A DNA stretch of 64,000 nt from Pontibacter sp. Tf4 (GTDB lineage: Bacteria; Bacteroidota; Bacteroidia; Cytophagales; Hymenobacteraceae): the NCBI RefSeq assembly GCF_014212495.1, contig NZ_JACKZC010000009.1:62001-126000 (forward strand). Reading direction: 5' to 3'. Below, piece after piece: positions 1-64,000 of the stretch (positions within the stretch are counted from its first letter, which is position 1; the number at the start of each line of letters is the position of its first letter). The notes beneath the pieces were generated by a model. It was not told the origin of the DNA. It ran no database searches and saw nothing but the letters and a program-made list of their open reading frames with translations. The translations under genes were made by a program, and so were the position numbers.

Positions 1-295
1 GTTCCGAGTCATCCAGGGCAAAGGTCCGGTCGTTCTCCAGCAGCACATGGTAATTCGGGGGCGCCAGGTACAGCATACCCGGAACCAGCTGTTGCTTGTC
101 CTCTATCTCGACGGTGGTTAGCCTGGTTTTCCGTTCAAAAATCTCCTGCAGGTTGCCTTCCTGGTCGCGCAGGCGGTGCAGTACCAGCACTATAGGCAAA
201 CTATAGTTTGGCGGCAGACCTTTGAGTATCTGCAGGGCAGCCTGTATGCCGCCCCAGGAGCCTCCTATCACCACAAGTTCCGGTACGCGCTGCAT
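1..295 (-). CDS. CheB-type protein-glutamate methylesterase, partial (3' end outside window)
   Basis: Reading the minus strand from an ATG at 295 gives about 98 residues of a CheB methylesterase domain, and the rest lies beyond the left edge. The start MQRVPELVVIGGSWGG carries the GxSxGG nucleophile-serine loop at residues 11-16. VLVLHR follows with the family's active-site histidine, and LAPPNYHVLLE is a further family block. No receiver domain precedes it, so this is a stand-alone esterase domain. Family members remove methyl groups from receptor glutamates. The TGA of the upstream cheR-like gene and this ATG share a base (TGATG), which points to translational coupling. The family call is firm. 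The substrate is unknown because no chemoreceptor is visible. Confidence 0.88.
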   Translation of the reverse strand, partial: MQRVPELVVIGGSWGGIQAALQILKGLPPNYSLPIVLVLHRLRDQEGNLQEIFERKTRLTTVEIEDKQQLVPGMLYLAPPNYHVLLENDRTFALDDSE

Positions 296-1125
296 CAGTT
301 CAGTTTCCGGTAAATCCGGTTAGTTTTATCTACTGCGTTATAGTAGGGGCTTATCCCCGACATAGCCAGTGTTTCTTTCTTGCCCAGCCCTAAATAGCCC
401 AGGCTTACCAGACTCTCATCAAACAAATTAAGCACCCGCTCCTGCAGCTCACGGCCAAAGTAGATCAGCACATTGCGGCACAGAATAAGATGAAACTCAT
501 TGAAAGACGAATCGGTGGCCAGGTTATGCGGGTAAAATACCACGTTCCGGACCAGTTCCGAGTTAAACTTGGCATTGCCATAGTTGCTGCGGTAGTAGCC
601 CGAAAATTCCTGCTTGCCTCCCGCTGCATAGTAGGCTGCCGTGTAGGCCGGTATCCGGCTCACCGGAAAAATACCCTCTTTTGCCTGCCGGAGCACTTTC
701 TGGTTTATATCGGTGGCGTAAATTTTGGTACGGTTCAGCAGGCCTTCTTCCTGCAGCAATATGGCCAGCGAAAAAAGCTCCTCGCCGGTCGAGCAGCCCG
801 CATCCCAGATCTTGATATAGGGATACGTAGAAAGCAACGGCAGCACGTTTTGCCGCAACGACAGGAAAAACGACGGATCACGGAACATCTCGGTCACGTT
901 CACGGTCACATCCTGCAGAAACACCTCAAAAAAGAAGCTGTCGGAGAACAACGGTTCGCGTAGCTGCTGCATGTTTTCCAGGCCTTTCTGCCCCATAAAC
1001 CGCTTTACCCGGCGGTACACCGAGGCCCGCGCATACCCGCTGAAATCGTAGCCGTAGTGTTGTTTTATCTCCCCAATCAGGACTTCTACCTCCTGCTCAA
1101 ACTGTGCATCGCTGCTAAGCTTCAT
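295..1125 (-). CDS. cheR: CheR-type S-adenosylmethionine-dependent protein-glutamate methyltransferase
   Basis: This 276-residue protein has normal CheR length. Residues 1-95 form the helical CheR N-domain, including NVTEMFRDPSFF. The Rossmann methyltransferase domain follows, with the SAM-binding loop WDAGCSTGEE at 107-116, the acidic motif IYATDIN near 136-141 and CRNVLIYF at 216-223. It should methylate glutamates on a sensory protein, using SAM, in the cytoplasm. The gene overlaps the end of the upstream hybrid kinase by 11 nt and touches the downstream CheB-type gene, so the three are probably one transcript. No methyl-accepting receptor, CheA or CheW is present in the window. The pair may therefore modify another signalling protein, as in non-chemotactic CheB/CheR modules. 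Confidence 0.93.
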   Translation of the reverse strand: MKLSSDAQFEQEVEVLIGEIKQHYGYDFSGYARASVYRRVKRFMGQKGLENMQQLREPLFSDSFFFEVFLQDVTVNVTEMFRDPSFFLSLRQNVLPLLSTYPYIKIWDAGCSTGEELFSLAILLQEEGLLNRTKIYATDINQKVLRQAKEGIFPVSRIPAYTAAYYAAGGKQEFSGYYRSNYGNAKFNSELVRNVVFYPHNLATDSSFNEFHLILCRNVLIYFGRELQERVLNLFDESLVSLGYLGLGKKETLAMSGISPYYNAVDKTNRIYRKLN

Positions 1126-4100
1126 ATAGCCACACGCGCATTAAGGTCAGTAATTTATCGGTATCCACAGGTTTTGGTATATAATCGGATGCACCGGCCT
1201 GCAGGCATTTCTCCCGGTCTTCTTTCATGGCTTTTGCTGTAAGTGCAATCACAGGAAGTTGCTTAAAACGAGAAATCGCCCGGATTCGTTTTGTTGCTTC
1301 TATGCCATCCATTTCCGGCATCATCACGTCCATCAGCACTATGTCTATTTCCTCTTCCTGCTGCAGCTTTTCCAGTGCTTCCTTTCCGTTGTAGGCTACT
1401 GCCACTTCCATGCCGTTCATTTCCAGCAGGCTGCTCAGCGAGTAAATGTTGCGCACGTCATCATCCACTACCAGCACTCTTTTGCCTTTCAGTACTTCTT
1501 CGGGCACATGCAGCTTCATTTTAAAGCCCGGGCCGGCCGGTAGTTTCTGGTTAACCCGGTGCAGGAACAGCTGCACTTCATCCAGCAGGCGCAGGTACGA
1601 GTATTCGTTTTTAATGATAACTGTATTGGCAAATGCACGCAGGGCATTCTCCTCGTCTTCGCTCAGGTCTTTGCCCGAGTAAATAATGATTGGGATATCA
1701 GAAAGGCCCGGGTTGGCTTTCAGCTTTTTCATCCAGTCGTAGCCTTTCATGCCCGGCAGGTTCAGGTCCAGAATGATGCAGTCTACTTTTTGCTTGGCCA
1801 GCACCTGTTCCGCTTCCTCGGCCGTGTATGCCGAAGCGGACTTGATGCCATGCGCCAGCAGCAGCTCCGACACCGCCTTGTTTTCTATCTCATTGTCTTC
1901 CACGATCAGGACATTCCGGATAGAAGTGCCCGAGGAATCAGCTATAGTTGTAAAGGCTTTGTTCAGCATCTCCAGCGTTACTGGTTTTGGCAGATATTCT
2001 TCGTGGCCTTCGTGCGCGCCTATCACTTCCTTGTCATAAGCCGACATTACGTGCACGTTGGTTTTGCGCAGGGCCTTGTCTTCGCGTAACTGCTTCAGCA
2101 CGTCCCATCCGCTCATATCAGGCAACTGAATATCAAGTAGCATGGCGTCGGGCCGCTGTACGCGGGCCTGGTTCAGACCATCGGTACCGGTGTAGGCCTG
2201 ATGCACTTTAAAGTTTCTGGATCTCGCAAAGTCAGCCAGTATGTCGCTGAAGCCTTTGTCATCTTCCACGATCAGCAGCGATACATCCTCGTTCAACTTG
2301 CCCGGTTGTTGCTCCACCTTATCCAGTAGTTTGCTTACCGAGTTGGCCCGGCTATAGTTGGTGCCGTTGGTTTGCTTTACCGGTTGCGGCTTTTTCGCTT
2401 CGGTGACACGGGGCTCGCGCGGCAGGTACAGGGTAAAGGTACTGCCCTTGCCCGGCTCGCTTTCCACCATCACTTCGCCGCCCAGCAGGGTTGCCAGCTC
2501 TTTGCTTATAGTTAGCCCCAGACCGGTGCCGCCGTACTTGCGGGTAGTAGAGGTATCGGCCTGCTGAAAGGCTTCAAACACCACATCCAGTTTATCAGCA
2601 GGTATACCGATGCCCGTATCGCGTACGGCAAACGCTACTACCTCAGGCTGCTCGCGCAACTGCTCCGACTTAAATGCCGGCCGCTGTTTTACTTCATAAA
2701 TGGATAGTTCTACTTCGCCGCCCTCGTCGGTAAACTTGATGGCGTTTCCGATAAAGTTCTTCAGTACCTGTTCCAGCCTGAACCGGTCGGTCACGATGGT
2801 ATCGAAGGACTGGTGTGCTACTTTTTCGTTGTAGCGTATCTTTTTCCGGGCAGCCATTTCCCGGAAGATCGGCTCCATTTTAATATCATCCAGCTTCACC
2901 TCCTCGGTCTCCAGCTTCACCACCCCCGACTCTATCTTGCTCAGGTCCAGTATCTCGTTTATCAGGCGCAGCAGGTCGTTGCCGGATTTATGGATGATCT
3001 GGGCATGATCTATCTGCTTGGTCGACAGCGTATTTTCCACGTTATCAGCCAACAACCTGGACAGGATAAGGATACTGTTGAGCGGCGTTCGCAGCTCGTG
3101 GCTCATGTTGGCCAGGAAATCGCTCTTGTACTTGCTTACCTGCTCTACCTGCTGCATTTTAAGCTCTATGGCTTCGCGGGCATCTTCCAGGGCTTTGTTC
3201 TTTACACCCAGTGCTTCGTATTGTTCTTCCAGCAACTGGGCCTTTTCTTCCAGTTCGGTGTTCTTTTCCTGTAGCTCTTCCTGGTTTACGCGCAGCTCTT
3301 CTTCCGACGCCTTCAGTTCGGCGTTCAGCTGGCGCAGCTCTTCCTGCTGGGTTTCCAGTTCTTCGGCCTGGTTCTGTGTTTCGTACAGTAGTTCCTGTGT
3401 CTGCAGATGGGCCTGCAGGGTGTGAATCACAACAGAAAGGCGCTCGGCTACCGCATCAAGGAAGCGTTGCTGCAACGGCGTATGCGGCTGTCGCGAGCAT
3501 AGTTCCAGGGCACCAACTATAGTTCGGCCAAAGTATAGCGGCACTATCACCACCGATGCCGGCTGCACTTCTGCCAGGCCCGACCGGATCCGCAGGTATT
3601 CATCCGGCACATTGTCCAGTACCAGCACCTGGCGTTCGCGCACCGCCTGCCCTACTTTTCCGCTACCGATCTCGAAAACCGGAAGCTGCTGAAGCGGAAC
3701 AGGCACGCCATGCGCTGCAACAGGCGCCAGTCTGCCGCTGCTGTTATGCAGGTACAGAATTCCGGTTTCGGCATCGGTATAGTGGCTCAGGAATGTAATA
3801 GCTTTTTCGGCCACACGCTCTACGGATGTCTCGCTGCTTACCTGGTTGTTGAGCTCTGCCACCCCGGACAATACCCAGTTGCGGTTTGCGTTCTCGGTGG
3901 TGAGCACATGCAGGTTGTCTTTCATGTCGCGGATAGCCAGGCTGAGCACATCTTCCTTGCTCTGTACCGGCACTTCCACATCGTAGCGGCCTTCGCCTAT
4001 AGTCTGGGCCACATTGGCCAGCACCACCGATTTGTTTATTACTCCCCTGAAAGAGGAAGCCACACTGCCTATCTCATCAGAACTATAGATATCGATTTTA

Positions 4101-5137
4101 ACATCGGTAGCACCCAGTTTAATACGCTCTGCTGCTGTTTTAAGCGCCGCCAGCGACGTGGAGATCAGGTTGATGATGTAAATGGACAGGATGGTAACCA
4201 GCACCAGCAGCGCCACGATCGAGATGACCAGAATCGTCATGTTCTGCTCTTTCTGGGCTATCTCCCCTAACACCTGCGTCCGTATCTGACGGATAAGTTC
4301 GTTTTCAGCGGTGCGGTAATCCTCTATGCTCCTTGTAAAAATATCGAAAACCGGACCTGCCTCATACGCTTCCAGGCTCTGCTGCGGGTTGTTTTCAAGA
4401 GACTGCAGTAGAACGGAAACCTTCTTATAGTTGTCGGTGGTTTGTACAGCCTGTACACTTTTTAAGGCCTCGGGGCTGGCGCCGCGGTTAAAGAGCACCA
4501 GCATGCGCCTGTAGTTCTGGAGCTGCGACATGAACTGGGCAAACTCCTCGTGCGAGAAGCTGTCGTCCTGCAACACACGCATCAGCAGGCTGCGCATACG
4601 TCCCAGGTGTATCTTTGCTTCGGCCAGGTTCCGGAAACTTTGCAGTTGTTGCGTTATCCGGAGGTTGCTGATGCCATTGGCGTTGTCGTTGATGCGGTCC
4701 AGTAACTGAAAGATCAGGTCTGCAGAGTAGGCACGAAACTTTTCTTCGTCGAGCTCATTCTTGTCAAGTGCCTGGCGGTAGGTTTGCATCTCGTTGAGCC
4801 GGGCGAGGTCCGGGAACTGCCGGTTAGAGGCAGCCAGAAAGTCCTTCAGGTCGCGGTCGGCGCGGTCGGTGGCGGCACGCAGGCTGTTGGCTTCTGCCAG
4901 GTAGGCCGAGTCGCCATAGGCTACCATTAATATGCGGGCGCGCTCTTTCTGCAGCACGTGCACCAGTTCAGATATCTTTTCAGATTCCTCTAACTGTAGG
5001 GCTTCCAGTTGCAGGGCATCGTTGGCAGCTACCTGCTCCTGAATGGTAGTTACAGCAAAATACATTACCGGAATAAGCAGCAGCAACAGCAGCAGTAAAA
5101 GCTTGTCCCGTATTTTCAGGTTCTTGATAAAGTTCAT
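1115..5137 (-). CDS. Membrane hybrid histidine kinase (NIT-like sensor, HAMP, GAF, HisKA, HATPase, three receiver domains)
   Basis: The 1340-residue protein has TM1 at about 12-30 and TM2 at about 300-325. The helical periplasmic region between them ([11 protein letters not shown] near 58-68) resembles nitrate/nitrite-sensing NIT domains. HAMP covers about 325-380, a GAF-like domain about 430-575 and a long coiled coil 580-670. HisKA has NMSHELRTP with the phospho-acceptor His680. The ATPase domain shows [16 protein letters not shown] and GGTGLGL. Three receiver domains follow, with phospho-acceptor aspartates near D1002, D1124 and D1270. It heads a coupled operon with CheR- and CheB-type enzymes. 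Such layouts are known from non-chemotactic Bacteroidota and proteobacterial sensory loci. The NIT assignment is tentative, the rest is clear. Confidence 0.93.
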
Positions 5138-5322
5138 TCGCTAAGGGTGTGAGTACGTACAGGTGGTGTTCTACCAAACGGCAAATTAAAAAAAATGAAC
5201 CCAAACATGTGCACTAAATAGAACAGATATGTTGCCGGACCAGCTGCCGCGGGTAAAACACCCGGCCGGCAAAGCGTTATAAGTCCGCTAAAAGTGCTTA
5301 ACAGGAATACAGCGCCATCTGT

Positions 5323-5571
5323 TTAGTTAAACATCTTTTTAAGATTGATCTGGTCGAGAAAGGGATCGAGCGCTTTCTGGCTCTTGTAGCCACGCACTAA
5401 GGCCAGCACGTTGGTTTCGGGGTTAAACCATAGTTCTGCCACAAAATTACCGAGGTCGTATAGTTCTATCCGGTAACCCCTGCGCCCACGGTAAGCGATA
5501 AATATACCGTGTTCCCAAACGATCTCGAACCGGGCTCTTGTAGAAAATGTGTTGAAGAGGGAAAGGTCCAT
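5323..5571 (-). CDS. Small conserved hypothetical protein, paralogue of the 56441-56704 gene
   Basis: 82 residues, no signal peptide, rich in aromatic and charged residues. I do not recognise a named domain. It aligns along its length with the 87-residue protein encoded at 56441-56704. Shared positions include an RG pair followed by I-x-LY-x-L, then F-x-x-ELWF, LVR and LDP near the end. Conservation in two unlinked loci of the same genome argues that both are real. The ELWF strand and regular hydrophobic pattern suggest a small beta-rich cytoplasmic fold. Downstream, at about 5232-5275, lies an imperfect hairpin (GCCGG/CCGGC with an inner CGGGT/ACCCG) that may be its terminator. Function unknown. 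Confidence 0.72.
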   Translation of the reverse strand: MDLSLFNTFSTRARFEIVWEHGIFIAYRGRRGYRIELYDLGNFVAELWFNPETNVLALVRGYKSQKALDPFLDQINLKKMFN

Positions 5572-5669
5572 ACCCCATTATACGGAGCGGCCCGTAAAAT
5601 AACTGCCTGCGGCAAGGCCCTTTTTCAGACTTCACGGTTTAATGCAAAACCTGCCCTGCCGCTACCAAG

Positions 5670-6713
5670 CTATAGTTTGGCTGGCGTACCTATAGTTGGT
5701 CGGGAAGTTGCCTGGTGCAGGAGCAGCACGCTCAGGCCAAACAGCACTACGGCCATGGCCTGGTGCAGCACACCCCAAATTACCGGCACGGCCAGCAGTA
5801 GCGTACCAATGCCCAGCACTACCTGCACCAGTGTGGTCAGCAACAGCAGGCCTGCTATCGTTCTTACATCGGGGTAGGCCGACTTACGGGCAGTTAGCCA
5901 GGCACCCAATACCACCAGCAACACTACCACAGCCACCCAGCGGTGCAGGAACTGTACAAATACACCATTCTCCAGAAAATTACCCCAACCCAAATGGCCC
6001 TGCAGGTGCGATGGCAGCAGTTCGCCGTTCATAAGCGGGTATGTATTGTACGAAAAACCAGCCTTTAACCCGGCCACAAATGCACCCAGCACGATCTGCA
6101 GCAGCACTATAAAAAACACCAGGCCAGCATACCGTTTTATAGTTCCGGGTAAACTATAGTTGCGGGCTGGAAGCGCCAGGTCAGCTATGGTCCAGAGCAG
6201 CGTACCGATAAGCGCGAGTGCCAGGCAAAGGTGTGCCGCCAGCCGGTAATGGCTCACGTGCGGGTTTTCAACCAGGCCGCTTTTTACCATCAGCCAGCCC
6301 ATCAGTCCTTGTGCCATGCCCAGCAAAAGTATCAGCAGCATTCTGCGTTTCAGCCAACCGGCAAACTGACCCGTGAACCAGAAATACAGGAACGGAACTA
6401 TAAACACAAGCCCGATCAGGCGGCCCAGCAAACGGTGCAGGTACTCCCACCAGAAAATGCTTTTAAACCCATCCAGCGTCATGCTATAGTTCAGCTTCTG
6501 ATATTCGGGAAACTGTTTATATTTCTCAAAAGCAACCATCCAGGCAGCCTCGTTCAGCGGCGGCAGGGTGCCGGAGATCACGTTCCATTCCACGATAGAA
6601 AGCCCGGATCCGGTAAGCCGGGTAATGCCACCAATTACGACCATGACCACAATAAGCAATACACCGCTCAGCAGCCACCAGACTATAGCTTTGTTATAGG
6701 TTACCTGTTGCAT
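5670..6713 (-). CDS. ctaA: Heme A synthase (COX15/CtaA family)
   Basis: This 347-residue polytopic membrane protein has about eight hydrophobic segments. GGITRLTGSGLSIVEW at 28-43 is the family signature. Histidines of the kind that bind heme occur in HRLLGR (93-98), the segment containing AAHLCLA, FLHRW and LHQAM. The enzyme oxidises the C8 methyl of heme O to make heme A for aa3-type cytochrome oxidases, in the cytoplasmic membrane. The length and the long loop after TM1 match the alphaproteobacterial/mitochondrial type rather than the short Bacillus CtaA. The gene stands alone, divergent from the M3 peptidase gene. No cytochrome oxidase genes are nearby. Confidence 0.95.
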   Translation of the reverse strand: MQQVTYNKAIVWWLLSGVLLIVVMVVIGGITRLTGSGLSIVEWNVISGTLPPLNEAAWMVAFEKYKQFPEYQKLNYSMTLDGFKSIFWWEYLHRLLGRLIGLVFIVPFLYFWFTGQFAGWLKRRMLLILLLGMAQGLMGWLMVKSGLVENPHVSHYRLAAHLCLALALIGTLLWTIADLALPARNYSLPGTIKRYAGLVFFIVLLQIVLGAFVAGLKAGFSYNTYPLMNGELLPSHLQGHLGWGNFLENGVFVQFLHRWVAVVVLLVVLGAWLTARKSAYPDVRTIAGLLLLTTLVQVVLGIGTLLLAVPVIWGVLHQAMAVVLFGLSVLLLHQATSRPTIGTPAKL

Positions 6714-6937
6714 AGGTTTCTGTTAAAAACAGGCAAATGTCGGAAGTTTAAACATCGCGAAACATGATGCTTGTCATTGTAACTATAGTTGCTGCCACAG
6801 AAAATTAGTAAACTGCCTGTATGTGGTTCCAGGCCTGTCGTTCGGGTGCCGGTTGCAGTTTATCAGCATGATTTTTGTATCTTGTGCATGAATCAGGACA
6901 AGATGGGCCTGTTTTTATTGTACTATTACCCTTACTC

Positions 6938-9136
6938 ATGAAAAATAAGATCACCAAAACCGGTAAAATAACCGGTCTGATGGCTGTGCTGGCCCTGGCA
7001 AGCTGTACTACTACCACAACCACCCAGCAGTCGCAGCAAACTACAACTGCCATGGAGCAACAGAAACCAGAAACCAACCCGCTTTTAAAAGAATGGACAG
7101 GCCCCTACGGTGGTGTACCGGCCTTTGATAAGATGAACCTGGCCGACCTGAAACCAGCAATGGAAAAGGCGATGGCTATGAACCTGGCCGAGATCGAGGC
7201 TATTGCCAATAACCCGCAGCCAGCTACCTTCGAGAATACGATAGAAGCCATGGAGCGCGCCGGCGAAGAACTGGGCCGCGTGTTTACGTACTATGGCATC
7301 TGGAGCAGCAACGTATCTACGCCGGAGTTCCGCAAGGTGCAGGCCGAGATGGCACCAAAGATCTCTGAATTCTCGTCTAAAATAAACCAGAACGAGAAAC
7401 TGTTTCAGCGCATTAAAACGGTATACGAAAACTCCCGGAAGAACCCCTTACCGGCTGACCAGCAACGTGTGGTGCAATTAGTGTACGAAGGCTTTGCCAT
7501 GGAAGGCGCCGACCTGAGCCCGGAAGCCAAAAAACGCTATGCCGAGATCAACAAAGAGCTGTCGTCGCTGTACACGGCTTTCTCTAACAACGTGCTGGCC
7601 GACGAGGAAAATTACGTAACCTACCTGACCAAAGACCAGCTGAGCGGACTTCCGGAGTCGTTTGTGAAAGCTGCTGCCAAAGCGGCCGCCGACAATGGCA
7701 AAGAAGGTATGTATGCCGTTACCAACACCCGCTCCAGCATGGACCAGTTCCTGACCTATTCGGATGAGCGTGCCCTGCGCGAGAAAGTATGGAACACCTA
7801 CTACTCGCGCGGCGATAACGGCGACGACAAGGACAATAACGCCAACATTGCCAAAATACTGAAACTGCGCAACGAGCGCGTAAAACTGCTGGGCTTTGAT
7901 AACTATGCCGAGTGGCGCCTGCAGAACCGCATGGCCAAAAACCCGGAAAACGCAATGGCCCTGATGAACGCTGTATGGCCTGCTGCCATTGCCCGCGTGA
8001 AGGAAGAAGTAGCCGACATGCAGAAACTGGCCAATGCTACCAGCAAAACCAAAATCATGATACAGCCCTGGGACTACCGCTACTACGCCGAAAAAGTGCG
8101 CAAGCAGAAGTACGACCTGAACTCAAACGAAGTAAAGCAATACCTGGAGCTGGGCAACCTGACACAGGCTATGTTCTTTACGGCAGGCGAGCTGTTCAAC
8201 TTTAAGTTTACACCAGTAGCCGAGGGCACCGTGCCGGTTTTCCATGAGGATGTGAAGGTTTGGGAGGTAACCGATAAAACAACCGGCGAGCACATTGGCC
8301 TGTGGTACTTAGACCCATTCGCACGCCAGGGCAAGCGCTCGGGTGCCTGGGCCACTACGTACCGCGCCCACACAACGTTCGATGGCAAAGAGACGGTGCT
8401 GGCATCCAACAACTCTAACTTTGTGAAGCCTGCCCCGGGCGAGCCTGTGCTGGTTTCCTGGGATGATGCGACAACGTTCTTCCACGAGTTCGGCCACGCG
8501 CTGCACTTCCTGGCATCTAACGTAAAATATCCTACGCTGAACAGCGGCGTTAGAGACTATACCGAGTTCCAGTCGCAGTTGCTGGAGCGCTGGCTGTCTA
8601 CTGACAAGGTGATAAACCAGTTCCTGAAGCACCACGAAACCGGCAAGCCGATGCCGGCCGATCTGGTAGCCAAAATAAAGAAAGCGGCTACGTTTAACCA
8701 GGGCTTTGAGACAACCGAATACCTGGCATCCGCCATTATGGATATGAAACTGCACCTTACCGACCCGAACGGTTTAGACCCTGATAAGTTTGAGCGCGAG
8801 ACGCTGGCTGCTATGAACATGCCGAAAGAAGTAGTAATGCGCCACCGCACGCCACACTTCGGGCACGTGTTCAGCAGCGAGGGGTATGCTACTGGTTACT
8901 ATGGTTACTTGTGGGCCGATGTACTAACTTCTGACGCCGCCGAAGCATTTGAGGAAGCGCCAGGCGGGTTTTATGACAAGGAAGTAGCAGCCAGACTGGT
9001 GAAATACCTGTTTGCCCCACGCAACTCCATGGACCCGGCCGAAGCATACAAACTGTTCCGTGGCCGCGATGCCAAAATAGATGCCCTGATGCGCGACCGC
9101 GGTTTCCCGGTGCCGGCTGGCAGCTCTAAAAAGTAA
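6938..9136 (+). CDS. M3-family zinc metallopeptidase lipoprotein (Dcp/oligopeptidase type)
   Basis: I place the start at the ATG at 6938 (MKNKITKT). This leaves a clean lipoprotein signal with lipobox LASC near residues 20-23. Starts further upstream would spoil it and would overlap a likely promoter box (TATCTTG at 6878). The mature protein of about 710 residues is typical of M3 peptidyl-dipeptidases. The zinc motif HEFGH lies at 516-520, in FFHEFGHALHF. Predicted role: cleavage of short peptides, anchored in the envelope by a lipidated cysteine, followed by a run of Thr/Gln as spacer. A strong bidirectional terminator follows at 9157-9190. Family certain, exact specificity (dipeptidyl carboxypeptidase versus oligopeptidase A) not decidable here. 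Confidence 0.94.
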   Translation: MKNKITKTGKITGLMAVLALASCTTTTTTQQSQQTTTAMEQQKPETNPLLKEWTGPYGGVPAFDKMNLADLKPAMEKAMAMNLAEIEAIANNPQPATFENTIEAMERAGEELGRVFTYYGIWSSNVSTPEFRKVQAEMAPKISEFSSKINQNEKLFQRIKTVYENSRKNPLPADQQRVVQLVYEGFAMEGADLSPEAKKRYAEINKELSSLYTAFSNNVLADEENYVTYLTKDQLSGLPESFVKAAAKAAADNGKEGMYAVTNTRSSMDQFLTYSDERALREKVWNTYYSRGDNGDDKDNNANIAKILKLRNERVKLLGFDNYAEWRLQNRMAKNPENAMALMNAVWPAAIARVKEEVADMQKLANATSKTKIMIQPWDYRYYAEKVRKQKYDLNSNEVKQYLELGNLTQAMFFTAGELFNFKFTPVAEGTVPVFHEDVKVWEVTDKTTGEHIGLWYLDPFARQGKRSGAWATTYRAHTTFDGKETVLASNNSNFVKPAPGEPVLVSWDDATTFFHEFGHALHFLASNVKYPTLNSGVRDYTEFQSQLLERWLSTDKVINQFLKHHETGKPMPADLVAKIKKAATFNQGFETTEYLASAIMDMKLHLTDPNGLDPDKFERETLAAMNMPKEVVMRHRTPHFGHVFSSEGYATGYYGYLWADVLTSDAAEAFEEAPGGFYDKEVAARLVKYLFAPRNSMDPAEAYKLFRGRDAKIDALMRDRGFPVPAGSSKK

Positions 9137-9156
9137 GCAACTATAGTTGCACATTA

Positions 9157-9190
9157 AAAAGCCCTGCAGGTTACCACCTGCAGGGCTTTT
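9157..9190. terminator. Bidirectional intrinsic terminator
   Basis: A perfect 14-bp stem (AAAAGCCCTGCAGG with CCTGCAGGGCTTTT) and a 6-nt loop sit between two convergent genes. The A-tract and T-tract ends make it usable from both sides, for the M3 peptidase gene (+) and the 146-residue gene (-). Confidence 0.93.
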
Positions 9191-9210
9191 GTTTTATAGT
9201 TCGGCTTTGC

Positions 9211-9651
9211 TTAAGACCGGAGCCAGAGCATGGCTGTCTCGTAATCTGTAAATACTTCGTGCTCGGTTTTGCCGTGGTGCTTATAGTTTTGCTGGGCTTT
9301 TCTGGTAAACTCTGTGTTCGTCTGGATGGCATTGTAGGCTTCCTCGGGCAGATAAACGGCAATTTTCTCGATCCCGGAGTCGGCAACTATTTGTGTCCAT
9401 TCGTTTTCTACCCATCTTTTTTCTTCCGACGTGATGATGTAGATCTCTTCGTCATCAATGAGCCAGTTCCTTACCTTTCTTTCTTTTGAAAAATGGTAAG
9501 CCCATAAAAAAGTCTCTTTGCGCTCCTGCAGATCGATCTGCCGCTTCCACTTTAGCAGAATGCAGGACTCGGCCGGGGCGTAAACAATTGTAACAAGCTT
9601 GTTTTCAAGCACCTTTTCAGTTTCTGAATCGGCACGGAATGGTAGTTTCAT
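9211..9651 (-). CDS. Conserved hypothetical protein, STAS/SpoIIAA-like
   Basis: 146 residues, cytoplasmic, no signal peptide. An early strand (TIVYAPAESCILLKWKR), then a helix and EKRWVENEWTQIV, and the pattern IEKIAVYLPEEAYN resemble the STAS-like proteins of unknown function common in Cytophagales. I see no catalytic motif. It shares the terminator at 9157-9190 with the convergent peptidase gene and stands alone, with about 175 nt before the next start. The assignment rests on overall pattern and not on a diagnostic motif. Confidence 0.65.
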   Translation of the reverse strand: MKLPFRADSETEKVLENKLVTIVYAPAESCILLKWKRQIDLQERKETFLWAYHFSKERKVRNWLIDDEEIYIITSEEKRWVENEWTQIVADSGIEKIAVYLPEEAYNAIQTNTEFTRKAQQNYKHHGKTEHEVFTDYETAMLWLRS

Positions 9652-9796
9652 AAGTTGCGGGGGCAGGTTATAAGCAGAAGTAAATGTATAAAAAAAACAA
9701 TATAATCTACACTATATATTTTAGGGATATACACCCTGTCTGGCACGGTTACAGATAATTCCGGACTGTTGTTTCTGATTACCCGTTCCGGTGCCT

Positions 9797-9804
9797 TACC
9801 TTTG
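9797..9804 (+). promoter_or_regulatory. Bacteroidota -7 box for the ElaA-like gene
   Basis: TACCTTTG matches the Bacteroidota -7 consensus TAnnTTTG, 22 nt before the ATG at 9827. No well-placed TTTG -33 box is seen. Confidence 0.6.
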
Positions 9805-9826
9805 TGGCAGTTCATACTTTTAGCAT

Positions 9827-10276
9827 ATGTCCCTTACCACTATCTGTAAACATTTTACCGACCTTACCAACACAGAACTATACGACCTGCTACGCCTGCG
9901 CAGCGATGTTTTTGTGGTAGAACAGAACTGTATTTTTCTGGACCAGGACAACAAAGACCAGCAATGCCACCATGTTCTGTTTTATGATGCGCAGCAGGAA
10001 CTGGTTGCCTGTGCGCGTTTGGTACCGCCGGGGCTAAGTTACCCTGAAATGTCGATTGGCCGGATTGTTACCAGCATGAAAGTGCGCGGAACTGGTGTTG
10101 GCAAGCAGTTGGTAGCGTTCTCGATAGCAGAATGCCGCAGGCTTTTTGGGGAAGGGCCAATTAAGATCGGGGCGCAACTATACGCCAAAAAGTTTTACGA
10201 GAGCTTCGGGTTTGTGCAGAGCAGCGATGTGTACGACGAAGACGGCATCGACCATATTAAAATGATACTGGCCTAA
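9827..10276 (+). CDS. elaA: ElaA-like GNAT family N-acetyltransferase
   Basis: 149 residues. The start contains LYDLLRLRSDVFVVEQNC, the hallmark opening of ElaA proteins, followed by the acetyl-CoA binding strand and loop (IGRIVTSMKVRGTGVGKQL, where RGTGVG fits the Q/RxxGxG/A loop) and the terminal KKFYESFGF. It should transfer an acetyl group from acetyl-CoA to an unidentified amine in the cytoplasm. A TAnnTTTG box lies 22 nt upstream. It is followed on the same strand by a second, much smaller GNAT gene after 74 nt. Substrate unknown. Confidence 0.9.
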   Translation: MSLTTICKHFTDLTNTELYDLLRLRSDVFVVEQNCIFLDQDNKDQQCHHVLFYDAQQELVACARLVPPGLSYPEMSIGRIVTSMKVRGTGVGKQLVAFSIAECRRLFGEGPIKIGAQLYAKKFYESFGFVQSSDVYDEDGIDHIKMILA

Positions 10277-10350
10277 CTATCGTTTTATAGCTACCGGTTC
10301 GCCCAAAAAAGCGGTTGCTGCGTAAAGCTACAACTATAAACTATACAGTT

Positions 10351-10632
10351 ATGGATGTAAAGATCGTGCACGAAGCAAAATACCAGCAGTTCACCGCACC
10401 CCTGGAAGGCGACGAAGAAGCAGAACTGGCCTATGCCTGCCCATCTGAAAAAGAGATAGATTTTACCCACACCTTTGTACCCGAATCGGCAAGGGGCAAA
10501 GGCATAGCCCAGCAACTGATCGAGCACGGCCTGTGCTTTGCCCGCGACAATGGTTTGTTAGTAATTGCCACCTGCCCCGTTGTAGCTAAATACATCGCCA
10601 AAAATGAACAGCACCAGGACCTGCTTAAATAA
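10351..10632 (+). CDS. Small GNAT-fold acetyltransferase (Gcn5-related, YjdJ-like)
   Basis: I take the ATG at 10351 (MDVKIVHEAKY), giving 93 residues. The longer reading from 10315 adds 12 residues with no family resemblance. The pattern of a basic start, then IDFTHTFVPESARGKGIAQQL and a late VIATCPVV strand, matches the minimal one-domain acetyltransferases of the YjdJ/Acetyltransf_CG type. RGKGIA is the acetyl-CoA phosphate loop. Members lack the first strands of typical GNATs. Probably co-transcribed with the upstream ElaA-like gene. Substrate unknown. Confidence 0.85.
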   Translation: MDVKIVHEAKYQQFTAPLEGDEEAELAYACPSEKEIDFTHTFVPESARGKGIAQQLIEHGLCFARDNGLLVIATCPVVAKYIAKNEQHQDLLK

Positions 10633-10696
10633 GACACTTTGTTCTGGCATTTAGAATTTGCTATATTGCATTTGAATTGCGCTAAGCTTCCTTCAA

Positions 10697-11419
10697 ATGA
10701 AAACAAAACTATCCTTTTTACTTAGCTGGCTGTTGCTGTTCCTGAGCAGTTGCCATACGCAATCCGACGATTTTATAAGCAAATACTGTCCCGGCTCCTG
10801 TACGGTAATTAAAGGTAAACTTACTACCGATGGTAGAACCAAACCCTTAGCCGGTGTAACGCTGGAAGTGAACTGGTATACTTATTCTTCCCCGGCTATA
10901 ACGAGCAATACCCGCCGCAAAGCCATCACTACCACCGATGCCAACGGCAACTTCGAGCTTCGCTTCCTTATCCAGGACGATGAACTGCCGAACGAATATA
11001 CCAACACTAGTTACTTCCAGGTTAAAGCCAGTGCAGACAAAAACACTTACCTGTTCTGTCTGGGCGATAACCTGTTACTGGAATATACCGACCTGGAGCG
11101 GAACACCACCATTAATGCCAACTATAACCTGCCCCGGAAGGCGCAACTCGTGTTGCAGGTAAGCAATCCGCAGGCTATGGCTAACGGAGACAATATTCAA
11201 AGTAGTATTTTAATGGATGCTGGAGTTAGCGGTACATCTTATGGTTGTTCAGTGGGCGCATACCTGACTGCCGGAAATGCTCAGACAACTATAGCAGTAG
11301 CTGCAAACGAGGATATTGTTATCCGGTCCGTCAAAAATAAAGCCGGCTCCCAAACCACCAGCAACCAAACTATAAGATTAGCTCCGGGGCAGGTTCTGCA
11401 ACACCAGATCACTTTTTAA
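10697..11419 (+). CDS. Lipoprotein of unknown function with a carboxypeptidase-regulatory-like domain
   Basis: 240 residues with a lipoprotein signal (lipobox LSSC near residues 16-19). Residues 38-110 look like a carboxypeptidase regulatory-like beta-sandwich: VIKGKLTTDGRTKPLAGVTLEV, here cut to its idea of an opening strand and turn, then TTDANGNFELRF. The remainder is beta-rich and unrecognised. It is followed after 9 nt by a gene for an outer-membrane barrel-like protein, so the two likely form an envelope pair in one transcript. Function not inferable beyond surface location. Confidence 0.75.
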   Translation: MKTKLSFLLSWLLLFLSSCHTQSDDFISKYCPGSCTVIKGKLTTDGRTKPLAGVTLEVNWYTYSSPAITSNTRRKAITTTDANGNFELRFLIQDDELPNEYTNTSYFQVKASADKNTYLFCLGDNLLLEYTDLERNTTINANYNLPRKAQLVLQVSNPQAMANGDNIQSSILMDAGVSGTSYGCSVGAYLTAGNAQTTIAVAANEDIVIRSVKNKAGSQTTSNQTIRLAPGQVLQHQITF

Positions 11420-11428
11420 GCTACCTAC

Positions 11429-12094
11429 ATGAAACAGCTTGTACTTACGGCTTTACTGGTTTTTACTGGCTTTACTATAGCTGCGCAGGACGTAGCCAAC
11501 TATAGTTCCGGGATACGATTGCAGTTTGGCGGTGCATTTCCGGTGGGCAACTTCAGTAGTGATGATTTTGAAGAGGATTACCCGGCCTTTGCCATGTCCG
11601 GGCCGTTGCTGCAACTGAGCTACAACAGAACTATAAACCCGCGCTGGGCTGCAGGCGCCACATTTGCCCTGCGTCGCAATCCTTTTAACCTGGATAAATT
11701 TGCCGACCCTACCGATAAGTTGGTGCTGAACCGGGAAAGTGAGCCCTGGCAATCGGTATTTACGCTGGCTGATGTGTATTACCGGATGCAAACCGGCGAT
11801 AAGCTGTTCTATCTGAAAGGATCGGTTGGAGCGGCTTTTAACCGGCGGGCAAAAGTAACTATAGCAACACCTTACGGAACTATAGATCACAAAGCAGATC
11901 GAAGCACCGCATTGGCGTATGGATTGCATGTTGGTCTCAAACAGAATTTTGATCGTTGGAGCATTGGCCTGGAAACAGGAATACTTTCCGGGAAACCTAT
12001 TTTTGAGATGCCAGACGCACAGGGCAACAAGATCAACTATAAACAACCAATGACCACAGTAAATGCAGGTTTGTTTGCTGCGTATGCCTTTTAA
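11429..12094 (+). CDS. Outer-membrane beta-barrel-like protein
   Basis: 221 residues with a signal peptide (MKQLVLTALLVFTGFTIAAQ) and alternating amphipathic strands such as IRLQFGGAFPVGNFS, LLQLSYNRTINPRWAAGATFAL and ALAYGLHVGLKQNF. It ends in an aromatic residue (AAYAF), as outer-membrane barrels do. It resembles small porin-family/OmpW-like barrels of Bacteroidota. It begins 9 nt after the lipoprotein gene upstream. No ligand or transport role can be assigned. Confidence 0.78.
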   Translation: MKQLVLTALLVFTGFTIAAQDVANYSSGIRLQFGGAFPVGNFSSDDFEEDYPAFAMSGPLLQLSYNRTINPRWAAGATFALRRNPFNLDKFADPTDKLVLNRESEPWQSVFTLADVYYRMQTGDKLFYLKGSVGAAFNRRAKVTIATPYGTIDHKADRSTALAYGLHVGLKQNFDRWSIGLETGILSGKPIFEMPDAQGNKINYKQPMTTVNAGLFAAYAF

Positions 12095-12114
12095 ACAGAC
12101 ATATAAACTATAGT

Positions 12115-13014
12115 TTACTCCGCCTGCTCCACCTTATGCCCGCCAAACTCGTTTCGCAGGGCCGCTACCACTTTCCCCGAGAAGGTATCAGCTTCGTAAG
12201 AGCGGTAGCGCATTAAAACAGAAAGGGCAATTACCGGCGTGGGCACCTGCATATCCAGGGCCGTTTCCAGGGTCCATTTGCCTTCGCCGGACGAGTGCAT
12301 GATGCCTTTTATAGTTGAAAGCTCCGGGTCTTTGCTGAAGGCGTTCTCTACCAGTTCCATCAGCCAGCTACGCACCACCGAGCCATGGTTCCAGACACGC
12401 GCCACTTCCTTGTAGTCCAGCCCGAAATCGCTTTTGTGCAGCACTTCAAAGCCTTCGGCTATGGCTTGCATCATGCCGTATTCCACTCCGTTGTGCACCA
12501 TCTTCACAAAATGTCCGCTGCCAGGTTTGCCCGTGTACAGATAGCCTTTCTCCACCGAAATATCCTTGAATAGCTGCTCTACATAGGCAAAGGCATCCGG
12601 GTCGCCGCCTACCATGGTGCAGGCACCGTTTCGGGCTCCGCTTAATCCGCCGCTTGTGCCACAGTCTAGGAAAAAGATCTGCTGTTCGCGCAGTTTTTCA
12701 GCCCTAACTATAGAATCCTTATAGTTGGAGTTTCCTCCATCTATGAGAATGTCGTGGGGTTGCAGATGGGGCAAAAGCTGCGCAATAACGGCATCTACAG
12801 GCTCCCCGGCGGGCACCATGATCCAGATCACTTTGCGGCCGGTTAGTTTTTGCGCCACCTCCGGTAACGTATAAGCGGGTGTAATTCCTTCGGTGGTGGC
12901 TTTCTCCAGAAACTCCGGATTAATATCGTAGGCCACAACCTGGTGCTGGTGGTCGCGGAGGTTCAGGGCCAGGTTATAGCCCATTTTTCCTAACCCGACA
13001 AGTCCTATCTGCAT
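12115..13014 (-). CDS. gnd: 6-phosphogluconate dehydrogenase, decarboxylating (short GndA/YqeC-type)
   Basis: About 299 residues from the ATG at 13014 (MQIGLVGLGKMG). This start is preferred to one 21 nt upstream because the family begins with this strand and a purine-rich AGAGAG precedes it. Visible motifs are the NAD(P) loop GLGKMGYNLA, GGNSNYKDS, the substrate motif GTSGGLSGARNG and KMVHNGVEYG. The length fits the roughly 300-residue NAD-preferring class rather than the 470-residue form. It oxidises 6-phosphogluconate to ribulose 5-phosphate and CO2. It lies about 55 nt downstream of a gluconate kinase gene on the same strand, so the two make a gluconate-to-pentose route. Confidence 0.93.
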   Translation of the reverse strand: MQIGLVGLGKMGYNLALNLRDHQHQVVAYDINPEFLEKATTEGITPAYTLPEVAQKLTGRKVIWIMVPAGEPVDAVIAQLLPHLQPHDILIDGGNSNYKDSIVRAEKLREQQIFFLDCGTSGGLSGARNGACTMVGGDPDAFAYVEQLFKDISVEKGYLYTGKPGSGHFVKMVHNGVEYGMMQAIAEGFEVLHKSDFGLDYKEVARVWNHGSVVRSWLMELVENAFSKDPELSTIKGIMHSSGEGKWTLETALDMQVPTPVIALSVLMRYRSYEADTFSGKVVAALRNEFGGHKVEQAE

Positions 13015-13069
13015 CTCTCTTTTCTTTTTATCCAACTATAGTTAAGTAAAGTTTACTCGTTATAAAGGG

Positions 13070-14605
13070 CTATGGTTCATGCCGCAGTGCATCCAGCTGG
13101 TCAAAGGTTTCTTTCAGCTTAGGGTAAAGGGTTTCGAAAATGCGGTATATTTGCTGGTAAAGGCGGTTATTTCCCGGGTTGGGCGTATAGGTTTTACTTA
13201 TAGTTACTAATTGCGCAGCTTCCTCCAGGCTGTTGATCCTGCCCAGCGCATATAACCCAAGAATAGCTGCACCAAAAGCTGAGCTCTCATAAGTTTCGGT
13301 CAGGTGTACTTCTTTGTTGAACACATCGGCCAGCAACTGTACCCAGAACGGCGAGCGCGAAAAACCACCATTGGCATACACTTTATGAATGGGGCCGGTG
13401 AGCTGCTCCAATGCCTGGGCCACACTATAAAGGTTGAACGTAATGCCCTCCAGCAGGGCTCTTACAAAATGCGCACGGGTGTGGTGCAGCTGCAACCCAA
13501 TGAAACCTGCCCGCGCCCCGGCATCCCAGATCGGCGCCCGCTCACCTAACAAATAAGGCAGAAATAACAGGCCATCGGCTCCGGCGGGTATAGTCTCCGC
13601 TTCGTGGCAGAGCAGCGCGTATGGGTCTTCGTTCAGGGTTCGGGCCGAAGCGGTTTCAGAAGGATAGAACGTATCCCGGAACCATTGCAGCAACACGCCC
13701 CCGTTGTTTACGGCGCCGCCCAGTACATAATTGCCCGATGAGAGCACATAACTGAAAAGCCGCTGTTGTTTGTCGGTAACAGGTTGCCGGGCCATCACGC
13801 GCACCGCCCCGCTTGTCCCGATCGTGACGGCTACATGTCCGTCGGCAATGGCATTGGCGCCCAGGTTAGCTAGGCAGCCATCGTTGGCCCCAACTATAAA
13901 CGGCACATTTTCGGGCAGATGCAGGGCTTCGCTGTAAGTTGGTTTTAAACTATAGTTGCAGTATGTGGTAGGTACGGGCCTGGAGAGCTGCACTTCGGTT
14001 ATGCCGGCTAACTGCAGCGCTTCCTGGTGCCAGGCCAGGTCGAAGATGTTGAACAAACCCGTAGCCGACGCCACCGAATGATCGACCACAAACTCGCCGA
14101 ACAGCCTGTGCCATACATACTCTTTTATACCAATGTACCGGACGGCTTTGCGGTGTATTTGCGGCAATTGCTCGCGCAGCCACATCAGTTTGGGCAACAC
14201 GGCCATGGGGTGCAGCGGCGTGCCGGTGTGCAGGTAAATGCTGTGCCCTGTCTCGCTCTGCTTCAGCTTTTCTGCCTGTAATTTGCTGCGCGTATCGGCC
14301 CATATTATACAATTGGTCAGTAATTTACCCTCGGCATCCAGCGCTATTAAACTATGCATGGCGCTACTAAAACTCACCCCAACCAACCTATAGTTTGCCT
14401 GCCGTATCTGGGCCACTATGGTTTTAAGGGTTTGCAGTACCGCATTAAAAACCACTTCCGGGTCCTGCTCGGCGTAACCGGGCTGCGAACTATAGATGGG
14501 ATATTCTACAGCATACTGAAACAGCAGCTTACCGGCTGTACTAAAAGCCACGGCTTTGGTGCTGGTTGTGCCAATGTCAACGCCAACTATAGTTTCCTGC
14601 TGCAT
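13070..14605 (-). CDS. gntK: Gluconokinase, FGGY carbohydrate kinase family
   Basis: 511 residues. VGVDIGTTSTKAVAF near the start is the phosphate-1 loop. IGTSGAVRV and LPYLLGERAPIWD are FGGY signatures, and ANGGFSRSPFWVQLLADVF is the adenosine motif. FGGY kinases phosphorylate sugars or polyols. The gluconate assignment comes from sequence resemblance to FGGY gluconokinases and from the 6-phosphogluconate dehydrogenase gene directly downstream. Xylulose or another polyol would be the alternative. It starts at an ATG whose upstream region carries two AACTATAGTT palindromes. No gluconate transporter is seen next to it. Confidence 0.88.
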   Translation of the reverse strand: MQQETIVGVDIGTTSTKAVAFSTAGKLLFQYAVEYPIYSSQPGYAEQDPEVVFNAVLQTLKTIVAQIRQANYRLVGVSFSSAMHSLIALDAEGKLLTNCIIWADTRSKLQAEKLKQSETGHSIYLHTGTPLHPMAVLPKLMWLREQLPQIHRKAVRYIGIKEYVWHRLFGEFVVDHSVASATGLFNIFDLAWHQEALQLAGITEVQLSRPVPTTYCNYSLKPTYSEALHLPENVPFIVGANDGCLANLGANAIADGHVAVTIGTSGAVRVMARQPVTDKQQRLFSYVLSSGNYVLGGAVNNGGVLLQWFRDTFYPSETASARTLNEDPYALLCHEAETIPAGADGLLFLPYLLGERAPIWDAGARAGFIGLQLHHTRAHFVRALLEGITFNLYSVAQALEQLTGPIHKVYANGGFSRSPFWVQLLADVFNKEVHLTETYESSAFGAAILGLYALGRINSLEEAAQLVTISKTYTPNPGNNRLYQQIYRIFETLYPKLKETFDQLDALRHEP

Positions 14606-14700
14606 TACCCCGTTTACGCAGCTAAGGCGCTAAGTTTATAGTTGCCCAACTATAGTTCCGTAAAAAAAATCAGCCCGATGCTTTACTTTTTATTTTCATC

Positions 14701-14716
14701 ATCGTAATATTACGAT
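14701..14716. promoter_or_regulatory. Perfect 16-bp palindrome, likely ArsR operator
   Basis: ATCGTAATATTACGAT is a perfect inverted repeat 18 nt before the arsR start. A related 16-mer (ATCGTAAAATACCGAT, 15085-15100) precedes arsM. Position and symmetry fit autoregulation by a winged-helix ArsR dimer that leaves DNA when arsenite binds. Confidence 0.75.
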
Positions 14717-14733
14717 AAATACAAACGATAGAA

Positions 14734-15066
14734 ATGGGAGCTACTAAGACTGAAGCCTTTACCGATGCCGAACTGACCCTAGCCGCTTATGCCAAAGCCC
14801 TGGCACACCCGGCGCGTGTGGCCATCCTGCGCATTTTACTGGAGCGCAGTGCCTGTATCTGTGGCGATATTGTGGATGAATTGCCGCTGTCTCAGTCTAC
14901 CGTGTCGCAGCACCTGAAAGAGCTGAAAGAGGCCGGCTTGATAAAAGGCGATATTGACGGTAAAAAAGTGTGTTATTGCATTGATGAAAAAGCCTGGAAG
15001 CATGCCCAAGTACTGCTGCAGCAACTGTTTGCCAGTTATACTTCGTGCGGCACCAGCTGCTGCTAA
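14734..15066 (+). CDS. arsR: ArsR/SmtB-family metalloregulatory repressor
   Basis: 110 residues with an ArsR winged helix: [13 protein letters not shown], then [19 protein letters not shown] as recognition helix and wing entry. A cysteine pair, C41 and C43 (ACICGDI), sits at the start of the DNA-binding region where E. coli-type ArsR proteins bind arsenite. More cysteines lie at C80, C82 and in the tail (C105, C109, C110). It should repress its own operon and release on As(III). A perfect palindrome lies just upstream, and the downstream genes encode arsenite methylation, export and an arsenate-reductase-like phosphatase. Confidence 0.95.
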
Positions 15067-15084
15067 AATTTTTTGAACGCTTTA

Positions 15085-15100
15085 ATCGTAAAATACCGAT
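15085..15100. promoter_or_regulatory. Second ArsR operator candidate, upstream of arsM
   Basis: ATCGTAAAATACCGAT has the same length and outer ATCG/CGAT half-sites as the perfect palindrome at 14701, with mismatches near the centre. It lies 20 nt before the arsM start, so arsM and the rest may have their own arsenite-controlled promoter. Confidence 0.55.
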
Positions 15101-15120
15101 AAATTTTAAACCTTACAACT

Positions 15121-15966
15121 ATGAACAAGGCAGAAGAATTAAAACAGATCGTAAAAGATAAATACAGCGAAATAGCGCTGCAGAGCAAAGAACAGAACGA
15201 AGCCTCGTGCTGTGGCGCCACTGGCTGCTGCACCGTAGACTACGCCATTTTTGCCGACAACTATACCGAACTGGAAGGCTACAACCCCGATGCCGACCTT
15301 GGACTGGGCTGTGGTGTGCCTACCGAGTTTGCGCAGATCAAAAAAGGAGACACCGTACTGGATTTAGGCTCCGGAGCCGGTAACGATTGCTTTGTGGCCC
15401 GTGCTGTAGTTGGTGAGACCGGCAAAGTGATTGGTGTGGATATGACCGATGCCATGATCGCCAAAGCCCGCGACAACGCCGGGAAACTGAACTTTAACAA
15501 CGTAGAATTCCGACAGGGCGAGATAGAGGATCTGCCATTGGCTGCCAACCGCGTGGATGTAGTGATCAGTAACTGTGTGCTGAACCTGGTACCAGATAAA
15601 AAGAAAGCCTTCGCCGAAACCTACCGTGTACTGAAGCCGGGCGGCCATTTCAGTATTTCGGATGTGGTGCTGGTTGGGGAGTTGCCTGCCGGTCTGGTAA
15701 ATGCTGCCGAAATGTATGCCGGTTGTGTGTCGGGCGCCATCCAGAAAGAAGCTTACCTGAACATCATCCGGGAAGCCGGTTTTGAGAACGTAGTGGTGCA
15801 GAAAGAAAAAGTCATTCACGTGCCCGACGAGATCCTGAAAGATTACCTGGACGAAGCTGGTATCAGGGCTTTCCGCGAGAGCAATACCGGCATTTACAGC
15901 ATTACCGTGTACGGCGATAAACCTGCAGCCGCCGCCTGCTGCGCACCTGGCTCGGGTTGCTGTTAA
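15121..15966 (+). CDS. arsM: Arsenite S-adenosylmethionine methyltransferase
   Basis: 281 residues. The SAM loop is VLDLGSGAGNDC at 79-90. The three cysteines expected to bind As(III) in ArsM are in place: C64 (GLGCG), C152 (SNCVLNL) and C202 (YAGCVSGA). Extra cysteine pairs at the N-terminus (C30, C31, C36, C37) and C-terminus (C273, C274, C280, C281) are typical of many bacterial ArsM. It methylates arsenite stepwise to methylated and volatile forms in the cytoplasm. It sits between arsR and acr3, with an operator-like sequence 20 nt upstream. Confidence 0.95.
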   Translation: MNKAEELKQIVKDKYSEIALQSKEQNEASCCGATGCCTVDYAIFADNYTELEGYNPDADLGLGCGVPTEFAQIKKGDTVLDLGSGAGNDCFVARAVVGETGKVIGVDMTDAMIAKARDNAGKLNFNNVEFRQGEIEDLPLAANRVDVVISNCVLNLVPDKKKAFAETYRVLKPGGHFSISDVVLVGELPAGLVNAAEMYAGCVSGAIQKEAYLNIIREAGFENVVVQKEKVIHVPDEILKDYLDEAGIRAFRESNTGIYSITVYGDKPAAAACCAPGSGCC

Positions 15967-15990
15967 ATTACTTTGAAAGGAGTAAAAACT

Positions 15991-16071
15991 GGTGCGGAAG
16001 TTACTTCCGCACCTACTTATAAGTGCGAACCTCAGATTCGCTTTTATAGCAGGTCACGGAAATAATTTCCG
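15991..16071. repeat. Three consecutive hairpins between arsM and acr3
   Basis: Hairpin 1 (15991-16013) has a perfect 10-bp stem GGTGCGGAAG/CTTCCGCACC with loop TTA. Hairpin 2 (16025-16041) is GCGAA/TTCGC. Hairpin 3 (16057-16071) is CGGAAAT/ATTTCCG within GGTCA...GCGCC. Hairpins 1 and 3 look like diverged copies of one unit. They could be REP-like repeats or could lower transcription into the exporter. No T-tract follows hairpin 1, so it is not a classic terminator. Confidence 0.7.
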
Positions 16072-16114
16072 CGCCAGATAATACATCAACTATAACACAA
16101 CTTTACACCCTTAC

Positions 16115-17194
16115 ATGGAACATTGCGCACCTGCCCACAACCGGAAAAAACTGGGCTTCCTTGACCGCTACCTAACACTCTGGATCTTCCTGGCGATGCT
16201 GGTTGGCGTGGGGCTGGGCTATTTTATACCGGACAGTTCCGGTTATATCAACTCCTTATCCAGCGGCACTACCAATATTCCCATTGCTGTGGGGCTGATC
16301 CTGATGATGTATCCGCCGCTGGCAAAAGTAAACTATAGAATGCTGCCCAAAGTGTTCCGGAATGTGAAAGTGATCGGGTTGTCGCTGTTGCTGAACTGGG
16401 TGATCGGTCCGCTGCTGATGTTTGTGCTGGCCATTACCTTTTTAAGAGATTACCCCGAATACATGACCGGCTTAATTCTGATCGGACTGGCCCGCTGTAT
16501 TGCTATGGTATTGGTCTGGAACGACCTGGCCGATGGCAGCCGCGAATATGCCGCCGGGTTGGTAGCGCTCAACAGCATTTTTCAGGTGTTTCTCTATAGT
16601 TTCTATGCCTGGCTGTTCATTACAAAACTGCCTCCCCTGTTCGGTTTCGAGGGCGCTATAGTTGATATTTCCATCGCCACTATAGCTGAGAGCGTAGCTA
16701 TTTACTTAGGTATCCCGTTTATGCTGGGTTTGATGAGCCGCCTGATTTTGGTGCCGCTTAAAGGACAGGAATGGTACCAGACCCGCTTTATCCCTGCCAT
16801 CTCCCCCATCACGCTTATTGCGCTGCTGTTTACTATAGTTGTGATGTTCAGTTTAAAAGGAGAGCTGATTGTAACTATACCGTTTGATGTGCTGCGCATT
16901 GCCGTGCCGCTGGTCATTTACTTTGCCGTGATGTTCCTGGTAAGTTTTATAGTTGGCAAAGCTGCTGGCGCCGATTATTCAGAGAATGCGTCGGTGGCGT
17001 TTACGGCGGCAGGTAACAATTTTGAGCTGGCTATTGCAGTAGCTATTGCCGTGTTCGGTCTTAATTCCGGAGAAGCCTTTGCCGGCGTGGTGGGGCCGTT
17101 GGTGGAAGTGCCGGCGCTTATTGCACTGGTAAATGTGGCGTTCTGGTTGCGCCGCAAACTATACGCTGACAAATTAACTAAAGAAACCGCATGA
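16115..17194 (+). CDS. acr3: ACR3-family arsenite efflux permease
   Basis: 359 residues with about ten membrane helices, the usual ACR3 size. [17 protein letters not shown] is the family opening. The conserved cysteine lies in [16 protein letters not shown] (C128), and [16 protein letters not shown] matches the late charged helix of ACR3. It exports As(OH)3, or arsenite by proton exchange, across the inner membrane. Its stop overlaps the start of the next gene (ATGA at 17191-17194), so the exporter and the arsenate-reductase-like protein are translationally coupled. The N-terminus HCAPAH is short and cytoplasmic. Confidence 0.95.
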
Positions 17195-17808
17195 GCCTGA
17201 CTCCTGAACTTGCCCGAACCGCCGCAGAATTGGAAGCTTCTTTTCCAGAAATTCCTGCCGAACGGAAAGAACTGCTGAAACAATTGAGCAGCTACATCAG
17301 CCAAAAGAAGGAAACCGGCCAGCCTGTAAATCTGGTTTTTATCTGCACGCACAACTCACGGCGCAGCCACATGGCACAACTATGGGCACAGGCTGCAGCT
17401 GCCTACTATGGCGTTAACAGTGTGCATACCTTCTCGGGCGGCACCGAGGCCACCGCGTTTTACCCGGCTGCCGTGCAGGCCATGCAGCAACTTGGCTTTG
17501 AAATAGAAAAGCAATCAGAAACGATAAACCCGAAATATAAAGTAAACTATAGCCCTGACGAACCAACTATAGAAGTCTGGTCCAAGAGGTTTGATGACGT
17601 AGCTAACCCGGATACTCATTTTGCAGCTATCATGACCTGCTCTGACGCCGATGAGAACTGCCCGTTTGTGCCCGGCGCAGAAAAACGCATTGCCATCACC
17701 TACGCCGATCCGAAATTATCAGACAACACGGCTTTGCAGGCACAGACCTACACGGAGCGTGCCCGGCAGATAGGCCGCGAACTGTTGTTTGTTTTTGCGC
17801 AGGTATAG
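17191..17808 (+). CDS. arsC: Low-molecular-weight phosphatase-like arsenate reductase
   Basis: 205 residues. The P-loop C-x5-R motif is CTHNSRRS at 52-59 (C52, R58), preceded by [24 protein letters not shown] further on is typical of the longer LMW-PTP-like proteins that sit in ars operons of Bacteroidota. It probably reduces arsenate to arsenite, which the coupled exporter removes and ArsM methylates. A plain phosphotyrosine phosphatase role is possible from sequence alone, but the 4-nt overlap with acr3 favours arsenate. Confidence 0.88.
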
Positions 17809-17809
17809 G

Positions 17810-18277
17810 TTAGCGGTTGGTTGGCTCCAGGTTTTCGGGGTTGCCCGACCGGAAAGTGGCTACGGCTTCTGAACCGGCAAAAAGGGTAAGGATCTCACCG
17901 GCTACCTCAAACGAATCCACACGCTCCAGCATCTGCAAAAATTTGGTTTCCTGCTCCATGTCGGGGCACATCATGCGGGTAGCGCCAATGTTACGGAACC
18001 GCACCGATTTTCCGCTTAGCTCATATTTGCCGAAGATGGTGTTGCAACCGGTATTGCCTTTCAGGTCGTTTTCTGTTTCCTGTAGCCTGATGTAGGCTTC
18101 GCGGGTGTTGTTTGGTGCCTGCGGGCTCTGGCCTTCCAGCGAAAGCAGCATCCAGTAGGCATCTACTATCGTTTCGTCGCCGGCGGCGGGCTCGGCTGGT
18201 CGTATGGTTTTGCATCCGGCTATAACCGTTATCAGCAGCAGAATGCCCCAGAAGTAACCTAATCTCATACAATACAT
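17810..18277 (-). CDS. META-domain lipoprotein (HslJ-like)
   Basis: 155 residues. A lipoprotein signal ends in VIAGCK near residue 22. The rest is a META/HslJ domain: WMLLSLEG, then LKGNTGCNTIFGKYEL and TRMMCPDMEQETKFLQML, with the two domain cysteines in NTGCN and MMCPD. Such proteins are linked to heat shock and motility in enterobacteria, but the biochemical role is unknown. A start three codons later (MRLGYFWG, 18268) is equally plausible. It is convergent with the ars operon, whose last stop lies 1 nt away. Confidence 0.88.
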   Translation of the reverse strand: MYCMRLGYFWGILLLITVIAGCKTIRPAEPAAGDETIVDAYWMLLSLEGQSPQAPNNTREAYIRLQETENDLKGNTGCNTIFGKYELSGKSVRFRNIGATRMMCPDMEQETKFLQMLERVDSFEVAGEILTLFAGSEAVATFRSGNPENLEPTNR

Positions 18278-18293
18278 TTTTGGTAGAAAAGAA

Positions 18294-18321
18294 GTCCCGC
18301 CTGGTTAACTTCAGGCGGGAC
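18294..18321 (-). terminator. Intrinsic terminator of the Tyr/Ser/Arg-rich gene
   Basis: A perfect 10-bp stem GTCCCGCCTG/CAGGCGGGAC with an 8-nt loop, followed on the minus strand by TTCTTTTCT. It lies 17 nt past the stop of the minus-strand gene ending at 18338. Confidence 0.85.
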
Positions 18322-18337
18322 AAATTGTTTATGCTAT

Positions 18338-19168
18338 TTACAAACCAAAAGACTCATTGCCATAACCACTGATCGGTGAGCTGGCTGAATAATCTGGCCC
18401 GGAGCGTGGATGGCGTCTTTCGCGGCTGCTGTAGCGCTCACCGTCGCTCTCGTTGGGGTGGTCTGCCAGGTAAGCGCGGTTAGACGAATACAGGCCGGTA
18501 GCATAGTTGTCACGGTCCGAAGACGAATTGCGGCTTTCGATGCTTCCGCTGTAGCGGTAGTCGGCGCGGTGGTCGTAATAGTCGCGTTTGTTGCCCGGGT
18601 TATAGTCGTTCTCTGAGCTGCTTGGCACTTCGCCCCGGTCATGGTGTATGTCGGTCAGTTCGTGGCTATAGTTGTAGCGCTCGTCGCGGCCATAGTCGCT
18701 GTAGCGGCGGCCGTGGCCCGGGTTCTGGTAACTGTTTTCCTGGCGGGCATACTGGCGGTTGCCGGCTATATCATACCCCGAACTATAAGGCTGGCTGCGG
18801 CTATAGCTGTCCTCGGCAGAGTACTGGTTGGTCCGGTTTCTGTATTCCGGGCTTCGGTAGTCCTGGTTGCTATAGTTACTCTGGCCGGTATAACCATGAC
18901 TTCTTCTGAAATGGTTGTCGTCGCCATAGCGGTAATGGTCATCGCGGTTGCGGTGAATGTCGTTATAGTTTCCGGCGCCATAGCCCCCTGACGGCCCGCT
19001 GCTGAATTCGTTAAAATCGGATCGTTGCTGCATGCGCACGTTGCCCGAACCATAGTCGTTGCCCGACATGCCATAGTAGTTGCCGCGCTGGCTGTAACGT
19101 TCGCCGGAGCGGTTACCGTCTTCGTACTGGTTATAGTTGCGTTCGTAATAATGCTCGTTTCTTTCCAT
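18338..19168 (-). CDS. Low-complexity, tyrosine/serine/arginine/glycine/asparagine-rich protein
   Basis: 276 residues that are almost wholly low-complexity, built from Y, S, R, N, G, D, H and Q with nearly no aliphatic or hydrophobic core residues. No signal peptide or known domain. Typical stretches are NYYGMSGNDYGSGN and YSSGYDIAGNRQYARQ. The open frame spans the whole spacer, with a proper terminator 17 nt downstream, so I accept it over the hydrophobic antisense frames, which are mirror images of TAY/AGY codons. The composition resembles disordered, prion-like or desiccation-related proteins. Many Tyr codons fall in ACTATAG or CATAG strings. Function unknown. Confidence 0.72.
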   Translation of the reverse strand: MERNEHYYERNYNQYEDGNRSGERYSQRGNYYGMSGNDYGSGNVRMQQRSDFNEFSSGPSGGYGAGNYNDIHRNRDDHYRYGDDNHFRRSHGYTGQSNYSNQDYRSPEYRNRTNQYSAEDSYSRSQPYSSGYDIAGNRQYARQENSYQNPGHGRRYSDYGRDERYNYSHELTDIHHDRGEVPSSSENDYNPGNKRDYYDHRADYRYSGSIESRNSSSDRDNYATGLYSSNRAYLADHPNESDGERYSSRERRHPRSGPDYSASSPISGYGNESFGL

Positions 19169-19436
19169 AGCTTCTCATAAAATTTGGTTACACGTTCTTT
19201 ATAAACGCACTACGGCCGGCAGTGTTAAGCCAAACAGCAAATTATGAAGATTCTGAGCCACTGTTTTATGCTGTTTGAGCTGCAAACTATAGTTGTTGCC
19301 AATGCCCGGAATGCCGCCCGCCACCTGCTTTCGTCACTTCGTTCGTCCCTTGGTCGACAAGTTATGTGGGTTCATCTATTTTGTTGGCAAAAGTAAAAGC
19401 GATGCTATACTTTCAGCTAAATCTTTCGAAACAACT

Positions 19437-21236
19437 ATGAAAAAGCTAACCACCTCGGCTGCTTTGCTGTGCCTGCTGGCCTTTGCGCCACTCGCCCAAG
19501 CCGCCAAAACACCAGAACTAACCTATACCGTTAACCTGAACGACCGCGCCGACGACCGCTTTAAAGTTACCCTGCATGTAAAAGGGCTACAGGCGGATAA
19601 TAACGTGTTTCAGTTTGCAGCCACTGCCCCCGGCACCTACCAGACAATGGACATGGGCCGTTTTGTAGAGAATTTTAAAGCCTACGACAAGAAGGGACGT
19701 GAGATAGAAGCCACCCAGATCAGCACCAACCAGTGGCAGCTCAGCAAGCCTGAAAAAGTACGCAAAATTACCTACCAGATAGCCGAAACTTTTGACACCC
19801 CGGTTGATAAAGACCAGATATACGCCATGTGCGGCACCTCGCTGGAGCAGGACCACGCCCTGATAAATGGCCAGGCTGTGTTTGGTTACCTGAAAGGCCT
19901 GCAGGCCACCCCGATGCGCCTGAAACTGGAGAACCCGCAGGATTGGCAGGTAGGCACCGCCCTCAACACCGATAAAAAAGGCTACTACATGGCCAACAGC
20001 TACGACCATATTGTTGACTCCCCTATTATGGCCGGCGAGCTAACCAAAGCCACCACCAACTACAATGGCACCACCATCGACATCTATACTTATTCCAAAA
20101 CCGGCAAGATAAAGTCGCAGGACCTGATGGCGAACATGACCACCATGCTGGAGTCGGCGCATAAGTTTGTGGTGGATTTCCCGGTTGACCGTTACACGTT
20201 TCTGTACCACTTCGAGGACCAGGACTGGGGCGCGTGGGAGCACTCCTATAGTTCGGGCTATGTGATGCAGGAAAAAGACCTGACACCGCAATACGCCAAG
20301 CACCTGACCGATATCGCGGCCCACGAATTCTTCCACATCATTACGCCGCTCAACATTCACAGCGAAGTGATCGAGCAGTTCAACTTCGAAAAACCAACCC
20401 CATCGCAGCACCTGTGGCTGTATGAGGGTACCACCGAGTGGGCGTCGCATATCATGCAGCTGCGCAGTGGCCAGAAACCGCTGCCTGCTTATTTAGCTGA
20501 TATCCGGCAAAAACTGCTGATCGACGACCAACTGGACAAGAACTATAGCCTGCAGAAACTGGCACTTACTTCTTACACACCTGAAGGCCACAAGCAGTAT
20601 TACAACATCTACAACCGCGGCGCTTTGGTAGCTACCCTGCTGGATATCCGCTTACTGGAATTATCTGGTGGTAAAAGAGGCCTGCGCGAAGTGATCAATG
20701 AGCTCTCCAAAGAGTACGGCCCCGATAAAGCGTTCCCGGAAAACGATTTCTTCAACATCTTCGCCGCAAAAACCTACCCCGAAATAGCTGATTTCATGAA
20801 CAGCTACATTAAAAACGCTGAGCCATTACCGGTTGCTGCCTATTTCGGGAAACTGGGCATTAACTACGAAGGAACTGTAAGTACAGGCAACAAAGTAAAA
20901 GGCTTAGGTTATGCCATTGGTGCGCCGGGCGGCGTGCTTTCTCTGACACAGGTAGAAGCAGAAATGCAGCAAGCTGGTCTACAGGCCGGTGACGAGCTCA
21001 TCGCGCTTGATGGCACTCCTTTATCGCTGGGAAATGCCAACCAGGTGCTTCCAAAGCTTGGCACCCTGCAAATCGGCGACTCCTACACTTTCACTATAAA
21101 GCGTAACGGTGAGCAGAAGGACGTTGTCTGCAAGATCTTAAGCCAGGAAGAAGTAAAGAAGCATATGTTTGAAGTGAACGAGCAAGCCACTCCACAGCAA
21201 CTCGCCCTCCGCACTGCCTGGATGAAGAATTTATAG
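19437..21236 (+). CDS. M61-family glycyl-type aminopeptidase with C-terminal PDZ domain
   Basis: I start at the ATG at 19437 (MKKLTTSAALLC), which opens a standard signal peptide cut after AQA; upstream in-frame codons are not protein-like. The 599-residue protein has a beta N-domain, then the thermolysin-like catalytic region with HEFFH at 296-300 and, after it, LWLYEGTTEWAS holding the third zinc ligand. A PDZ domain covers about 485-560 (GGVLSLTQVEAEMQQAGL, GDELIALDG). M61 enzymes release N-terminal Gly or Ala, here in the periplasm or outside. It is monocistronic, with a terminator at 21259. Confidence 0.93.
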   Translation: MKKLTTSAALLCLLAFAPLAQAAKTPELTYTVNLNDRADDRFKVTLHVKGLQADNNVFQFAATAPGTYQTMDMGRFVENFKAYDKKGREIEATQISTNQWQLSKPEKVRKITYQIAETFDTPVDKDQIYAMCGTSLEQDHALINGQAVFGYLKGLQATPMRLKLENPQDWQVGTALNTDKKGYYMANSYDHIVDSPIMAGELTKATTNYNGTTIDIYTYSKTGKIKSQDLMANMTTMLESAHKFVVDFPVDRYTFLYHFEDQDWGAWEHSYSSGYVMQEKDLTPQYAKHLTDIAAHEFFHIITPLNIHSEVIEQFNFEKPTPSQHLWLYEGTTEWASHIMQLRSGQKPLPAYLADIRQKLLIDDQLDKNYSLQKLALTSYTPEGHKQYYNIYNRGALVATLLDIRLLELSGGKRGLREVINELSKEYGPDKAFPENDFFNIFAAKTYPEIADFMNSYIKNAEPLPVAAYFGKLGINYEGTVSTGNKVKGLGYAIGAPGGVLSLTQVEAEMQQAGLQAGDELIALDGTPLSLGNANQVLPKLGTLQIGDSYTFTIKRNGEQKDVVCKILSQEEVKKHMFEVNEQATPQQLALRTAWMKNL

Positions 21237-21258
21237 ATTGTTTGTGTTTTTTGATCAG

Positions 21259-21290
21259 AAGCTCCTGTTACCCCGTAGCAGGAGCTTTTT
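21259..21290 (+). terminator. Intrinsic terminator of the M61 peptidase gene
   Basis: A stem of AAGCTCCTG/CAGGAGCTT with an 11-nt loop, followed by TTTT, 22 nt after the stop. The repeat island begins directly after it. Confidence 0.92.
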
Positions 21291-21299
21291 GTTTTGTCC

Positions 21300-22100
21300 G
21301 GACCATGGATTAATTGGGATTTAAGGGATTTTCAGGATATGTTTTACCTCTCCCCAGCTCTCTTCTAAAAACAGGAGAGGGAGTTTTGTCTGAATCAGGA
21401 TTTACAGGATTATGGGATTTTCAGGATTTGGGCTTTTGCTATAGTTGACTGCAATAGTTTCATAGTTGGCAAACACACCCCTACTCCTCCCCAAGAGGGG
21501 AATTACTGCTATAGTTATAGTTATAGTTACAGTTCTATAGTTGCTTTAGGTCCAACCACCCCTGCCCCTCCTTATCCAAGGAGGGGAACTCTGTCTTCGC
21601 TATAGTTTGAACTATAGTTCTATAGTTAAAGTCCACGAACAGGACAGGTTTACCTGTCCCTTCGGATTTACAATCACGTGTAAAACCGATCTGCTCAAGC
21701 TAAGAGCAAGCACAGCAACTATAGCTAAGGCAGCAGCTATCGAACTGTTATCAGTCTTTGGGTTGAGCGCCTTGTAGATTTGCGGTGCTGAAAGCATTGC
21801 GAGGCACGAGCAAAGGAAATGTACACCGCGCGATGCCCGAAGACGGGGCCTCCCGGCCGCAGAGGGAGCCAACCAAACTATAAAACTGTAGGCTCTTAGA
21901 GCTCCCAGGATGTAGAACGGCTATGCAACTATGGCTTTTTTCAGGTAGTAGGCAATGTTATCTATAGCACCAGACGCTAGCAGGAGCTGCGCACGCTGCT
22001 AGGTCTTTAGCAACTATAGGCTGAGATAGATTTCTCACTACACTCGAAATGACAAGAAGCGGACACATAAGATGTCTCGGCTGCGCTCGACATGACAAAT
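21300..22100. repeat. Composite repeat island 1
   Basis: About 0.8 kb with no gene, holding modules in the same order as islands 2 (41.3-41.9 kb) and 3 (57.7-58.3 kb). In order: AGGATT-rich repeats (21300-21345, 21388-21430); CCCCTCC palindromes (about 21477-21500 and 21565-21586); a run of ACTATAGTT; hairpin GGACAGGT/ACCTGTCC (21642-21659); a conserved core (21737-21910); hairpin CTAGCAG/CTGCTAG (21972-22006); and hairpins with CTCGAAAT (22023-22053) and CTCGACAT (22071-22096). An antisense reading frame at 21612-21872 is a translation of the repeat, so I do not call it a gene. Confidence 0.9.
21737..21910. ncRNA. Conserved structured core, copy 1 (candidate RNA or repeat)
   Basis: 174 nt, nearly identical to 41586-41759 and more diverged from 57950-58125. 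Invariant blocks include TCAGTCTTTGGGTTGAGCG, GCGATGCCCGAAGACGGGGC and GGCTCTTAGAGCTCCCAGGA. Drawable helices are CTCCC/GGGAG, GCTC/GAGC, an outer GCGC/GCGC and an inner GTGC/GCAC. Strand of any transcript unknown. No TAnnTTTG box was noticed right beside it. Confidence 0.5.
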
Positions 22101-22256
22101 GAGAAACTATAGTTATAAGCCCCATTTCTTATTCAAAAACACAGACAAGACCGAAGAATCTTAATTTTTTTTCAGTGAGAATACCACCGGCAAGCCAGCA
22201 CTAACGTAAAAGCCGAAACTGCTTGTAATAATACCGCTTTAAACAGACCCGCATCT

Positions 22257-24014
22257 ATGGAAATTGCCCTTGTGCTTTCACTTCTGGTAATAGCTATAGT
22301 GCTGTTTGCAACGGAAAAACTCTCCGTCGAAATCACAACGCTGCTTATCCTGATCGTGCTGGCAAGCATGCGTATCATTTCTCCACAGGAAGCGTTTGCC
22401 GGTTTCAGCAGCGATTTTATCATCATTATTGCCTCTATCTTCATCATCAGCGCTGCCCTCGAAGAAACCGGTATTCTTGACTTTGCAGTGATCCGACTGG
22501 CCGGGCTGGCCAAAAAAAGCAAGTCCCTGATGCTGTTTATCGTAATGTTTGTGACCGGCATTGTTTCCGCATTCATGAACAACACCACCGTCACGGCCAT
22601 GTTCATTACGCCGCTGGTGGGCCTTACCAAACGCATCAATTCCAACCCCTCTAAGTTCCTGATGCCGCTGGCGTACGCAGCCATCCTTGGCGGTACCTGC
22701 ACGCTTATCGGAACCTCGACCAACGTAGCTGTGAGTGGCTATATCGCAAAAACAGGCCTCGAACCAGTAGGCCTTTTCGAGATATCGGGAATCGGACTTA
22801 TCATTTTTCTGATCGGCATTGCGTACATGATGACCGTCGGGCAACGGCTGCTCCCCGACAACCCGGACCAGGAGCTGACCGAGGAATACAAACTGCAGAA
22901 GTACCTGACAGAAATCATCGTAATGAAAGACTCGCCCCTGATCGGACAGCTGGTTTTTGCGTCAGACCTGACCACCCTGCATTTCCGGATACTTAACATC
23001 ATCCGTCAGAAAGAGAACTTTTTGCCGGATTTCCGCACCCGCATCGAGGAAAACGACGTGCTGCTGGTAGAAGGTGACCTGGACAACCTGATGAAGGTGA
23101 AGGAAACCAAGGGCATCGAGATCATGGCCGATGTGATACTGGAGAAAGACCTGCAGACCGAGGATATACGCCTGGCAGAGCTCATGATTCCACGCCAATC
23201 CAACCTGATAAACAAAACGGTAAAGGAAGTAAACTTTCTGCAGCGCTTCGGCCTGATCGTGATCGCTATTTCGCGGCACGGCGAAACCCTGCGCTCCAAG
23301 ATCGGGAGCATTAACCTGCAATTAGGGGATGTACTGCTGGTGCAGGGCGCCTCTACCCGACTGAACCAATTGCGCTCCTCAGGCAACGTGGCCTTACTCG
23401 ATGAATTTGAGCCGCTGCTATTCAAAAAACGAAAGGGCACGCTGGTGATCGTTATTTTTATGCTGGCTATTTTGCTGGGTACTACCAACATTCTGCCTTT
23501 GTCTATTGCCTTTTTGATGGCAGCAGTAGCTTGTATCGTGCTCCGCTGCATCAGCACCGAAAGGGCCTATGCCGCTATAGACTGGCGATTGCTCATCCTG
23601 ATCGGGGGTATGACAGCTTTTGGTACGGCCATGGAGAACTCCGGCGCAGCAGACTTTTTAGCGAAAGGCATTGTAGATACAATGGGGCCGATGGGAAAAA
23701 TGGCGGTGCTGGCAGGCTTTGTGGTGCTAACGGTATTGCTGACCCAACCGATGTCTAACGCAGCGGCGGCGCTGGTGGTGGTGCCGGTGGCCTTACGCGC
23801 AGCCCTGGAGATGGATGCTGACCCGCGTACCTTTGCCATTGCCATTATGCTGGCGGCCTCGGTGTCGTTGGTTACTCCTTTCGAGCCGGCCTGTATTCTG
23901 GTATATAGCCCGGGCAAGTACCGTTTCAGCGATTTTATAAAGATCGGCTCCCCGCTCACCATACTCCTGATCATGGCGATTCTGCTGCTGGTCCCGGTTT
24001 TCTGGCCAATGTAA
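22257..24014 (+). CDS. SLC13/DASS-family permease with two TrkA-C (RCK_C) domains
   Basis: 585 residues. The membrane part is split. Helices cover about 1-195, with the DASS motifs FMNNTTVTAMFITP (106-119) and GTCTLIGTSTNVAVSG (146-161). Two cytosolic TrkA-C domains follow at about 215-290 and 305-380, and more helices from 395 to the end with QPMSNAAAALVVVPVAL. Family members carry sulfate or dicarboxylates with sodium. The two RCK_C inserts are common in bacterial SLC13 proteins and may sense a ligand. The gene stands alone after repeat island 1, and the substrate cannot be told from context. Confidence 0.92.
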   Translation: MEIALVLSLLVIAIVLFATEKLSVEITTLLILIVLASMRIISPQEAFAGFSSDFIIIIASIFIISAALEETGILDFAVIRLAGLAKKSKSLMLFIVMFVTGIVSAFMNNTTVTAMFITPLVGLTKRINSNPSKFLMPLAYAAILGGTCTLIGTSTNVAVSGYIAKTGLEPVGLFEISGIGLIIFLIGIAYMMTVGQRLLPDNPDQELTEEYKLQKYLTEIIVMKDSPLIGQLVFASDLTTLHFRILNIIRQKENFLPDFRTRIEENDVLLVEGDLDNLMKVKETKGIEIMADVILEKDLQTEDIRLAELMIPRQSNLINKTVKEVNFLQRFGLIVIAISRHGETLRSKIGSINLQLGDVLLVQGASTRLNQLRSSGNVALLDEFEPLLFKKRKGTLVIVIFMLAILLGTTNILPLSIAFLMAAVACIVLRCISTERAYAAIDWRLLILIGGMTAFGTAMENSGAADFLAKGIVDTMGPMGKMAVLAGFVVLTVLLTQPMSNAAAALVVVPVALRAALEMDADPRTFAIAIMLAASVSLVTPFEPACILVYSPGKYRFSDFIKIGSPLTILLIMAILLLVPVFWPM

Positions 24015-24071
24015 CTGGCAGCCCCATAAGGCAGTACCACTATCTATAGTTACCTCAAAACCTATAGTACC

Positions 24072-24680
24072 ATGAGAACGAACTGCCTGTTTGCCATTTT
24101 TATAGTTTCCCTGCTCGGCTGCGGCCCTAAAAACGAAGAAGTAACCGATGAACAGATAACTGTCGAAGCCCCTGCAGCAGCACTTGATTCTGTATCGACT
24201 ACCCGGAAAGATGCCGTGCGGGTTAATCAAAACGAGTTAATGCCTGGTCTACCTTTGCCTGCTACAGATCTACTATCCGAAAAGTACCCGGGCTGGCAAC
24301 AGCCGGAACTCACTCCCGCAGCAAAACAGGCCGCCAATGACTCCATTTTGGTAAGAGGTGAATTTAATGGAGATACCCGGCAGGATATTGCGCTGCAACT
24401 ACAGCAGAACCAGGATGTGGTGGTAGTAGCGCTACTGGAAGGCGAGAATGGTAACTGGCAACTGTTTGAATTACACCGCGAGAACCTGCAGCAGCAGAAT
24501 AACAGCCTGCAAAGCCCCATTGCGCTGAGCCTGCGTGGTAAAGGAACAGAACTTAAAACAACTGCAGATAGTCAGAAGATGACATCGCCTTACGATGCGA
24601 TTGCGCTCACCCAAAACGGCCAGACTACGGTCTATCTTTTCCGGAATGGCAGGTTCAGTAACTATAGCATTGCCCGGTAA
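24072..24680 (+). CDS. Lipoprotein of unknown function
   Basis: 202 residues with a lipoprotein signal (lipobox LLGC, near residues 14-17) followed by an acidic linker. GEFNGDTRQDIALQL near residue 95 resembles the calcium-binding turn of FG-GAP/VCBS repeats, here a single copy, and the strands VVVVALLEGENGNWQLFEL follow. The remainder is unassigned. It may follow the SLC13 gene as a second cistron (57-nt gap), though that gap carries two ACTATAG motifs. Its stop lies 1 nt from the convergent gene. Function unknown. Confidence 0.72.
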   Translation: MRTNCLFAIFIVSLLGCGPKNEEVTDEQITVEAPAAALDSVSTTRKDAVRVNQNELMPGLPLPATDLLSEKYPGWQQPELTPAAKQAANDSILVRGEFNGDTRQDIALQLQQNQDVVVVALLEGENGNWQLFELHRENLQQQNNSLQSPIALSLRGKGTELKTTADSQKMTSPYDAIALTQNGQTTVYLFRNGRFSNYSIAR

Positions 24681-24681
24681 A

Positions 24682-25035
24682 CTATAGGTAGAAATAGGAA
24701 GGGTATTCCTGGTATAAGTATATCAGCAACGCTACCCCGGTGCAGCCGGTTATCCCCAGCCCGATCGCCACAAAACCTGCCCGCTGCGATAGCTTTTTAT
24801 CAGGCTCCTTCAGAAATAAACTATAGTAGCTTAACTGCAGCAGAAAGAGCGTTACTGCAATCAGAACACTCACCAGCCAGAACAAAGAGAAACGGACCAG
24901 AAACAGCAATGGCAGCTGGTTATGCAGCTCGTGCAGCACATAGGACTCCCGAAAAACGAACCACGATGCCAGGCAAATCATCAGGCACCCGTAAACGAGC
25001 AGCAGCAACGCGTTACTATGAAACAGGTTTCGCAT
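24682..25035 (-). CDS. Small membrane protein of unknown function
   Basis: 117 residues with three hydrophobic segments, at about 8-27, 42-66 and 88-108. No catalytic or binding motif is visible. It starts 12 nt after the TerB-like gene on the same strand, so the two are probably co-transcribed. Its TAG stop is part of an ACTATAG palindrome. No family recognised. Confidence 0.65.
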   Translation of the reverse strand: MRNLFHSNALLLLVYGCLMICLASWFVFRESYVLHELHNQLPLLFLVRFSLFWLVSVLIAVTLFLLQLSYYSLFLKEPDKKLSQRAGFVAIGLGITGCTGVALLIYLYQEYPSYFYL

Positions 25036-25047
25036 AGGCGCGGCAGC

Positions 25048-25476
25048 TTAGTAATCCAGGTAAGCCTGTGCTTCCTGTTTGATGTGGTCGCGGGTGAGAC
25101 CGTCTTTTACGCCTGTGGTTATTTTGCGCACCAGCACCCCTACCACCGATTTTTTGAAGCCGAGCCGGGTAGCCATGTGCATACAAAAATCCATTTCGTT
25201 CTCGTCCACAATGCCGTCGGCCAGCATCATTTCCACCAGGTCGTATATCTGGTCAAAACGCTCCGAATCGTTATGCGGAAGCTGCGGCGTAACGCGGCCG
25301 GAGTCAGCTAACAGGCTTTTTACTTCGCTGGCGCGCATGCCGTGGCGGGTGCCTATGCCAATAATGAAGTCGATCTCGGCAGGGTCCAGGTGCCCGTCTA
25401 TCTTTGCCAGTGCGCCCAGATTGGTCAGGTGGCTTTTCAACTTTTTTGTTTCTTCGCTTTCAAATAAACCAAACAT
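25048..25476 (-). CDS. TerB-family (DjlA N-terminal-like) protein
   Basis: 142 residues, all-helical. LGALAKIDGHLDPAEIDFI followed by a second ADGIVDENEMDFCMHMA shows the two acidic helix-turn motifs of the TerB/DjlA-N fold, which binds metal ions in some members. TerB proteins are linked to tellurite resistance and stress signalling, but isolated copies like this have no assigned role. It leads a likely two-gene unit with the small membrane protein downstream. No other ter genes are present. Confidence 0.85.
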   Translation of the reverse strand: MFGLFESEETKKLKSHLTNLGALAKIDGHLDPAEIDFIIGIGTRHGMRASEVKSLLADSGRVTPQLPHNDSERFDQIYDLVEMMLADGIVDENEMDFCMHMATRLGFKKSVVGVLVRKITTGVKDGLTRDHIKQEAQAYLDY

Positions 25477-25738
25477 AGGTTGCCTAACTTTTCTATTATC
25501 CTTTACTTAGCTTCAGGGGTAAGATTAACCCGATCTACCTTATGTTACGCTACAGGCACAGCCCGGCATAAAACAGGGAACAACGTTTACCGCTCATACA
25601 TACGGTTTTCTATATTTAACAGATAACCTTTTATACTATTTTTTAATTCTGCCCAGTTTTGTGCTACCTCTTTGCTGTTTTCGGGTATAAGTTATAGTTG
25701 TTTGAAAACAAAAGAATAAAATACTACTTTAAGGCTAT

Positions 25739-26710
25739 ATGAATAAAATAGCAGTTTTTAGTTCCGGTGGCGACGCACCCGGTATGAACGCCTGCATACG
25801 GGCAATTGTACGATCGGCTATCTATAACGGGCTGGAGGTTTACGGCATCCGGCGTGGCTATAGTGGCATGATAAAAGGGGAGATCTTCAAAATGGAGTCA
25901 TCATCGGTCAGCAATATCATACAGCGGGGCGGCACCATCCTGAAATCGGCGCGTTGCAAAGAATTTACGACCAAAGAAGGCCGCCAGCAAGCATACGACA
26001 ACCTGAAAAAATTCGGTATTGATGGCCTGGTAGCTATTGGCGGCGACGGCACGTTTACCGGGGCAAATATTTTTTACGAAGAATTCGGCATACCTACTAT
26101 TGGCGCGCCCGGAACTATAGACAACGACCTGTACGGCACTGATTATACCATTGGCTACGATACGGCCATAAACACGGCCATAAACGCAATAGACAAGATC
26201 CGGGACACAGCCGACAGCCACGAGCGTGTATTTTTTGTGGAGGTAATGGGCCGCGACTCCGGTTACATTGCCATACCGTGCGCAGTGGGCGGTGGGGCCG
26301 AAATTGTGATGATACCCGAAACCAAAACAACTATAAGCAAGGTAGTGGAAACGCTACGCACCGGCTGGAGCCGCTCCAAAACATCGTTTATAGTTATAGT
26401 TGCCGAAGGCGACGAAGAAGGAACCGCCGTAGAGATTGCAGCAAAAGTGCAGAAAGAGATTCCGCAGATGGATGCCCGTGTAACGATACTGGGCCACGTA
26501 CAGCGTGGCGGCGCCCCCTCAGCCGCCGACCGGATGCTGGCCAGCCAGTTGGGTATTGCCTGTGTAGAGGGTCTGTTACAGGGCCAGGCCTGCGTCATGG
26601 CGGGCATTGTCAATTCACAACTCGTCTACACCCCGTTCATCGACACCATTTCTAAAGTAAAAGCCATAAACCCCACCATGAGCCGCATGATAGACATACT
26701 TTCAGTTTAG
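25739..26710 (+). CDS. pfkA: ATP-dependent 6-phosphofructokinase
   Basis: 323 residues, standard bacterial PfkA size. GGDAPGMN (10-17) and GGDGT (101-105) build the ATP site. PGTIDNDL (124-131) carries the catalytic aspartates, and MGRDSG (170-175) contacts fructose 6-phosphate. GGDGT with glycine after D indicates the ATP-using rather than pyrophosphate-using type. It makes fructose 1,6-bisphosphate, the committed step of glycolysis. It is monocistronic with a 262-nt upstream spacer, and its 3' end faces miaA across a 26-bp inverted repeat that may end transcription from both sides. Confidence 0.96.
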   Translation: MNKIAVFSSGGDAPGMNACIRAIVRSAIYNGLEVYGIRRGYSGMIKGEIFKMESSSVSNIIQRGGTILKSARCKEFTTKEGRQQAYDNLKKFGIDGLVAIGGDGTFTGANIFYEEFGIPTIGAPGTIDNDLYGTDYTIGYDTAINTAINAIDKIRDTADSHERVFFVEVMGRDSGYIAIPCAVGGGAEIVMIPETKTTISKVVETLRTGWSRSKTSFIVIVAEGDEEGTAVEIAAKVQKEIPQMDARVTILGHVQRGGAPSAADRMLASQLGIACVEGLLQGQACVMAGIVNSQLVYTPFIDTISKVKAINPTMSRMIDILSV

Positions 26711-26711
26711 G

Positions 26712-26848
26712 AGTTAGAAAGTTGGGAAGTTAAAAAGTTAGAAAGTTCAGAAGTTATAGCGTTTGGGAGTGAGAGTTAATTACGAAAATCCTTCAACCAA
26801 ACTATAGGCGCTTTTCTAACACCTTTTTAACTTCCCAACTTTCTAACT
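26712..26848. repeat. 26-bp perfect inverted repeat between pfkA and miaA
   Basis: Arms at 26712-26737 and 26823-26848 are perfect reverse complements (first arm begins AGTTAGAAAGTTGGGAAG), with 85 nt between. Sequence of the same type recurs at 37616-37655 and 56710-56745, so it belongs to a dispersed GTTAGAAAGTT family. Its position between convergent genes suggests a use as a two-way terminator. Confidence 0.85.
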
Positions 26849-27769
26849 TTTTAACTTTATGTGTTCTATGATCTCCTGGAACTGGCTCGGATGGAACCAG
26901 CTGTATTCGTCGGGGTGCTTGGTAAACCAGGTTAGCTGGCGTTTGGCATATCGGCGGCTGTTGCGCTTCAGCAAGCGTACTGCTTCATCCCAGTCGTATT
27001 TCTCTTCCAGGTAATCAAATATCTCTTTGTAGCCTACAGTCTGCAGGGCATTGTGGTGACGGTGCGGATAAAGTGCTTTTGCTTCTTCCAGTAATCCCTG
27101 TTCCAGCATCAGGTCCATGCGCTGGTCTATGCGTTGGTATAGTTCCGTACGGTCGCGGGTAAGGCCTATTTTTATGATATTGAACGGCCGGACGGGGCGC
27201 TCGCTCCGCCGGAACGACGAATAGGGCTGCCCGCTCGATAAGCAGACTTCCAGCGCCCGCACTACCCGCTGCGGATTTGCTTTATCCACCTGGGCAAAAT
27301 ATTCCGGATCCAGTTCCTGCAGCTTTTGCAATAACGGCTCCAGTCCTTGGGCCTGCCATGTTTCCGTCAGCTGTTCGCGTATGGCCGGGTCCGTTTCCGG
27401 CATATCATCCATACCTTCGCACAGGGCACGTACATACAATCCCGATCCACCGGTAAGAACTATAGTATCGTGTACTTTAAACAGCTCGCCCAGCAATTGC
27501 AGGGCATCCTGCTCATAAGCGCCGGCATTGTATTCCTCCACTATGCTATGCGAGTCTACAAAATGATGCGGAATACCCTGCTGCTCTTCGGGAGTGGGCT
27601 TGGCAGTACCAATGTGCATTTCACGGTAAAACTGCCGCGAGTCGGCGGAAACAACATGGGTCTGAAAATACGTTGCCAGCTTTACGCACAGGTCTGTTTT
27701 GCCTACTGCCGTAGGCCCTACCACCACAATCAGGCTTTTATTTTTGCTTCTATCCGTAGGTTGTATCAT
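26843..27769 (-). CDS. miaA: tRNA dimethylallyltransferase
   Basis: I choose the ATG at 27769 (MIQPTDRSKNK), giving 308 residues, the usual size. A longer frame starts with a TTG that lies inside a TAATTTTG promoter box, so it is unlikely to be used. The P-loop is GPTAVGKT at 18-25, followed by VSADSRQFYREMHIGTAKPT and GGSGLYVRALCEG, which are family blocks. The enzyme adds a dimethylallyl group to A37 of tRNAs reading UNN codons. The 3' end overlaps the inverted repeat shared with pfkA. Confidence 0.96.
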   Translation of the reverse strand: MIQPTDRSKNKSLIVVVGPTAVGKTDLCVKLATYFQTHVVSADSRQFYREMHIGTAKPTPEEQQGIPHHFVDSHSIVEEYNAGAYEQDALQLLGELFKVHDTIVLTGGSGLYVRALCEGMDDMPETDPAIREQLTETWQAQGLEPLLQKLQELDPEYFAQVDKANPQRVVRALEVCLSSGQPYSSFRRSERPVRPFNIIKIGLTRDRTELYQRIDQRMDLMLEQGLLEEAKALYPHRHHNALQTVGYKEIFDYLEEKYDWDEAVRLLKRNSRRYAKRQLTWFTKHPDEYSWFHPSQFQEIIEHIKLKS

Positions 27770-27847
27770 GGTCAGGGTTCTGCTTTTATTGCGTCTTCGC
27801 GGTAAGGGTTCAAGGAACGGAAGGCACCAAAAGTTCTGTTTATCTTG

Positions 27848-27855
27848 CAAAATTA
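27848..27855 (-). promoter_or_regulatory. -7 box of miaA
   Basis: TAATTTTG on the minus strand matches TAnnTTTG and lies about 78 nt before the miaA ATG at 27769. This supports the shorter protein start. Confidence 0.6.
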
Positions 27856-27933
27856 TTTCTTAAATCGTAATATTTGTAAAGCAGCGTACGAATACCTATA
27901 GTTCCTGCTCTTGTACCTTAGCAACTTACTATA

Positions 27934-30900
27934 ATGCCATATATACCTAACAGGCAAACTTCAGAACACTTACCGATACAGGGCAATGCACTGCTGCAGG
28001 TGCTGGTACAGTTCCACGAGCCGGGCACGCTGCTTATAGTTGCATCGCAGGCCGGACAGGTGCTGGCTGTCAATGCCCCGGCTGCCGCTCTTGGTGCAAT
28101 GTCTTCGGGCAACAACCTCTGCAAGCTGCTGGGCATCCCTGAAAAAAAGCTGCAAACCCACACCCACGGTAAGCTGAAAGCAGGTAGTGAGAACTATAGT
28201 TACACGATCAAACCGGTAGAGTACGACGAGACATCTTTTCTGTGTGTGGAACTAACACCGCAAACCGCCGATCCGGGCAGGGTGGAGATAGATGATGACA
28301 GCTATCATAACGTGTTCGAAAACAGCACCGAGCCCCTTTTTATAGTTGATGAGGACGGCACTTTTGTAGATGTTAACGAAAAGGCACTACGCATGGCCGA
28401 CCGCAAAAAAAACAGCCTGGTTGGCCAGACCATTTACAACAGCTTTAACCTGAACCTGTTTGAGCGGGTAACCTTAAAAAAACAACTGCAACAGGTAATG
28501 GCCGGCGAGCCACAGCGGTTTGAGTGGTGGATACAGGACAGCACCCACGACCTGCTTCCCATCGAGATATCGTTGCGCAAAGGCTGTTTTAAAGGCGATG
28601 AGCGCATATTTGGCTCTGCTAAAAACCTGTACGAGGTGGTAGGCACCGAGCAGGATGTACGTTTCCGTAACCGGCAGCTTGAATTTGTAAATAACCTGAT
28701 CACCAACCTGTCGGTGGCTGGCAGCCAGCAGGATGTACTGAAATATACCCTGGAGGAGCTGCTGGACAAAAGCGATCTGACCTGTGGCTGTGTGTACACT
28801 TACACCCAGAGTACCGGCCTGGCAGAACTCGCTTACTCGGCCGGCGATGCCAAGGGCATGCAACACCCGGCAGAGCTCCGGATAGCTCCTGCCCTTGCCC
28901 GCCAACTGACAGGACAGGATAAAAGGCGTGCACTTACCACCCTTACCCGGCAACTTTCGGCCCATTTCGAGCTTGAGCTGACGATAGTACCCGTTACCTC
29001 CGACGAAAAACTGCTGGCTGTATTGCTGTTCTGGCCGGGCGGCAGCAGCCACATGACTCCTTCCTTTACAGCACTGCTGGACTTTGTCGGCTCTGCCATT
29101 GGCAACTATATCTCGCGGCACGAGCTCATGATGCAGCTTTCGCACAGCGAAGATAAATACAAAATGCTGTTTGATGCATCGTACGACGCCATACTGGTAT
29201 TTAAGGACGGCCGCGTAATTGATTGTAACGAAAAAGCCCTGCAGTACTTCCGCTGCAAACGCGAAGACCTGGTCAGCGCTACGCCTATGGATTTCTCGCC
29301 GGAGTTTCAGGCAGATGGCATGCGCTCCAGCGAAAAAACGGCACAACTCATGGAGCAGGTACTAACAACAGGTGTACCGGTAACCGTAGAGTGGCAGAAC
29401 ATCCGGAAGGATGGTACATTTGTAGAATCGGAGATAAATCTGAACCGCCTGATGCTGAACGGCGAGTATTATGTGCAGGCTTTTAAGCGCGACATTACCC
29501 AGCGCAAACAGATGCAGCAGGCGAAGCGCCGCGAAGAAGTAGCGCAGGAGTCGATGTTGCAGTTCCGGAACTTCCTGGATAAAGTGAACCTGGTACACTA
29601 TAGCCTGGATGTGGAGGGCAATATCACGTTTGCCAACAACTTCTTCCTGAAGTATGTGGAGTATGAATACGATGAGCTGATAGGCCAGAATTTTTACGAG
29701 TTGCTGGTACCCGAACACGAACGCGAGCAGCGCCTGCAAGACCTGAAACACACCATTGCTACCCGGCACTTAAACACTTACTACGAGCGCAACATTGTTA
29801 CCAAATCGGGACAGCTGAAGACGCTGCGCTGGAACTGCATGCTGGAATACGGACCTGATGGCGAAGTAGTGAGCATAACCAGTGTTGGTAAGGACATGAC
29901 CGACAAGCGTATCGCGATGGAAGCGCTGAAGGATAACAAAATACGCCTACAGGACCTGTTCGACAATGCGCACGACCTTATCCAGAATATTTCGGTAGAC
30001 AACAAGTTCATATTTGTGAACAAAGCCTGGAAAGACCGCCTGGGCTATACCGACAAAGACATTGAATCGCTGACGCTGAACGACATAGTGCACCCGTACT
30101 ATAAGGCCAAGCTGATCTACCAGCTGCGCAATCTGTACAAAGGCGAAAATGTAAACAAGATCGAAACGGTTTTCCTGACCAAGGCCGGCAAGCCCGTGCA
30201 CCTGATCGGGAGTATAACCTGTAGCTGGCAGGACGACCGCCCGGTTGCCACCCGCGCCATTCTGCACGACATTACAGACCGCATCAAGGCAGAGCGTTTA
30301 CAGAAAGTATACTATAGTATTGCCAACCTTGCTATCAGCAGTAAGGACCTTAACTCGCTTTACAGCGCCATCCACCGCGAGCTGAGCAAGATCATCGAAA
30401 CGCGCAACATCTACATCGCCCTCTGCGACAACGAACATAGTTACCTGCAGTTTGCATACCTCGTAGATCAGTTTATTGATAAAACAGCAACAGCGCAGCG
30501 AACAAGGCCTTTCTCGAATGGGTTGTCAGAATACATTATCCAGACAGGCAAGCCGCTGTACATGCAGAAACAGGAGCTGCTGGACCTGGCAGAACGTGAA
30601 AACCTGACTATTCGTGGCTCGGTTCCGGAAGTGATCCTGTGCTCCCCGCTTGCTATCGGCGACCGTATCATTGGCGTTATTACGCTGCAGGACTACCAGA
30701 ATCCGGATGCTTACGTGCACACCGATATCGAGATCCTGCACTTTATATCGAACCAGGTGGCGCTTGCCATTGAACGTAAGCGTAACGAGGAACAGATAAA
30801 TAACCAGAACGCCAAGCTTAACGCCATTTTCGAAAGCGGTACGCACCACATGTGGTCATTGAACCGCAACTTCGAGCTTACCTCCTTTAACCGCAACTTT

Positions 30901-33135
30901 GCTTCGTCGTTCGAGCAGCGGTCGGGTAAAAACCTGGAGCTGTTTACCAGCCTGACTGAAAGCCACCTGGTAGATAACCATGAACTTAGCGTTGATTTCT
31001 GGCTGCAGAAGTACACAGATGCCTTTAACGGAAAACCCCAACATTTTGAGGTACACCTGCAAAGCCCGGAAAGCTGGCGCGAAGTATTCCTGAACCCGAT
31101 CTACCTCGAAGACGGGACCTTTGAAGAAGTATCTGGTATAGCCCTCGACATCACAGATAAAAAACGCTCGCAGCTGGCACTGGCCCAGAACGAGGAGAAG
31201 TTCCGTACTATTTTCGAATCGTTCCAGGACGTGTATTACCGTACTTCACTGCAGGGTCCGCTGGAACTGGTGAGCCCGTCGGTAAGGCAGGTATTGGGCT
31301 ATACCGAAGAAGAGGTACTCGGCAAAGACATTACGTTCCTGTATGTGTATCCTGAAGAAAGGAAGCGCATGCAGCAGTTTGTGAAGGACCAGAAAGTTAT
31401 CCGGAACTATGAGATACAGATGTACCGCAAGGACGGCAGCCAGATTACTGTGCTCGCCGATGCCCGCCTGAAGTATGACGAGAATGGCAAGCCGGTAGCG
31501 CTGGAAGGTGTAATACGCGACGTAACGGAGCTTAAACGCACCCAGATCGAGTTGCTGGAAGCCAAGGAAGAAGCTGAACACCTGCTGAAAGCCAAAACAC
31601 AGTTCCTGGCAAACATGAGCCACGAGCTGCGCACCCCGATGAATGGCATCATCGGTATGATCGACCTGCTGAGCCACATCAACACTGACCCCGAACAGCA
31701 GGAATATATTGATACGCTGCGCAAGTCGTCGGATGCGCTACTGGCTATACTGAACGATATCCTGGACCTGAGCAAGATACAGGCCGGCAAACTGGTACTG
31801 CACGAAGGCAGTGTAGACCTGCACGACACGCTGGGCAAGATACACTCGCTGTTTGCCAACCGTGCCCAGCAGAAGGACCTTACTTTTACCTTTAACATAG
31901 CCGATAACACACCACGCTACGTGCTTACCGATGAGACTCGCCTGCTGCAGGTATTGTCGAACCTCACCTCGAACGCCATTAAATTTACCAATGCCGGCGA
32001 GGTAAGCATATCCGTAAACAGTGAGCTGATCAACAAAAAAACGGAAGAATACATGCTGCATGTGCGGGTAAAAGATTCCGGTATAGGTATCAGCCCCGAA
32101 GACCAGCAGCTGTTGTTCACCGACTTTACACAGCTCGATAACTCCTCTACCAAAACTTTTGGTGGCACCGGCCTGGGCCTTGCCATTTCGCGGCAGCTCA
32201 CCCACATTATGGGCGGCGAAATTGGTGTGGAATCGAAAGAGAATGACGGCAGCACCTTCTGGTTTAAGATAAAAGTACGCAAAGCTGACGATGCCGCCGT
32301 TAAAGAACAGCAGCTACGCCTGCAGGAGCAGAATGCCGAAGTAGAAGTGCTCGAAAACAGCCCGTATGTGCTGCTGGTAGACGATAACCAGATAAACCAG
32401 AAAGTAGCACAAAAGCAGCTGGAACGCCTGAACTGCCGCACCGACATCGCCTCGAATGGTTTTGAGGCCATAGAGCTGGCTACTACGCACAACTATAACA
32501 TCATTTTTATGGACATACAAATGCCCGAGATGGATGGTGTTACGGCCACAAAGCACATCAAGGAAAAGCTAAAAAATGCCTGCCCGCCTATAGTGGCCAT
32601 GACAGCTTACTCGATGAAGGATGATGCCGACAAGTTTATGGGCCAGGGCATGGATGACTATGTATCGAAACCGGTGAAGAGCAAAGACCTGCTGGCCGTG
32701 ATCAGTAAATGGGAAAAGCCTGAGTGGTATGGCAAGCAAACGCTTGAAGACAGCACCCCCGAAGGCACCCAAAACACAGCCCCGGAAGGAGAAGGACAAG
32801 CTATTATAAATGAAGAAGTTGTAGAACAGCTGAAGCAGATCGGTGGCGAAGAATTTACAAGGCAACTGTACGAAGAATTTGAGCAGGAAGCCGCTGAATT
32901 GCTGGAGGAGGCCAAAAAAGAACTGCAGACACAACATTACAAGAGTATTTTAAGTACATTGCATCAGCTAAAAGGAACCGGCTTTACGTTAGGTATAAAC
33001 CAACTTGCCGAACTAGCCAAACAGCTGGAGCACGACATTAAACAAGACAAGTTCGAGAGCGTGCATGATAACTTTGAAAAGCTGTTAGAACAGTACGAGA
33101 ACTATCGTAAAACTTATAAAGAAATCATCATCTAA
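27934..33135 (+). CDS. Cytoplasmic multi-PAS/GAF hybrid histidine kinase with receiver and Hpt domains
   Basis: 1733 residues, no membrane helix or signal peptide. PAS-like domains lie at about 120-235, 405-525, 545-660, 670-785, 965-1080 and 1090-1205. GAF-like domains cover about 250-395 and 790-945. HisKA has NMSHELRTP with His1230. The ATPase part shows LTSNAIKF, DSGIGI and GGTGLGL. A receiver domain has its phospho-aspartate at about D1527, and a C-terminal Hpt domain carries LHQLKGTG with His1677. It is a complete phosphorelay in one chain, sensing a cytosolic signal. A single-domain response regulator follows 9 nt later and is the obvious final acceptor. The ligand is unknown. Confidence 0.93.
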   Translation: MPYIPNRQTSEHLPIQGNALLQVLVQFHEPGTLLIVASQAGQVLAVNAPAAALGAMSSGNNLCKLLGIPEKKLQTHTHGKLKAGSENYSYTIKPVEYDETSFLCVELTPQTADPGRVEIDDDSYHNVFENSTEPLFIVDEDGTFVDVNEKALRMADRKKNSLVGQTIYNSFNLNLFERVTLKKQLQQVMAGEPQRFEWWIQDSTHDLLPIEISLRKGCFKGDERIFGSAKNLYEVVGTEQDVRFRNRQLEFVNNLITNLSVAGSQQDVLKYTLEELLDKSDLTCGCVYTYTQSTGLAELAYSAGDAKGMQHPAELRIAPALARQLTGQDKRRALTTLTRQLSAHFELELTIVPVTSDEKLLAVLLFWPGGSSHMTPSFTALLDFVGSAIGNYISRHELMMQLSHSEDKYKMLFDASYDAILVFKDGRVIDCNEKALQYFRCKREDLVSATPMDFSPEFQADGMRSSEKTAQLMEQVLTTGVPVTVEWQNIRKDGTFVESEINLNRLMLNGEYYVQAFKRDITQRKQMQQAKRREEVAQESMLQFRNFLDKVNLVHYSLDVEGNITFANNFFLKYVEYEYDELIGQNFYELLVPEHEREQRLQDLKHTIATRHLNTYYERNIVTKSGQLKTLRWNCMLEYGPDGEVVSITSVGKDMTDKRIAMEALKDNKIRLQDLFDNAHDLIQNISVDNKFIFVNKAWKDRLGYTDKDIESLTLNDIVHPYYKAKLIYQLRNLYKGENVNKIETVFLTKAGKPVHLIGSITCSWQDDRPVATRAILHDITDRIKAERLQKVYYSIANLAISSKDLNSLYSAIHRELSKIIETRNIYIALCDNEHSYLQFAYLVDQFIDKTATAQRTRPFSNGLSEYIIQTGKPLYMQKQELLDLAERENLTIRGSVPEVILCSPLAIGDRIIGVITLQDYQNPDAYVHTDIEILHFISNQVALAIERKRNEEQINNQNAKLNAIFESGTHHMWSLNRNFELTSFNRNFASSFEQRSGKNLELFTSLTESHLVDNHELSVDFWLQKYTDAFNGKPQHFEVHLQSPESWREVFLNPIYLEDGTFEEVSGIALDITDKKRSQLALAQNEEKFRTIFESFQDVYYRTSLQGPLELVSPSVRQVLGYTEEEVLGKDITFLYVYPEERKRMQQFVKDQKVIRNYEIQMYRKDGSQITVLADARLKYDENGKPVALEGVIRDVTELKRTQIELLEAKEEAEHLLKAKTQFLANMSHELRTPMNGIIGMIDLLSHINTDPEQQEYIDTLRKSSDALLAILNDILDLSKIQAGKLVLHEGSVDLHDTLGKIHSLFANRAQQKDLTFTFNIADNTPRYVLTDETRLLQVLSNLTSNAIKFTNAGEVSISVNSELINKKTEEYMLHVRVKDSGIGISPEDQQLLFTDFTQLDNSSTKTFGGTGLGLAISRQLTHIMGGEIGVESKENDGSTFWFKIKVRKADDAAVKEQQLRLQEQNAEVEVLENSPYVLLVDDNQINQKVAQKQLERLNCRTDIASNGFEAIELATTHNYNIIFMDIQMPEMDGVTATKHIKEKLKNACPPIVAMTAYSMKDDADKFMGQGMDDYVSKPVKSKDLLAVISKWEKPEWYGKQTLEDSTPEGTQNTAPEGEGQAIINEEVVEQLKQIGGEEFTRQLYEEFEQEAAELLEEAKKELQTQHYKSILSTLHQLKGTGFTLGINQLAELAKQLEHDIKQDKFESVHDNFEKLLEQYENYRKTYKEIII

Positions 33136-33144
33136 CCTACACCT

Positions 33145-33525
33145 ATGGCAGAGACCAAGACAATCTTGATAGCAGAGGATAGCTCTGTAATTCTGAACCT
33201 GACAAAAAAGATCCTGGAACTGCAGAACTACAAAATCCTGACCGCTAAGAACGGCGGTGAAGTGATTAAAACTGTAGAGAACAACAAGATCGACGCGATC
33301 CTGATGGACCTGAACATCCCGATCAAAAACGGAATGGACTGTACCCGTGAGATTCGCGCGAGCAAAAACAAAGATATCGCCAGTATTCCGATTATAGCGG
33401 TAACAGGCAACGCCAACAACTATAGCATGGAAGACTTTAAGGAGGCCGGCATCAACGCTTACCTGCCTAAGCCACTTGACTTCGACATGCTGGTGCAAAC
33501 CGTAAAAGAGTACACTGCCAAGTAA
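33145..33525 (+). CDS. Single-domain CheY-like response regulator
   Basis: 126 residues, one receiver domain only: ILIAEDSS with the acidic pocket at 10-11, AILMDLNIP with phospho-acceptor Asp55, the switch threonine in AVTGNA and the lysine in YLPKPLD. It follows the 1733-residue hybrid kinase by 9 nt and abuts the next start, so it is probably phosphorylated by the Hpt domain of that kinase. With no DNA-binding domain, its output is likely by protein contact. The 90-residue protein next door is a candidate partner. Confidence 0.93.
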   Translation: MAETKTILIAEDSSVILNLTKKILELQNYKILTAKNGGEVIKTVENNKIDAILMDLNIPIKNGMDCTREIRASKNKDIASIPIIAVTGNANNYSMEDFKEAGINAYLPKPLDFDMLVQTVKEYTAK

Positions 33526-33798
33526 ATGGAGCTGAAGTACACGCGGCCTTTCTTAAACAAGCTGGAGGATATTTTTGCAGAGTCGGATTTTGTGCTGCGT
33601 TACGAAAAGGGCAACTTTAAAGCCGGCTACTGTGTGCTGAAGGATATGAAAGTGGCTGTGGTAAACAAATACTATAGCCTGGAAGGCAAAGTAAACTGCC
33701 TGTACGATATCCTGCGCACGGTGTCGCTGGACGAAAGCCGCCTGAGCGACAAAAACCGGCAACTATACCACGATATCCGAAACCAGGAAGAAAAGTAA
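33526..33798 (+). CDS. Small conserved hypothetical protein in the phosphorelay operon
   Basis: 90 residues. The ATG begins immediately after the TAA of the response regulator, and the next gene begins immediately after its own TAA, so expression is tightly coupled. It is soluble, mixed alpha/beta, with KVAVVNKYYSLEGKVNCLYDIL as the most conserved-looking section (cited here only as the region near 41-62). No known domain recognised. Context suggests a role with the CheY-like protein or with the hydrolase downstream. Confidence 0.72.
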   Translation: MELKYTRPFLNKLEDIFAESDFVLRYEKGNFKAGYCVLKDMKVAVVNKYYSLEGKVNCLYDILRTVSLDESRLSDKNRQLYHDIRNQEEK

Positions 33799-34560
33799 TT
33801 GAAAGTAACACTGTTAGGTACGGGAACCTCGCAGGGTGTGCCTGTGATCGGGTGCAACTGCGAGGTTTGCCGTTCTGTAGACTATCGCGACAAACGCCTG
33901 CGCGTATCGGTGCACCTGCAGGTTAACGGCAAAAGCTTCATCATTGACTCCGGCCCCGACTTCCGGCAGCAGGCCCTGCGCGAGCGTATCCGAACGCTGG
34001 ACGCCCTGATCTTTACCCACGAGCACAAAGACCACACTGCCGGCCTCGACGATATCCGGGCCTACAATTTCAGTCAGCACAAAGACATGCCGCTGTATGG
34101 CGAAGAGCGTGTGCTGGAACAACTGAAGCGCGAGTTTGCCTACATCTTTTCGGGTGTGCAGTATCCGGGCATCCCCAGAGTGCAGCTGAACCCTATTGCC
34201 GAAGACCCTTTTACTATTGACGGAGTTGAATTTATCCCGATCCGGGTAAAACACTATAAACTTCCGGTGCTTGGCTACCGTGTCGGCGACTTTACCTACA
34301 TCACCGATGCCAATTTTATTTCGGAAGAAGAAATGGACAAGGTGCGCGGCTCAAAAGTTATAGTTCTCGGTGCCTTGCGTAAAGAACCCCACATCTCCCA
34401 CTTCTCGCTACAGGAGGCTATAGATGTGCTTACCGAACTAAAACCAGAAAAGGCCTACCTCACCCACATCAGCCACCTGATGGGCCTGCACCACGAAGTA
34501 GAAAAAGAACTACCAGACTTTATACGCCTCGGTTACGACGGCCTGCAGATCGAGCTATAG
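33799..34560 (+). CDS. PhnP-like metallo-beta-lactamase-fold hydrolase
   Basis: 253 residues from a TTG that directly follows the TAA of the previous gene. No ATG lies near enough, and the first residues (KVTLLGTGTSQGVPVIGC) are the family opening. GCNCEVC (18-24) gives three cysteines like the structural zinc site of PhnP. THEHKDH (73-79) is the HxHxDH metal motif. Family members are cyclic phosphodiesterases of the RNase Z/PhnP group. Translational coupling with signalling genes is notable, but the function may be housekeeping. Confidence 0.88.
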   Translation: MKVTLLGTGTSQGVPVIGCNCEVCRSVDYRDKRLRVSVHLQVNGKSFIIDSGPDFRQQALRERIRTLDALIFTHEHKDHTAGLDDIRAYNFSQHKDMPLYGEERVLEQLKREFAYIFSGVQYPGIPRVQLNPIAEDPFTIDGVEFIPIRVKHYKLPVLGYRVGDFTYITDANFISEEEMDKVRGSKVIVLGALRKEPHISHFSLQEAIDVLTELKPEKAYLTHISHLMGLHHEVEKELPDFIRLGYDGLQIEL

Positions 34561-34695
34561 TTTGTAAGTGTATTTTGTATTTCGTTTTTAGTGTTTCGGG
34601 TTAGTATTGGCTAAAATCGTGATTCTTACTTTACTTCTCTACTTTACCATCGAAACACTAAACACGACACACGAACTATAGTCATTAAAAAAAGC

Positions 34696-34765
34696 GTAAT
34701 TCGTAATTCGTAATTCGTAATTCGTAATTCGTAATTCGTAATTCGTAATTCGTAATTCGTAATTC
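34696..34765 (+). repeat. Ten perfect tandem copies of GTAATTC (7 bp)
   Basis: 70 nt of an exact heptanucleotide array ending 7 nt before the GTG start of the NFACT gene. Seven is not a multiple of three, but the array is outside the frame. Copy-number change would alter spacing in the promoter or leader. Scattered GTAATTC-like words also occur near 44875-44905. Confidence 0.95.
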
Positions 34766-34772
34766 TAAAAAA

Positions 34773-36344
34773 GTGCATCAGAACTACCATTTTATTCAGC
34801 ATCTATCCGCCAGGCTAAAGCAGGAGTTGGTGGGCATGGAAGTTGTTACCTGTTTCAGCCAGAATAAGGATGAACTGGTGATAGGCTTTGCAGCTGGCGA
34901 AAAGGAGTTCTACATACGTGCAGCTTTAACAGCACACTTTTCTGCACTATCGTTTCCGGATGACTTTAAGCGGGCACGGGCGAACAGCGTAAACCTGTTT
35001 AAGCAGATGATCGGGCAGAAAGTGCAGGATGTGGTACAGCACCGCAACGAGCGCAGCTTTTACCTGCAACTCACCGACGACATGCTGTTGCTGTTTAAGC
35101 TGTTTGGTAACCGCTCTAACATTGTGCTGTACCAGCATGGCGAACCTTTGCACCTGTTCCATAAAAAGTTTGCTGCCGATGCCGAACTGAACCCACTGGA
35201 GATGCACCGCCAGCTACCCCAGAACTATAGCGCTTTTGAAGCGGCTGATGGTAACCTGCGCAAACTATACCCAACCTTTGGCGAACTGCCAGCCGAGTAC
35301 CTGGAAGAGCGAAACTATAGTTCGGCCACGCTGAAAGAAAAATGGGAACTGGTGCAGGACGTACTGGAGCAGTTAGATAATCCGGAGGCTTACTACATTA
35401 TAAGGTACAAAGGCAAACTACGGCTGTCGTTGTTGCCAATGGGCGAAGTAGTCTATAGTTACCCGGACCCGCTGGAGGCCCTGAACAACTATACCCGCCT
35501 GTATTTATCGGAGACCGGTTTTACGCAGCAGTACGAACAGGCAAAACAGCAGCTCACCAAAAGATTAAACGGCTCCCAAACGGTACTGGAACAAGCTACC
35601 CAGCAACTACAGGAAATGCGCGGCAACCGATCCTATTCTCAGACAGCGGATATTCTGATGGCTAACCTGACCAACATTCCGCCACAGGCTGAAGAAGTAG
35701 AGCTCTACGATTTTTATACCGACCAGAACCGCACCTTTAAGCTAAAACGCAACGAAACGCCGCAAAAGCAGGCCGAGAAACTATACCGCAAAGCCAAAAA
35801 CCAACATCTCGAAATTCAGCAACTGGAAGAGAAAGCGGAGCGGAAAATGGAAGAGATCATTCTGCTGGAATCTGCAATGCAAGCCCTGGCCGAAGTAAAG
35901 AACTATAAGGAACTGAAACTATACCTGCGCGAACACGCTCATCTTCTGTCATCTAAAAAGCAGGCGCAGCAACAGTCGCCATTCCGGGTGTTTGAAACCG
36001 AAGGCTTTAAAATTCTGGTAGGCAAAAGCTCGCAGAACAACGACGAACTGACCCAGCGCCACACCTATAAAGACGACCTGTGGCTGCATGCCAAAGATGT
36101 GTCGGGCTCGCATGTAGTAATAAAGCACCAGGCTGGCAAAACGATACCAACTACGGTGCTGGAGAAAGCCGCGCAACTGGCTGCCTATTACTCCAAACGC
36201 AAGCAGGATTCGCTTTGCCCGGTTATCTACACACCTAAAAAGTGGGTGCGGAAAGCAAAGGGTGCGCCGGCCGGAGCAGTTATAGTTGAGCGCGAAAAAG
36301 TGTTGCTGGTAAAACCTGAAAATCCTTTCGAGAAAAGAAAATAG
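34773..36344 (+). CDS. rqcH: RqcH/NFACT-family ribosome quality control protein
   Basis: 523 residues from a GTG start (MHQNYHFIQHLS). The NFACT-N domain covers about 1-250, a coiled coil about 255-390 (repeated QLTKRLNG, QLEEKAERKMEEI) and the NFACT-R (DUF814) domain about 405-515, with DDLWLHAKDVSGSHVVIK as its signature. RqcH/Rqc2 proteins bind split 50S-nascent chain complexes and add alanine tails that mark stalled products. The GTG is preceded 7 nt upstream by a perfect 10 x 7-bp array, which is unusual for a housekeeping gene. A terminator overlaps the stop. Confidence 0.9.
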   Translation: MHQNYHFIQHLSARLKQELVGMEVVTCFSQNKDELVIGFAAGEKEFYIRAALTAHFSALSFPDDFKRARANSVNLFKQMIGQKVQDVVQHRNERSFYLQLTDDMLLLFKLFGNRSNIVLYQHGEPLHLFHKKFAADAELNPLEMHRQLPQNYSAFEAADGNLRKLYPTFGELPAEYLEERNYSSATLKEKWELVQDVLEQLDNPEAYYIIRYKGKLRLSLLPMGEVVYSYPDPLEALNNYTRLYLSETGFTQQYEQAKQQLTKRLNGSQTVLEQATQQLQEMRGNRSYSQTADILMANLTNIPPQAEEVELYDFYTDQNRTFKLKRNETPQKQAEKLYRKAKNQHLEIQQLEEKAERKMEEIILLESAMQALAEVKNYKELKLYLREHAHLLSSKKQAQQQSPFRVFETEGFKILVGKSSQNNDELTQRHTYKDDLWLHAKDVSGSHVVIKHQAGKTIPTTVLEKAAQLAAYYSKRKQDSLCPVIYTPKKWVRKAKGAPAGAVIVEREKVLLVKPENPFEKRK

Positions 36345-36375
36345 CCGTAACTCGTTAAAGCTACGGCTATTAAAA
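36340..36375. terminator. Terminator at the end of the RqcH gene
   Basis: AATAGCCGTA/TACGGCTATT, a 10-bp stem with a 12-nt loop. The stop codon lies inside the first arm, and the tRNA-Leu gene converges on it from the other side. Confidence 0.85.
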
Positions 36376-36377
36376 TG

Positions 36378-36460
36378 TGCGCGCGGGGAGATTCGAACTC
36401 CCACACCCGTAGGGCACCACCCCCTCAAGATGGCGTGTCTACCAGTTTCACCACGTGCGC
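36378..36460 (-). tRNA. tRNA-Leu (anticodon GAG)
   Basis: Full cloverleaf on the minus strand: acceptor GCGCACG, D-arm with GGTAGAC, anticodon stem CCATC/GGTGG around loop TTGAGGG (anticodon GAG), a long variable arm as expected for leucine, and T-arm GGGAG/CTCCC. The acceptor stem has one A-C mismatch (position 5 with 68). CCA is not encoded. Confidence 0.95.
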
Positions 36461-36476
36461 AGGTAAAAGTAGGATG

Positions 36477-36508
36477 CAAAAGTAAACAGCTCTCCGCACA
36501 TATCCAAA
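36477..36508 (-). promoter_or_regulatory. Promoter of tRNA-Leu
   Basis: On the minus strand, TTTG, a 20-nt spacer, then TACTTTTG: a textbook Bacteroidota -33/-7 pair about 17 nt before the tRNA 5' end. The box matches those of the tRNA-Lys genes. Confidence 0.82.
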
Positions 36509-36854
36509 TCCATCTTCAGGTTAAATAAACAAAGATTTAAGGCAATAGCAGCGGCTTAAAAACTAATACCTCTCCTGCTCATACGTATCGTTTAAGTGCA
36601 ATAACTACAGGCAACAGCAACTATAGTTTGCGGTCAATTTTTCAATCCTGAAACAAAGCTGATTTTATAGAACTATTTTCTTTATTCTGGTTGTTGCAAA
36701 TCAAGCACACTGCTATTTAAGGTATTCGGCTTATAAACTATAGTTAAATCTCGCGGGCAATGTTAGGACTTTAAACAGATTGCGCGTAACTTTAAAGCGG
36801 AAGCTTTTTTAAGCAACAACAGATCAGCACAAAGGTAAAAGTACAAAAGAGTAT
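36509..36854. other. Gene-free spacer before the ABC transporter genes
   Basis: About 346 nt, AT-rich, with two ACTATAGTT palindromes. I see no open frame, hairpin of note or clear TAnnTTTG box. It probably holds the promoter and leader of the ABC ATPase gene at 36855. Confidence 0.5.
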
Positions 36855-37616
36855 ATGAGTATAGCGATAAAAGGATTAACAAAGACATTTGGCAAGAAAC
36901 AAGTGCTACAGGATCTAGACCTGACCATAGAAGCCGGCCAATGCTACTGTTTACTGGGCAAGAACGGAATTGGCAAAAGCACTTTCCTGAATGCTATACT
37001 TGATCTGATAAAGGCAGACAGCGGCAGCATCAGCCTTTTTGGGAAGGATTATGCTACCAGTGCCCTGGAAGTAAAGCATAACCTGGGCGCTCTGTGCGAA
37101 GACAACCCGCTGATAGAAGAATTTACCGGCCTCGAGTACCTGAACTTTGTAGCCAAACTATACCACCTGCCAACCGCCGAAGCTGCCGAACGCATCAAAA
37201 GCCTGACCAATTACTTTTTCACAGACCAGGAGTCGCTGCACAAGAACATTGCCGGCTATTCTACAGGCATGAAGAAAAAAATAGGCATTGCCGCAGCTAT
37301 TCTGCATAAACCACAAGTACTGATCCTGGATGAGCCGTTCACGGGCCTGGACCCGATCGCGGCACAGCTACTGGTAAAACTTATCCGCAACTACTCTACG
37401 CCAAACCGCGTGGTGCTTATTTCGTCGCATGACCTAAACTATGTTGAGCGCATTGCCACACACATTGGTGTACTGAACGATGGACAACTGATGTATAACG
37501 GCACCTTGCAGGAGTTTACCATGAACGGCGAAAACCTGATAGACCAGGCGCTGTTCCAGTTGCTTACCCCGCACCACCAAACCGCCGAAGCCGACTTCGA
37601 GTGGATGATCAACTAA
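36855..37616 (+). CDS. ABC transporter ATP-binding protein
   Basis: 253 residues. Walker A is GKNGIGKST (35-43). The signature is YSTGMKKK (135-142), the STGMK variant common in ABC-2 exporters. Walker B is VLILDEP (155-161), followed by the D-loop FTGLD, and the H-loop is SSHD (191-194). The ATPase should drive the membrane protein encoded next (37698-39056), after an 81-nt spacer that holds a GTTAGAAAGTT-type repeat. The substrate is unknown. Family-3 ATPases of this kind usually export drugs, lipids or small peptides. Confidence 0.93.
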   Translation: MSIAIKGLTKTFGKKQVLQDLDLTIEAGQCYCLLGKNGIGKSTFLNAILDLIKADSGSISLFGKDYATSALEVKHNLGALCEDNPLIEEFTGLEYLNFVAKLYHLPTAEAAERIKSLTNYFFTDQESLHKNIAGYSTGMKKKIGIAAAILHKPQVLILDEPFTGLDPIAAQLLVKLIRNYSTPNRVVLISSHDLNYVERIATHIGVLNDGQLMYNGTLQEFTMNGENLIDQALFQLLTPHHQTAEADFEWMIN

Positions 37617-37697
37617 GTTAAAAAGTTTGGAAGTTAGAAAGTTAAAAAGTGATTTTCCAACTCTTAACTCTAAACTCATAACTCTTAACTATAGAAA

Positions 37698-39056
37698 ATG
37701 GATTTAGTACTGTTTGCGCTTAAGGCCAGGCTCGACGGATTTTTCAGGCAGAACAAACTACAGCGCGTATTGCTGCTGGGTGGCGGTATTGTGCTGTCCG
37801 GGTTTTACGGCTGGCTGTTTTCGTATATGTTGGAGCAGGCACAAAACGGCGGCGTAACTACAGTTACCGAAGTCATTCAGTACATCAACCTGTTTGTGCT
37901 GGGTATTACCATTATCCGTGGCTTTTTCCCGGCCTACGTTCCCAAACTCGACCTCATCCCGAGGCTGTATCCTATAAAACCAATGAAGCGTTTTTGGGTG
38001 GAGCTGCCTGTGGAGCTGTTCTCTCCTTTTAACTTTATACTTGTTAACTTCCTGTTCCTGCTGTTTATTCTGGCGCCTACCTATACGCTGCTGCATTTGC
38101 TGCAAACTATAATAGTTCTGCTAACGGCGCACGTAACCAAGCGCTCGTTGCAGGTAATGGTAGAGCGAAAGATGCGCTGGCTACACATCAACTTTCTTTC
38201 GGCGGCGGTGCTGGGTGCTGGTTTTGTGGCCTTACAAGCGCAGCTACCAATGTATAAACCTGCTACCAGTTGGTTTGAACTGGTAGTACACCTGGCAGCG
38301 CTGGGTCTGTTTTTAGGTGCCAATTATTTCCTGGAACTGGCCGCCTTTGAGCCGAAAAAGAAGGTAGTAAACTATAGCCATAACAAGAACCGAAGCCTGA
38401 GCTGGCGCCTGTTCAAAAACTCAAAACATCCCAAGCAATTATTGCTGTTCGGGCTCGGCTTAAAGCTGATCATACTGGGTGCGGATGCGGCTCTGTATAC
38501 AGCCAAAGGCATGCACATCTATGAAAAGAACCTGACGATCTGGATCTTTTTCGGGCCGGCCATTATCTATAGTTATGTATTTAACAATACCTGGGGATTC
38601 TATAAAAACCTGTGGTTAACCGTAGAACGCACCGGCGGTGGCATACAGGATTTCCTGCGATCGAGCCTGATACCGTTGCGTGTGCCCCTGTTGATAGATG
38701 CTGCCATCCTGGCTGTATATGTAGCTTTTTTCAACCACGAAGACGGCCTGTTCATGCTGATCATGTATGCGGGCTCGGTGCTGGTACTTACTCCGCTGGG
38801 CATTGCAGCATCTTTTATAAGTCCGAAAGTGGTGAAAGGCAGCATCATGAGCTTTAGCGCTAAGACCTCTTACCTGTACAACATGCTATCGCTGCTGCTG
38901 GTTGGCTTGCTGCTTTTACCCTTGCTGCACAACATTCTCTTCCTGATTTATCCGGTGTTGATTGGTATCACCATGTTTGCGATGATCGCCGTGCTGAAAG
39001 AAAACCGCAACTATAAGCACGAGCTGTTCGGCAAGCTTTTTAAAGCGGACGCTTAA
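37698..39056 (+). CDS. ABC exporter membrane subunit (DUF5687-like)
   Basis: 452 residues with about ten to twelve hydrophobic segments, in two clusters (about 20-210 and 250-440). PRLYPIKPMKRFWVELPVEL after the second pair of helices is a cytosolic coupling-like segment shown here only by its first residues. The layout matches the Bacteroidota ABC-associated membrane family DUF5687. Placement right after an ABC ATPase gene supports the permease role. No substrate clue. A hairpin terminator (GGGAA...TTCCC, 39096-39120) follows. Confidence 0.8.
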   Translation: MDLVLFALKARLDGFFRQNKLQRVLLLGGGIVLSGFYGWLFSYMLEQAQNGGVTTVTEVIQYINLFVLGITIIRGFFPAYVPKLDLIPRLYPIKPMKRFWVELPVELFSPFNFILVNFLFLLFILAPTYTLLHLLQTIIVLLTAHVTKRSLQVMVERKMRWLHINFLSAAVLGAGFVALQAQLPMYKPATSWFELVVHLAALGLFLGANYFLELAAFEPKKKVVNYSHNKNRSLSWRLFKNSKHPKQLLLFGLGLKLIILGADAALYTAKGMHIYEKNLTIWIFFGPAIIYSYVFNNTWGFYKNLWLTVERTGGGIQDFLRSSLIPLRVPLLIDAAILAVYVAFFNHEDGLFMLIMYAGSVLVLTPLGIAASFISPKVVKGSIMSFSAKTSYLYNMLSLLLVGLLLLPLLHNILFLIYPVLIGITMFAMIAVLKENRNYKHELFGKLFKADA

Positions 39057-39095
39057 TCTGTAGCACGACACACGTAGCACGATTTCAAATTCAGG

Positions 39096-39122
39096 GAATG
39101 CTCAAGAGCTTCCCTTTTATTT
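39096..39122 (+). terminator. Terminator after the ABC permease gene
   Basis: GGGAA-GCTC/GAGC-TTCCC with one bulged T and a 2-nt loop, followed by TTTTA. Confidence 0.8.
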
Positions 39123-39217
39123 TTTAAGCTCTACAAGAGCGTCGTGATACTTGATTTGTGCTACCTGATACGAAAGAATAAATTCTATCTTTGCAGCTAT
39201 AGTCAGAGCAAAATCAG

Positions 39218-40024
39218 ATGAAAGATAAGGTAGTATTGATCACGGGTGGTACGTCAGGTATAGGCAAGGCATGTGCGTTTGCATTTGGTAAAGCTGGTGC
39301 TAAAGTAGCCGTATCGGGCCGTAACCAGCAGAACCTGGACCAGACCAGCCAGGAGTTAAGCGCAGCCGGTATTGAAAATGTTGCAATTAACGCCGACGTT
39401 AGCATTGAAGCCGATTGCCAGCGCATGGTGCAGGAAACTGTAGATCGTTTTGGTAAGCTGGATGTATTGATCAATAATGCCGGAATCTCGATGCGCGCCT
39501 TGTTCCAGGACCTGGACCTGGATGTGATCCGTAAGGTAATGGACATTAACTTCTGGGGTACGGTGTATACTACCAAGTTTGCACTGCCTTACATTATGGC
39601 TGCCAAAGGCTCTGTAATTGGAATATCCTCTATAGCGGGTTATCGTGGCTTGCCGGCCCGTACCGGTTATTCTGCATCTAAATTTGCCATGCACGGCTTC
39701 CTGGAAACGCTCCGCACCGAAATGCTGCATAAAGGCGTGCATGTGTTAGTAGCCTGCCCGGGCTTTACAGCATCCAACATCCGCAATACCGCACTGGCAG
39801 CAAACGGCCAGCAGCAGGGCGAGTCGCCACGCGACGAAGGCAACATGATGACCGCCGAAGAAGTAGCCGACCAGATCCTGAAAGCAACTATAAAACGCAA
39901 ACGCGACCTGGTGATGACCTTCCAGGGCAAGCTCACCGTGTTCCTCAACAAGTGGCTCCCCGGCCTGACAGATAAGCTGGTTTACAATGTAATGGCCAAA
40001 GAGAAGGATTCGCCGTTGAAATAG
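39218..40024 (+). CDS. Short-chain dehydrogenase/reductase
   Basis: 268 residues. TGGTSGIG (9-16) binds the dinucleotide, NNAGIS follows, the catalytic serine is in GISSIAG, and YSASKF holds the Tyr/Lys pair. The C-terminal extension with KRKRDLVMT resembles the DHRS7/YqjQ-like subgroup that ends in an amphipathic region. Reaction: NAD(P)-linked oxidation or reduction of an unknown carbonyl or alcohol. A TATCTTTG box (39186-39193) lies about 24 nt upstream. Monocistronic. Confidence 0.92.
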   Translation: MKDKVVLITGGTSGIGKACAFAFGKAGAKVAVSGRNQQNLDQTSQELSAAGIENVAINADVSIEADCQRMVQETVDRFGKLDVLINNAGISMRALFQDLDLDVIRKVMDINFWGTVYTTKFALPYIMAAKGSVIGISSIAGYRGLPARTGYSASKFAMHGFLETLRTEMLHKGVHVLVACPGFTASNIRNTALAANGQQQGESPRDEGNMMTAEEVADQILKATIKRKRDLVMTFQGKLTVFLNKWLPGLTDKLVYNVMAKEKDSPLK

Positions 40025-40109
40025 TTTTTAGCTGTTAGTTATTGGTTATTAGTTGTTGGGGAGATCATCTTAGTTCTACTAACTAATAACCAGCAACCAA
40101 TAACTACTA

Positions 40110-40847
40110 TTAAGGCAACTGCAGCAGGTTATTCTTTCGGATGTAGGCTTTCTCGCCTTTCCATTTTATTTCGTACCAGATGTCCTGCTCGCCGGTAATG
40201 GGTACTTTGTGGCCCTGTGATACCGTAGCCAGCCAGTTTGCACCCGCTGATGGTGCCGACATAATGGCCACCTGATCGTTTTTGATGATGCCGCCACGCC
40301 CCAGGTTCAGGAAGTTGATGTAGTAAACTATAAACAGCAGGTAAAGTACAAAACCAGTTTTAAACTGCCGGGTAAACCTGTGTCCCTTTCGCCAGCTCAC
40401 CACCATTACAGTAGTGGTTACTACGGCTGCCAGCAACATTAGCTCCAGTATGCGCATGTAGTACTTGCTGAACTGCGTTTTAAAGAACTGCAGGTCGTTG
40501 TACTCGTAGCCACTTAGCCGATGTGTTTGTGCCAGCTCTTCCATTTTCTTTAGTACAGAACGGCTGGGTTGTTTGGTATAAAACAGGTGCAGGTAATACA
40601 TAGCCCCTGTGTAGTCGCGGAGGCCTTCTTTGATATAAGCCATTTTAAGCAGCATGCGGGGAGAGTATTGCTCCTCTTTTGTTAAAATCTGCTCGTAAAG
40701 CGTAAGGGCTTCGGTATAATGTTGCTGTGCGAACAAAGAATCTGCTTTGGCGTACGCAAATTTATGTTCCTGACTATAAGCTGGTTTAAAAAACAGGAAC
40801 AAAAAAACAGCTGAAAAGAGAGATATTTTGAACCAAAGATTTTGCAT
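40110..40847 (-). CDS. TPR and SH3-like domain membrane protein (BatE-like)
   Basis: 245 residues. A signal peptide (cut after AYSQ) is followed by TPR helices at about 30-120 (ADSLFAQQHYTEALTLYEQ), two membrane helices at about 130-150 and 165-182, and a C-terminal SH3-like domain (ATVSQGHKVPITGEQDIWYEI). This order matches BatE of Bacteroidota aerotolerance operons, though no other bat genes are adjacent. The VWA-like protein at 41966, of the same strand but beyond the tRNA genes, could be functionally related. An interrupted inverted repeat of TAGTTATTGG type (40034-40110) lies at the 3' end. Confidence 0.82.
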   Translation of the reverse strand: MQNLWFKISLFSAVFLFLFFKPAYSQEHKFAYAKADSLFAQQHYTEALTLYEQILTKEEQYSPRMLLKMAYIKEGLRDYTGAMYYLHLFYTKQPSRSVLKKMEELAQTHRLSGYEYNDLQFFKTQFSKYYMRILELMLLAAVVTTTVMVVSWRKGHRFTRQFKTGFVLYLLFIVYYINFLNLGRGGIIKNDQVAIMSAPSAGANWLATVSQGHKVPITGEQDIWYEIKWKGEKAYIRKNNLLQLP

Positions 40848-40871
40848 TTAATCAGATTGCTGTTACTTTTG
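40841..40871 (+). promoter_or_regulatory. Promoter of tRNA-Lys copy 1
   Basis: TTTG (40841-40844), 19-nt spacer, TACTTTTG (40864-40871): an exact match to the Bacteroidota housekeeping promoter, overlapping the start of the divergent TPR/SH3 gene. Confidence 0.9.
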
Positions 40872-40916
40872 CATCGCAATTAAGGGAAACGCCCTTAGCA
40901 CTGCAAGTTACTAAAA

Positions 40917-40989
40917 GATTCCGTAGCTCAGCTGGTAGAGCAATACACTTTTAATGTATGGGTCCTGGGTTCGAATCCCAGCGGGATCA
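40917..40989 (+). tRNA. tRNA-Lys (anticodon TTT), copy 1
   Basis: 73 nt; acceptor GATTCCG/CGGGATC, anticodon stem ATACA/TGTAT around CTTTTAA, T-arm CTGGG/CCCAG. Identical to copy 2. CCA not encoded. Confidence 0.97.
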
Positions 40990-41003
40990 CTTTTAAGAGC
41001 GAG

Positions 41004-41036
41004 AGCCTTTTCCGAAAGAGAAGGCTTTTTGTTTCT
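41004..41036 (+). terminator. Terminator after tRNA-Lys copy 1
   Basis: AGCCTTTTC/GAGAAGGCT stem, loop CGAAA, then a T-run. It separates the two tRNA genes into independent transcripts. Confidence 0.88.
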
Positions 41037-41080
41037 AACTCCTGCAACGGTAGCAGTAAAAATAAAAGCTGAAAATTAAG

Positions 41081-41111
41081 TTTGATTTTTAAAACAAAGC
41101 TTCTACTTTTG
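41081..41111 (+). promoter_or_regulatory. Promoter of tRNA-Lys copy 2
   Basis: TTTG (41081-41084), 19-nt spacer, TACTTTTG (41104-41111). Same boxes and spacing as copy 1, but the spacer sequence differs. Confidence 0.9.
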
Positions 41112-41140
41112 CACTCCCATTCAGGGTAACAAGCAGTACC

Positions 41141-41213
41141 GATTCCGTAGCTCAGCTGGTAGAGCAATACACTTTTAATGTATGGGTCCTGGGTTCGAAT
41201 CCCAGCGGGATCA
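41141..41213 (+). tRNA. tRNA-Lys (anticodon TTT), copy 2
   Basis: Identical in all 73 positions to copy 1, 224 nt downstream, with its own promoter and terminator. Confidence 0.97.
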
Positions 41214-41220
41214 CAAGATA

Positions 41221-41250
41221 AAAAGCCACTCGTAAATGAGTGGCTTTTTT
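41221..41250 (+). terminator. Terminator after tRNA-Lys copy 2
   Basis: AAAAGCCACTC/GAGTGGCTTTT with a 6-nt loop and following T-run. Repeat island 2 starts a few bases later. Confidence 0.92.
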
Positions 41251-41258
41251 GCTTTTAG

Positions 41259-41915
41259 TCTGAACCAGGATTTTCAGGATTAAAGGATAAACAGGATTTC
41301 TGTTTCAGCTTCACTTCTATAGTTGACGTTTTAACCCACCCCTACCCCTCCCAAGAGGGGAATCTCTACTTCAGCTATAGTTGAACTTAAAGTTTTATAG
41401 TTGCTGCTTTAACACCCCTGTAGTCCCCTCAAGGGGACAGTCTCCATCTTGCCATAGTTGTAACTATAGTTCTATAGTTACAGCCCAAGAACAGGCAGGC
41501 GCAGCCTGCCCCAAGGAAATACATCCCCGAGACAAACGATCTGCTTTAACCAAGAATGAAAAAGTAAACTATAGCCAAAGCTTAGCTATCGAACTGTTAT
41601 CAGTCTTTGGGTTGAGCGCCTTGTAGATTTCCGGTGCTGAAAGCATTGCGAGGCACGAGCAAAGGAAATATACACCGCGCGATGCCCGAAGACGGGGCCT
41701 CCCGGCCCGGGAGGGAGCCAAGCAAACTATAAAACTGTAGGCTCTTAGAGCTCCCAGGATTAGAGGAAACTATAGAATGAAAGGCTTGGTTCAAGAGGTA
41801 GGCAAAGTCAACTATAGCCAGACACTAGCAGGAGCTGCGCACACTGATAGGTCTTTACAAACTATAGTAGTCTGAGATAGATTTCTCGCTACACTCGAAA
41901 TGACAACACTGTTTA
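41259..41915. repeat. Composite repeat island 2
   Basis: Gene-free region before the convergent VWA-like gene, with the same module order as islands 1 and 3. In order: AGGATT repeat (41259-41300); CCCCTCC palindrome (about 41338-41353) and GTCCCC/GGGGAC (about 41424-41440); ACTATAGTT run; hairpin GGCAGGC/GCCTGCC (41494-41510); core (41586-41759); the CTAGCAG hairpin with one mismatch (41820-41854); and the CTCGAAAT hairpin (41872-41905). The second CTCGACAT hairpin is missing. Short frames at 41381 and 41600 are repeat translations. Confidence 0.9.
41586..41759. ncRNA. Conserved structured core, copy 2 (candidate RNA or repeat)
   Basis: 174 nt, differing from copy 1 at only a few positions, among them TTTCC for TTTGC, ATATAC for ATGTAC and GGCCCGGGA for GGCCGCAGA in a loop. 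The differences fall mainly in loops or unpaired parts. Confidence 0.5.
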
Positions 41916-41965
41916 TAACTCTCTACTGCACTCAACAAGATAGAAAATAACGAACAGCAACTTTA

Positions 41966-44047
41966 TCAATAACTCCCATTATACTTCCTCACAAACCACT
42001 CTGCAGTTATCAACGCTAACAGCACAAAGAACAGCCATTTCAGATCAACAATATCCTTTACATCTTCAGAGCTGTCGATAACAGGTTTATGGTTGGCTTT
42101 TAGAATATCCTGCTCCAGTTGGGCTAAGGTTGTCGGAAAGTACAGGTTAGAGCCTGTGTTACTGGCAAGCTGATAGAGCAGGTTATGATCGGCGACAGCA
42201 TGTAGTGCTTCCAGTTGCAGTTCTTCAACTATAAATTCGCCTTTGTCTTGCTGCAGGGAGCCATTGATGCGGGCTGAAGCGGTGTAGGTATAACGGCCAC
42301 CGGGCAGCGTACCTATGTTCACGCCGGATTGATTTTCGCCATTGGCAAATGTAAATGACTTGGTTTGCCCATCTTCATCGGTCACTTTTAGTGTAATGTT
42401 CTGGCCATAGATCGGTTCTAAAGCTTCGTTGTAGGCTTCAGCTTCAAACGTGATCTCGTCGTTACTGGTGTAATCGTTTTGGGCGGGATAAACGTTCAGG
42501 CGTTTCTTGTTGCGTGGCGCGCTCAGGAGCTGCACCAGGTTCGTGATAAGTTTGTCGTAGACTACCGGGTTCTGATTGTTGGCCGCCTCGGTAATGCGCC
42601 ACTGCCAGGTACCGGATGCCAATAAAGTGGCGTTACGGGTATTGCCGACTGTTTGTACAGTTAGTAAAGGTTTATTAGTCCTCACGCGGCCTACCTGCTG
42701 GTAAAGTACGGTTTCGGTATTAGGCGCTACCTGGTACTCGCCGAAAGGAACCGTGGCTGGCGGGTATTGCTGCAAACGCTCGTTAGCTTCGTCGGCTACT
42801 TTAAACGTGCTGAAATTCGGGTTAATGGCTGTAGTTACTTCGTCGGCCTGGCCGGTGGTATTTACGCGCACACCTGCATTTAAACGGTTAAAGTCCTGTA
42901 TGTCGCTTTGCGGACCAAGTATAAACAGGCTGGGGATGCTTTTCTGGCGAACAAGATTTAAGGCAGCATCGCCACCGGCTGTTCTGCCTGGTAACTGGTG
43001 AAGTATGGCAACGTCGTAATCCTGTTGCTTTAGGTGTGTAAGGCCCGGTATAAAGAGCTCAGTTTCGTAGTTCTCGTTCGTTTCGATGGCAGCGCGCAGG
43101 GCATTAATGTCGGGGTGCGGAGCAGCGGCGGCAACCAGAATTTTGATCTTGCCTTTTACTACATCAATGTATGCGTGCTTGGTGTTGTTGATGGCGGTGA
43201 ATTCGCCTTGCTGCGGCACTACTTCCACTTCGTAATGGCGCTTGCCCAAGCCACCAGCCATCACCTGAAACGGAACCTGTTGCACCGCCTGCCCCTGTTT
43301 TAGAACTATAGTTTTACGATCTATCGGTTTGCCATTCTCTTTTAAAGTAACGGCCACGGTTCTGCCATCAAAGCCCTGCTGCTCCAGCTCTGCTTCCAGC
43401 GGGAAACGATTGCCGCTATAGGTAACTTTGTTGTACCGCAACGATGCCAGTACAATGTCTTTTTTAGGCACCGTATCGCCTACGGCCACCGGGTAAATGC
43501 TATAGTTATAGTTGGCATAAGTTGGCGAAATGCCCTGGTTCACAATGCCATCTGAGAGCAGCACAACGCCTGCCAGGTTACGATCGCGGTAATCGTCGCG
43601 CACGGTCTGCAACAACTGGCTCAGGTTAGTAGCAGGTGCCCCAAATTGTATTTTATCTAAAGATTCAGGTTTGGTAGTATCGCTCAGAGTTCGTATCTCA
43701 GTTTCGTAGCCGGCATCCTGTAGTTTGGTAAGCATGGTTTGCAGTTGCAGCTGCGCCTGGTTCAACTGCACCGAGTCTGAGAATAACTTTACCGACTGCG
43801 AATTATCCATCGCAAAAACGATGGCTGGCTTTATAGTTTCGTTGGAGATGTAGCGCACCATGGGCCCTAGCAGCAGAAAGCACAGAAAGCTCACCACCAC
43901 AAAACGAAGTGTAGCCAAACTATAGTTTATGGGTTTAGGCCACGGCGCACGCTTGCTGTACAGCAGCCACGCATACAGTGCGCCCACAGCCAGGCAGGCC
44001 AGTATCAGCCACGGCGAATAAGTCGTTATCAGTCGGAAACCGGTCAA
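41966..44047 (-). CDS. VWA-like/aerotolerance-type membrane protein
   Basis: 693 residues. Two N-terminal helices (about 12-30 and 45-66) precede a VWA-like region starting AIVFAMDNSQSVK (DxSxS metal-site pattern), with GVVLLSDGIVNQG further on. A long beta-rich extracytoplasmic part includes an Ig/CARDB-like segment near 520-620. A C-terminal helix (WLFFVLLALITAEWF, about 669-683) is followed by RKYNGSY. This topology is known in Bacteroidota proteins annotated as VWA domain-containing or glutamine amidotransferase-like. The role is probably assembly or envelope homeostasis, but uncertain. The gene begins 20 nt past the AT-rich secreted-protein gene. Confidence 0.85.
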   Translation of the reverse strand: MTGFRLITTYSPWLILACLAVGALYAWLLYSKRAPWPKPINYSLATLRFVVVSFLCFLLLGPMVRYISNETIKPAIVFAMDNSQSVKLFSDSVQLNQAQLQLQTMLTKLQDAGYETEIRTLSDTTKPESLDKIQFGAPATNLSQLLQTVRDDYRDRNLAGVVLLSDGIVNQGISPTYANYNYSIYPVAVGDTVPKKDIVLASLRYNKVTYSGNRFPLEAELEQQGFDGRTVAVTLKENGKPIDRKTIVLKQGQAVQQVPFQVMAGGLGKRHYEVEVVPQQGEFTAINNTKHAYIDVVKGKIKILVAAAAPHPDINALRAAIETNENYETELFIPGLTHLKQQDYDVAILHQLPGRTAGGDAALNLVRQKSIPSLFILGPQSDIQDFNRLNAGVRVNTTGQADEVTTAINPNFSTFKVADEANERLQQYPPATVPFGEYQVAPNTETVLYQQVGRVRTNKPLLTVQTVGNTRNATLLASGTWQWRITEAANNQNPVVYDKLITNLVQLLSAPRNKKRLNVYPAQNDYTSNDEITFEAEAYNEALEPIYGQNITLKVTDEDGQTKSFTFANGENQSGVNIGTLPGGRYTYTASARINGSLQQDKGEFIVEELQLEALHAVADHNLLYQLASNTGSNLYFPTTLAQLEQDILKANHKPVIDSSEDVKDIVDLKWLFFVLLALITAEWFVRKYNGSY

Positions 44048-44067
44048 ATCTTTATTTATAAATGATG

Positions 44068-44766
44068 TTACTTCTGGATAATTCTTTCTTTAAACCGGAT
44101 CCAATCCTTGAGCTGACTTATACTACTACTATATAGCTTTGGCTCCACTTCTGCTAGCTCTTCCATTGTGGGTATCATTATGGAATCCGCTTTTGTTGTA
44201 ACCATTGTATTGAACAAGTTTAAAACCTTCACTATCTGCTTATACTTAATAGAATCGCAATTCTGTAAAAATTCACTAAATTCTTCTTCTGTTAACTGAT
44301 CTAAAGCAGAAGTCTTAATACTGTAAGCCTCATCATAAAACACATAACCTTTAGAATATTTATTAGTTAAGTTCTTAAACCCCTTCAGACTATCTTTTTT
44401 CAGAAACTCAGCAATTACAGCATATTGTAATGATGTAATGTCCTGCACCCAATACAGATGGTTCGGGTTAGGATTATCATGCTCTTCAGTAAAGAAAATC
44501 TGTTTAGGCGTTACTGTAATAGTAAAGCTGCCATCTGTGCAGCCCGGATGCCAGTAAATTTCGAACATCTTCTTATCCCTGACCTTCTTTCTTGGATGAA
44601 AAAAGGGCATTCCGACAGCTTTAACTGTTGTATCTGATAAAGCAGATGCAGGAATAATGAAATATCCTTTCTCAACGGTGGCCAAAACAATATCTTTCTC
44701 TACAGTTTGCCCTATAGCCTTATAAATCCCTATCAGAACAAGTAGTAGAGTAAGAAATCTTTTCAT
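44068..44766 (-). CDS. Secreted hypothetical protein, AT-rich gene
   Basis: 232 residues with a signal peptide (cut after AIGQ). No known domain. Two regions stand out: FEIYWHPGCTDGSFTITVTPKQ near 68-89 (only its extent is noted) and the acidic helix ALDQLTEEEFSEFLQNCDS. The gene is visibly richer in A and T than its neighbours and holds few CTATAG motifs, which suggests recent acquisition or relaxed constraint. It precedes the VWA-like gene on the same strand by 20 nt. Confidence 0.65.
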   Translation of the reverse strand: MKRFLTLLLVLIGIYKAIGQTVEKDIVLATVEKGYFIIPASALSDTTVKAVGMPFFHPRKKVRDKKMFEIYWHPGCTDGSFTITVTPKQIFFTEEHDNPNPNHLYWVQDITSLQYAVIAEFLKKDSLKGFKNLTNKYSKGYVFYDEAYSIKTSALDQLTEEEFSEFLQNCDSIKYKQIVKVLNLFNTMVTTKADSIMIPTMEELAEVEPKLYSSSISQLKDWIRFKERIIQK

Positions 44767-44806
44767 CAGATTATTCTTGAAATTTTATCATGAAATATAA
44801 AACAAA

Positions 44807-44847
44807 AAGACCAATGCTACTAACGTAAACGTTACCGCATTGGTCTT
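44807..44847 (-). terminator. Terminator after fabG
   Basis: AAGACCAATGC/GCATTGGTCTT (11 bp) with an inner TAACGT/ACGTTA helix. Lies past the minus-strand fabG stop. Confidence 0.85.
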
Positions 44848-44906
44848 CATATAGTTTTACGAACTATAATATTAATTCATAATTCGTAATTCATCATTCA
44901 TAATTC

Positions 44907-45653
44907 TTACGTCAGCATGCCGCCGTCAACCTGCAGCACCTGGCCGGTAATGTAAGCCGACTGGTCTGATGCCAGGAACACAGCGCAATTTGCTACATCT
45001 TCCGGGGTACCGCCACGCTTCAGCGGAATTGCCTTTCTCCATTCGTCTACCACCTTCTGGTCCAACTCGCCGGTCATTTCGGTTTCGATAAAGCCTGGGG
45101 CAATGGCGTTGCAACGGATATTACGAGAGCCTAACTCCAGCGCAACAGACTTAGTGAAGCCGATGCTACCTGCCTTAGAAGCCGCATAGTTGGCCTGGCC
45201 CGCGTTGCCTTTTATACCTACCACCGATGTAATGTTAATGATAGAACCAGACTTAGCACGCATCATATGCTTGGTAGCGCCTTTGGTCAGGTTGAACAGC
45301 GATTTCAGGTTGGTGTTGATCACGGCATCCCACTGCTCTTCGCTCATACGCATCAGCAGTCCGTCGCGGGTAATACCGGCGTTGTTCACCAGAATATCAA
45401 TCTTTCCGAAATCAGCGATCACATCTTCTACCAGCTTATCCGCCTGCGCCAGGTCCGATGCATCAGAGCGGTAGCCTTTTGCTTTGCCACCGTTGGCGCT
45501 CAGTTCCTGTTCCAGGGCCTGTCCTTTCTCAACACTCGATAAGTAGGTAAACGCTACCTGCGCGCCTTGTTCCACAAACTTTTGTGCAATGGCACGGCCT
45601 ATTCCTTTTGATGCCCCGGTTACCAGAGCTACTTTTCCTTCTAATGCTTTCAT
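44907..45653 (-). CDS. fabG: 3-oxoacyl-[acyl-carrier-protein] reductase
   Basis: 248 residues from the ATG at 45653 (MKALEGKVALVTG). A TTG nine bases upstream would add three residues without reason. TGASKGIG (12-19) binds NADPH, NNAG follows, the catalytic serine is in NITSVVG, and YAASK holds Tyr/Lys. The family-typical end is VLQVDGGM. It reduces 3-oxoacyl-ACP in fatty acid elongation. A TAACTTTG box lies only 6 nt before the ATG, so the mRNA may have almost no leader. It is not in a fab cluster here. Confidence 0.94.
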   Translation of the reverse strand: MKALEGKVALVTGASKGIGRAIAQKFVEQGAQVAFTYLSSVEKGQALEQELSANGGKAKGYRSDASDLAQADKLVEDVIADFGKIDILVNNAGITRDGLLMRMSEEQWDAVINTNLKSLFNLTKGATKHMMRAKSGSIINITSVVGIKGNAGQANYAASKAGSIGFTKSVALELGSRNIRCNAIAPGFIETEMTGELDQKVVDEWRKAIPLKRGGTPEDVANCAVFLASDQSAYITGQVLQVDGGMLT

Positions 45654-45659
45654 AAGCAC

Positions 45660-45667
45660 CAAAGTTA
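45660..45667 (-). promoter_or_regulatory. -7 box of fabG, 6 nt before the ATG
   Basis: TAACTTTG on the minus strand matches TAnnTTTG. Placement implies transcription starts at or next to the start codon. Confidence 0.55.
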
Positions 45668-46270
45668 TAAAAGATTTTTTAATGCAATAATGCAGGCAGG
45701 TTTTAGGTTAAACTATAGTTGAGAGATGAGATGGAGTTATGAAGCTTCAGAAAGCATGAACTATAGTTGGTATAGGCCAAGTGGGTCATTCAAACTATAG
45801 GTGTATGGACAATCTTCTATAGTCGAGAACAAACTATAGTTAAGCCGAAAAGCAAGTAGCAGAGAATCAAAAGTGTAACTATAAGCCCTTTGTCTATTGT
45901 CAAAAAAAAATCCTTTGTCAAAACCTGGGCATGCCGGCAAGCCGTCGGGCTCTCGCGGCTCGCTCTATAGTTTGGTGCCAAACTATAGGAGCTCAAACAA
46001 CCGCTCCATCCCTCACGCGTTTTCAGTGAGCAGCAAACAGTTATCAGTTAACAATCAGCAGTTTAGCAAACCATGAATCAGCAATCAACTATTAACAATT
46101 TAATAATCTAAACCACCCAACAATCAACAACCAGCAATCAACAATTATATTGACATATCCAACAAAATGATTGCAACATATTTATAATCTGCTTATTGTG
46201 TTAAAATGGATTTTTATTTCTATTGTTTTAGCCATATTTTCGCCACAATTTCAACTTTAGCCTATTAGTA
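45668..46270. other. Gene-free region of dispersed repeats between fabG and the M23 peptidase gene
   Basis: About 600 nt with at least five CTATAG motifs. It also has an inverted pair CTATAGTTTGG/CCAAACTATAG around TG (45965-45988) beside GAGC/GCTC words, and then AT-rich strings of CAGTTAACAATCAGCA type (46025-46145) that recur near 56780-56870. No open frame of substance seen. The last 100 nt should hold the promoter of the M23 gene. Confidence 0.6.
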
Positions 46271-47596
46271 ATGTTTAAGCGTAGTATCGGACTAGCCACC
46301 CTGATCGCTGTTTCTCTGCTTTTATCTTTTATTGCAGTTCAGAATTTAACTTTCGACAAAGCCAGTGCCCAAAGCCTGCCAGTCAAAACCGTAAAACCGG
46401 AAGCCAAACCCGAAGTTAAAGCACCAGCCCCCATCGTTTACGGTATCCCAACCGACTCTTTAGAGATTGTGGAAGCCAAAGTAAAGCGCGGCGAAAACCT
46501 CTCTGAAATTCTTGATAACTATAATATTTCGCTGACTACTATTTCGGAGCTGGCAAAAAAGTCGAGGGATGTGTTTAATGTGCGCCGCATTAATGCCAAC
46601 CACAACTATACCATCCTGCACCTGCCCGACTCTGGCAAAACTGCCCAGTACTTTATTTACGAGCCCAGCGAAACCGAATATGTGATTTATGACCTGCGCA
46701 AAGAGCTGAATGTAACGCTGGAAAAACGCAAAGTAGACACCGTAGAGCGTGCCATTGCCGGCATCATTGAGCATTCACTTTTCGATGCCCTGATCGAAGC
46801 AGGCGGCTCGGCGCAACTTGTAAACCACTTTGCCGACATCTACGCCTGGCGCCTGGACCTGAACCGCATACAGCCCGGCGACAAGTTCAAGCTTATTTAT
46901 GAAGAGTACCTTGTGGGCGGCCAGACCATAGGTTACGGCAGCATAAAATCAGCGTATTTTGAGCACGAAGGCGAGGAAATTTACGCCATCGGTTTCGACC
47001 AGGGCAAAGGCACCGGCTACTACGACCAGAACGGCAAAAGCCTGAAACGCGCTTTCTTAAGAGAGCCGCTGGAGTACAGTCGCGTAAGCTCACGTTTCTC
47101 TAAAAACCGTTTCCACCCGGTGCAAAAGCGCTACAAGCCACACCTGGGCACCGACTTCGCAGCCCGCACCGGCACGCCTATCCGTACGGTTGGCGATGGC
47201 GTGGTGCTAGAAGCCAAGTATACCCGTGGCAACGGCTATTATGTAAAGATCAAGCACAATAAGACCTATACTACGCAATACCTGCATATGTCGCGCTTTG
47301 CGAAAGGCATGCGCCCTGGCAAACGTGTAAAGCAAGGCCAAACCATTGGCTATGTTGGCAGCACTGGCCTGGCAACTGGCCCACACCTTTGCTACCGCTT
47401 CTGGAAAAATGGCCGCCAGGTGGATGCCCTTAAAGTAAAACTGCCATCTGCCGACCCGGTAAGCAAAAAACACCTGGATGCTTTTGAAGAAGTAAAGGAA
47501 ACTATAGTTACCAAAATGCAGGCTATTGATTACAAAGGCGCTAAACAGCAAGACCTGCTGGCATCCGGCAAACAGGAACCACAACAGGGAGCTTAA
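46271..47596 (+). CDS. M23-family (LytM-type) metallopeptidase with LysM/OapA-like region
   Basis: 441 residues with an N-terminal membrane anchor or signal (9-27). A LysM/OapA-like region covers about 65-120 (VKRGENLSEILDNYNIS), a middle beta domain about 175-265, and the M23 domain about 270-385. Metal ligands H291 and D295 are in HLGTDFA, and a catalytic-type His in YLHMSRF. GPHLCYRFWKNG gives H372-L-C374, so the usual HxH is HxC. The M23 family cuts peptidoglycan cross-links or acts as an amidase regulator. The variant is discussed in the findings. Monocistronic, with a terminator at 47617. Confidence 0.92.
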   Translation: MFKRSIGLATLIAVSLLLSFIAVQNLTFDKASAQSLPVKTVKPEAKPEVKAPAPIVYGIPTDSLEIVEAKVKRGENLSEILDNYNISLTTISELAKKSRDVFNVRRINANHNYTILHLPDSGKTAQYFIYEPSETEYVIYDLRKELNVTLEKRKVDTVERAIAGIIEHSLFDALIEAGGSAQLVNHFADIYAWRLDLNRIQPGDKFKLIYEEYLVGGQTIGYGSIKSAYFEHEGEEIYAIGFDQGKGTGYYDQNGKSLKRAFLREPLEYSRVSSRFSKNRFHPVQKRYKPHLGTDFAARTGTPIRTVGDGVVLEAKYTRGNGYYVKIKHNKTYTTQYLHMSRFAKGMRPGKRVKQGQTIGYVGSTGLATGPHLCYRFWKNGRQVDALKVKLPSADPVSKKHLDAFEEVKETIVTKMQAIDYKGAKQQDLLASGKQEPQQGA

Positions 47597-47616
47597 TTTT
47601 TGTTATAGTTGAAGAT

Positions 47617-47645
47617 GAAAAGGCGCAGCTTCGGTTGCGCTTTTT
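47617..47645 (+). terminator. Terminator after the M23 peptidase gene
   Basis: GCGCA/TGCGC stem with outer AAAA/TTTT pairing and an 8-nt loop. An AGGATT-type repeat follows within 15 nt. Confidence 0.8.
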
Positions 47646-47726
47646 CTGTTTGTCTGGATCAGGATTTAAATAGGGCCCCTACCCCAAGGATTTACAGGAT
47701 TTAGGGATTGGATTCATTTTCTTTTT

Positions 47727-47820
47727 TGTCATCCTGAAAGGATCTTGGTAACAAGTAGCAAATGTTTAAACTCCAGGGTTGGGGCCCTCTTTCTCAAACA
47801 AGTTTCTTTACAGAATGACA
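47727..47820. repeat. MITE-like 94-bp repeat with TGTCATCCTG ends
   Basis: TGTCATCCTG at the left and CAGAATGACA at the right are inverted repeats with one mismatch. The unit resembles the TGTCATxCTG intergenic repeats widespread in Bacteroidota. It is followed at once by a REP-like cluster. Confidence 0.75.
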
Positions 47821-47836
47821 GTTTTTAAAAATCTCC

Positions 47837-48046
47837 ATGCCGCAAGTTTAGCGAAGCGCAACTTGTGGCTATGCATGGGGCCAGTTTTTAACTGGCTTTG
47901 CTTTTCAAAAGCAATACTAACTATAGTTTGAAAGCAACTATAGACTATATCTACATAGCATCTCTTTTCTGCTACCGCAGAAAGCCAGTTGCAAACTGGC
48001 GCCAACTATACCGCCAGTTATCGCTGCGCTCAAACTGGCGGTATAG
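47837..48046. repeat. Cluster of REP-like hairpins
   Basis: Four hairpins: CCGCAAGTT/AACTTGTGG inside CATGC/GCATG (47837-47880); GCCAGTT-TTT-AACTGGC (47880-47896); GCCAGTT-GCA-AACTGGC (47984-48000); and CTATACCGCCAGTT/AACTGGCGGTATAG, a perfect 14-bp stem (48006-48046). Three share the CCAGTT/AACTGG core. No RAYT transposase gene is in the window. Confidence 0.85.
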
Positions 48047-48098
48047 TACAGCTATAGTTGTCGTTACATAACAATCACCATTTCCCACTTATATTTCG

Positions 48099-48106
48099 TA
48101 ATTTTG
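48099..48106 (+). promoter_or_regulatory. -7 box of thiL
   Basis: TAATTTTG matches TAnnTTTG, 25 nt before the ATG at 48132. No TPP riboswitch-like sequence was seen. Confidence 0.58.
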
Positions 48107-48131
48107 CAGCCAATTAATTTCAGATAGAACT

Positions 48132-49157
48132 ATGAGCGAACTAACTCCACTAAGCGAAGTAGGCGAGTTTGGGCTGATCAGACGCATAAAAGATAAAGTG
48201 GTGTTACAGCACCCATCTACTATAAAAGGCATTGGTGACGATGCCGCTGTATTGGAGCCCGAAGAAAAGCAACTGGTTGTAACCAGCGATATGCTGCTGG
48301 AAGGCATCCATTTCGACCTGACCTTCTGCCCGCTGAAGCATTTAGGTTATAAGGCTGTGGCGGTAAACGTGTCGGATATAGCGGCTATGAACGCAAAGCC
48401 CACCCAGATAACGGTAAACATTGCCGTAGGTGCACGCTATACGGTAGAAGCTATCGAAGAACTATACGAAGGCATCCGCTTAGCCTGCGAGAACTATAAA
48501 GTTGACCTGGTTGGCGGCGATACCACATCATCAAGAGCTGGTTTGGTTATAAGCATCACAGCCATTGGCGAAGTAGCAAAAGGCGAAGCCGCTATGCGTA
48601 GCGGCGCCAAAGTAAACGACCTGATCTGCATTACCGGGGACATCGGCGCAGCTTACATGGGCTTACAGGTGCTGGAGCGCGAGAAGCAAGCCTTTATGGC
48701 CGACCCTGAAATGCAGCCGCAGCTCGAGAAATATGAATACATAGTTGGTCGCCAATTGAAACCGGAAGCCCGCATGGATGTGATCTACGAGCTGAAAGAG
48801 TTTGGCATTAAGCCAACGGCTATGATCGATGTGTCAGATGGGTTGGCTTCGGAACTGATGCACATTTGCTCGCAGTCGGGTGTGGGGGCCACTATTTACC
48901 GCGAAAACCTGCCTGCCGACAACCAGATGCTGGAAGCTGCCATGGAGTTTAACCTGGACCCGGTGATGTGTATGCTGAATGGCGGCGAAGACTACGAACT
49001 GCTGTTCACCATTCCGCTGGAAGATTACGAGAAGATCAAAAACCTGCCGGATGTAAGCCTGATCGGAAAAATTACAGAAGCCAGCGAAGGCATTAACTTA
49101 GCCAACAAGCACGGCCAGGCATTCCCGTTAAAAGCGCAGGGCTGGACGCATTTTTAG
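48132..49157 (+). CDS. thiL: Thiamine-monophosphate kinase
   Basis: 341 residues. FGLIRRI near the start, GIGDDAAVL (35-43), the metal-binding VTSDMLLEGIHFD, VNVSDIAAMNAKP and LVGGDTTSS are the ThiL motifs in order. IDVSDGLASEL and GGEDYELLFT complete them. It phosphorylates thiamine monophosphate to thiamine pyrophosphate. It stands apart from other thiamine genes. Its 3' flank is occupied by the left arm of the DUF559 element, whose hairpin and T-run may act as its terminator. Confidence 0.95.
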   Translation: MSELTPLSEVGEFGLIRRIKDKVVLQHPSTIKGIGDDAAVLEPEEKQLVVTSDMLLEGIHFDLTFCPLKHLGYKAVAVNVSDIAAMNAKPTQITVNIAVGARYTVEAIEELYEGIRLACENYKVDLVGGDTTSSRAGLVISITAIGEVAKGEAAMRSGAKVNDLICITGDIGAAYMGLQVLEREKQAFMADPEMQPQLEKYEYIVGRQLKPEARMDVIYELKEFGIKPTAMIDVSDGLASELMHICSQSGVGATIYRENLPADNQMLEAAMEFNLDPVMCMLNGGEDYELLFTIPLEDYEKIKNLPDVSLIGKITEASEGINLANKHGQAFPLKAQGWTHF

Positions 49158-49185
49158 ACTTTTGATTACGCAAATTTTGGAGAAG

Positions 49186-49778
49186 GGAGAAGCTGTAATG
49201 GTTTCTCCTTTTTTGTTTTATAGCTGCTGTGTATCAAACCACCCCTACCCCTCCTTATCCAAAGAGGGGAGCTTTTTACCTACTCATTTGCTTGCCTTTC
49301 GTTTAATATTCCTCAACCAATACCTCTTGGCATAAGATGGCAGTGCACAATCGAAGATACTTGAAAGAAAACCGTAAGAGATTAAGAAGTAGTTTAACAT
49401 CGGCAGAGGCTGAATTATGGAAGCACCTGAAGAATGGAAACCTGGAGGGCAGAAAATTCAGGCGGCAGCATAGTATCGGTAATTATATAGCGGACTTCTA
49501 CTGTCCTGCTGAACAGTTAGTTATTGAATTAGATGGACAAGTGCATATGAATTCTGTAGCAGAGCACGCAGACCAAGAGAGGGATCAATATATGAAAAGA
49601 CTCAACATAAAAGTACTTCGATTTGAGAATAAAGACGTTTTTGAGAAACTGAGCGCTGTGCTTCAGGAAATCAGCAATTGCTTCAGTAAGTAGTAGCTCC
49701 CCTCCTTGGATAAGGAGGGGCAGGGGGGGTGATACAGGCCAACTTTAGAACAAAAGGAGAAACCATTACAGCCTCTCC
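49186..49778. mobile_element. 593-bp element: DUF559 gene between about 85-bp inverted repeats
   Basis: Left arm 49186-49274 and right arm 49695-49778 are inverted copies. Each has, from outside in, GGAGA(A/G)GCTGTAATGG then TTTCTCC and a T-run, a GTATCA word, CCCCT(A/G)CCCCTCCTTATCC and AGAGGGGAGCT or GGAGGGGAGCT. The CCCCTCCTT hairpin recurs alone in repeat islands 1 and 3. No target-site duplication is obvious. The sole gene inside is the DUF559 endonuclease. Mobility is inferred. Confidence 0.7.
49337..49693 (+). CDS. DUF559 (Vsr-like, PD-(D/E)xK) endonuclease
   Basis: 118 residues, the normal size for DUF559. LTSAEAELWKHLKNGNLEG, KFRRQHSIGNYIADFYC and LVIELDGQVH are the family blocks. 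D53 and E64/D66 fit the D-x(n)-ExD centre of Vsr-like nucleases, and the early E24/E26 are also conserved in type. It should nick or cut DNA. It is the only gene in the 593-bp element, with the stop codon at the inner edge of the right repeat. Higher A+T than neighbouring genes supports horizontal origin. Target sequence unknown. The bracketing palindrome is the obvious candidate. Confidence 0.9.
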   Translation: MAVHNRRYLKENRKRLRSSLTSAEAELWKHLKNGNLEGRKFRRQHSIGNYIADFYCPAEQLVIELDGQVHMNSVAEHADQERDQYMKRLNIKVLRFENKDVFEKLSAVLQEISNCFSK

Positions 49779-49812
49779 TTTTTCTTTTGTCACAAAATCC
49801 TTTGTCAAAAAA

Positions 49813-50181
49813 TCAATCTTCCGGATACGGTATGAACACGAAATTCTGAAATTCGCCGTCTACTACAAACAGGCAGCAGAACTCGTCCGGGTCTTTGTAG
49901 GCAGCCTGAAAATCTTCTACACGATCTTCTAACACCAATTGGCGCTGTACAAAGTCTTCCAGGTACGATGCGTTGATGTTCCATTCCAGCGCCAGTTCTT
50001 CTTTAGCCAGAAAGTTAGAACCAACCGGCACTTGTGTGCGGCTGAACACGAAGATCGGGTATTTGGAAATATTACGTTTGCGCACCTGGTACGATGCTTC
50101 TCTCAAAGTTTCGGCTACCACTACAAAATCCTTCGAAATGGTGCCCAGGTATTTACCGTTTAATTCCGGATCGTTTTCCAT
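49813..50181 (-). CDS. Conserved hypothetical protein
   Basis: 122 residues, soluble and acidic. No named domain recognised. It shows alternating strands (GKYLGTISKDFVVVAE, YPIFVFSR) and ends FCCLFVVDGEFQNFVFIPYPED (extent only). The even codon use and a clean start near an inverted repeat of TAGATTTTAGATG type (50195-50279) suggest a real gene. It is followed, in its own direction, by the right arm of the DUF559 element, which supplies a hairpin and T-run. Lies just downstream of rlmD on the same strand. Function unknown. Confidence 0.7.
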   Translation of the reverse strand: MENDPELNGKYLGTISKDFVVVAETLREASYQVRKRNISKYPIFVFSRTQVPVGSNFLAKEELALEWNINASYLEDFVQRQLVLEDRVEDFQAAYKDPDEFCCLFVVDGEFQNFVFIPYPED

Positions 50182-50279
50182 GGTTATTTTAAGATGGTAG
50201 ATGCTAGATTTTAGATGTTAGGTTTCCTGCATTTATAGTTATACTGGGTATCTAATTTCTAACATCTAGTATCTAAAAT

Positions 50280-51692
50280 CTATTTAGCGGTTAGTAAAAC
50301 TATATTTTCTACGTGGTGCGTCTGCGGGAACATATCCACAGGCTGCACACGCGTTACATCATATTTCTCTGACAATAGTTCCAGGTCGCGGGCTTGCGTG
50401 GCCGGGTTACAGCTAACGTAAACTATACGGTCGGCGTGTACCTGCAGCAATTTTTCTACCACATCAGGGTGCATGCCAGCGCGCGGCGGGTCAGTAATCA
50501 CCACATCTGGTCTGCCATGTTGCGCAATCAGTTCATCCGATAAAATGTCCTTCATATCACCGGCATAAAAAGTAGTGTTGGTGATGTTGTTGAGCTGCGA
50601 GTTTATTTTGGCATCTTCGATGGCGCTCGGCACATATTCAATACCAATTACCTCGCGGGCCTGGCGGGCTACAAAGTTGGCTATAGTTCCGGCACCAGTG
50701 TAAAGGTCATACACCAGTTCATTTCCGGTCAGGCCGGCAAACTCGCGGGTAAGGCGGTATAGTTCGTAGGCCTGGTCGGCGTTGGTCTGGTAAAACGATT
50801 TAGGCCCCACCTGGAAACGGATATCTTCCATCTGCTCGTAAATGTAAGGTTGCCCTTTGTAGCAGATCACTTCCTGATCGTGGAAGGTATCGTTCATTTT
50901 GGTGTTCACCACATACTGCAGCGACGTGATCTCCGGGAATTTGACATACAGGTCATCCAGAATCCCAAAAATGGCAGGTTCGTCATTATACTTCACCAAC
51001 AGGATCACCATCAGATCGCCGGTGTTGGCTGTACGAACTATAAGATTACGCAGGAAGCCGGTCTGCTTTACGGCATCATAATACTCCAGCCCTTGTGCCC
51101 GCGTATAATCGCGGACAGCTAAGCGAATAGAGTTTGATGGCTCTGGCTGAAGGTAACAGTTCTGGATGTCCAGTATCTTATCGAAACGGCCCGGCATGTG
51201 GAAACCCAGCGCATTGCGGTCATAATCTAACCCGGACTGTATCTGCTCATTTGTCAGCCACCCAAAACCTGAGAAAGTAAACTCCAGCTTGTTGCGGTAG
51301 AACTTATCTTTCTTAGAGCCCAGTATCGGGTCAAACTCCGGAAGCGCTACTTTACCAATGCGCTCCAGGTTATCGCGTACTTGTTTCTCTTTATAGTATA
51401 GTTGGGTGTCGTAGCCAATGTGCTGCCATTTGCAACCACCGCAGATACCAAAATGCTCACAAAACGGCTGTACGCGTAGTTCAGAATATTCTCTGAACTG
51501 CACCGGCACGGCTTCCATAAAGCTTTTCTTTTTCTTGGTAACGCGCAGGTCTACTACGTCGCCGGGGGCCACACCGCCCACGAATACTACCATGTTGTTA
51601 TGGCGCGCCAGGCATTTGCCTTCGGCCACCATCTCTTCTATCCTAATATTTTCGAGTATCTCGAACGTCTTTTGCTTCTTCGTATTTCTCAC
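50280..51692 (-). CDS. rlmD: 23S rRNA (uracil-1939-C5)-methyltransferase, RlmD/RumA family
   Basis: 470 residues from a GTG. An N-terminal TRAM domain covers about 10-65. The iron-sulfur cysteines appear as CEHFGICGGC (C-x5-C-x2-C), with a fourth likely in IQNCYLQ. The Rossmann part has DLYTGAGTIANF, and DPPRAGMHPD and VSCNPATQARD hold the catalytic cysteine. It methylates uracil in 23S rRNA or, in some lineages, m5U54 of tRNA, and sequence alone does not separate RlmD from RlmCD or TrmA-like variants. A TAATTTTG box lies 7 nt before the GTG. Confidence 0.92.
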   Translation of the reverse strand: MRNTKKQKTFEILENIRIEEMVAEGKCLARHNNMVVFVGGVAPGDVVDLRVTKKKKSFMEAVPVQFREYSELRVQPFCEHFGICGGCKWQHIGYDTQLYYKEKQVRDNLERIGKVALPEFDPILGSKKDKFYRNKLEFTFSGFGWLTNEQIQSGLDYDRNALGFHMPGRFDKILDIQNCYLQPEPSNSIRLAVRDYTRAQGLEYYDAVKQTGFLRNLIVRTANTGDLMVILLVKYNDEPAIFGILDDLYVKFPEITSLQYVVNTKMNDTFHDQEVICYKGQPYIYEQMEDIRFQVGPKSFYQTNADQAYELYRLTREFAGLTGNELVYDLYTGAGTIANFVARQAREVIGIEYVPSAIEDAKINSQLNNITNTTFYAGDMKDILSDELIAQHGRPDVVITDPPRAGMHPDVVEKLLQVHADRIVYVSCNPATQARDLELLSEKYDVTRVQPVDMFPQTHHVENIVLLTAK

Positions 51693-51699
51693 AGTGCTG

Positions 51700-51707
51700 C
51701 AAAATTA
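51700..51707 (-). promoter_or_regulatory. -7 box of rlmD, 7 nt before its GTG
   Basis: TAATTTTG on the minus strand; fits TAnnTTTG and suggests a very short leader. Confidence 0.55.
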
Positions 51708-51744
51708 GCTATTTTCCTCGACTTGGCTGTTAGCTCTTTACCCC

Positions 51745-52938
51745 CTACTTCCCTACTGTCTCGTCAATCGAGCGGAGTATGATGTCGCAGGCTTCGCGGA
51801 TCTGGTCTTCGGTTATAGTTAGCGGCGGGGCAATGCGCATGGAGTTATCACAGAACAGGAACCAGTCCGTCAGTACACCATTAACTATAGCTTTATCAAT
51901 TACTGCTTTCAGCACATCAAAACTCTCGAACTCGGCAGCCATCATCAAACCACAGTTCCGGATCTCTTTAATGCGCGGGTGCACCAGCAGCTTTTTAAAC
52001 AGCTCGGCTTTTTCAGCTACTCCGGCCAGCAGGTTCTCTTCCTGTATAGTTTGCAGGGTAGCCAACGAGGCTGCACAACTTACTGGGTGCCCGCCAAAGG
52101 TGGTGCAGTGGCCCAGTATTGGGTCGGTTTTAAACGAAGCCATAATTTCCTGCGGCGCTATGAATGCGCCTATCGGCATGCCGCCACCCATACCTTTAGC
52201 ACAAAGCAAAATATCCGGCTCTATGCCAAACTGCTCAAATGCCCAGAAAGTACCTGTGCGTCCAAAACCAGACTGTATTTCGTCTAAAATAAGCAGGGCA
52301 CCAACTTCGGTACAGCGTGCACGCAGGTGTTGCAGGTAGTCGTTCTCAGGTACACGCACGCCGGCCTCTCCCTGCACCGTTTCAACTATAACAGCAGCTG
52401 TACGTGTTGTAATATCCTGCAAATCAGGCAAATTATTGTAGCGGATGTGGCGTACATCAGGAAGCAACGGACGGAAGGCATTCTTGAAGCTCTCGCTGCC
52501 GTTCACCGATAATGCCCCTTGTGTAGACCCATGATAAGCGTTACGACACGATATCAGTTCGGTACGACCAGTATAGCGCTTAGCTAACTTAAGAGCGCCT
52601 TCCACAGCCTCAGCACCGGAATTCAAAAAATACACATTGTTTAAGTGGGGCGGCAAGGTGGCTGTAAGGGCTTCGGCCAGTTTTGCCTGTGGCGCCTGTA
52701 CAAATTCGCCGTACACCATCAGGTGCATGTACTTATCAAGCTGGTCGTGGATTGCCTTTACAACTTTGGGGTGACGATGGCCCACATTGCTCACACCAAT
52801 TCCTGAAATAAGATCCAGGTAGCGCTCGTTTGCAGTGCCATACATATACACACCTTCCGCGCGTTCCACCTCAATCATCAGCGGAAAATCAGATGTCTGC
52901 GCTTGGTGTTTTAAAAATAACTGTCTAATCGGAATCAT
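51745..52938 (-). CDS. Class III pyridoxal-phosphate aminotransferase (ArgD/RocD-like)
   Basis: 397 residues. YLDLISGIGVSNVGHRHPKV opens the fold, FLNSGAEAVEGALKLAK follows, and ILDEIQSGFGRTGTFWAF binds the cofactor ring. The PLP lysine is in LLCAKGMGGGMPIGAF. Class III enzymes use omega-amino donors such as acetylornithine, ornithine or 4-aminobutyrate. This subgroup is usually annotated only as aspartate aminotransferase family in Bacteroidota, so I give no symbol. A TATCTTTG box lies 4 nt before the ATG, pointing to a leaderless mRNA. No arginine genes are adjacent. Confidence 0.9.
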   Translation of the reverse strand: MIPIRQLFLKHQAQTSDFPLMIEVERAEGVYMYGTANERYLDLISGIGVSNVGHRHPKVVKAIHDQLDKYMHLMVYGEFVQAPQAKLAEALTATLPPHLNNVYFLNSGAEAVEGALKLAKRYTGRTELISCRNAYHGSTQGALSVNGSESFKNAFRPLLPDVRHIRYNNLPDLQDITTRTAAVIVETVQGEAGVRVPENDYLQHLRARCTEVGALLILDEIQSGFGRTGTFWAFEQFGIEPDILLCAKGMGGGMPIGAFIAPQEIMASFKTDPILGHCTTFGGHPVSCAASLATLQTIQEENLLAGVAEKAELFKKLLVHPRIKEIRNCGLMMAAEFESFDVLKAVIDKAIVNGVLTDWFLFCDNSMRIAPPLTITEDQIREACDIILRSIDETVGK

Positions 52939-52942
52939 GTTG

Positions 52943-52950
52943 CAAAGATA
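52943..52950 (-). promoter_or_regulatory. -7 box 4 nt before the aminotransferase ATG
   Basis: TATCTTTG on the minus strand, exact TAnnTTTG match. With the usual geometry, transcription would start at the ATG. Confidence 0.58.
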
Positions 52951-53145
52951 CTCAATTGCGGCTTCAAACTATAAACTGTACAATTTTCGTGTTACACCAA
53001 ACCTTATCCGGACTTCTGAAGTATAGCAGAGATTGTATATGGTTTGTAATTCGGGGATAAAGCGGCTAACTTAGAAGTTGCTAAAGAACCAATACGCTCT
53101 AACAGTTTTAAAAACGTAGCCATTTTCTGGTGGCATTTCCTGATA

Positions 53146-54288
53146 ATGCACGAAAATAAAAAACCAGCCGTAGCCAATACTCCAGCTGCTGCCGACGATA
53201 CGCCTTTCGATTATAAGAGCGAGGAACTTTATAAGCTCCTGATAGAAGGTGTAAAAGACTATGCCATTTTTATGCTGGATGTGAACGGGAACATCGCCAC
53301 CTGGAACAAGGGAGCCGAACGCATAAAAGGCTACACCGCAGAGGATATTATAGGCAAGCACTTTTCCATTTTTTACACACAGGATGCGCTGGACAGCGAG
53401 TTTCCGCAGTACGAGCTTGCCCAGGCCAAACTAAACGGACGCTTTGAAGACGAGGGCTGGCGCGTACGCAAAGACGGCACCCGCATCTGGGCCAATGTAG
53501 TGATCACAGCTATTTTTGACCGTACTGGCCGGCATATCGGGTTTACCAAAGTAACCCGCGACCTGTCGGAGCGCCGCCGGAACGAAGAGCTCATGTTTAA
53601 GAACCGCGAGCTGCAGCGCATCAACACTGACCTGGACAATTTTATTTACACAGCATCGCACGACCTTAAAGCACCGATCATTAACCTGGAAGGGCTGGTG
53701 GCTGTGCTGAAGGAAGACCTGGGACAGGACCAGCACACCGAAGTGCTCGACAGAATAACCGGCTCCATTGCCAGGCTGAAAAACGTGATCAACGACCTGA
53801 CCGATATAGTACGCCTGCAGGATGGCAGCAGTGTAAAAGAACCTATTGTGTTACATGAGCTGCTGGATGATGTACTGGCAAGCCTGAGCGAACCCATTAT
53901 TAAAACCGGCGCACAGATAAACACAAATCTGAAAGACTTTAAACTTTCAGGCTATTCCCGTAAAAACCTGCGCAGCATCTTTTATAACCTGATATCAAAT
54001 GCGCTGAAATATGCCCAGCCTGGCCGAACCCCGGAAATAGATGTTTCTGCTGCGTTAATGGAGCCCGGCCTGCTTCGTCTTTCGGTTTCAGATAACGGAC
54101 TTGGGCTTTCCCCAACGCAGAAAAACAAAATATTCTCGATGTACAAGCGCATGCACACGCACGTGGAAGGTTCCGGCCTTGGCCTGTACATTGTAAAGCG
54201 CATCCTGGAAAACAACGGCGACCGCATTGAGGTAGAAAGTGAAATAGGCAAAGGCACTTCCTTCCATATTTTCTTCAGACTATCGTAG
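53146..54288 (+). CDS. PAS-domain sensor histidine kinase
   Basis: 380 residues, cytoplasmic. The PAS domain at about 28-145 has the bacteriophytochrome-associated pattern WNKGAERIKGYTAEDIIGKH. The HisKA region has YTASHDLKAPI with His172. The N box is NLISNALKYA (281-290), G1 DNGLG (316-320) and G2 GSGLGL (342-347). No receiver domain and no adjacent response regulator, so the partner is elsewhere. The start codon at 53146 is preceded by a 200-nt spacer. A small stress-type protein gene follows on the same strand. Confidence 0.93.
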   Translation: MHENKKPAVANTPAAADDTPFDYKSEELYKLLIEGVKDYAIFMLDVNGNIATWNKGAERIKGYTAEDIIGKHFSIFYTQDALDSEFPQYELAQAKLNGRFEDEGWRVRKDGTRIWANVVITAIFDRTGRHIGFTKVTRDLSERRRNEELMFKNRELQRINTDLDNFIYTASHDLKAPIINLEGLVAVLKEDLGQDQHTEVLDRITGSIARLKNVINDLTDIVRLQDGSSVKEPIVLHELLDDVLASLSEPIIKTGAQINTNLKDFKLSGYSRKNLRSIFYNLISNALKYAQPGRTPEIDVSAALMEPGLLRLSVSDNGLGLSPTQKNKIFSMYKRMHTHVEGSGLGLYIVKRILENNGDRIEVESEIGKGTSFHIFFRLS

Positions 54289-54372
54289 CGGCTGCTTCCC
54301 TCTTTTATGACTGCACACGTATACATTATTTTAAGCCTGCGGGCAGATCATAAACTATAAAACGTGAGAACT

Positions 54373-54549
54373 ATGGCACAAGGAGATAAATCAGCTTACA
54401 CAGACAAACAGAAACGCAAAGCTGAGCACATTGAAGAAGGCTATGAAAAACGCGGCGTAAGCCACAGCGAAGCCGAAAAAAGAGCCTGGGCTACCGTGAA
54501 CAAACAGGATGGCGGCGGCAAAAAGAGCGGCTCCGGACGTAAATCTTAA
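54373..54549 (+). CDS. Small conserved hydrophilic protein (plasmid-stabilisation-like/stress family)
   Basis: 58 residues from the ATG at 54373 (MAQGDKSAYTDKQKRKAEHI); a GTG nine bases earlier adds little. It matches the widespread small proteins with GDKS-YTDKQKRKAEHIEEGY and RAWATVNKQDGGGKKSG blocks (shown in part), which are often annotated as plasmid stabilisation proteins without evidence. It is highly charged, ends in Gly/Lys/Ser repeats and is likely disordered. A strong terminator follows at 54571. It may be co-transcribed with the upstream kinase gene. Function unknown. Confidence 0.85.
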   Translation: MAQGDKSAYTDKQKRKAEHIEEGYEKRGVSHSEAEKRAWATVNKQDGGGKKSGSGRKS

Positions 54550-54570
54550 ACCCAAAATCAAACTATAAAA

Positions 54571-54606
54571 CAGAAAGACCAGCCGCTGTAGTGGCTGGTC
54601 TTTCTG
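54571..54606. terminator. Bidirectional terminator
   Basis: Perfect 14-bp stem CAGAAAGACCAGCC/GGCTGGTCTTTCTG with an 8-nt loop, between convergent genes. Confidence 0.93.
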
Positions 54607-54624
54607 TTTTATAGTTTACTCCGC

Positions 54625-55701
54625 TCACGGATAGTTATTGGTGTGTTCCGGGCCGTCGTGGTCCGCGCCGGTGGCCGGTGCCGTATCGCTGACAGGCCGG
54701 TTATGTGAGTAAGGACGGTTGATGCCCTGCAGGTTGTCCGTTCGCTTTTTATTGTTTTTGCTGCGCATAGTCAGGATAGCTGCGCCTGCCAGGGCCACAA
54801 CGCCTGCTGCCAGCATTACTTTGGGAACCGAGTTACTTGGGGCAGGCGGCACTGATACTACACCGGCCTCATCGGTAATAGCGGGCGCCTGCACATAACG
54901 CCCATGCGTTGGTACGGCTACTTCCCAGAAGTTACGCACCAGGTCTTCCAGCTGAAACTGCATGTTTGGTCCGCGCATAGGCATGCCATGGCCGGTAGCT
55001 GCTACGGCAGGGTTCAGGTCTGCCAGCTTTTCAACGGAGCGGTAGGCCTCTGCCCAGTCGGAGGTATAATATTTTGGCGGGCCGTACACATGCTTTTTCT
55101 GCGTCATCACAGCCATCACCGACTCGCCGTGGCGGGTTATGAAAGCATCGCCGGCCAGCAATACTCTATCCTGCTCGCGGAAGAAAGAAACGTGCCCGGC
55201 TGTGTGGCCCGGCGTGTGCAGCCAATGCCAGCCTGGCAACCCCGGCACCGAACCATCTTCCGGCAATAACTCTACATAACTGGTTATATCAATAGGTTTT
55301 TTCGGGTACAGGAACGACATATAAGCCATACCACCACCGCCTACACTTGGGTCTGGTGGCGGATAAGCAGAGCGACCGGTCAGGTAAGGCAACTCCAGCG
55401 GATGCGCGTAAACCGGCACATCCCATTCGGAAGCCAGTTCTTTTACAGCCCCGATGTGGTCGAAGTGGCCGTGTGTAAGCAGAATGCAGCGTGGCTTGTT
55501 GCCGTGGCCAAACAGCTCTGCAGCAGCCTCTTTTATTTTGGGGGCAGCACCATACACGCCTGTGTCCACCAGCACCCACGAGCCGTCGGGTTCTGCCACA
55601 AAGTACAGGTTCACGAATATAGTTTTCAGTCCCCATACTCCGGGCGCTACCGGGAACGAGTGTTTTCTGCCGGTTTGGCTGTGTCTTTCAGTTGTTTCCA
55701 T
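54625..55701 (-). CDS. Metallo-beta-lactamase-fold hydrolase with C-terminal membrane anchor
   Basis: 358 residues. The MBL domain covers about 15-225 with THGHFDH at 76-82 (HxHxDH), HTPGHTAGH and AGDAF for the second metal site. A region of about 70 residues follows, with GHGMPMRG. A single hydrophobic segment (MLAAGVVALAGAAILTM, about 304-320) and a basic, disordered tail (RSKNNKKR onward) close the protein. The domain resembles glyoxalase II-like and quorum-quenching lactonase-like hydrolases; the substrate is unknown. The tail-type anchor is uncommon in the family. It is convergent with the small stress protein gene. Confidence 0.88.
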   Translation of the reverse strand: METTERHSQTGRKHSFPVAPGVWGLKTIFVNLYFVAEPDGSWVLVDTGVYGAAPKIKEAAAELFGHGNKPRCILLTHGHFDHIGAVKELASEWDVPVYAHPLELPYLTGRSAYPPPDPSVGGGGMAYMSFLYPKKPIDITSYVELLPEDGSVPGLPGWHWLHTPGHTAGHVSFFREQDRVLLAGDAFITRHGESVMAVMTQKKHVYGPPKYYTSDWAEAYRSVEKLADLNPAVAATGHGMPMRGPNMQFQLEDLVRNFWEVAVPTHGRYVQAPAITDEAGVVSVPPAPSNSVPKVMLAAGVVALAGAAILTMRSKNNKKRTDNLQGINRPYSHNRPVSDTAPATGADHDGPEHTNNYP

Positions 55702-56089
55702 AATTATGGCTGTATAGTTTGTGTAACCAGATAACTCAGAGGAATACTTAACTACGCACTGCCGGCCAAAATGGCTGACCTGAAATCAGAAGTCTTATAA
55801 ACCTCTGATCTTCAATACCTATAGTTGCAAATATCAACATATGAATATACAAACAACCAGATCTGAAACAAACTATAGTTGCCGTCTGTCAATTACCGGA
55901 CAGTATTGCATCATAATGTTCTATGTACTATCTTACAACTACTGTTTGCCTGTACACACCAAAACCGCGGTTTTCGAGGCTTCTCTGATGCTATGTATTA
56001 CAGGCATACTTTTTGTAAACAGATCTGTAGCTGCCTGCCCGGGCGCGAAGGCAGCGGAATTATTTTCCTGATTTTGAAGTTGAACTGAT
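55702..56089. other. Spacer with no supported gene
   Basis: 388 nt holding two or three ACTATAG-type motifs. An open frame at 55841-56071 is cysteine-rich, lacks family resemblance and starts far from any promoter-like box, so I do not call it. The region should hold the promoters of the divergent MBL and 86-residue genes. Confidence 0.5.
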
Positions 56090-56350
56090 ATGGTTAATTT
56101 ATTTGTACCTCCAAGCTATATGGCAGTTTATGCCAAATGCATAGATGCCTCGCTTCCGGCTTTTGAACCTGACGAATGGGTGGAAGAAGGAAAAATTTAC
56201 CCCGTAAAACATTTTACTGAGCCGATGAACCAGGGAGACGGCTTTGCAATAACCCTGATGGATGATGATGGCGTTGAAATTCACCCGTCTTCGTCGCACT
56301 GGAGCTTTGCTTCGCACCGGTTCGAATTGTATACTTTGTATCTGAATTAA
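56090..56350 (+). CDS. Small conserved hypothetical protein
   Basis: 86 residues, soluble, acidic. MVNLFVPPSYMAVYAKCID and EGKIYPVKHFTE, then GFAITLMDDDGVEIHPSSSHWSF (extent only) suggest a small beta fold with an SH3-like barrel pattern, as seen in many short Bacteroidota proteins of unknown function. A strong terminator follows 28 nt after the stop, which supports a real transcript. No partner apparent. Confidence 0.68.
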   Translation: MVNLFVPPSYMAVYAKCIDASLPAFEPDEWVEEGKIYPVKHFTEPMNQGDGFAITLMDDDGVEIHPSSSHWSFASHRFELYTLYLN

Positions 56351-56378
56351 AATCTTTCAATAGCTATTTACGTTAATG

Positions 56379-56406
56379 AAAAAGGCTGCCACGTGCAGCC
56401 TTTTTT
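56379..56406 (+). terminator. Terminator after the 86-residue gene
   Basis: AAAAAGGCTGC/GCAGCCTTTTT stem with a 5-nt loop. Confidence 0.92.
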
Positions 56407-56440
56407 AATTACCGTCGGATTGTGCGTACCCGAATAAATT

Positions 56441-56704
56441 ATGATCAGCCCCGAAGATTTTAACAAGCTGCCCCCCTACCAACAGGCAGAACTGGTTTTA
56501 ACCCAAGGACACTACCTGCACCACCGCATCCGTGGCTGGTGCAAAATAGACCTGTACTGGCTGTATGATTTTTATGTAGAGCTCTGGTTTATGTACGACC
56601 TGAAAAGCATTGGCCTGGTGCGCGCCCTTACCACCTATAGTTCCCTGGACCCCTACACCGAAACTATAAAACTGAAGCTTTCCATCAACAAAGAGAAAGA
56701 GTGA
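56441..56704 (+). CDS. Small conserved hypothetical protein, paralogue of the 5323-5571 gene
   Basis: 87 residues. It shares with the 82-residue protein at 5323-5571 an E-x-V-x(3)-G start, an R-x-RG segment, I-x-LY-x-L, F-x-x-ELWF, LVR and LDP near the end. Soluble, no signal peptide. Expressed alone, after the terminator of the previous gene. A GTTAGAAAGTT-type repeat (56710-56745) follows the stop. No function known. The two paralogues differ most at the N-terminus. Confidence 0.75.
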   Translation: MISPEDFNKLPPYQQAELVLTQGHYLHHRIRGWCKIDLYWLYDFYVELWFMYDLKSIGLVRALTTYSSLDPYTETIKLKLSINKEKE

Positions 56705-56705
56705 G

Positions 56706-56909
56706 CTATAGTTTGAGAGTTAGAAAGTTGAGAAGTTAGAAAGTTAAAAGGTGTAAGGGAGTAATGCGATGTGTTAGATATATTCAATGAGTTAACAATT
56801 AAACCTTTTAGCAATTTAGCCTTTCAACAACATTCAACAATAAATAATCAGCAACCAACAATCAATTGAATCAACTATAGAATTCGGGCAAATTCTCTAT
56901 TTTTGGGGT
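56706..56909. repeat. Dispersed AT-rich repeats before pepE
   Basis: A GTTAGAAAGTTGAGAAG-type unit (56710-56745) of the family forming the pfkA/miaA inverted repeat, then ACAATTAAACC and CAACAATCAATTG-type words also found near 46025-46145 and 59770-59860. No gene. Confidence 0.65.
56898..56905 (+). promoter_or_regulatory. -7 box 4 nt before the pepE ATG
   Basis: TATTTTTG, an exact TAnnTTTG match, followed by GGGT and the ATG at 56910. Suggests a leaderless transcript. Confidence 0.58.
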
Positions 56910-57629
56910 ATGAGCAGAAATCTATTATTGATCAGCACGTCGACTACGCACGGCACCGGCTACCTGGAGCATGCCGCAGAAGAGATAAAAGAATTACTGA
57001 AAGGGAAAAGCAGCATCTTGTTTATTCCTTACGCACGCCCGAATGGCATTTCGCACAATGACTACACAGCCAAGGCCCGCGAAGCATTTGAAAAATGGGG
57101 CATCAGTGCTACTGGTGTGCATGAATATGATAACCCTGTAAAGGCAGTTAACGAAGCCGAAGCTGTATTTATAGGTGGCGGTAACACGTTCCTGCTTTTA
57201 AAGCAACTATACGCCAATAAGCTGGTAGAGCCGCTGCGCGAGCGCGCCTTAAAGGGCATGCCGTACATAGGTACCAGCGCCGGAACCAACGTAGCTGGCA
57301 AAACCATCGGCACTACCAACGATATGCCCATTGTGCAGCCTAAAACGTTTGATGCGCTGCAACTGGTACCCTTTAACATCAACCCACATTACCTTGACCC
57401 TATCCCGGATTCAACCCACATGGGCGAAACCCGCGAAACAAGAATAATGGAGTTCCATGGGCACAACCGCCAGCCGATAGTGGGCCTGCGCGAAGGCAGT
57501 ATGCTGCGCGTAGAAGGTGATAAAATCCGGTTGTTAGGTCCGCTTACAGCCCGCATTTTCCTGCAAGGCCAGAAACCAATGGAGTTTGCCCCTACCGATG
57601 ATATCACGTTCCTGTTGGAAGCTTATTAA
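56910..57629 (+). CDS. pepE: Dipeptidase E (alpha-aspartyl dipeptidase, family S51)
   Basis: 239 residues. The fold starts LLLISTSTTHGTGYLEHA and continues with FIGGGNTFLLLKQL. The nucleophile Ser123 is in GTSAGTN, and NINPHYLDP supplies the family histidine. PepE splits Asp-X dipeptides in the cytoplasm, helping peptide use. The size matches the Salmonella type. The promoter box lies 4 nt from the ATG. Monocistronic, with a terminator at 57654. Confidence 0.94.
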   Translation: MSRNLLLISTSTTHGTGYLEHAAEEIKELLKGKSSILFIPYARPNGISHNDYTAKAREAFEKWGISATGVHEYDNPVKAVNEAEAVFIGGGNTFLLLKQLYANKLVEPLRERALKGMPYIGTSAGTNVAGKTIGTTNDMPIVQPKTFDALQLVPFNINPHYLDPIPDSTHMGETRETRIMEFHGHNRQPIVGLREGSMLRVEGDKIRLLGPLTARIFLQGQKPMEFAPTDDITFLLEAY

Positions 57630-57653
57630 GCTTAGCTTAATGATATTAGAAAG

Positions 57654-57685
57654 AAAGGCAGTTGCTTTCACAACTGCCTTTTTTT
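57654..57685 (+). terminator. Terminator after pepE
   Basis: AAAGGCAGTTG/CAACTGCCTTT stem with a 6-nt loop and T-run. Island 3 begins on its T-run. Confidence 0.93.
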
Positions 57686-58335
57686 GTCTGGATCAGGATT
57701 TACAGGATTATAGGATTTTCAGGATTGGGCCTTTGCTATAGTTGTAGCTATAGTTCTATAGCTGCGTTTGGTCCAACCACCCCTGCCCCTCCTTATCTAA
57801 GGAGGGGAACTCCTGTACCTGCTATAGTTTAAGCTATAGTTCTATAGTTACAGACCAAGATAGGACAGGTCGCGACCTGTCCCTACGGAATTACAACCAC
57901 GAGAAAAGCTATGCAACTCTAACTTATCAAACTACAGCCAGAGCAGCAGCTATCGAATATGATATCAGTCTTTGGGTTGAGCGCCTTTGACTTGTTGCGG
58001 TGCCGCAGGCAATCCGAGGCACGAGGATAGCAAGAAGGCAGCAGCGCGATGCCCGAAGACGGGGCCTCCCGGCCCCAGAGGGAGCCAAGTAAACTATAGA
58101 ACGGTAGGCTCTTAGAGCTCCCAGGAATAAAAACAGCTATGAAAGAGAAGGCTTATATCAAAGAGTAGGCAAAGGCAACTATAGCACCAGACGCTAGCAG
58201 GAGCTGCGCACGCTGCTAGGTCTTTACAAACTATAGCCTGAGATAGATTTCTCGCTTTGCTCGAAATGACAAAAGGGAGGCAAAGTCAACCACAGGCCAT
58301 ATAAGATGTCTCGGCTGCGCTCGACATGACAAGAG
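57686..58335. repeat. Composite repeat island 3
   Basis: Same module order as islands 1 and 2. In order: AGGATT repeat (57686-57725); ACTATAGTT run; CCCCTCC palindrome (57786-57807); hairpin GGACAGGT/ACCTGTCC (57863-57882); core (57950-58125); CTAGCAG hairpin (58189-58222); CTCGAAAT hairpin (58240-58270); and CTCGACAT hairpin (58305-58330). It fills the space between the convergent pepE and amidohydrolase genes. A minus-strand frame at 58224-58481 reads through repeats and terminator and is not a gene. Confidence 0.9.
57950..58125. ncRNA. Conserved structured core, copy 3, most diverged (candidate RNA or repeat)
   Basis: 176 nt. The first 30 nt, the GCGATGCCCGAAGACGGGGC block and the final block match copies 1 and 2. 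The middle 50 nt differ strongly but still offer GTGCC/GGCAC and TTGC/GCAA pairs at the same places, as expected if structure rather than sequence is kept. Confidence 0.5.
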
Positions 58336-58340
58336 AAGGT

Positions 58341-58406
58341 AACTATAGCATAAAACAAAACGAGCTGGCAGAAAACTGCCAGCTCGTTTTGTTTTATGCT
58401 ATAGTT
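58341..58406. terminator. 31-bp perfect palindrome terminator
   Basis: Arms 58341-58371 and 58376-58406 are exact reverse complements around loop AAAA. The arms begin AACTATAGCATAAAAC and contain GAGCTGGCAG at the loop end. It ends the minus-strand amidohydrolase gene (stop at 58417) and bounds island 3. Far longer than a normal terminator. Confidence 0.92.
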
Positions 58407-58416
58407 CAAGTATAAA

Positions 58417-59760
58417 CTACTTTCCAGCTGAAGTAGTAGCACCAGCTGGTGCTTTCTTCTGCTCTTTATACTTGTTATCAAACTTCTTGTAAAGGAACTG
58501 CTGCTTATCGTCCAGGTTTACTTTACGGCCCTGGATGAACGCGTAGGTAACATTGTTGGTACGCATGTCCAGCAGGTCGCCAGATGATACTACGATGGTT
58601 GCATCTTTACCAACTTCTACAGAACCAGCCTGCTTATCGATACCTAAGATTTTGGCAGCGTTCAGTGTTACTGAAGCCAGTGCTTGCTCTTTATCTAAAC
58701 CAAACGCAGCAGCTGTACCGGCAATGAAAGGCAGGTTACGGGTACCGTGGATGCTCAGGTCGTAGTCCAGGGCGAACTGAATGCCGGCTTTGTGCAGCAG
58801 GTACGGTGTTTTGTAAGGCTGCCACACATCTTCTTCGGCGCGCGATGGCAGGGCATGCACACCAGAGTAAATAACCGGAATGTTATTGGCTTTCAGGAAA
58901 TCAGCTACGGCCAGCGCATCGCCTGCCCCAACTATAACGATATCCTTCACGCCATGCTGCTTCGCAAAATTCACTGACTCGATGATCTCCTTGCCATAGT
59001 TGGCATGGATGTACAGCTTTTTAGAACCATCAAACAAACCGGCCATCGAGCTCAGCTTCAGGTTCTCTTTGTTAGCTTTAGCTGCTTTAAAAACGGCAGC
59101 ATCGCTCAGCAACTGACTCAGATCGCGCAAGGTCTTCTCACGGTTTTCCTTCATGCGGTTCAGGCGCTCGTCACGCTCTTTGTCGCCGGTTGGTATCAGC
59201 ATAGCAGGCCAGTTCAGGTGTATGCCTTCATCCGCTTTAACTATAGCATCTTCCCAGTTCCAGGCATCCAGCTGCACCACCGACGACGAACCAGCTATAG
59301 TTCCGCCGATTGGCGTCAGCTGTGTCATCAGCACGCCATTGGCACGAACCGTCGGAATAATGTCCGAATCGGTGTTATAGGCTACTACAGAGCGTACGTT
59401 CGGGTTAAAGTCGCCTACTTCGCGCCAGTCTATAGTCGCACGCACGCTTTCCACTTCGTTCAGGCCGAGGCTGGAGTTTGGCTGTATCAGGCCGGGGTAA
59501 ATGTGCTGGCCGGTTACGTCTACCACTTCGTAGCCGCTCAGGCTGTTGGCACCTGCCTGCGGACCAGCGTAAGTGATCTTCCCATTGTCAAAACCTACGG
59601 CAGCATTCTCTACCACTGTGCCATTGCCCACGTGCAGCGTAGCGCCTTTCAGCAACACAGGTTTGCTTTGCTTGGCAGCCGGAGCCGGCACCTGCGCAAA
59701 GGCAGCCGTGCTCAGCAATACAGCTGCAAAAGCGGATATATATCTTTTATGGATCTTCAT
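58417..59760 (-). CDS. Amidohydrolase-like secreted protein lacking the HxH metal motif
   Basis: 447 residues with a signal peptide (cut after AFAQ). The composite-domain start and the GKITYAGPQAG to HIYPGLIQPNSSLGL region (91-100) match amidohydrolase 1/imidazolonepropionase-like enzymes. However, the expected D-x-HxH after PGL is QPNSS, so two metal ligands are absent. LNAAKILGIDKQAGSVEVGKDA is the normal C-terminal block. It resembles the N-terminal half of the 1007-residue protein encoded upstream on the same strand (102-nt gap), so the two are probably co-expressed. It is likely non-catalytic or a partner subunit. Confidence 0.9.
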   Translation of the reverse strand: MKIHKRYISAFAAVLLSTAAFAQVPAPAAKQSKPVLLKGATLHVGNGTVVENAAVGFDNGKITYAGPQAGANSLSGYEVVDVTGQHIYPGLIQPNSSLGLNEVESVRATIDWREVGDFNPNVRSVVAYNTDSDIIPTVRANGVLMTQLTPIGGTIAGSSSVVQLDAWNWEDAIVKADEGIHLNWPAMLIPTGDKERDERLNRMKENREKTLRDLSQLLSDAAVFKAAKANKENLKLSSMAGLFDGSKKLYIHANYGKEIIESVNFAKQHGVKDIVIVGAGDALAVADFLKANNIPVIYSGVHALPSRAEEDVWQPYKTPYLLHKAGIQFALDYDLSIHGTRNLPFIAGTAAAFGLDKEQALASVTLNAAKILGIDKQAGSVEVGKDATIVVSSGDLLDMRTNNVTYAFIQGRKVNLDDKQQFLYKKFDNKYKEQKKAPAGATTSAGK

Positions 59761-59862
59761 TTTATTTGATTGTTAGATTGCTGCATTGTTAAATTGTTGA
59801 ATCTGAAAACTATAGCTCAACCTTTTAACCTGCAGCAATTTAGCCATTTAACAATTTAACAC

Positions 59863-62800
59863 TTAATAAGCCAGGTAGCTCTCTTCTTCGTGATGGTGCA
59901 CATCTTCGCAGTGCAGTACGCTTGCCTTCTTTATAGTTGGGTTCTGCGTTCTGGCACCACCAGCTTTGGCATTCAGCATCTTCTGGATTAGGCGCATGCG
60001 CTCCTGCTCCATTTCCTGCTGCATCTTGGCGTCGCGCTCCACATCGAAGTAAGCGATTCCATCCACAAAAGTCTTTTCAGGGCGTGCATAGATCGAAAGC
60101 GGATGTTCGTTCCATAGTACCACATCAGCATCTTTACCGCTTTTCAGGCTACCCATTCTGTCGTCCAGGTGCAGGAGTTTGGCTGGGTTTAGGGTTACCA
60201 TTTTCAGGGCATCTTCTTCGCTTACACCGGCATACTTCACACTTTTGGCAGCTTCCTGGTTCAGGCGACGCGCCATTTCAGCATCATCCGAGTTAATGGC
60301 CGTAACCACACCCAGGTTGTGCATAATGCCTGCGTTCTGCGGGATAGCATCTTTCACTTCCATTTTGTAAGCCCACCAGTCAGAGAAGGTTGAGCCACCA
60401 GAGCCGTGCTCCTTCATTTTGTCAGCTACTTTATAACCTTCCAGGATGTGTGTAAATGTGTTCACTTTAAAGCCCATCTGGTCAGCTACCTTAATCATCA
60501 TATTGATCTCAGACTGCACGTAAGAGTGACAAGTGATGTGACGCTTGCCGTTCAGGATCTCAACCAGCGTTTCCAGTTCCAGGTCGCGGCGCGGGGCTGC
60601 GGTTTTGGCCTGCTGCTTTTTAGAAAGCTTGTTATAGTTCTTCCAGGCCTGCTCGTATTCTTTGGCACGGGTAAAGGCATCTACATACACCTGCTCCACG
60701 CCCATTCTGGATTGCGGGAAGCGTATAGTTTGTGTATTGCCCCAGTTAGACTGCTTCACGTTTTCGCCAAGTGCAAATTTGATGAAACCATCAGCGCCTT
60801 CCACCATCAGGTCCTGCGGGCTCTTGCCCCAGCGCAACTTGATAATAGCCGACTGGCCACCAACAGGGTTAGCCGAACCGTGCAGCAACTGCGAAGTCGT
60901 TACACCACCTGCCAGCTGGCGGTAAATGTTCACATCGTCAGAGTTCACCACGTCAGCCATGCGCACTTCAGCGGTAACAGCCTGAGTGCCTTCGTTTACG
61001 CCGTTCAGGGCGATGTGCGAGTGCTCATCTATAATGCCCGGCGTTACGTGTTTGCCGGTACCGTCAATTACTTTAGCTCCTGATTCGCTCAGGTTCTTGC
61101 CTACTTTCGAGATCTTGCCATTCTTGATCAGGACATCGGCATTCTCCAGTTTGCCTTCTTTTTCGTTGGTCCAAACGGTAGCATTTTTGATAAGTACAGT
61201 CTCCTGCTTTGGCAGCTCAGTTTGGCCATAGGCACGGAACGGATAGATCATCTTACCCAGTTCTACCTGCTCAGCTTTCTTGGCCGTATCTTTTTTATCC
61301 TGCTGCGTCATAGCTTCCGAGAACGTAGCCGACCATTTTACGGTGCTGGCATCCGGCAACTGGCCTTCGCCCTGCAGGTTTTTATCAGCCAGCCAGCCGC
61401 TTAGTCGTATAGTTTCGTTGCTCTTTTTGCTGTCGGTAAACGATAGCGTAACCAGGTTACCATTGAAAGAGATCTTACCCTTTACTGTATCGGCACCAAT
61501 TACCGAAAGCTCCGGCTTATCAGGAGTACCAGCAATTTTCAGTATTTTAGATGTGTTGTTGCCGATCTTTAAGGTATAAACGCCTCTATAGTCTGATGGC
61601 ACTTCGGTGATCTTGTAGCGGTCACCCTGCACCCAGTTTTCCAGGATCAGGTTATCGTCTTCGAACAGGTTGCCTGACGTAACAATGAAGTTAGCCAGTT
61701 TACCAGCATCCAGGCTACCTACCATGTTTTCAGCTTTCAGTAACTTGGCAGGCGTAGCAGTAAGCGCTTTCAGGGCTTCTTCTTCCGGCAGACCATACTT
61801 TATTGCTTTGCGCACGTTCGGCAAAAAGTCCTTTTTATCCTTCAGGTCAGATGCCGTGAAGGCGAATGTAACACCGGCTTTCTGCAACATGGCCGCGTTG
61901 GCAGGTGCCATTTCCCAGTGCTTCATGGCATCCAGCGATACACGACGCGCATCATAAGGGTCTTCCACGTTATAGGCATCCGGGTAGTTAACTGAAACGA
62001 TTAGCGGCGCGTTGGTCGCTTTAATTTCGTTCAGCATCTGGTACTCGTCGCCGCTGGTTTTAATGATGTATTGTGTTCTGAATTCATCGCCCACTTTATC
62101 GGCACGCAGTACATCCAGTTTGCTGCCTGCTTCAAAGATCTGCGGGAAACGATTGGCGTCTGTAAAAGCTTTCAGCGAGATATTCTGCTCGCGGCCCGGG
62201 TTCTGATTGTTCCACTGTGCATCTAAATATGTCTGGCGCAACAGGGCAATAGCACCCATCAGCGATGCCGGGTAGTCCTGTGTAGAAGAACCTTTATCGA
62301 ACGACAGGGCACCGGCGGCTTTATCCAGCACGATTACTTCATTTTCGCGCTTGTCAGCCAGTGTTACCAGGGCAGCCGTACCACGGGCAATGCCATCGCG
62401 GTGGATAGCCAGCACCGTACCAAAACCCTGCTTGCGCAGTTCATCGGCCTGCTTACTGTTTGCCTTGAAAAGTTCTACCGCGTTGGTTTCCGGACGGATG
62501 GCCTGGTTCCAGTTGTAGGCACCTTCTTTTTTAGACTCCATTTGCGGAGCGGCACCCCAACCACGTTGCTCGCGCTTTACTTCCGGCAATCCGTAAGTAG
62601 AGAACATATCCACGAAAGCAGGGTAAATGTGCTTGCCTTTGGCATCAACTACAACAGCACCAGCAGGCACTTTTAAGTTGGTGCCTACGGCTTCTACTTT
62701 CCCGTTGCGGATAAGCAGCGTAGCGTTGTTGAGCGTGGTTTTATAGTCGGTGTGGATGGTGGCGTTGGTCAGGGCTACCAGGCCTGGCCGCTCATCGTAC

Positions 62801-62886
62801 ACCCCATTGCGCGGAAAAGTCTCCTGCGCCATCGCGCTGCCGGCTCCAAATGCGAGACAGGCTGCAATGGTTAAGATTTTCTTCAT
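59863..62886 (-). CDS. Two-domain secreted amidohydrolase (pseudo-domain plus catalytic-type domain)
   Basis: 1007 residues with a signal peptide (cut after AMAQ). Domain 1 (about 30-425) has GKHIYPAFVDMFSTYG at 84-99, where HxH is missing. A beta-sandwich linker follows at about 430-560. Domain 2 (about 565-975) has PGIIDEHSH with H622 and H624, CHSY, THILEG and NSDD, so all metal ligands are present. The protein is therefore a fusion of an inactive and an active amidohydrolase. Periplasmic location is implied; the substrate is a cyclic amide or imide of unknown kind. It precedes the 447-residue paralogue of domain 1. Upstream lies a 210-nt spacer. Confidence 0.92.
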   Translation of the reverse strand: MKKILTIAACLAFGAGSAMAQETFPRNGVYDERPGLVALTNATIHTDYKTTLNNATLLIRNGKVEAVGTNLKVPAGAVVVDAKGKHIYPAFVDMFSTYGLPEVKREQRGWGAAPQMESKKEGAYNWNQAIRPETNAVELFKANSKQADELRKQGFGTVLAIHRDGIARGTAALVTLADKRENEVIVLDKAAGALSFDKGSSTQDYPASLMGAIALLRQTYLDAQWNNQNPGREQNISLKAFTDANRFPQIFEAGSKLDVLRADKVGDEFRTQYIIKTSGDEYQMLNEIKATNAPLIVSVNYPDAYNVEDPYDARRVSLDAMKHWEMAPANAAMLQKAGVTFAFTASDLKDKKDFLPNVRKAIKYGLPEEEALKALTATPAKLLKAENMVGSLDAGKLANFIVTSGNLFEDDNLILENWVQGDRYKITEVPSDYRGVYTLKIGNNTSKILKIAGTPDKPELSVIGADTVKGKISFNGNLVTLSFTDSKKSNETIRLSGWLADKNLQGEGQLPDASTVKWSATFSEAMTQQDKKDTAKKAEQVELGKMIYPFRAYGQTELPKQETVLIKNATVWTNEKEGKLENADVLIKNGKISKVGKNLSESGAKVIDGTGKHVTPGIIDEHSHIALNGVNEGTQAVTAEVRMADVVNSDDVNIYRQLAGGVTTSQLLHGSANPVGGQSAIIKLRWGKSPQDLMVEGADGFIKFALGENVKQSNWGNTQTIRFPQSRMGVEQVYVDAFTRAKEYEQAWKNYNKLSKKQQAKTAAPRRDLELETLVEILNGKRHITCHSYVQSEINMMIKVADQMGFKVNTFTHILEGYKVADKMKEHGSGGSTFSDWWAYKMEVKDAIPQNAGIMHNLGVVTAINSDDAEMARRLNQEAAKSVKYAGVSEEDALKMVTLNPAKLLHLDDRMGSLKSGKDADVVLWNEHPLSIYARPEKTFVDGIAYFDVERDAKMQQEMEQERMRLIQKMLNAKAGGARTQNPTIKKASVLHCEDVHHHEEESYLAY

Positions 62887-63096
62887 GAGTTAGCGTAAAA
62901 GTGAGAGATAGTTACAGTTAGTTTAGTGTAATCAAATATAAGGATACTGTTGTTAAAACATTTATACCGTAACTAAAAAATATGAGCGGCTCACCCAACT
63001 ATGTACTATATTGTAAAAATATTATATCTTACTGTGAGCTAAGCCTTTTATGTAAGCCGGTTTACCTGAGAGCAGCCAGATTTTAAACTATAGTTT

Positions 63097-64000
63097 ATGA
63101 ACTACCGCCACCCGCTCCTGCTCTCCCTGTTACTGCTAACTATAGTTTTTAAAGTAGCAGCCCAAACGCCCGACTCAACTATAGTTACCCAAAAGAAAAC
63201 CAAAGGGCTGATACCGGTGCCGGTGCTTTACTATACCCCTGATACCAAACTCGGCTTTGGGGTTGCGCTGATCGGCTTTTTTAAACTGCAAAGCAAAACA
63301 GACAGCACCTATACCCGTCTGTCTACAGCCCGTTTGATTGCGGATTACACGCTGAACAAACAGATGGACCAGTGGCTGGAGTGGAACATTTTTACCAGGG
63401 AAGAAAAGTACCTGCTGCGCGGCGAACTACGGCACCGCATCTATACAGATCGTTTTTATGGTACTAGCAACAACAGCTCGCTGGATAACGAGGAGCGCTA
63501 CGAATATGACCTGATCGGCACCAAACTGGCTGCGCTGAAACAGGTTGGGAATGGCATTTTTGTAGGCCCTGACCTGCAGCTCACCAAATACTATAACTCC
63601 GAAACCAACCCGATCTCAGAAGACCAGCCGAGCCAACTGGAAACCCAAAAAATAAGGGGCTACAAAGGTGGTTGGAACAATGGTTTAGGGCTGGTGCTGT
63701 TATTTGATAGCCGGGATAATGTTTCGTTTGCCAGCAGCGGGATGTTACTAGAGCTGTCGGGTTACCGGTTTGGCAGTATGTTGGGTGGCGGCTTTAACTA
63801 CAGCAACTATAACCTGAACTTCAGCAAGTATTTTGCACTTAAACCTAACCACGTACTGGCTAGCAACACGGTACTGACTATAAATACCGACGAAGTACCT
63901 TTTATGCGCATGGCAACTATAGGCGGCGACCGTTTGCTGCGTGGTTATGCCCGCAGCCGTTTCTTGGCCCGTAATGTAGTAGCCACGCAACTGGAATACC
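63097..64000 (+). CDS. Omp85/BamA-like surface antigen family outer-membrane protein, partial
   Basis: An open frame from the ATG at 63097 (MNYRHPLLLSLLLLTIVF) runs off the right edge, about 301 residues so far. A signal peptide is cut after AAQ. Then come GLIPVPVLYYTPDTKLGFGVAL, typical of the short BamA/TamA-like barrels without POTRA domains, and amphipathic strands. GGDRLLRGYARSRF near residue 285 is the Omp85 loop-6 type motif. It should form a beta-barrel in the outer membrane. The first codons sit in an ACTATAGTTT palindrome. It is divergent from the amidohydrolase gene. Confidence 0.88.
   Translation, partial: MNYRHPLLLSLLLLTIVFKVAAQTPDSTIVTQKKTKGLIPVPVLYYTPDTKLGFGVALIGFFKLQSKTDSTYTRLSTARLIADYTLNKQMDQWLEWNIFTREEKYLLRGELRHRIYTDRFYGTSNNSSLDNEERYEYDLIGTKLAALKQVGNGIFVGPDLQLTKYYNSETNPISEDQPSQLETQKIRGYKGGWNNGLGLVLLFDSRDNVSFASSGMLLELSGYRFGSMLGGGFNYSNYNLNFSKYFALKPNHVLASNTVLTINTDEVPFMRMATIGGDRLLRGYARSRFLARNVVATQLEY

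Follow-up and report, generated by a model that had tools for sequence, protein, structure and literature searches.

In the genome of Pontibacter sp. Tf4, a gene encoding a small DUF559 nuclease is enclosed by inverted palindromic arms, and comparison among relatives shows that DUF559 genes and arms of this kind travel together. Our preferred reading, which we judge rather probable, is that of a minimal selfish element in which an EDxHD-type DUF559 nuclease lies between inverted triplex motifs and is spread by host repair without a transposase. It would be a little-noticed kind of mobile element, and may account for the spread of an old family of bacterial DNA repeats that has had no explanation.

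The locus lies in the window, the whole stretch of 64,000 nucleotides analysed. The nuclease gene (118 aa; 49337..49693, + strand) was identified by its match to PF04480 (E 8.5e-32), by alignment and by its predicted fold. The left arm (49233..49269, +) has a C-rich tag outside (49233-49247) and a hairpin inside (49248-49269), while the right arm (49699..49735, +) runs from a hairpin (49699-49720) to a G-rich tag (49721-49735). Both arms were recognised by sequence, inverted repeat and pattern match, with one mismatch to the palindrome pattern in the left hairpin and none in the right. The preliminary description had drawn a 593-bp element (49186-49778) whose inverted arms, of about 85 bp, were reverse-complementary over their whole length. 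The inverted arms around the gene were confirmed, as the best ungapped inverted score between the 250-bp flanks was 28.5, against a maximum of 12.5 in 500 shuffles. However, the complementarity falls into two pairs, an inner one (49238-49273 / 49695-49730, 36 nt, 92% complementary) and an outer one (49180-49212 / 49752-49784, 33 nt, 91% complementary), and each arm has two components, a dispersed hairpin repeat on the inside and a transcription terminator, doubled at this locus, on the outside. The gene does reach the inner edge of the right arm, as had been described, its stop at 49693 falling 1 bp short of the right repeat, which starts at 49695.

The left outer arm (49186..49217, +), delimited by sequence, inverted repeat and empty relatives, is the terminator of thiL and probably lies outside the mobile unit. 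The right outer arm (49752..49784, −) is a second, inverted copy of that terminator and faces the convergent gene at 49813-50181. We judged 30 of 50 thiL loci by eye. Empty sites downstream of thiL, which the preliminary description had proposed to look for in close relatives, are present there, and empty sites exist also at other loci. Relatives that have no insertion at thiL (for example G029, G015 and G013) carry just one bidirectional terminator between thiL and the convergent gene. Two terminator copies were found downstream of thiL in G000, G045, G018 and G009; the loop shows them to be inverted in G000 and G045, and leaves their orientation undecided in G018 and G009. DUF559 comes next after thiL in G000 and G018, other repeats occupy this place in G009 and G045, and a DUF559 gene is on the opposite side of thiL in G014 and G028. 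The doubled terminator prompted us to consider inverted target duplication as an insertion signature, which we rejected as a general feature. Across the 78 loci with both outer ends placeable, out of 133 DUF559 loci fetched from the host genus (ten weak hits were left out), outer flanks from the same locus resembled each other no more than flanks taken from different loci did in classes A2, B1 and B3, and their likeness exceeded the 99th percentile at only 2 of 28 A1 and 2 of 17 B2 loci. Because the outer pair is a terminator and alike outer flanks are not general, the 593-bp element has to be trimmed, and we estimate that the mobile unit is nearer 49220-49750 than 49186-49778. The plan of a minimal mobile element, also read from this locus at the outset, is supported by the comparisons, with these narrower ends and with protein-driven movement that we infer.

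The palindrome of the inner arms is repeated well beyond this locus. The window holds 4 matches against 0.00 expected, including copies elsewhere at 21565..21586 and 57786..57807 (both +, pattern match, 0 mismatches), and the 4.45-Mb genome holds 105 matches with at most 3 mismatches, while the reversed pattern gave 0. Arms also occur singly, as gene-less inverted pairs and as solo palindromes. One could suppose that the arms are mere terminators or regulators of the DUF559 gene, kept by selection: they are hairpins adjoining the gene, the outer pair here is a terminator, and a like palindrome of Enterobacter sp. 638 is presumed, in the available part of PMC2869309, to be terminating. The dispersed copies already largely refute this idea, since it does not account for 105 matching genome sites or for orthologous sites that hold a gene-less pair or a solo palindrome, and we give it hardly any credence.

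Gene and arms were found together across the genus. The Pontibacter sp. Tf4 genome has four DUF559 genes, all with arms, each of a different class, and DUF559 occurs in 46 of 50 genomes of the host genus. With an arm cut-off of 15, fixed after a first look at the data, arms were present at 123 of the 133 genus loci compared with 3 of 263 shifted controls (by set, 87/93 with controls at 1/184, and 36/40 with controls at 2/79). DUF559 genes lying without such arms in relatives, or a lack of empty sites, would have refuted the preliminary description. Neither was the case, since empty sites exist and arms flank most of these genes, with an arm sequence that varies by protein clade. The family was also detected in 109 of 198 sampled Bacteroidota genomes, and the 29 best new Bacteroidota loci had arms at 13 (shifted controls, 3/54). 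A bacteria-wide set was made up of 80 loci, the best among 573 relatives of one query group, drawn from Proteobacteria, Chloroflexi, Cyanobacteria, Bacteroidota and further groups. Arms were present at 51 of these loci and at 3 of 150 controls; both wider sets are best matches and no census. Loci below the arm cut-off numbered 10/133 in the genus, 16/29 in other Bacteroidota and 29/80 among the distant loci. We rejected plasmids and phages as chief carriers, few of their records matching one DUF559 query (45 of 72,556 and 3 of 50,697, respectively), and also rejected a defence-system identity, the PADLOC matches being weak and partial only.

The class of the arms follows the clade of the protein. 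When each gene was typed by whichever of 28 reference proteins it matched best, arm class matched protein clade in 87 of 89 loci excluding these references, compared with a mean of 19 and a maximum of 34 in shuffles; with the references included, 115 of the 123 armed loci could be classed and 113 agreed. A left flank paired with the right flank of another locus in 40 of 51 draws from the same clade and in 12 of 249 from different clades. In a tree of 89 genus proteins, those with the same arm class fall together; the tree rests on few columns, drew two long-branch warnings and has good support at 31 of its 86 inner branches. Flank similarity placed the 133 loci in 44 site clusters, 17 of them single, although diverged flanks may split such clusters and repeats may merge them.

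We also counted three repeat classes in 50 genomes. Repeats were commoner with the cognate gene (A1, p=0.0035; B1, p=0.02; A2, p=1.6e-5), and commoner too with the unrelated B3 gene (p=0.0001, 0.0027 and 0.0019 for A1, B1 and A2), in a weak and confounded test that was uncorrected for ancestry, counted the element's own arms and combined strands differently per class. Repeats were present without the cognate gene in many genomes, and the four genus genomes without DUF559 had 3, 0, 5 and 1 A1 repeats. This persistence is what one would expect if another enzyme, or replication slippage, spread the repeats, and DUF559 served in repair or restriction and was simply carried along between two of them; Caulobacter VsrA, which has a DUF559 domain, is indeed proposed as a mismatch-repair endonuclease in the part of PMC12907096 available. 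Nevertheless, the agreement of arm class and protein clade (87/89) and the arms beside the gene at 123/133 genus loci and 51/80 wider loci (best 80 of 573) argue against a mere passenger, an explanation that we hold to be quite improbable.

Sites occupied in one genome and not in another are apparent in sequence comparisons among relatives. The A2 element of our genome (L001) is shared with G029 and G015. At the same site, such repeats are missing from G013 and G018, G045 retains outer-end-like sequence with several other repeats between, and the sister genome G009 has, without the gene, a perfect palindrome of 50 nt, readable as a fusion of the outer halves of the two arms. By eye, no flanking direct repeats (target duplication) were seen at the L001 site. 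The B3 element of our genome (L003) is shared with G015 and G013; at its site, G018 has a left arm followed by other sequence, and none was found beside the left flank in G009, G045 and G029. A third site, between convergent genes, had both flanks recovered in 44 of 50 genomes: 9 carry an A2 DUF559 gene, 1 an A1 and 1 a B3 DUF559 gene, 5 a gene-less A1 pair and 1 a solo palindrome, and 27 are without a recognised palindrome. As the A1 and A2 patterns cross-match, class at this site rests on the protein or on a reading of the letters. The solo is a perfect 70-nt palindrome in G047; among the 27, the sequence of G038 looks like a degenerate solo, and a further near-perfect solo palindrome was found in G036 (L069). 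A solo palindrome may be either a target or a deletion scar. The A2 gene at the third site is oppositely oriented in G002 (L377) and G016 (L347), by either inversion or separate insertion. At this site in G025 (L263 / L358), the B3 DUF559 gene lies amid A1 and A2-like repeat remnants, an apparent nested series.

In G006, seven inverted pairs have hairpins at most 2 of 20 positions off the pattern around unrelated interiors of 88-98 nt, indicating that arms are kept or copied without the sequence that they enclose. The interiors of these seven and of one pair in G007 were no more alike than shuffled sequences (mean 16.2 vs 16.8), and for these eight pairs we rejected an origin of gene-less pairs by internal deletion of a gene-bearing element. 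One of the eight, L298 (G006), is without a clear left tag. Judged by eye, L298 and L307 (G015) seem to represent one and the same intergenic site, bounded by A2 arms in both genomes but filled differently: one holds 88 nt of unrelated sequence, the other a small open frame.

In each arm a hairpin is followed, after a short spacer, by a tag mirroring the hairpin's purine arm, T being allowed for A, as in GGAGGGG-TA-GGGGTGG. A mirror-tag cut-off was reached by 87% of 93 scored genus arms (93 of 123 were scorable) and by 1.1% of shuffled tags. In the wider sets, where 13/13 and 46/51 were scorable, it was reached by 85% of 13 and 76% of 46 (shuffled, 5% and 6%). Intrastrand triplex motifs (TM/BoxC/PIT) have the same layout, and our identification goes by layout and sequence resemblance, with triplex formation predicted. 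In the part of Holder et al. 2015 available (PMC4666352), the number of genomes with TM motifs is put at more than 260 and the number of motifs in E. coli K-12 at 23, and the motifs are tied to unstable loci; their inverted pairs lose inner parts with a hairpin still possible, and transposase or integrase remnants were never found around E. coli TM sites. Compared at the level of this description, TM motifs share with our arms the hairpin with a mirror third strand, dispersed copies, inverted pairs, unstable loci and deletions inside inverted pairs that leave a hairpin. They differ in that TM sites in E. coli K-12 are, according to the same text, always intergenic, whereas here such motifs bound a nuclease gene. 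The palindrome CCCTCTCCC-XX(X)-GGGAGAGGG, common beside DUF559 genes in our bacteria-wide set (best 80 of 573), provides another link: the same sequence is described in the available part of PMC2869309 as having one hundred copies in Enterobacter sp. 638, often two or three together. Its hairpin is identical to that beside many DUF559 genes of the wider set, but there the copies are presumed terminators, and that part of the paper links them to no gene. Among the papers listed in searches of the open full-text literature, which leaves most subscription papers and preprints outside, we did not find the link between DUF559 and these arms.

The enzyme was originally described as a Vsr-like nuclease. 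A nuclease fold is indeed predicted (mean pLDDT 87), but it is closer to the homing endonuclease I-Bth0305I than to Vsr: the first fold matches are 3hrl and I-Bth0305I, and Vsr (1vsr) comes tenth (E 0.061). By sequence, the nearest solved structures are 3hrl, a DUF559 protein (E 5.7e-35), and 3r3p, I-Bth0305I (E 6.4e-7). Positions E24, D53, E64, D66, H70 and D79 are invariant in a 12-sequence alignment, and we read E64, D66, H70 and D79 as a putative EDxHD-type active site. Active-site pattern and fold together place the EDxHD homing endonuclease feature in this protein (fold match E 4.3e-4), and a DUF559 gene was likewise placed in the EDxHD homing family in a cyanobacterial genome paper (PMC9403480, in the part available). 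In 116 of the 133 genus copies, the frame of the domain stays open for 95 codons or more, and median dN/dS by class is 0.05-0.09 (70 close pairs), indicating that the DUF559 protein is under purifying selection.

How might such a nuclease spread its arms? In the mechanism that we favor, the DUF559 protein, probably as a dimer, would recognise an arm of its own class or a solo palindrome and cut at or near the hairpin. As in homing, repair of the break would then place copies of the arms, and sometimes of the gene or whole unit, where the cut was made; the non-autonomous products would be single repeats and inverted pairs, and no transposase chemistry need be assumed. Comparison establishes the coupling of gene and arms, the dispersed copies and the polymorphism of sites, whereas we infer recognition, cutting, copying and movement by the protein. 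The elements resemble REP/RAYT systems (REPtrons; PMC3733652, as far as available), which also have a palindrome-flanked gene, dispersed palindromes and repeats that co-vary with the enzyme. However, REPtrons have an HUH tyrosine enzyme (Y1) and a GTAG tag, and our element has a DUF559 nuclease and a purine mirror tag. In our data, only DUF559 passes the Pfam cut-off in the window protein, no HUH transposase domain was found there with Pfam, and the arm tags shown are mirror G-runs such as GGGGTGG, with the GTAG tag absent. Since the tests of both enzyme and tag fail, we conclude that the element is not REP/RAYT, though it works alike.

A transposase-like route is nonetheless conceivable, in which DUF559 would move single-stranded folded arms at replication forks, in the manner of RAYT/TnpA-REP, and host enzymes would join the ends. 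It would fit ends that, in the arm classes, are palindromes carrying a mirror tag, the existence of gene-less copies and inverted pairs, the A2 gene in both orientations at one site (G002 vs G016) and the coupling of gene and arms. We consider it unlikely: the predicted fold resembles hydrolytic endonucleases, Pfam gives no passing HUH domain, and near-identical arms around unrelated interiors are unexpected under transposition of a unit. In addition, to our knowledge no end-joining activity is known for the DUF559 family.

Our preferred reading of a homing-type nuclease is closest to I-Bth0305I (PDB 3r3p; review, PMC3943268, in the part available), with which the window protein shares fold (TM-score 0.63 by query), sequence relation (E 6.4e-7) and active-site pattern; that some DUF559 copies lie in frame inside conserved genes is a further likeness. 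I-Bth0305I is known as an intron protein, whereas the DUF559 gene has its own inverted palindromic ends. By fold, then, the element belongs with EDxHD nucleases, yet it carries palindromic ends of its own. We are evenly divided over the broader proposal that such elements form a separate bacteria-wide mobile class, in which a stand-alone homing-type nuclease has a triplex-forming palindrome as both target and ends, and which would be the source of the TM/BoxC/PIT repeats. This would supply a candidate gene for a repeat family that was described by 2000 (PIT) and was still without one in 2015, as stated in the part of PMC4666352 at hand. If true, it would also say what a widespread nuclease family still named "unknown function" does, and would represent a second, independent way, besides RAYT/REP, for an enzyme and a short palindrome to spread together.

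The proposal would allow a direct test of why TM loci are unstable in E. coli, where the family is represented by YcjD. A ycjD query was covered over at least 80% in 3333 of 5426 genomes. In K-12, ycjD has no inverted arm pair (score 8) and has TM-like repeats downstream, on one side only. Between fabI and sapF (L337, L344-L346), ycjD and the eefRABCD pump operon take each other's place at one site, an exchange that is also reported in the available part of PMC12817139. Because ycjD alternates with this operon, the empty state in E. coli is not simple absence, and we rejected the species as a source of clean empty sites. Caulobacter VsrA, of the same family, differs in being discussed as mismatch repair; in the text available it is also held responsible for an SOS response when a methylase is missing (PMC12907096).

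Several DUF559 copies lie in frame inside conserved proteins: LeuRS, before the editing domain (L151, L154); methionine synthase MetH, between two B12 domains (L171, L177); and the type I restriction subunit HsdR (L157). The arm cut-off was missed by the LeuRS and MetH copies and just passed by that in HsdR (15.5). For these five host proteins (two LeuRS, two MetH, one HsdR), Pfam gives only DUF559 and the host domains, the exception being one sub-cut-off match over DUF559. Residues flanking several in-frame copies resemble translated repeats, for example PLPLGE. On a Synechocystis plasmid (L342), DUF559 lies just ahead of the BREX gene pglX, as if splitting it, with hairpin-like sequence on both sides by eye and an inverted score of only 9.5. 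Finally, many intergenic regions of our genome (L006-L029) contain, by eye, several hairpin classes in series, joined by stretches rich in CTATAGTT. An inverted repeat of another kind (GCGAGCGTCCACGCTCGTGAC) lies outside our genome's B2 element (L004, 1224-1261 / 1915-1952), and an inverted repeat resembling it was seen at the L001 site of G018.
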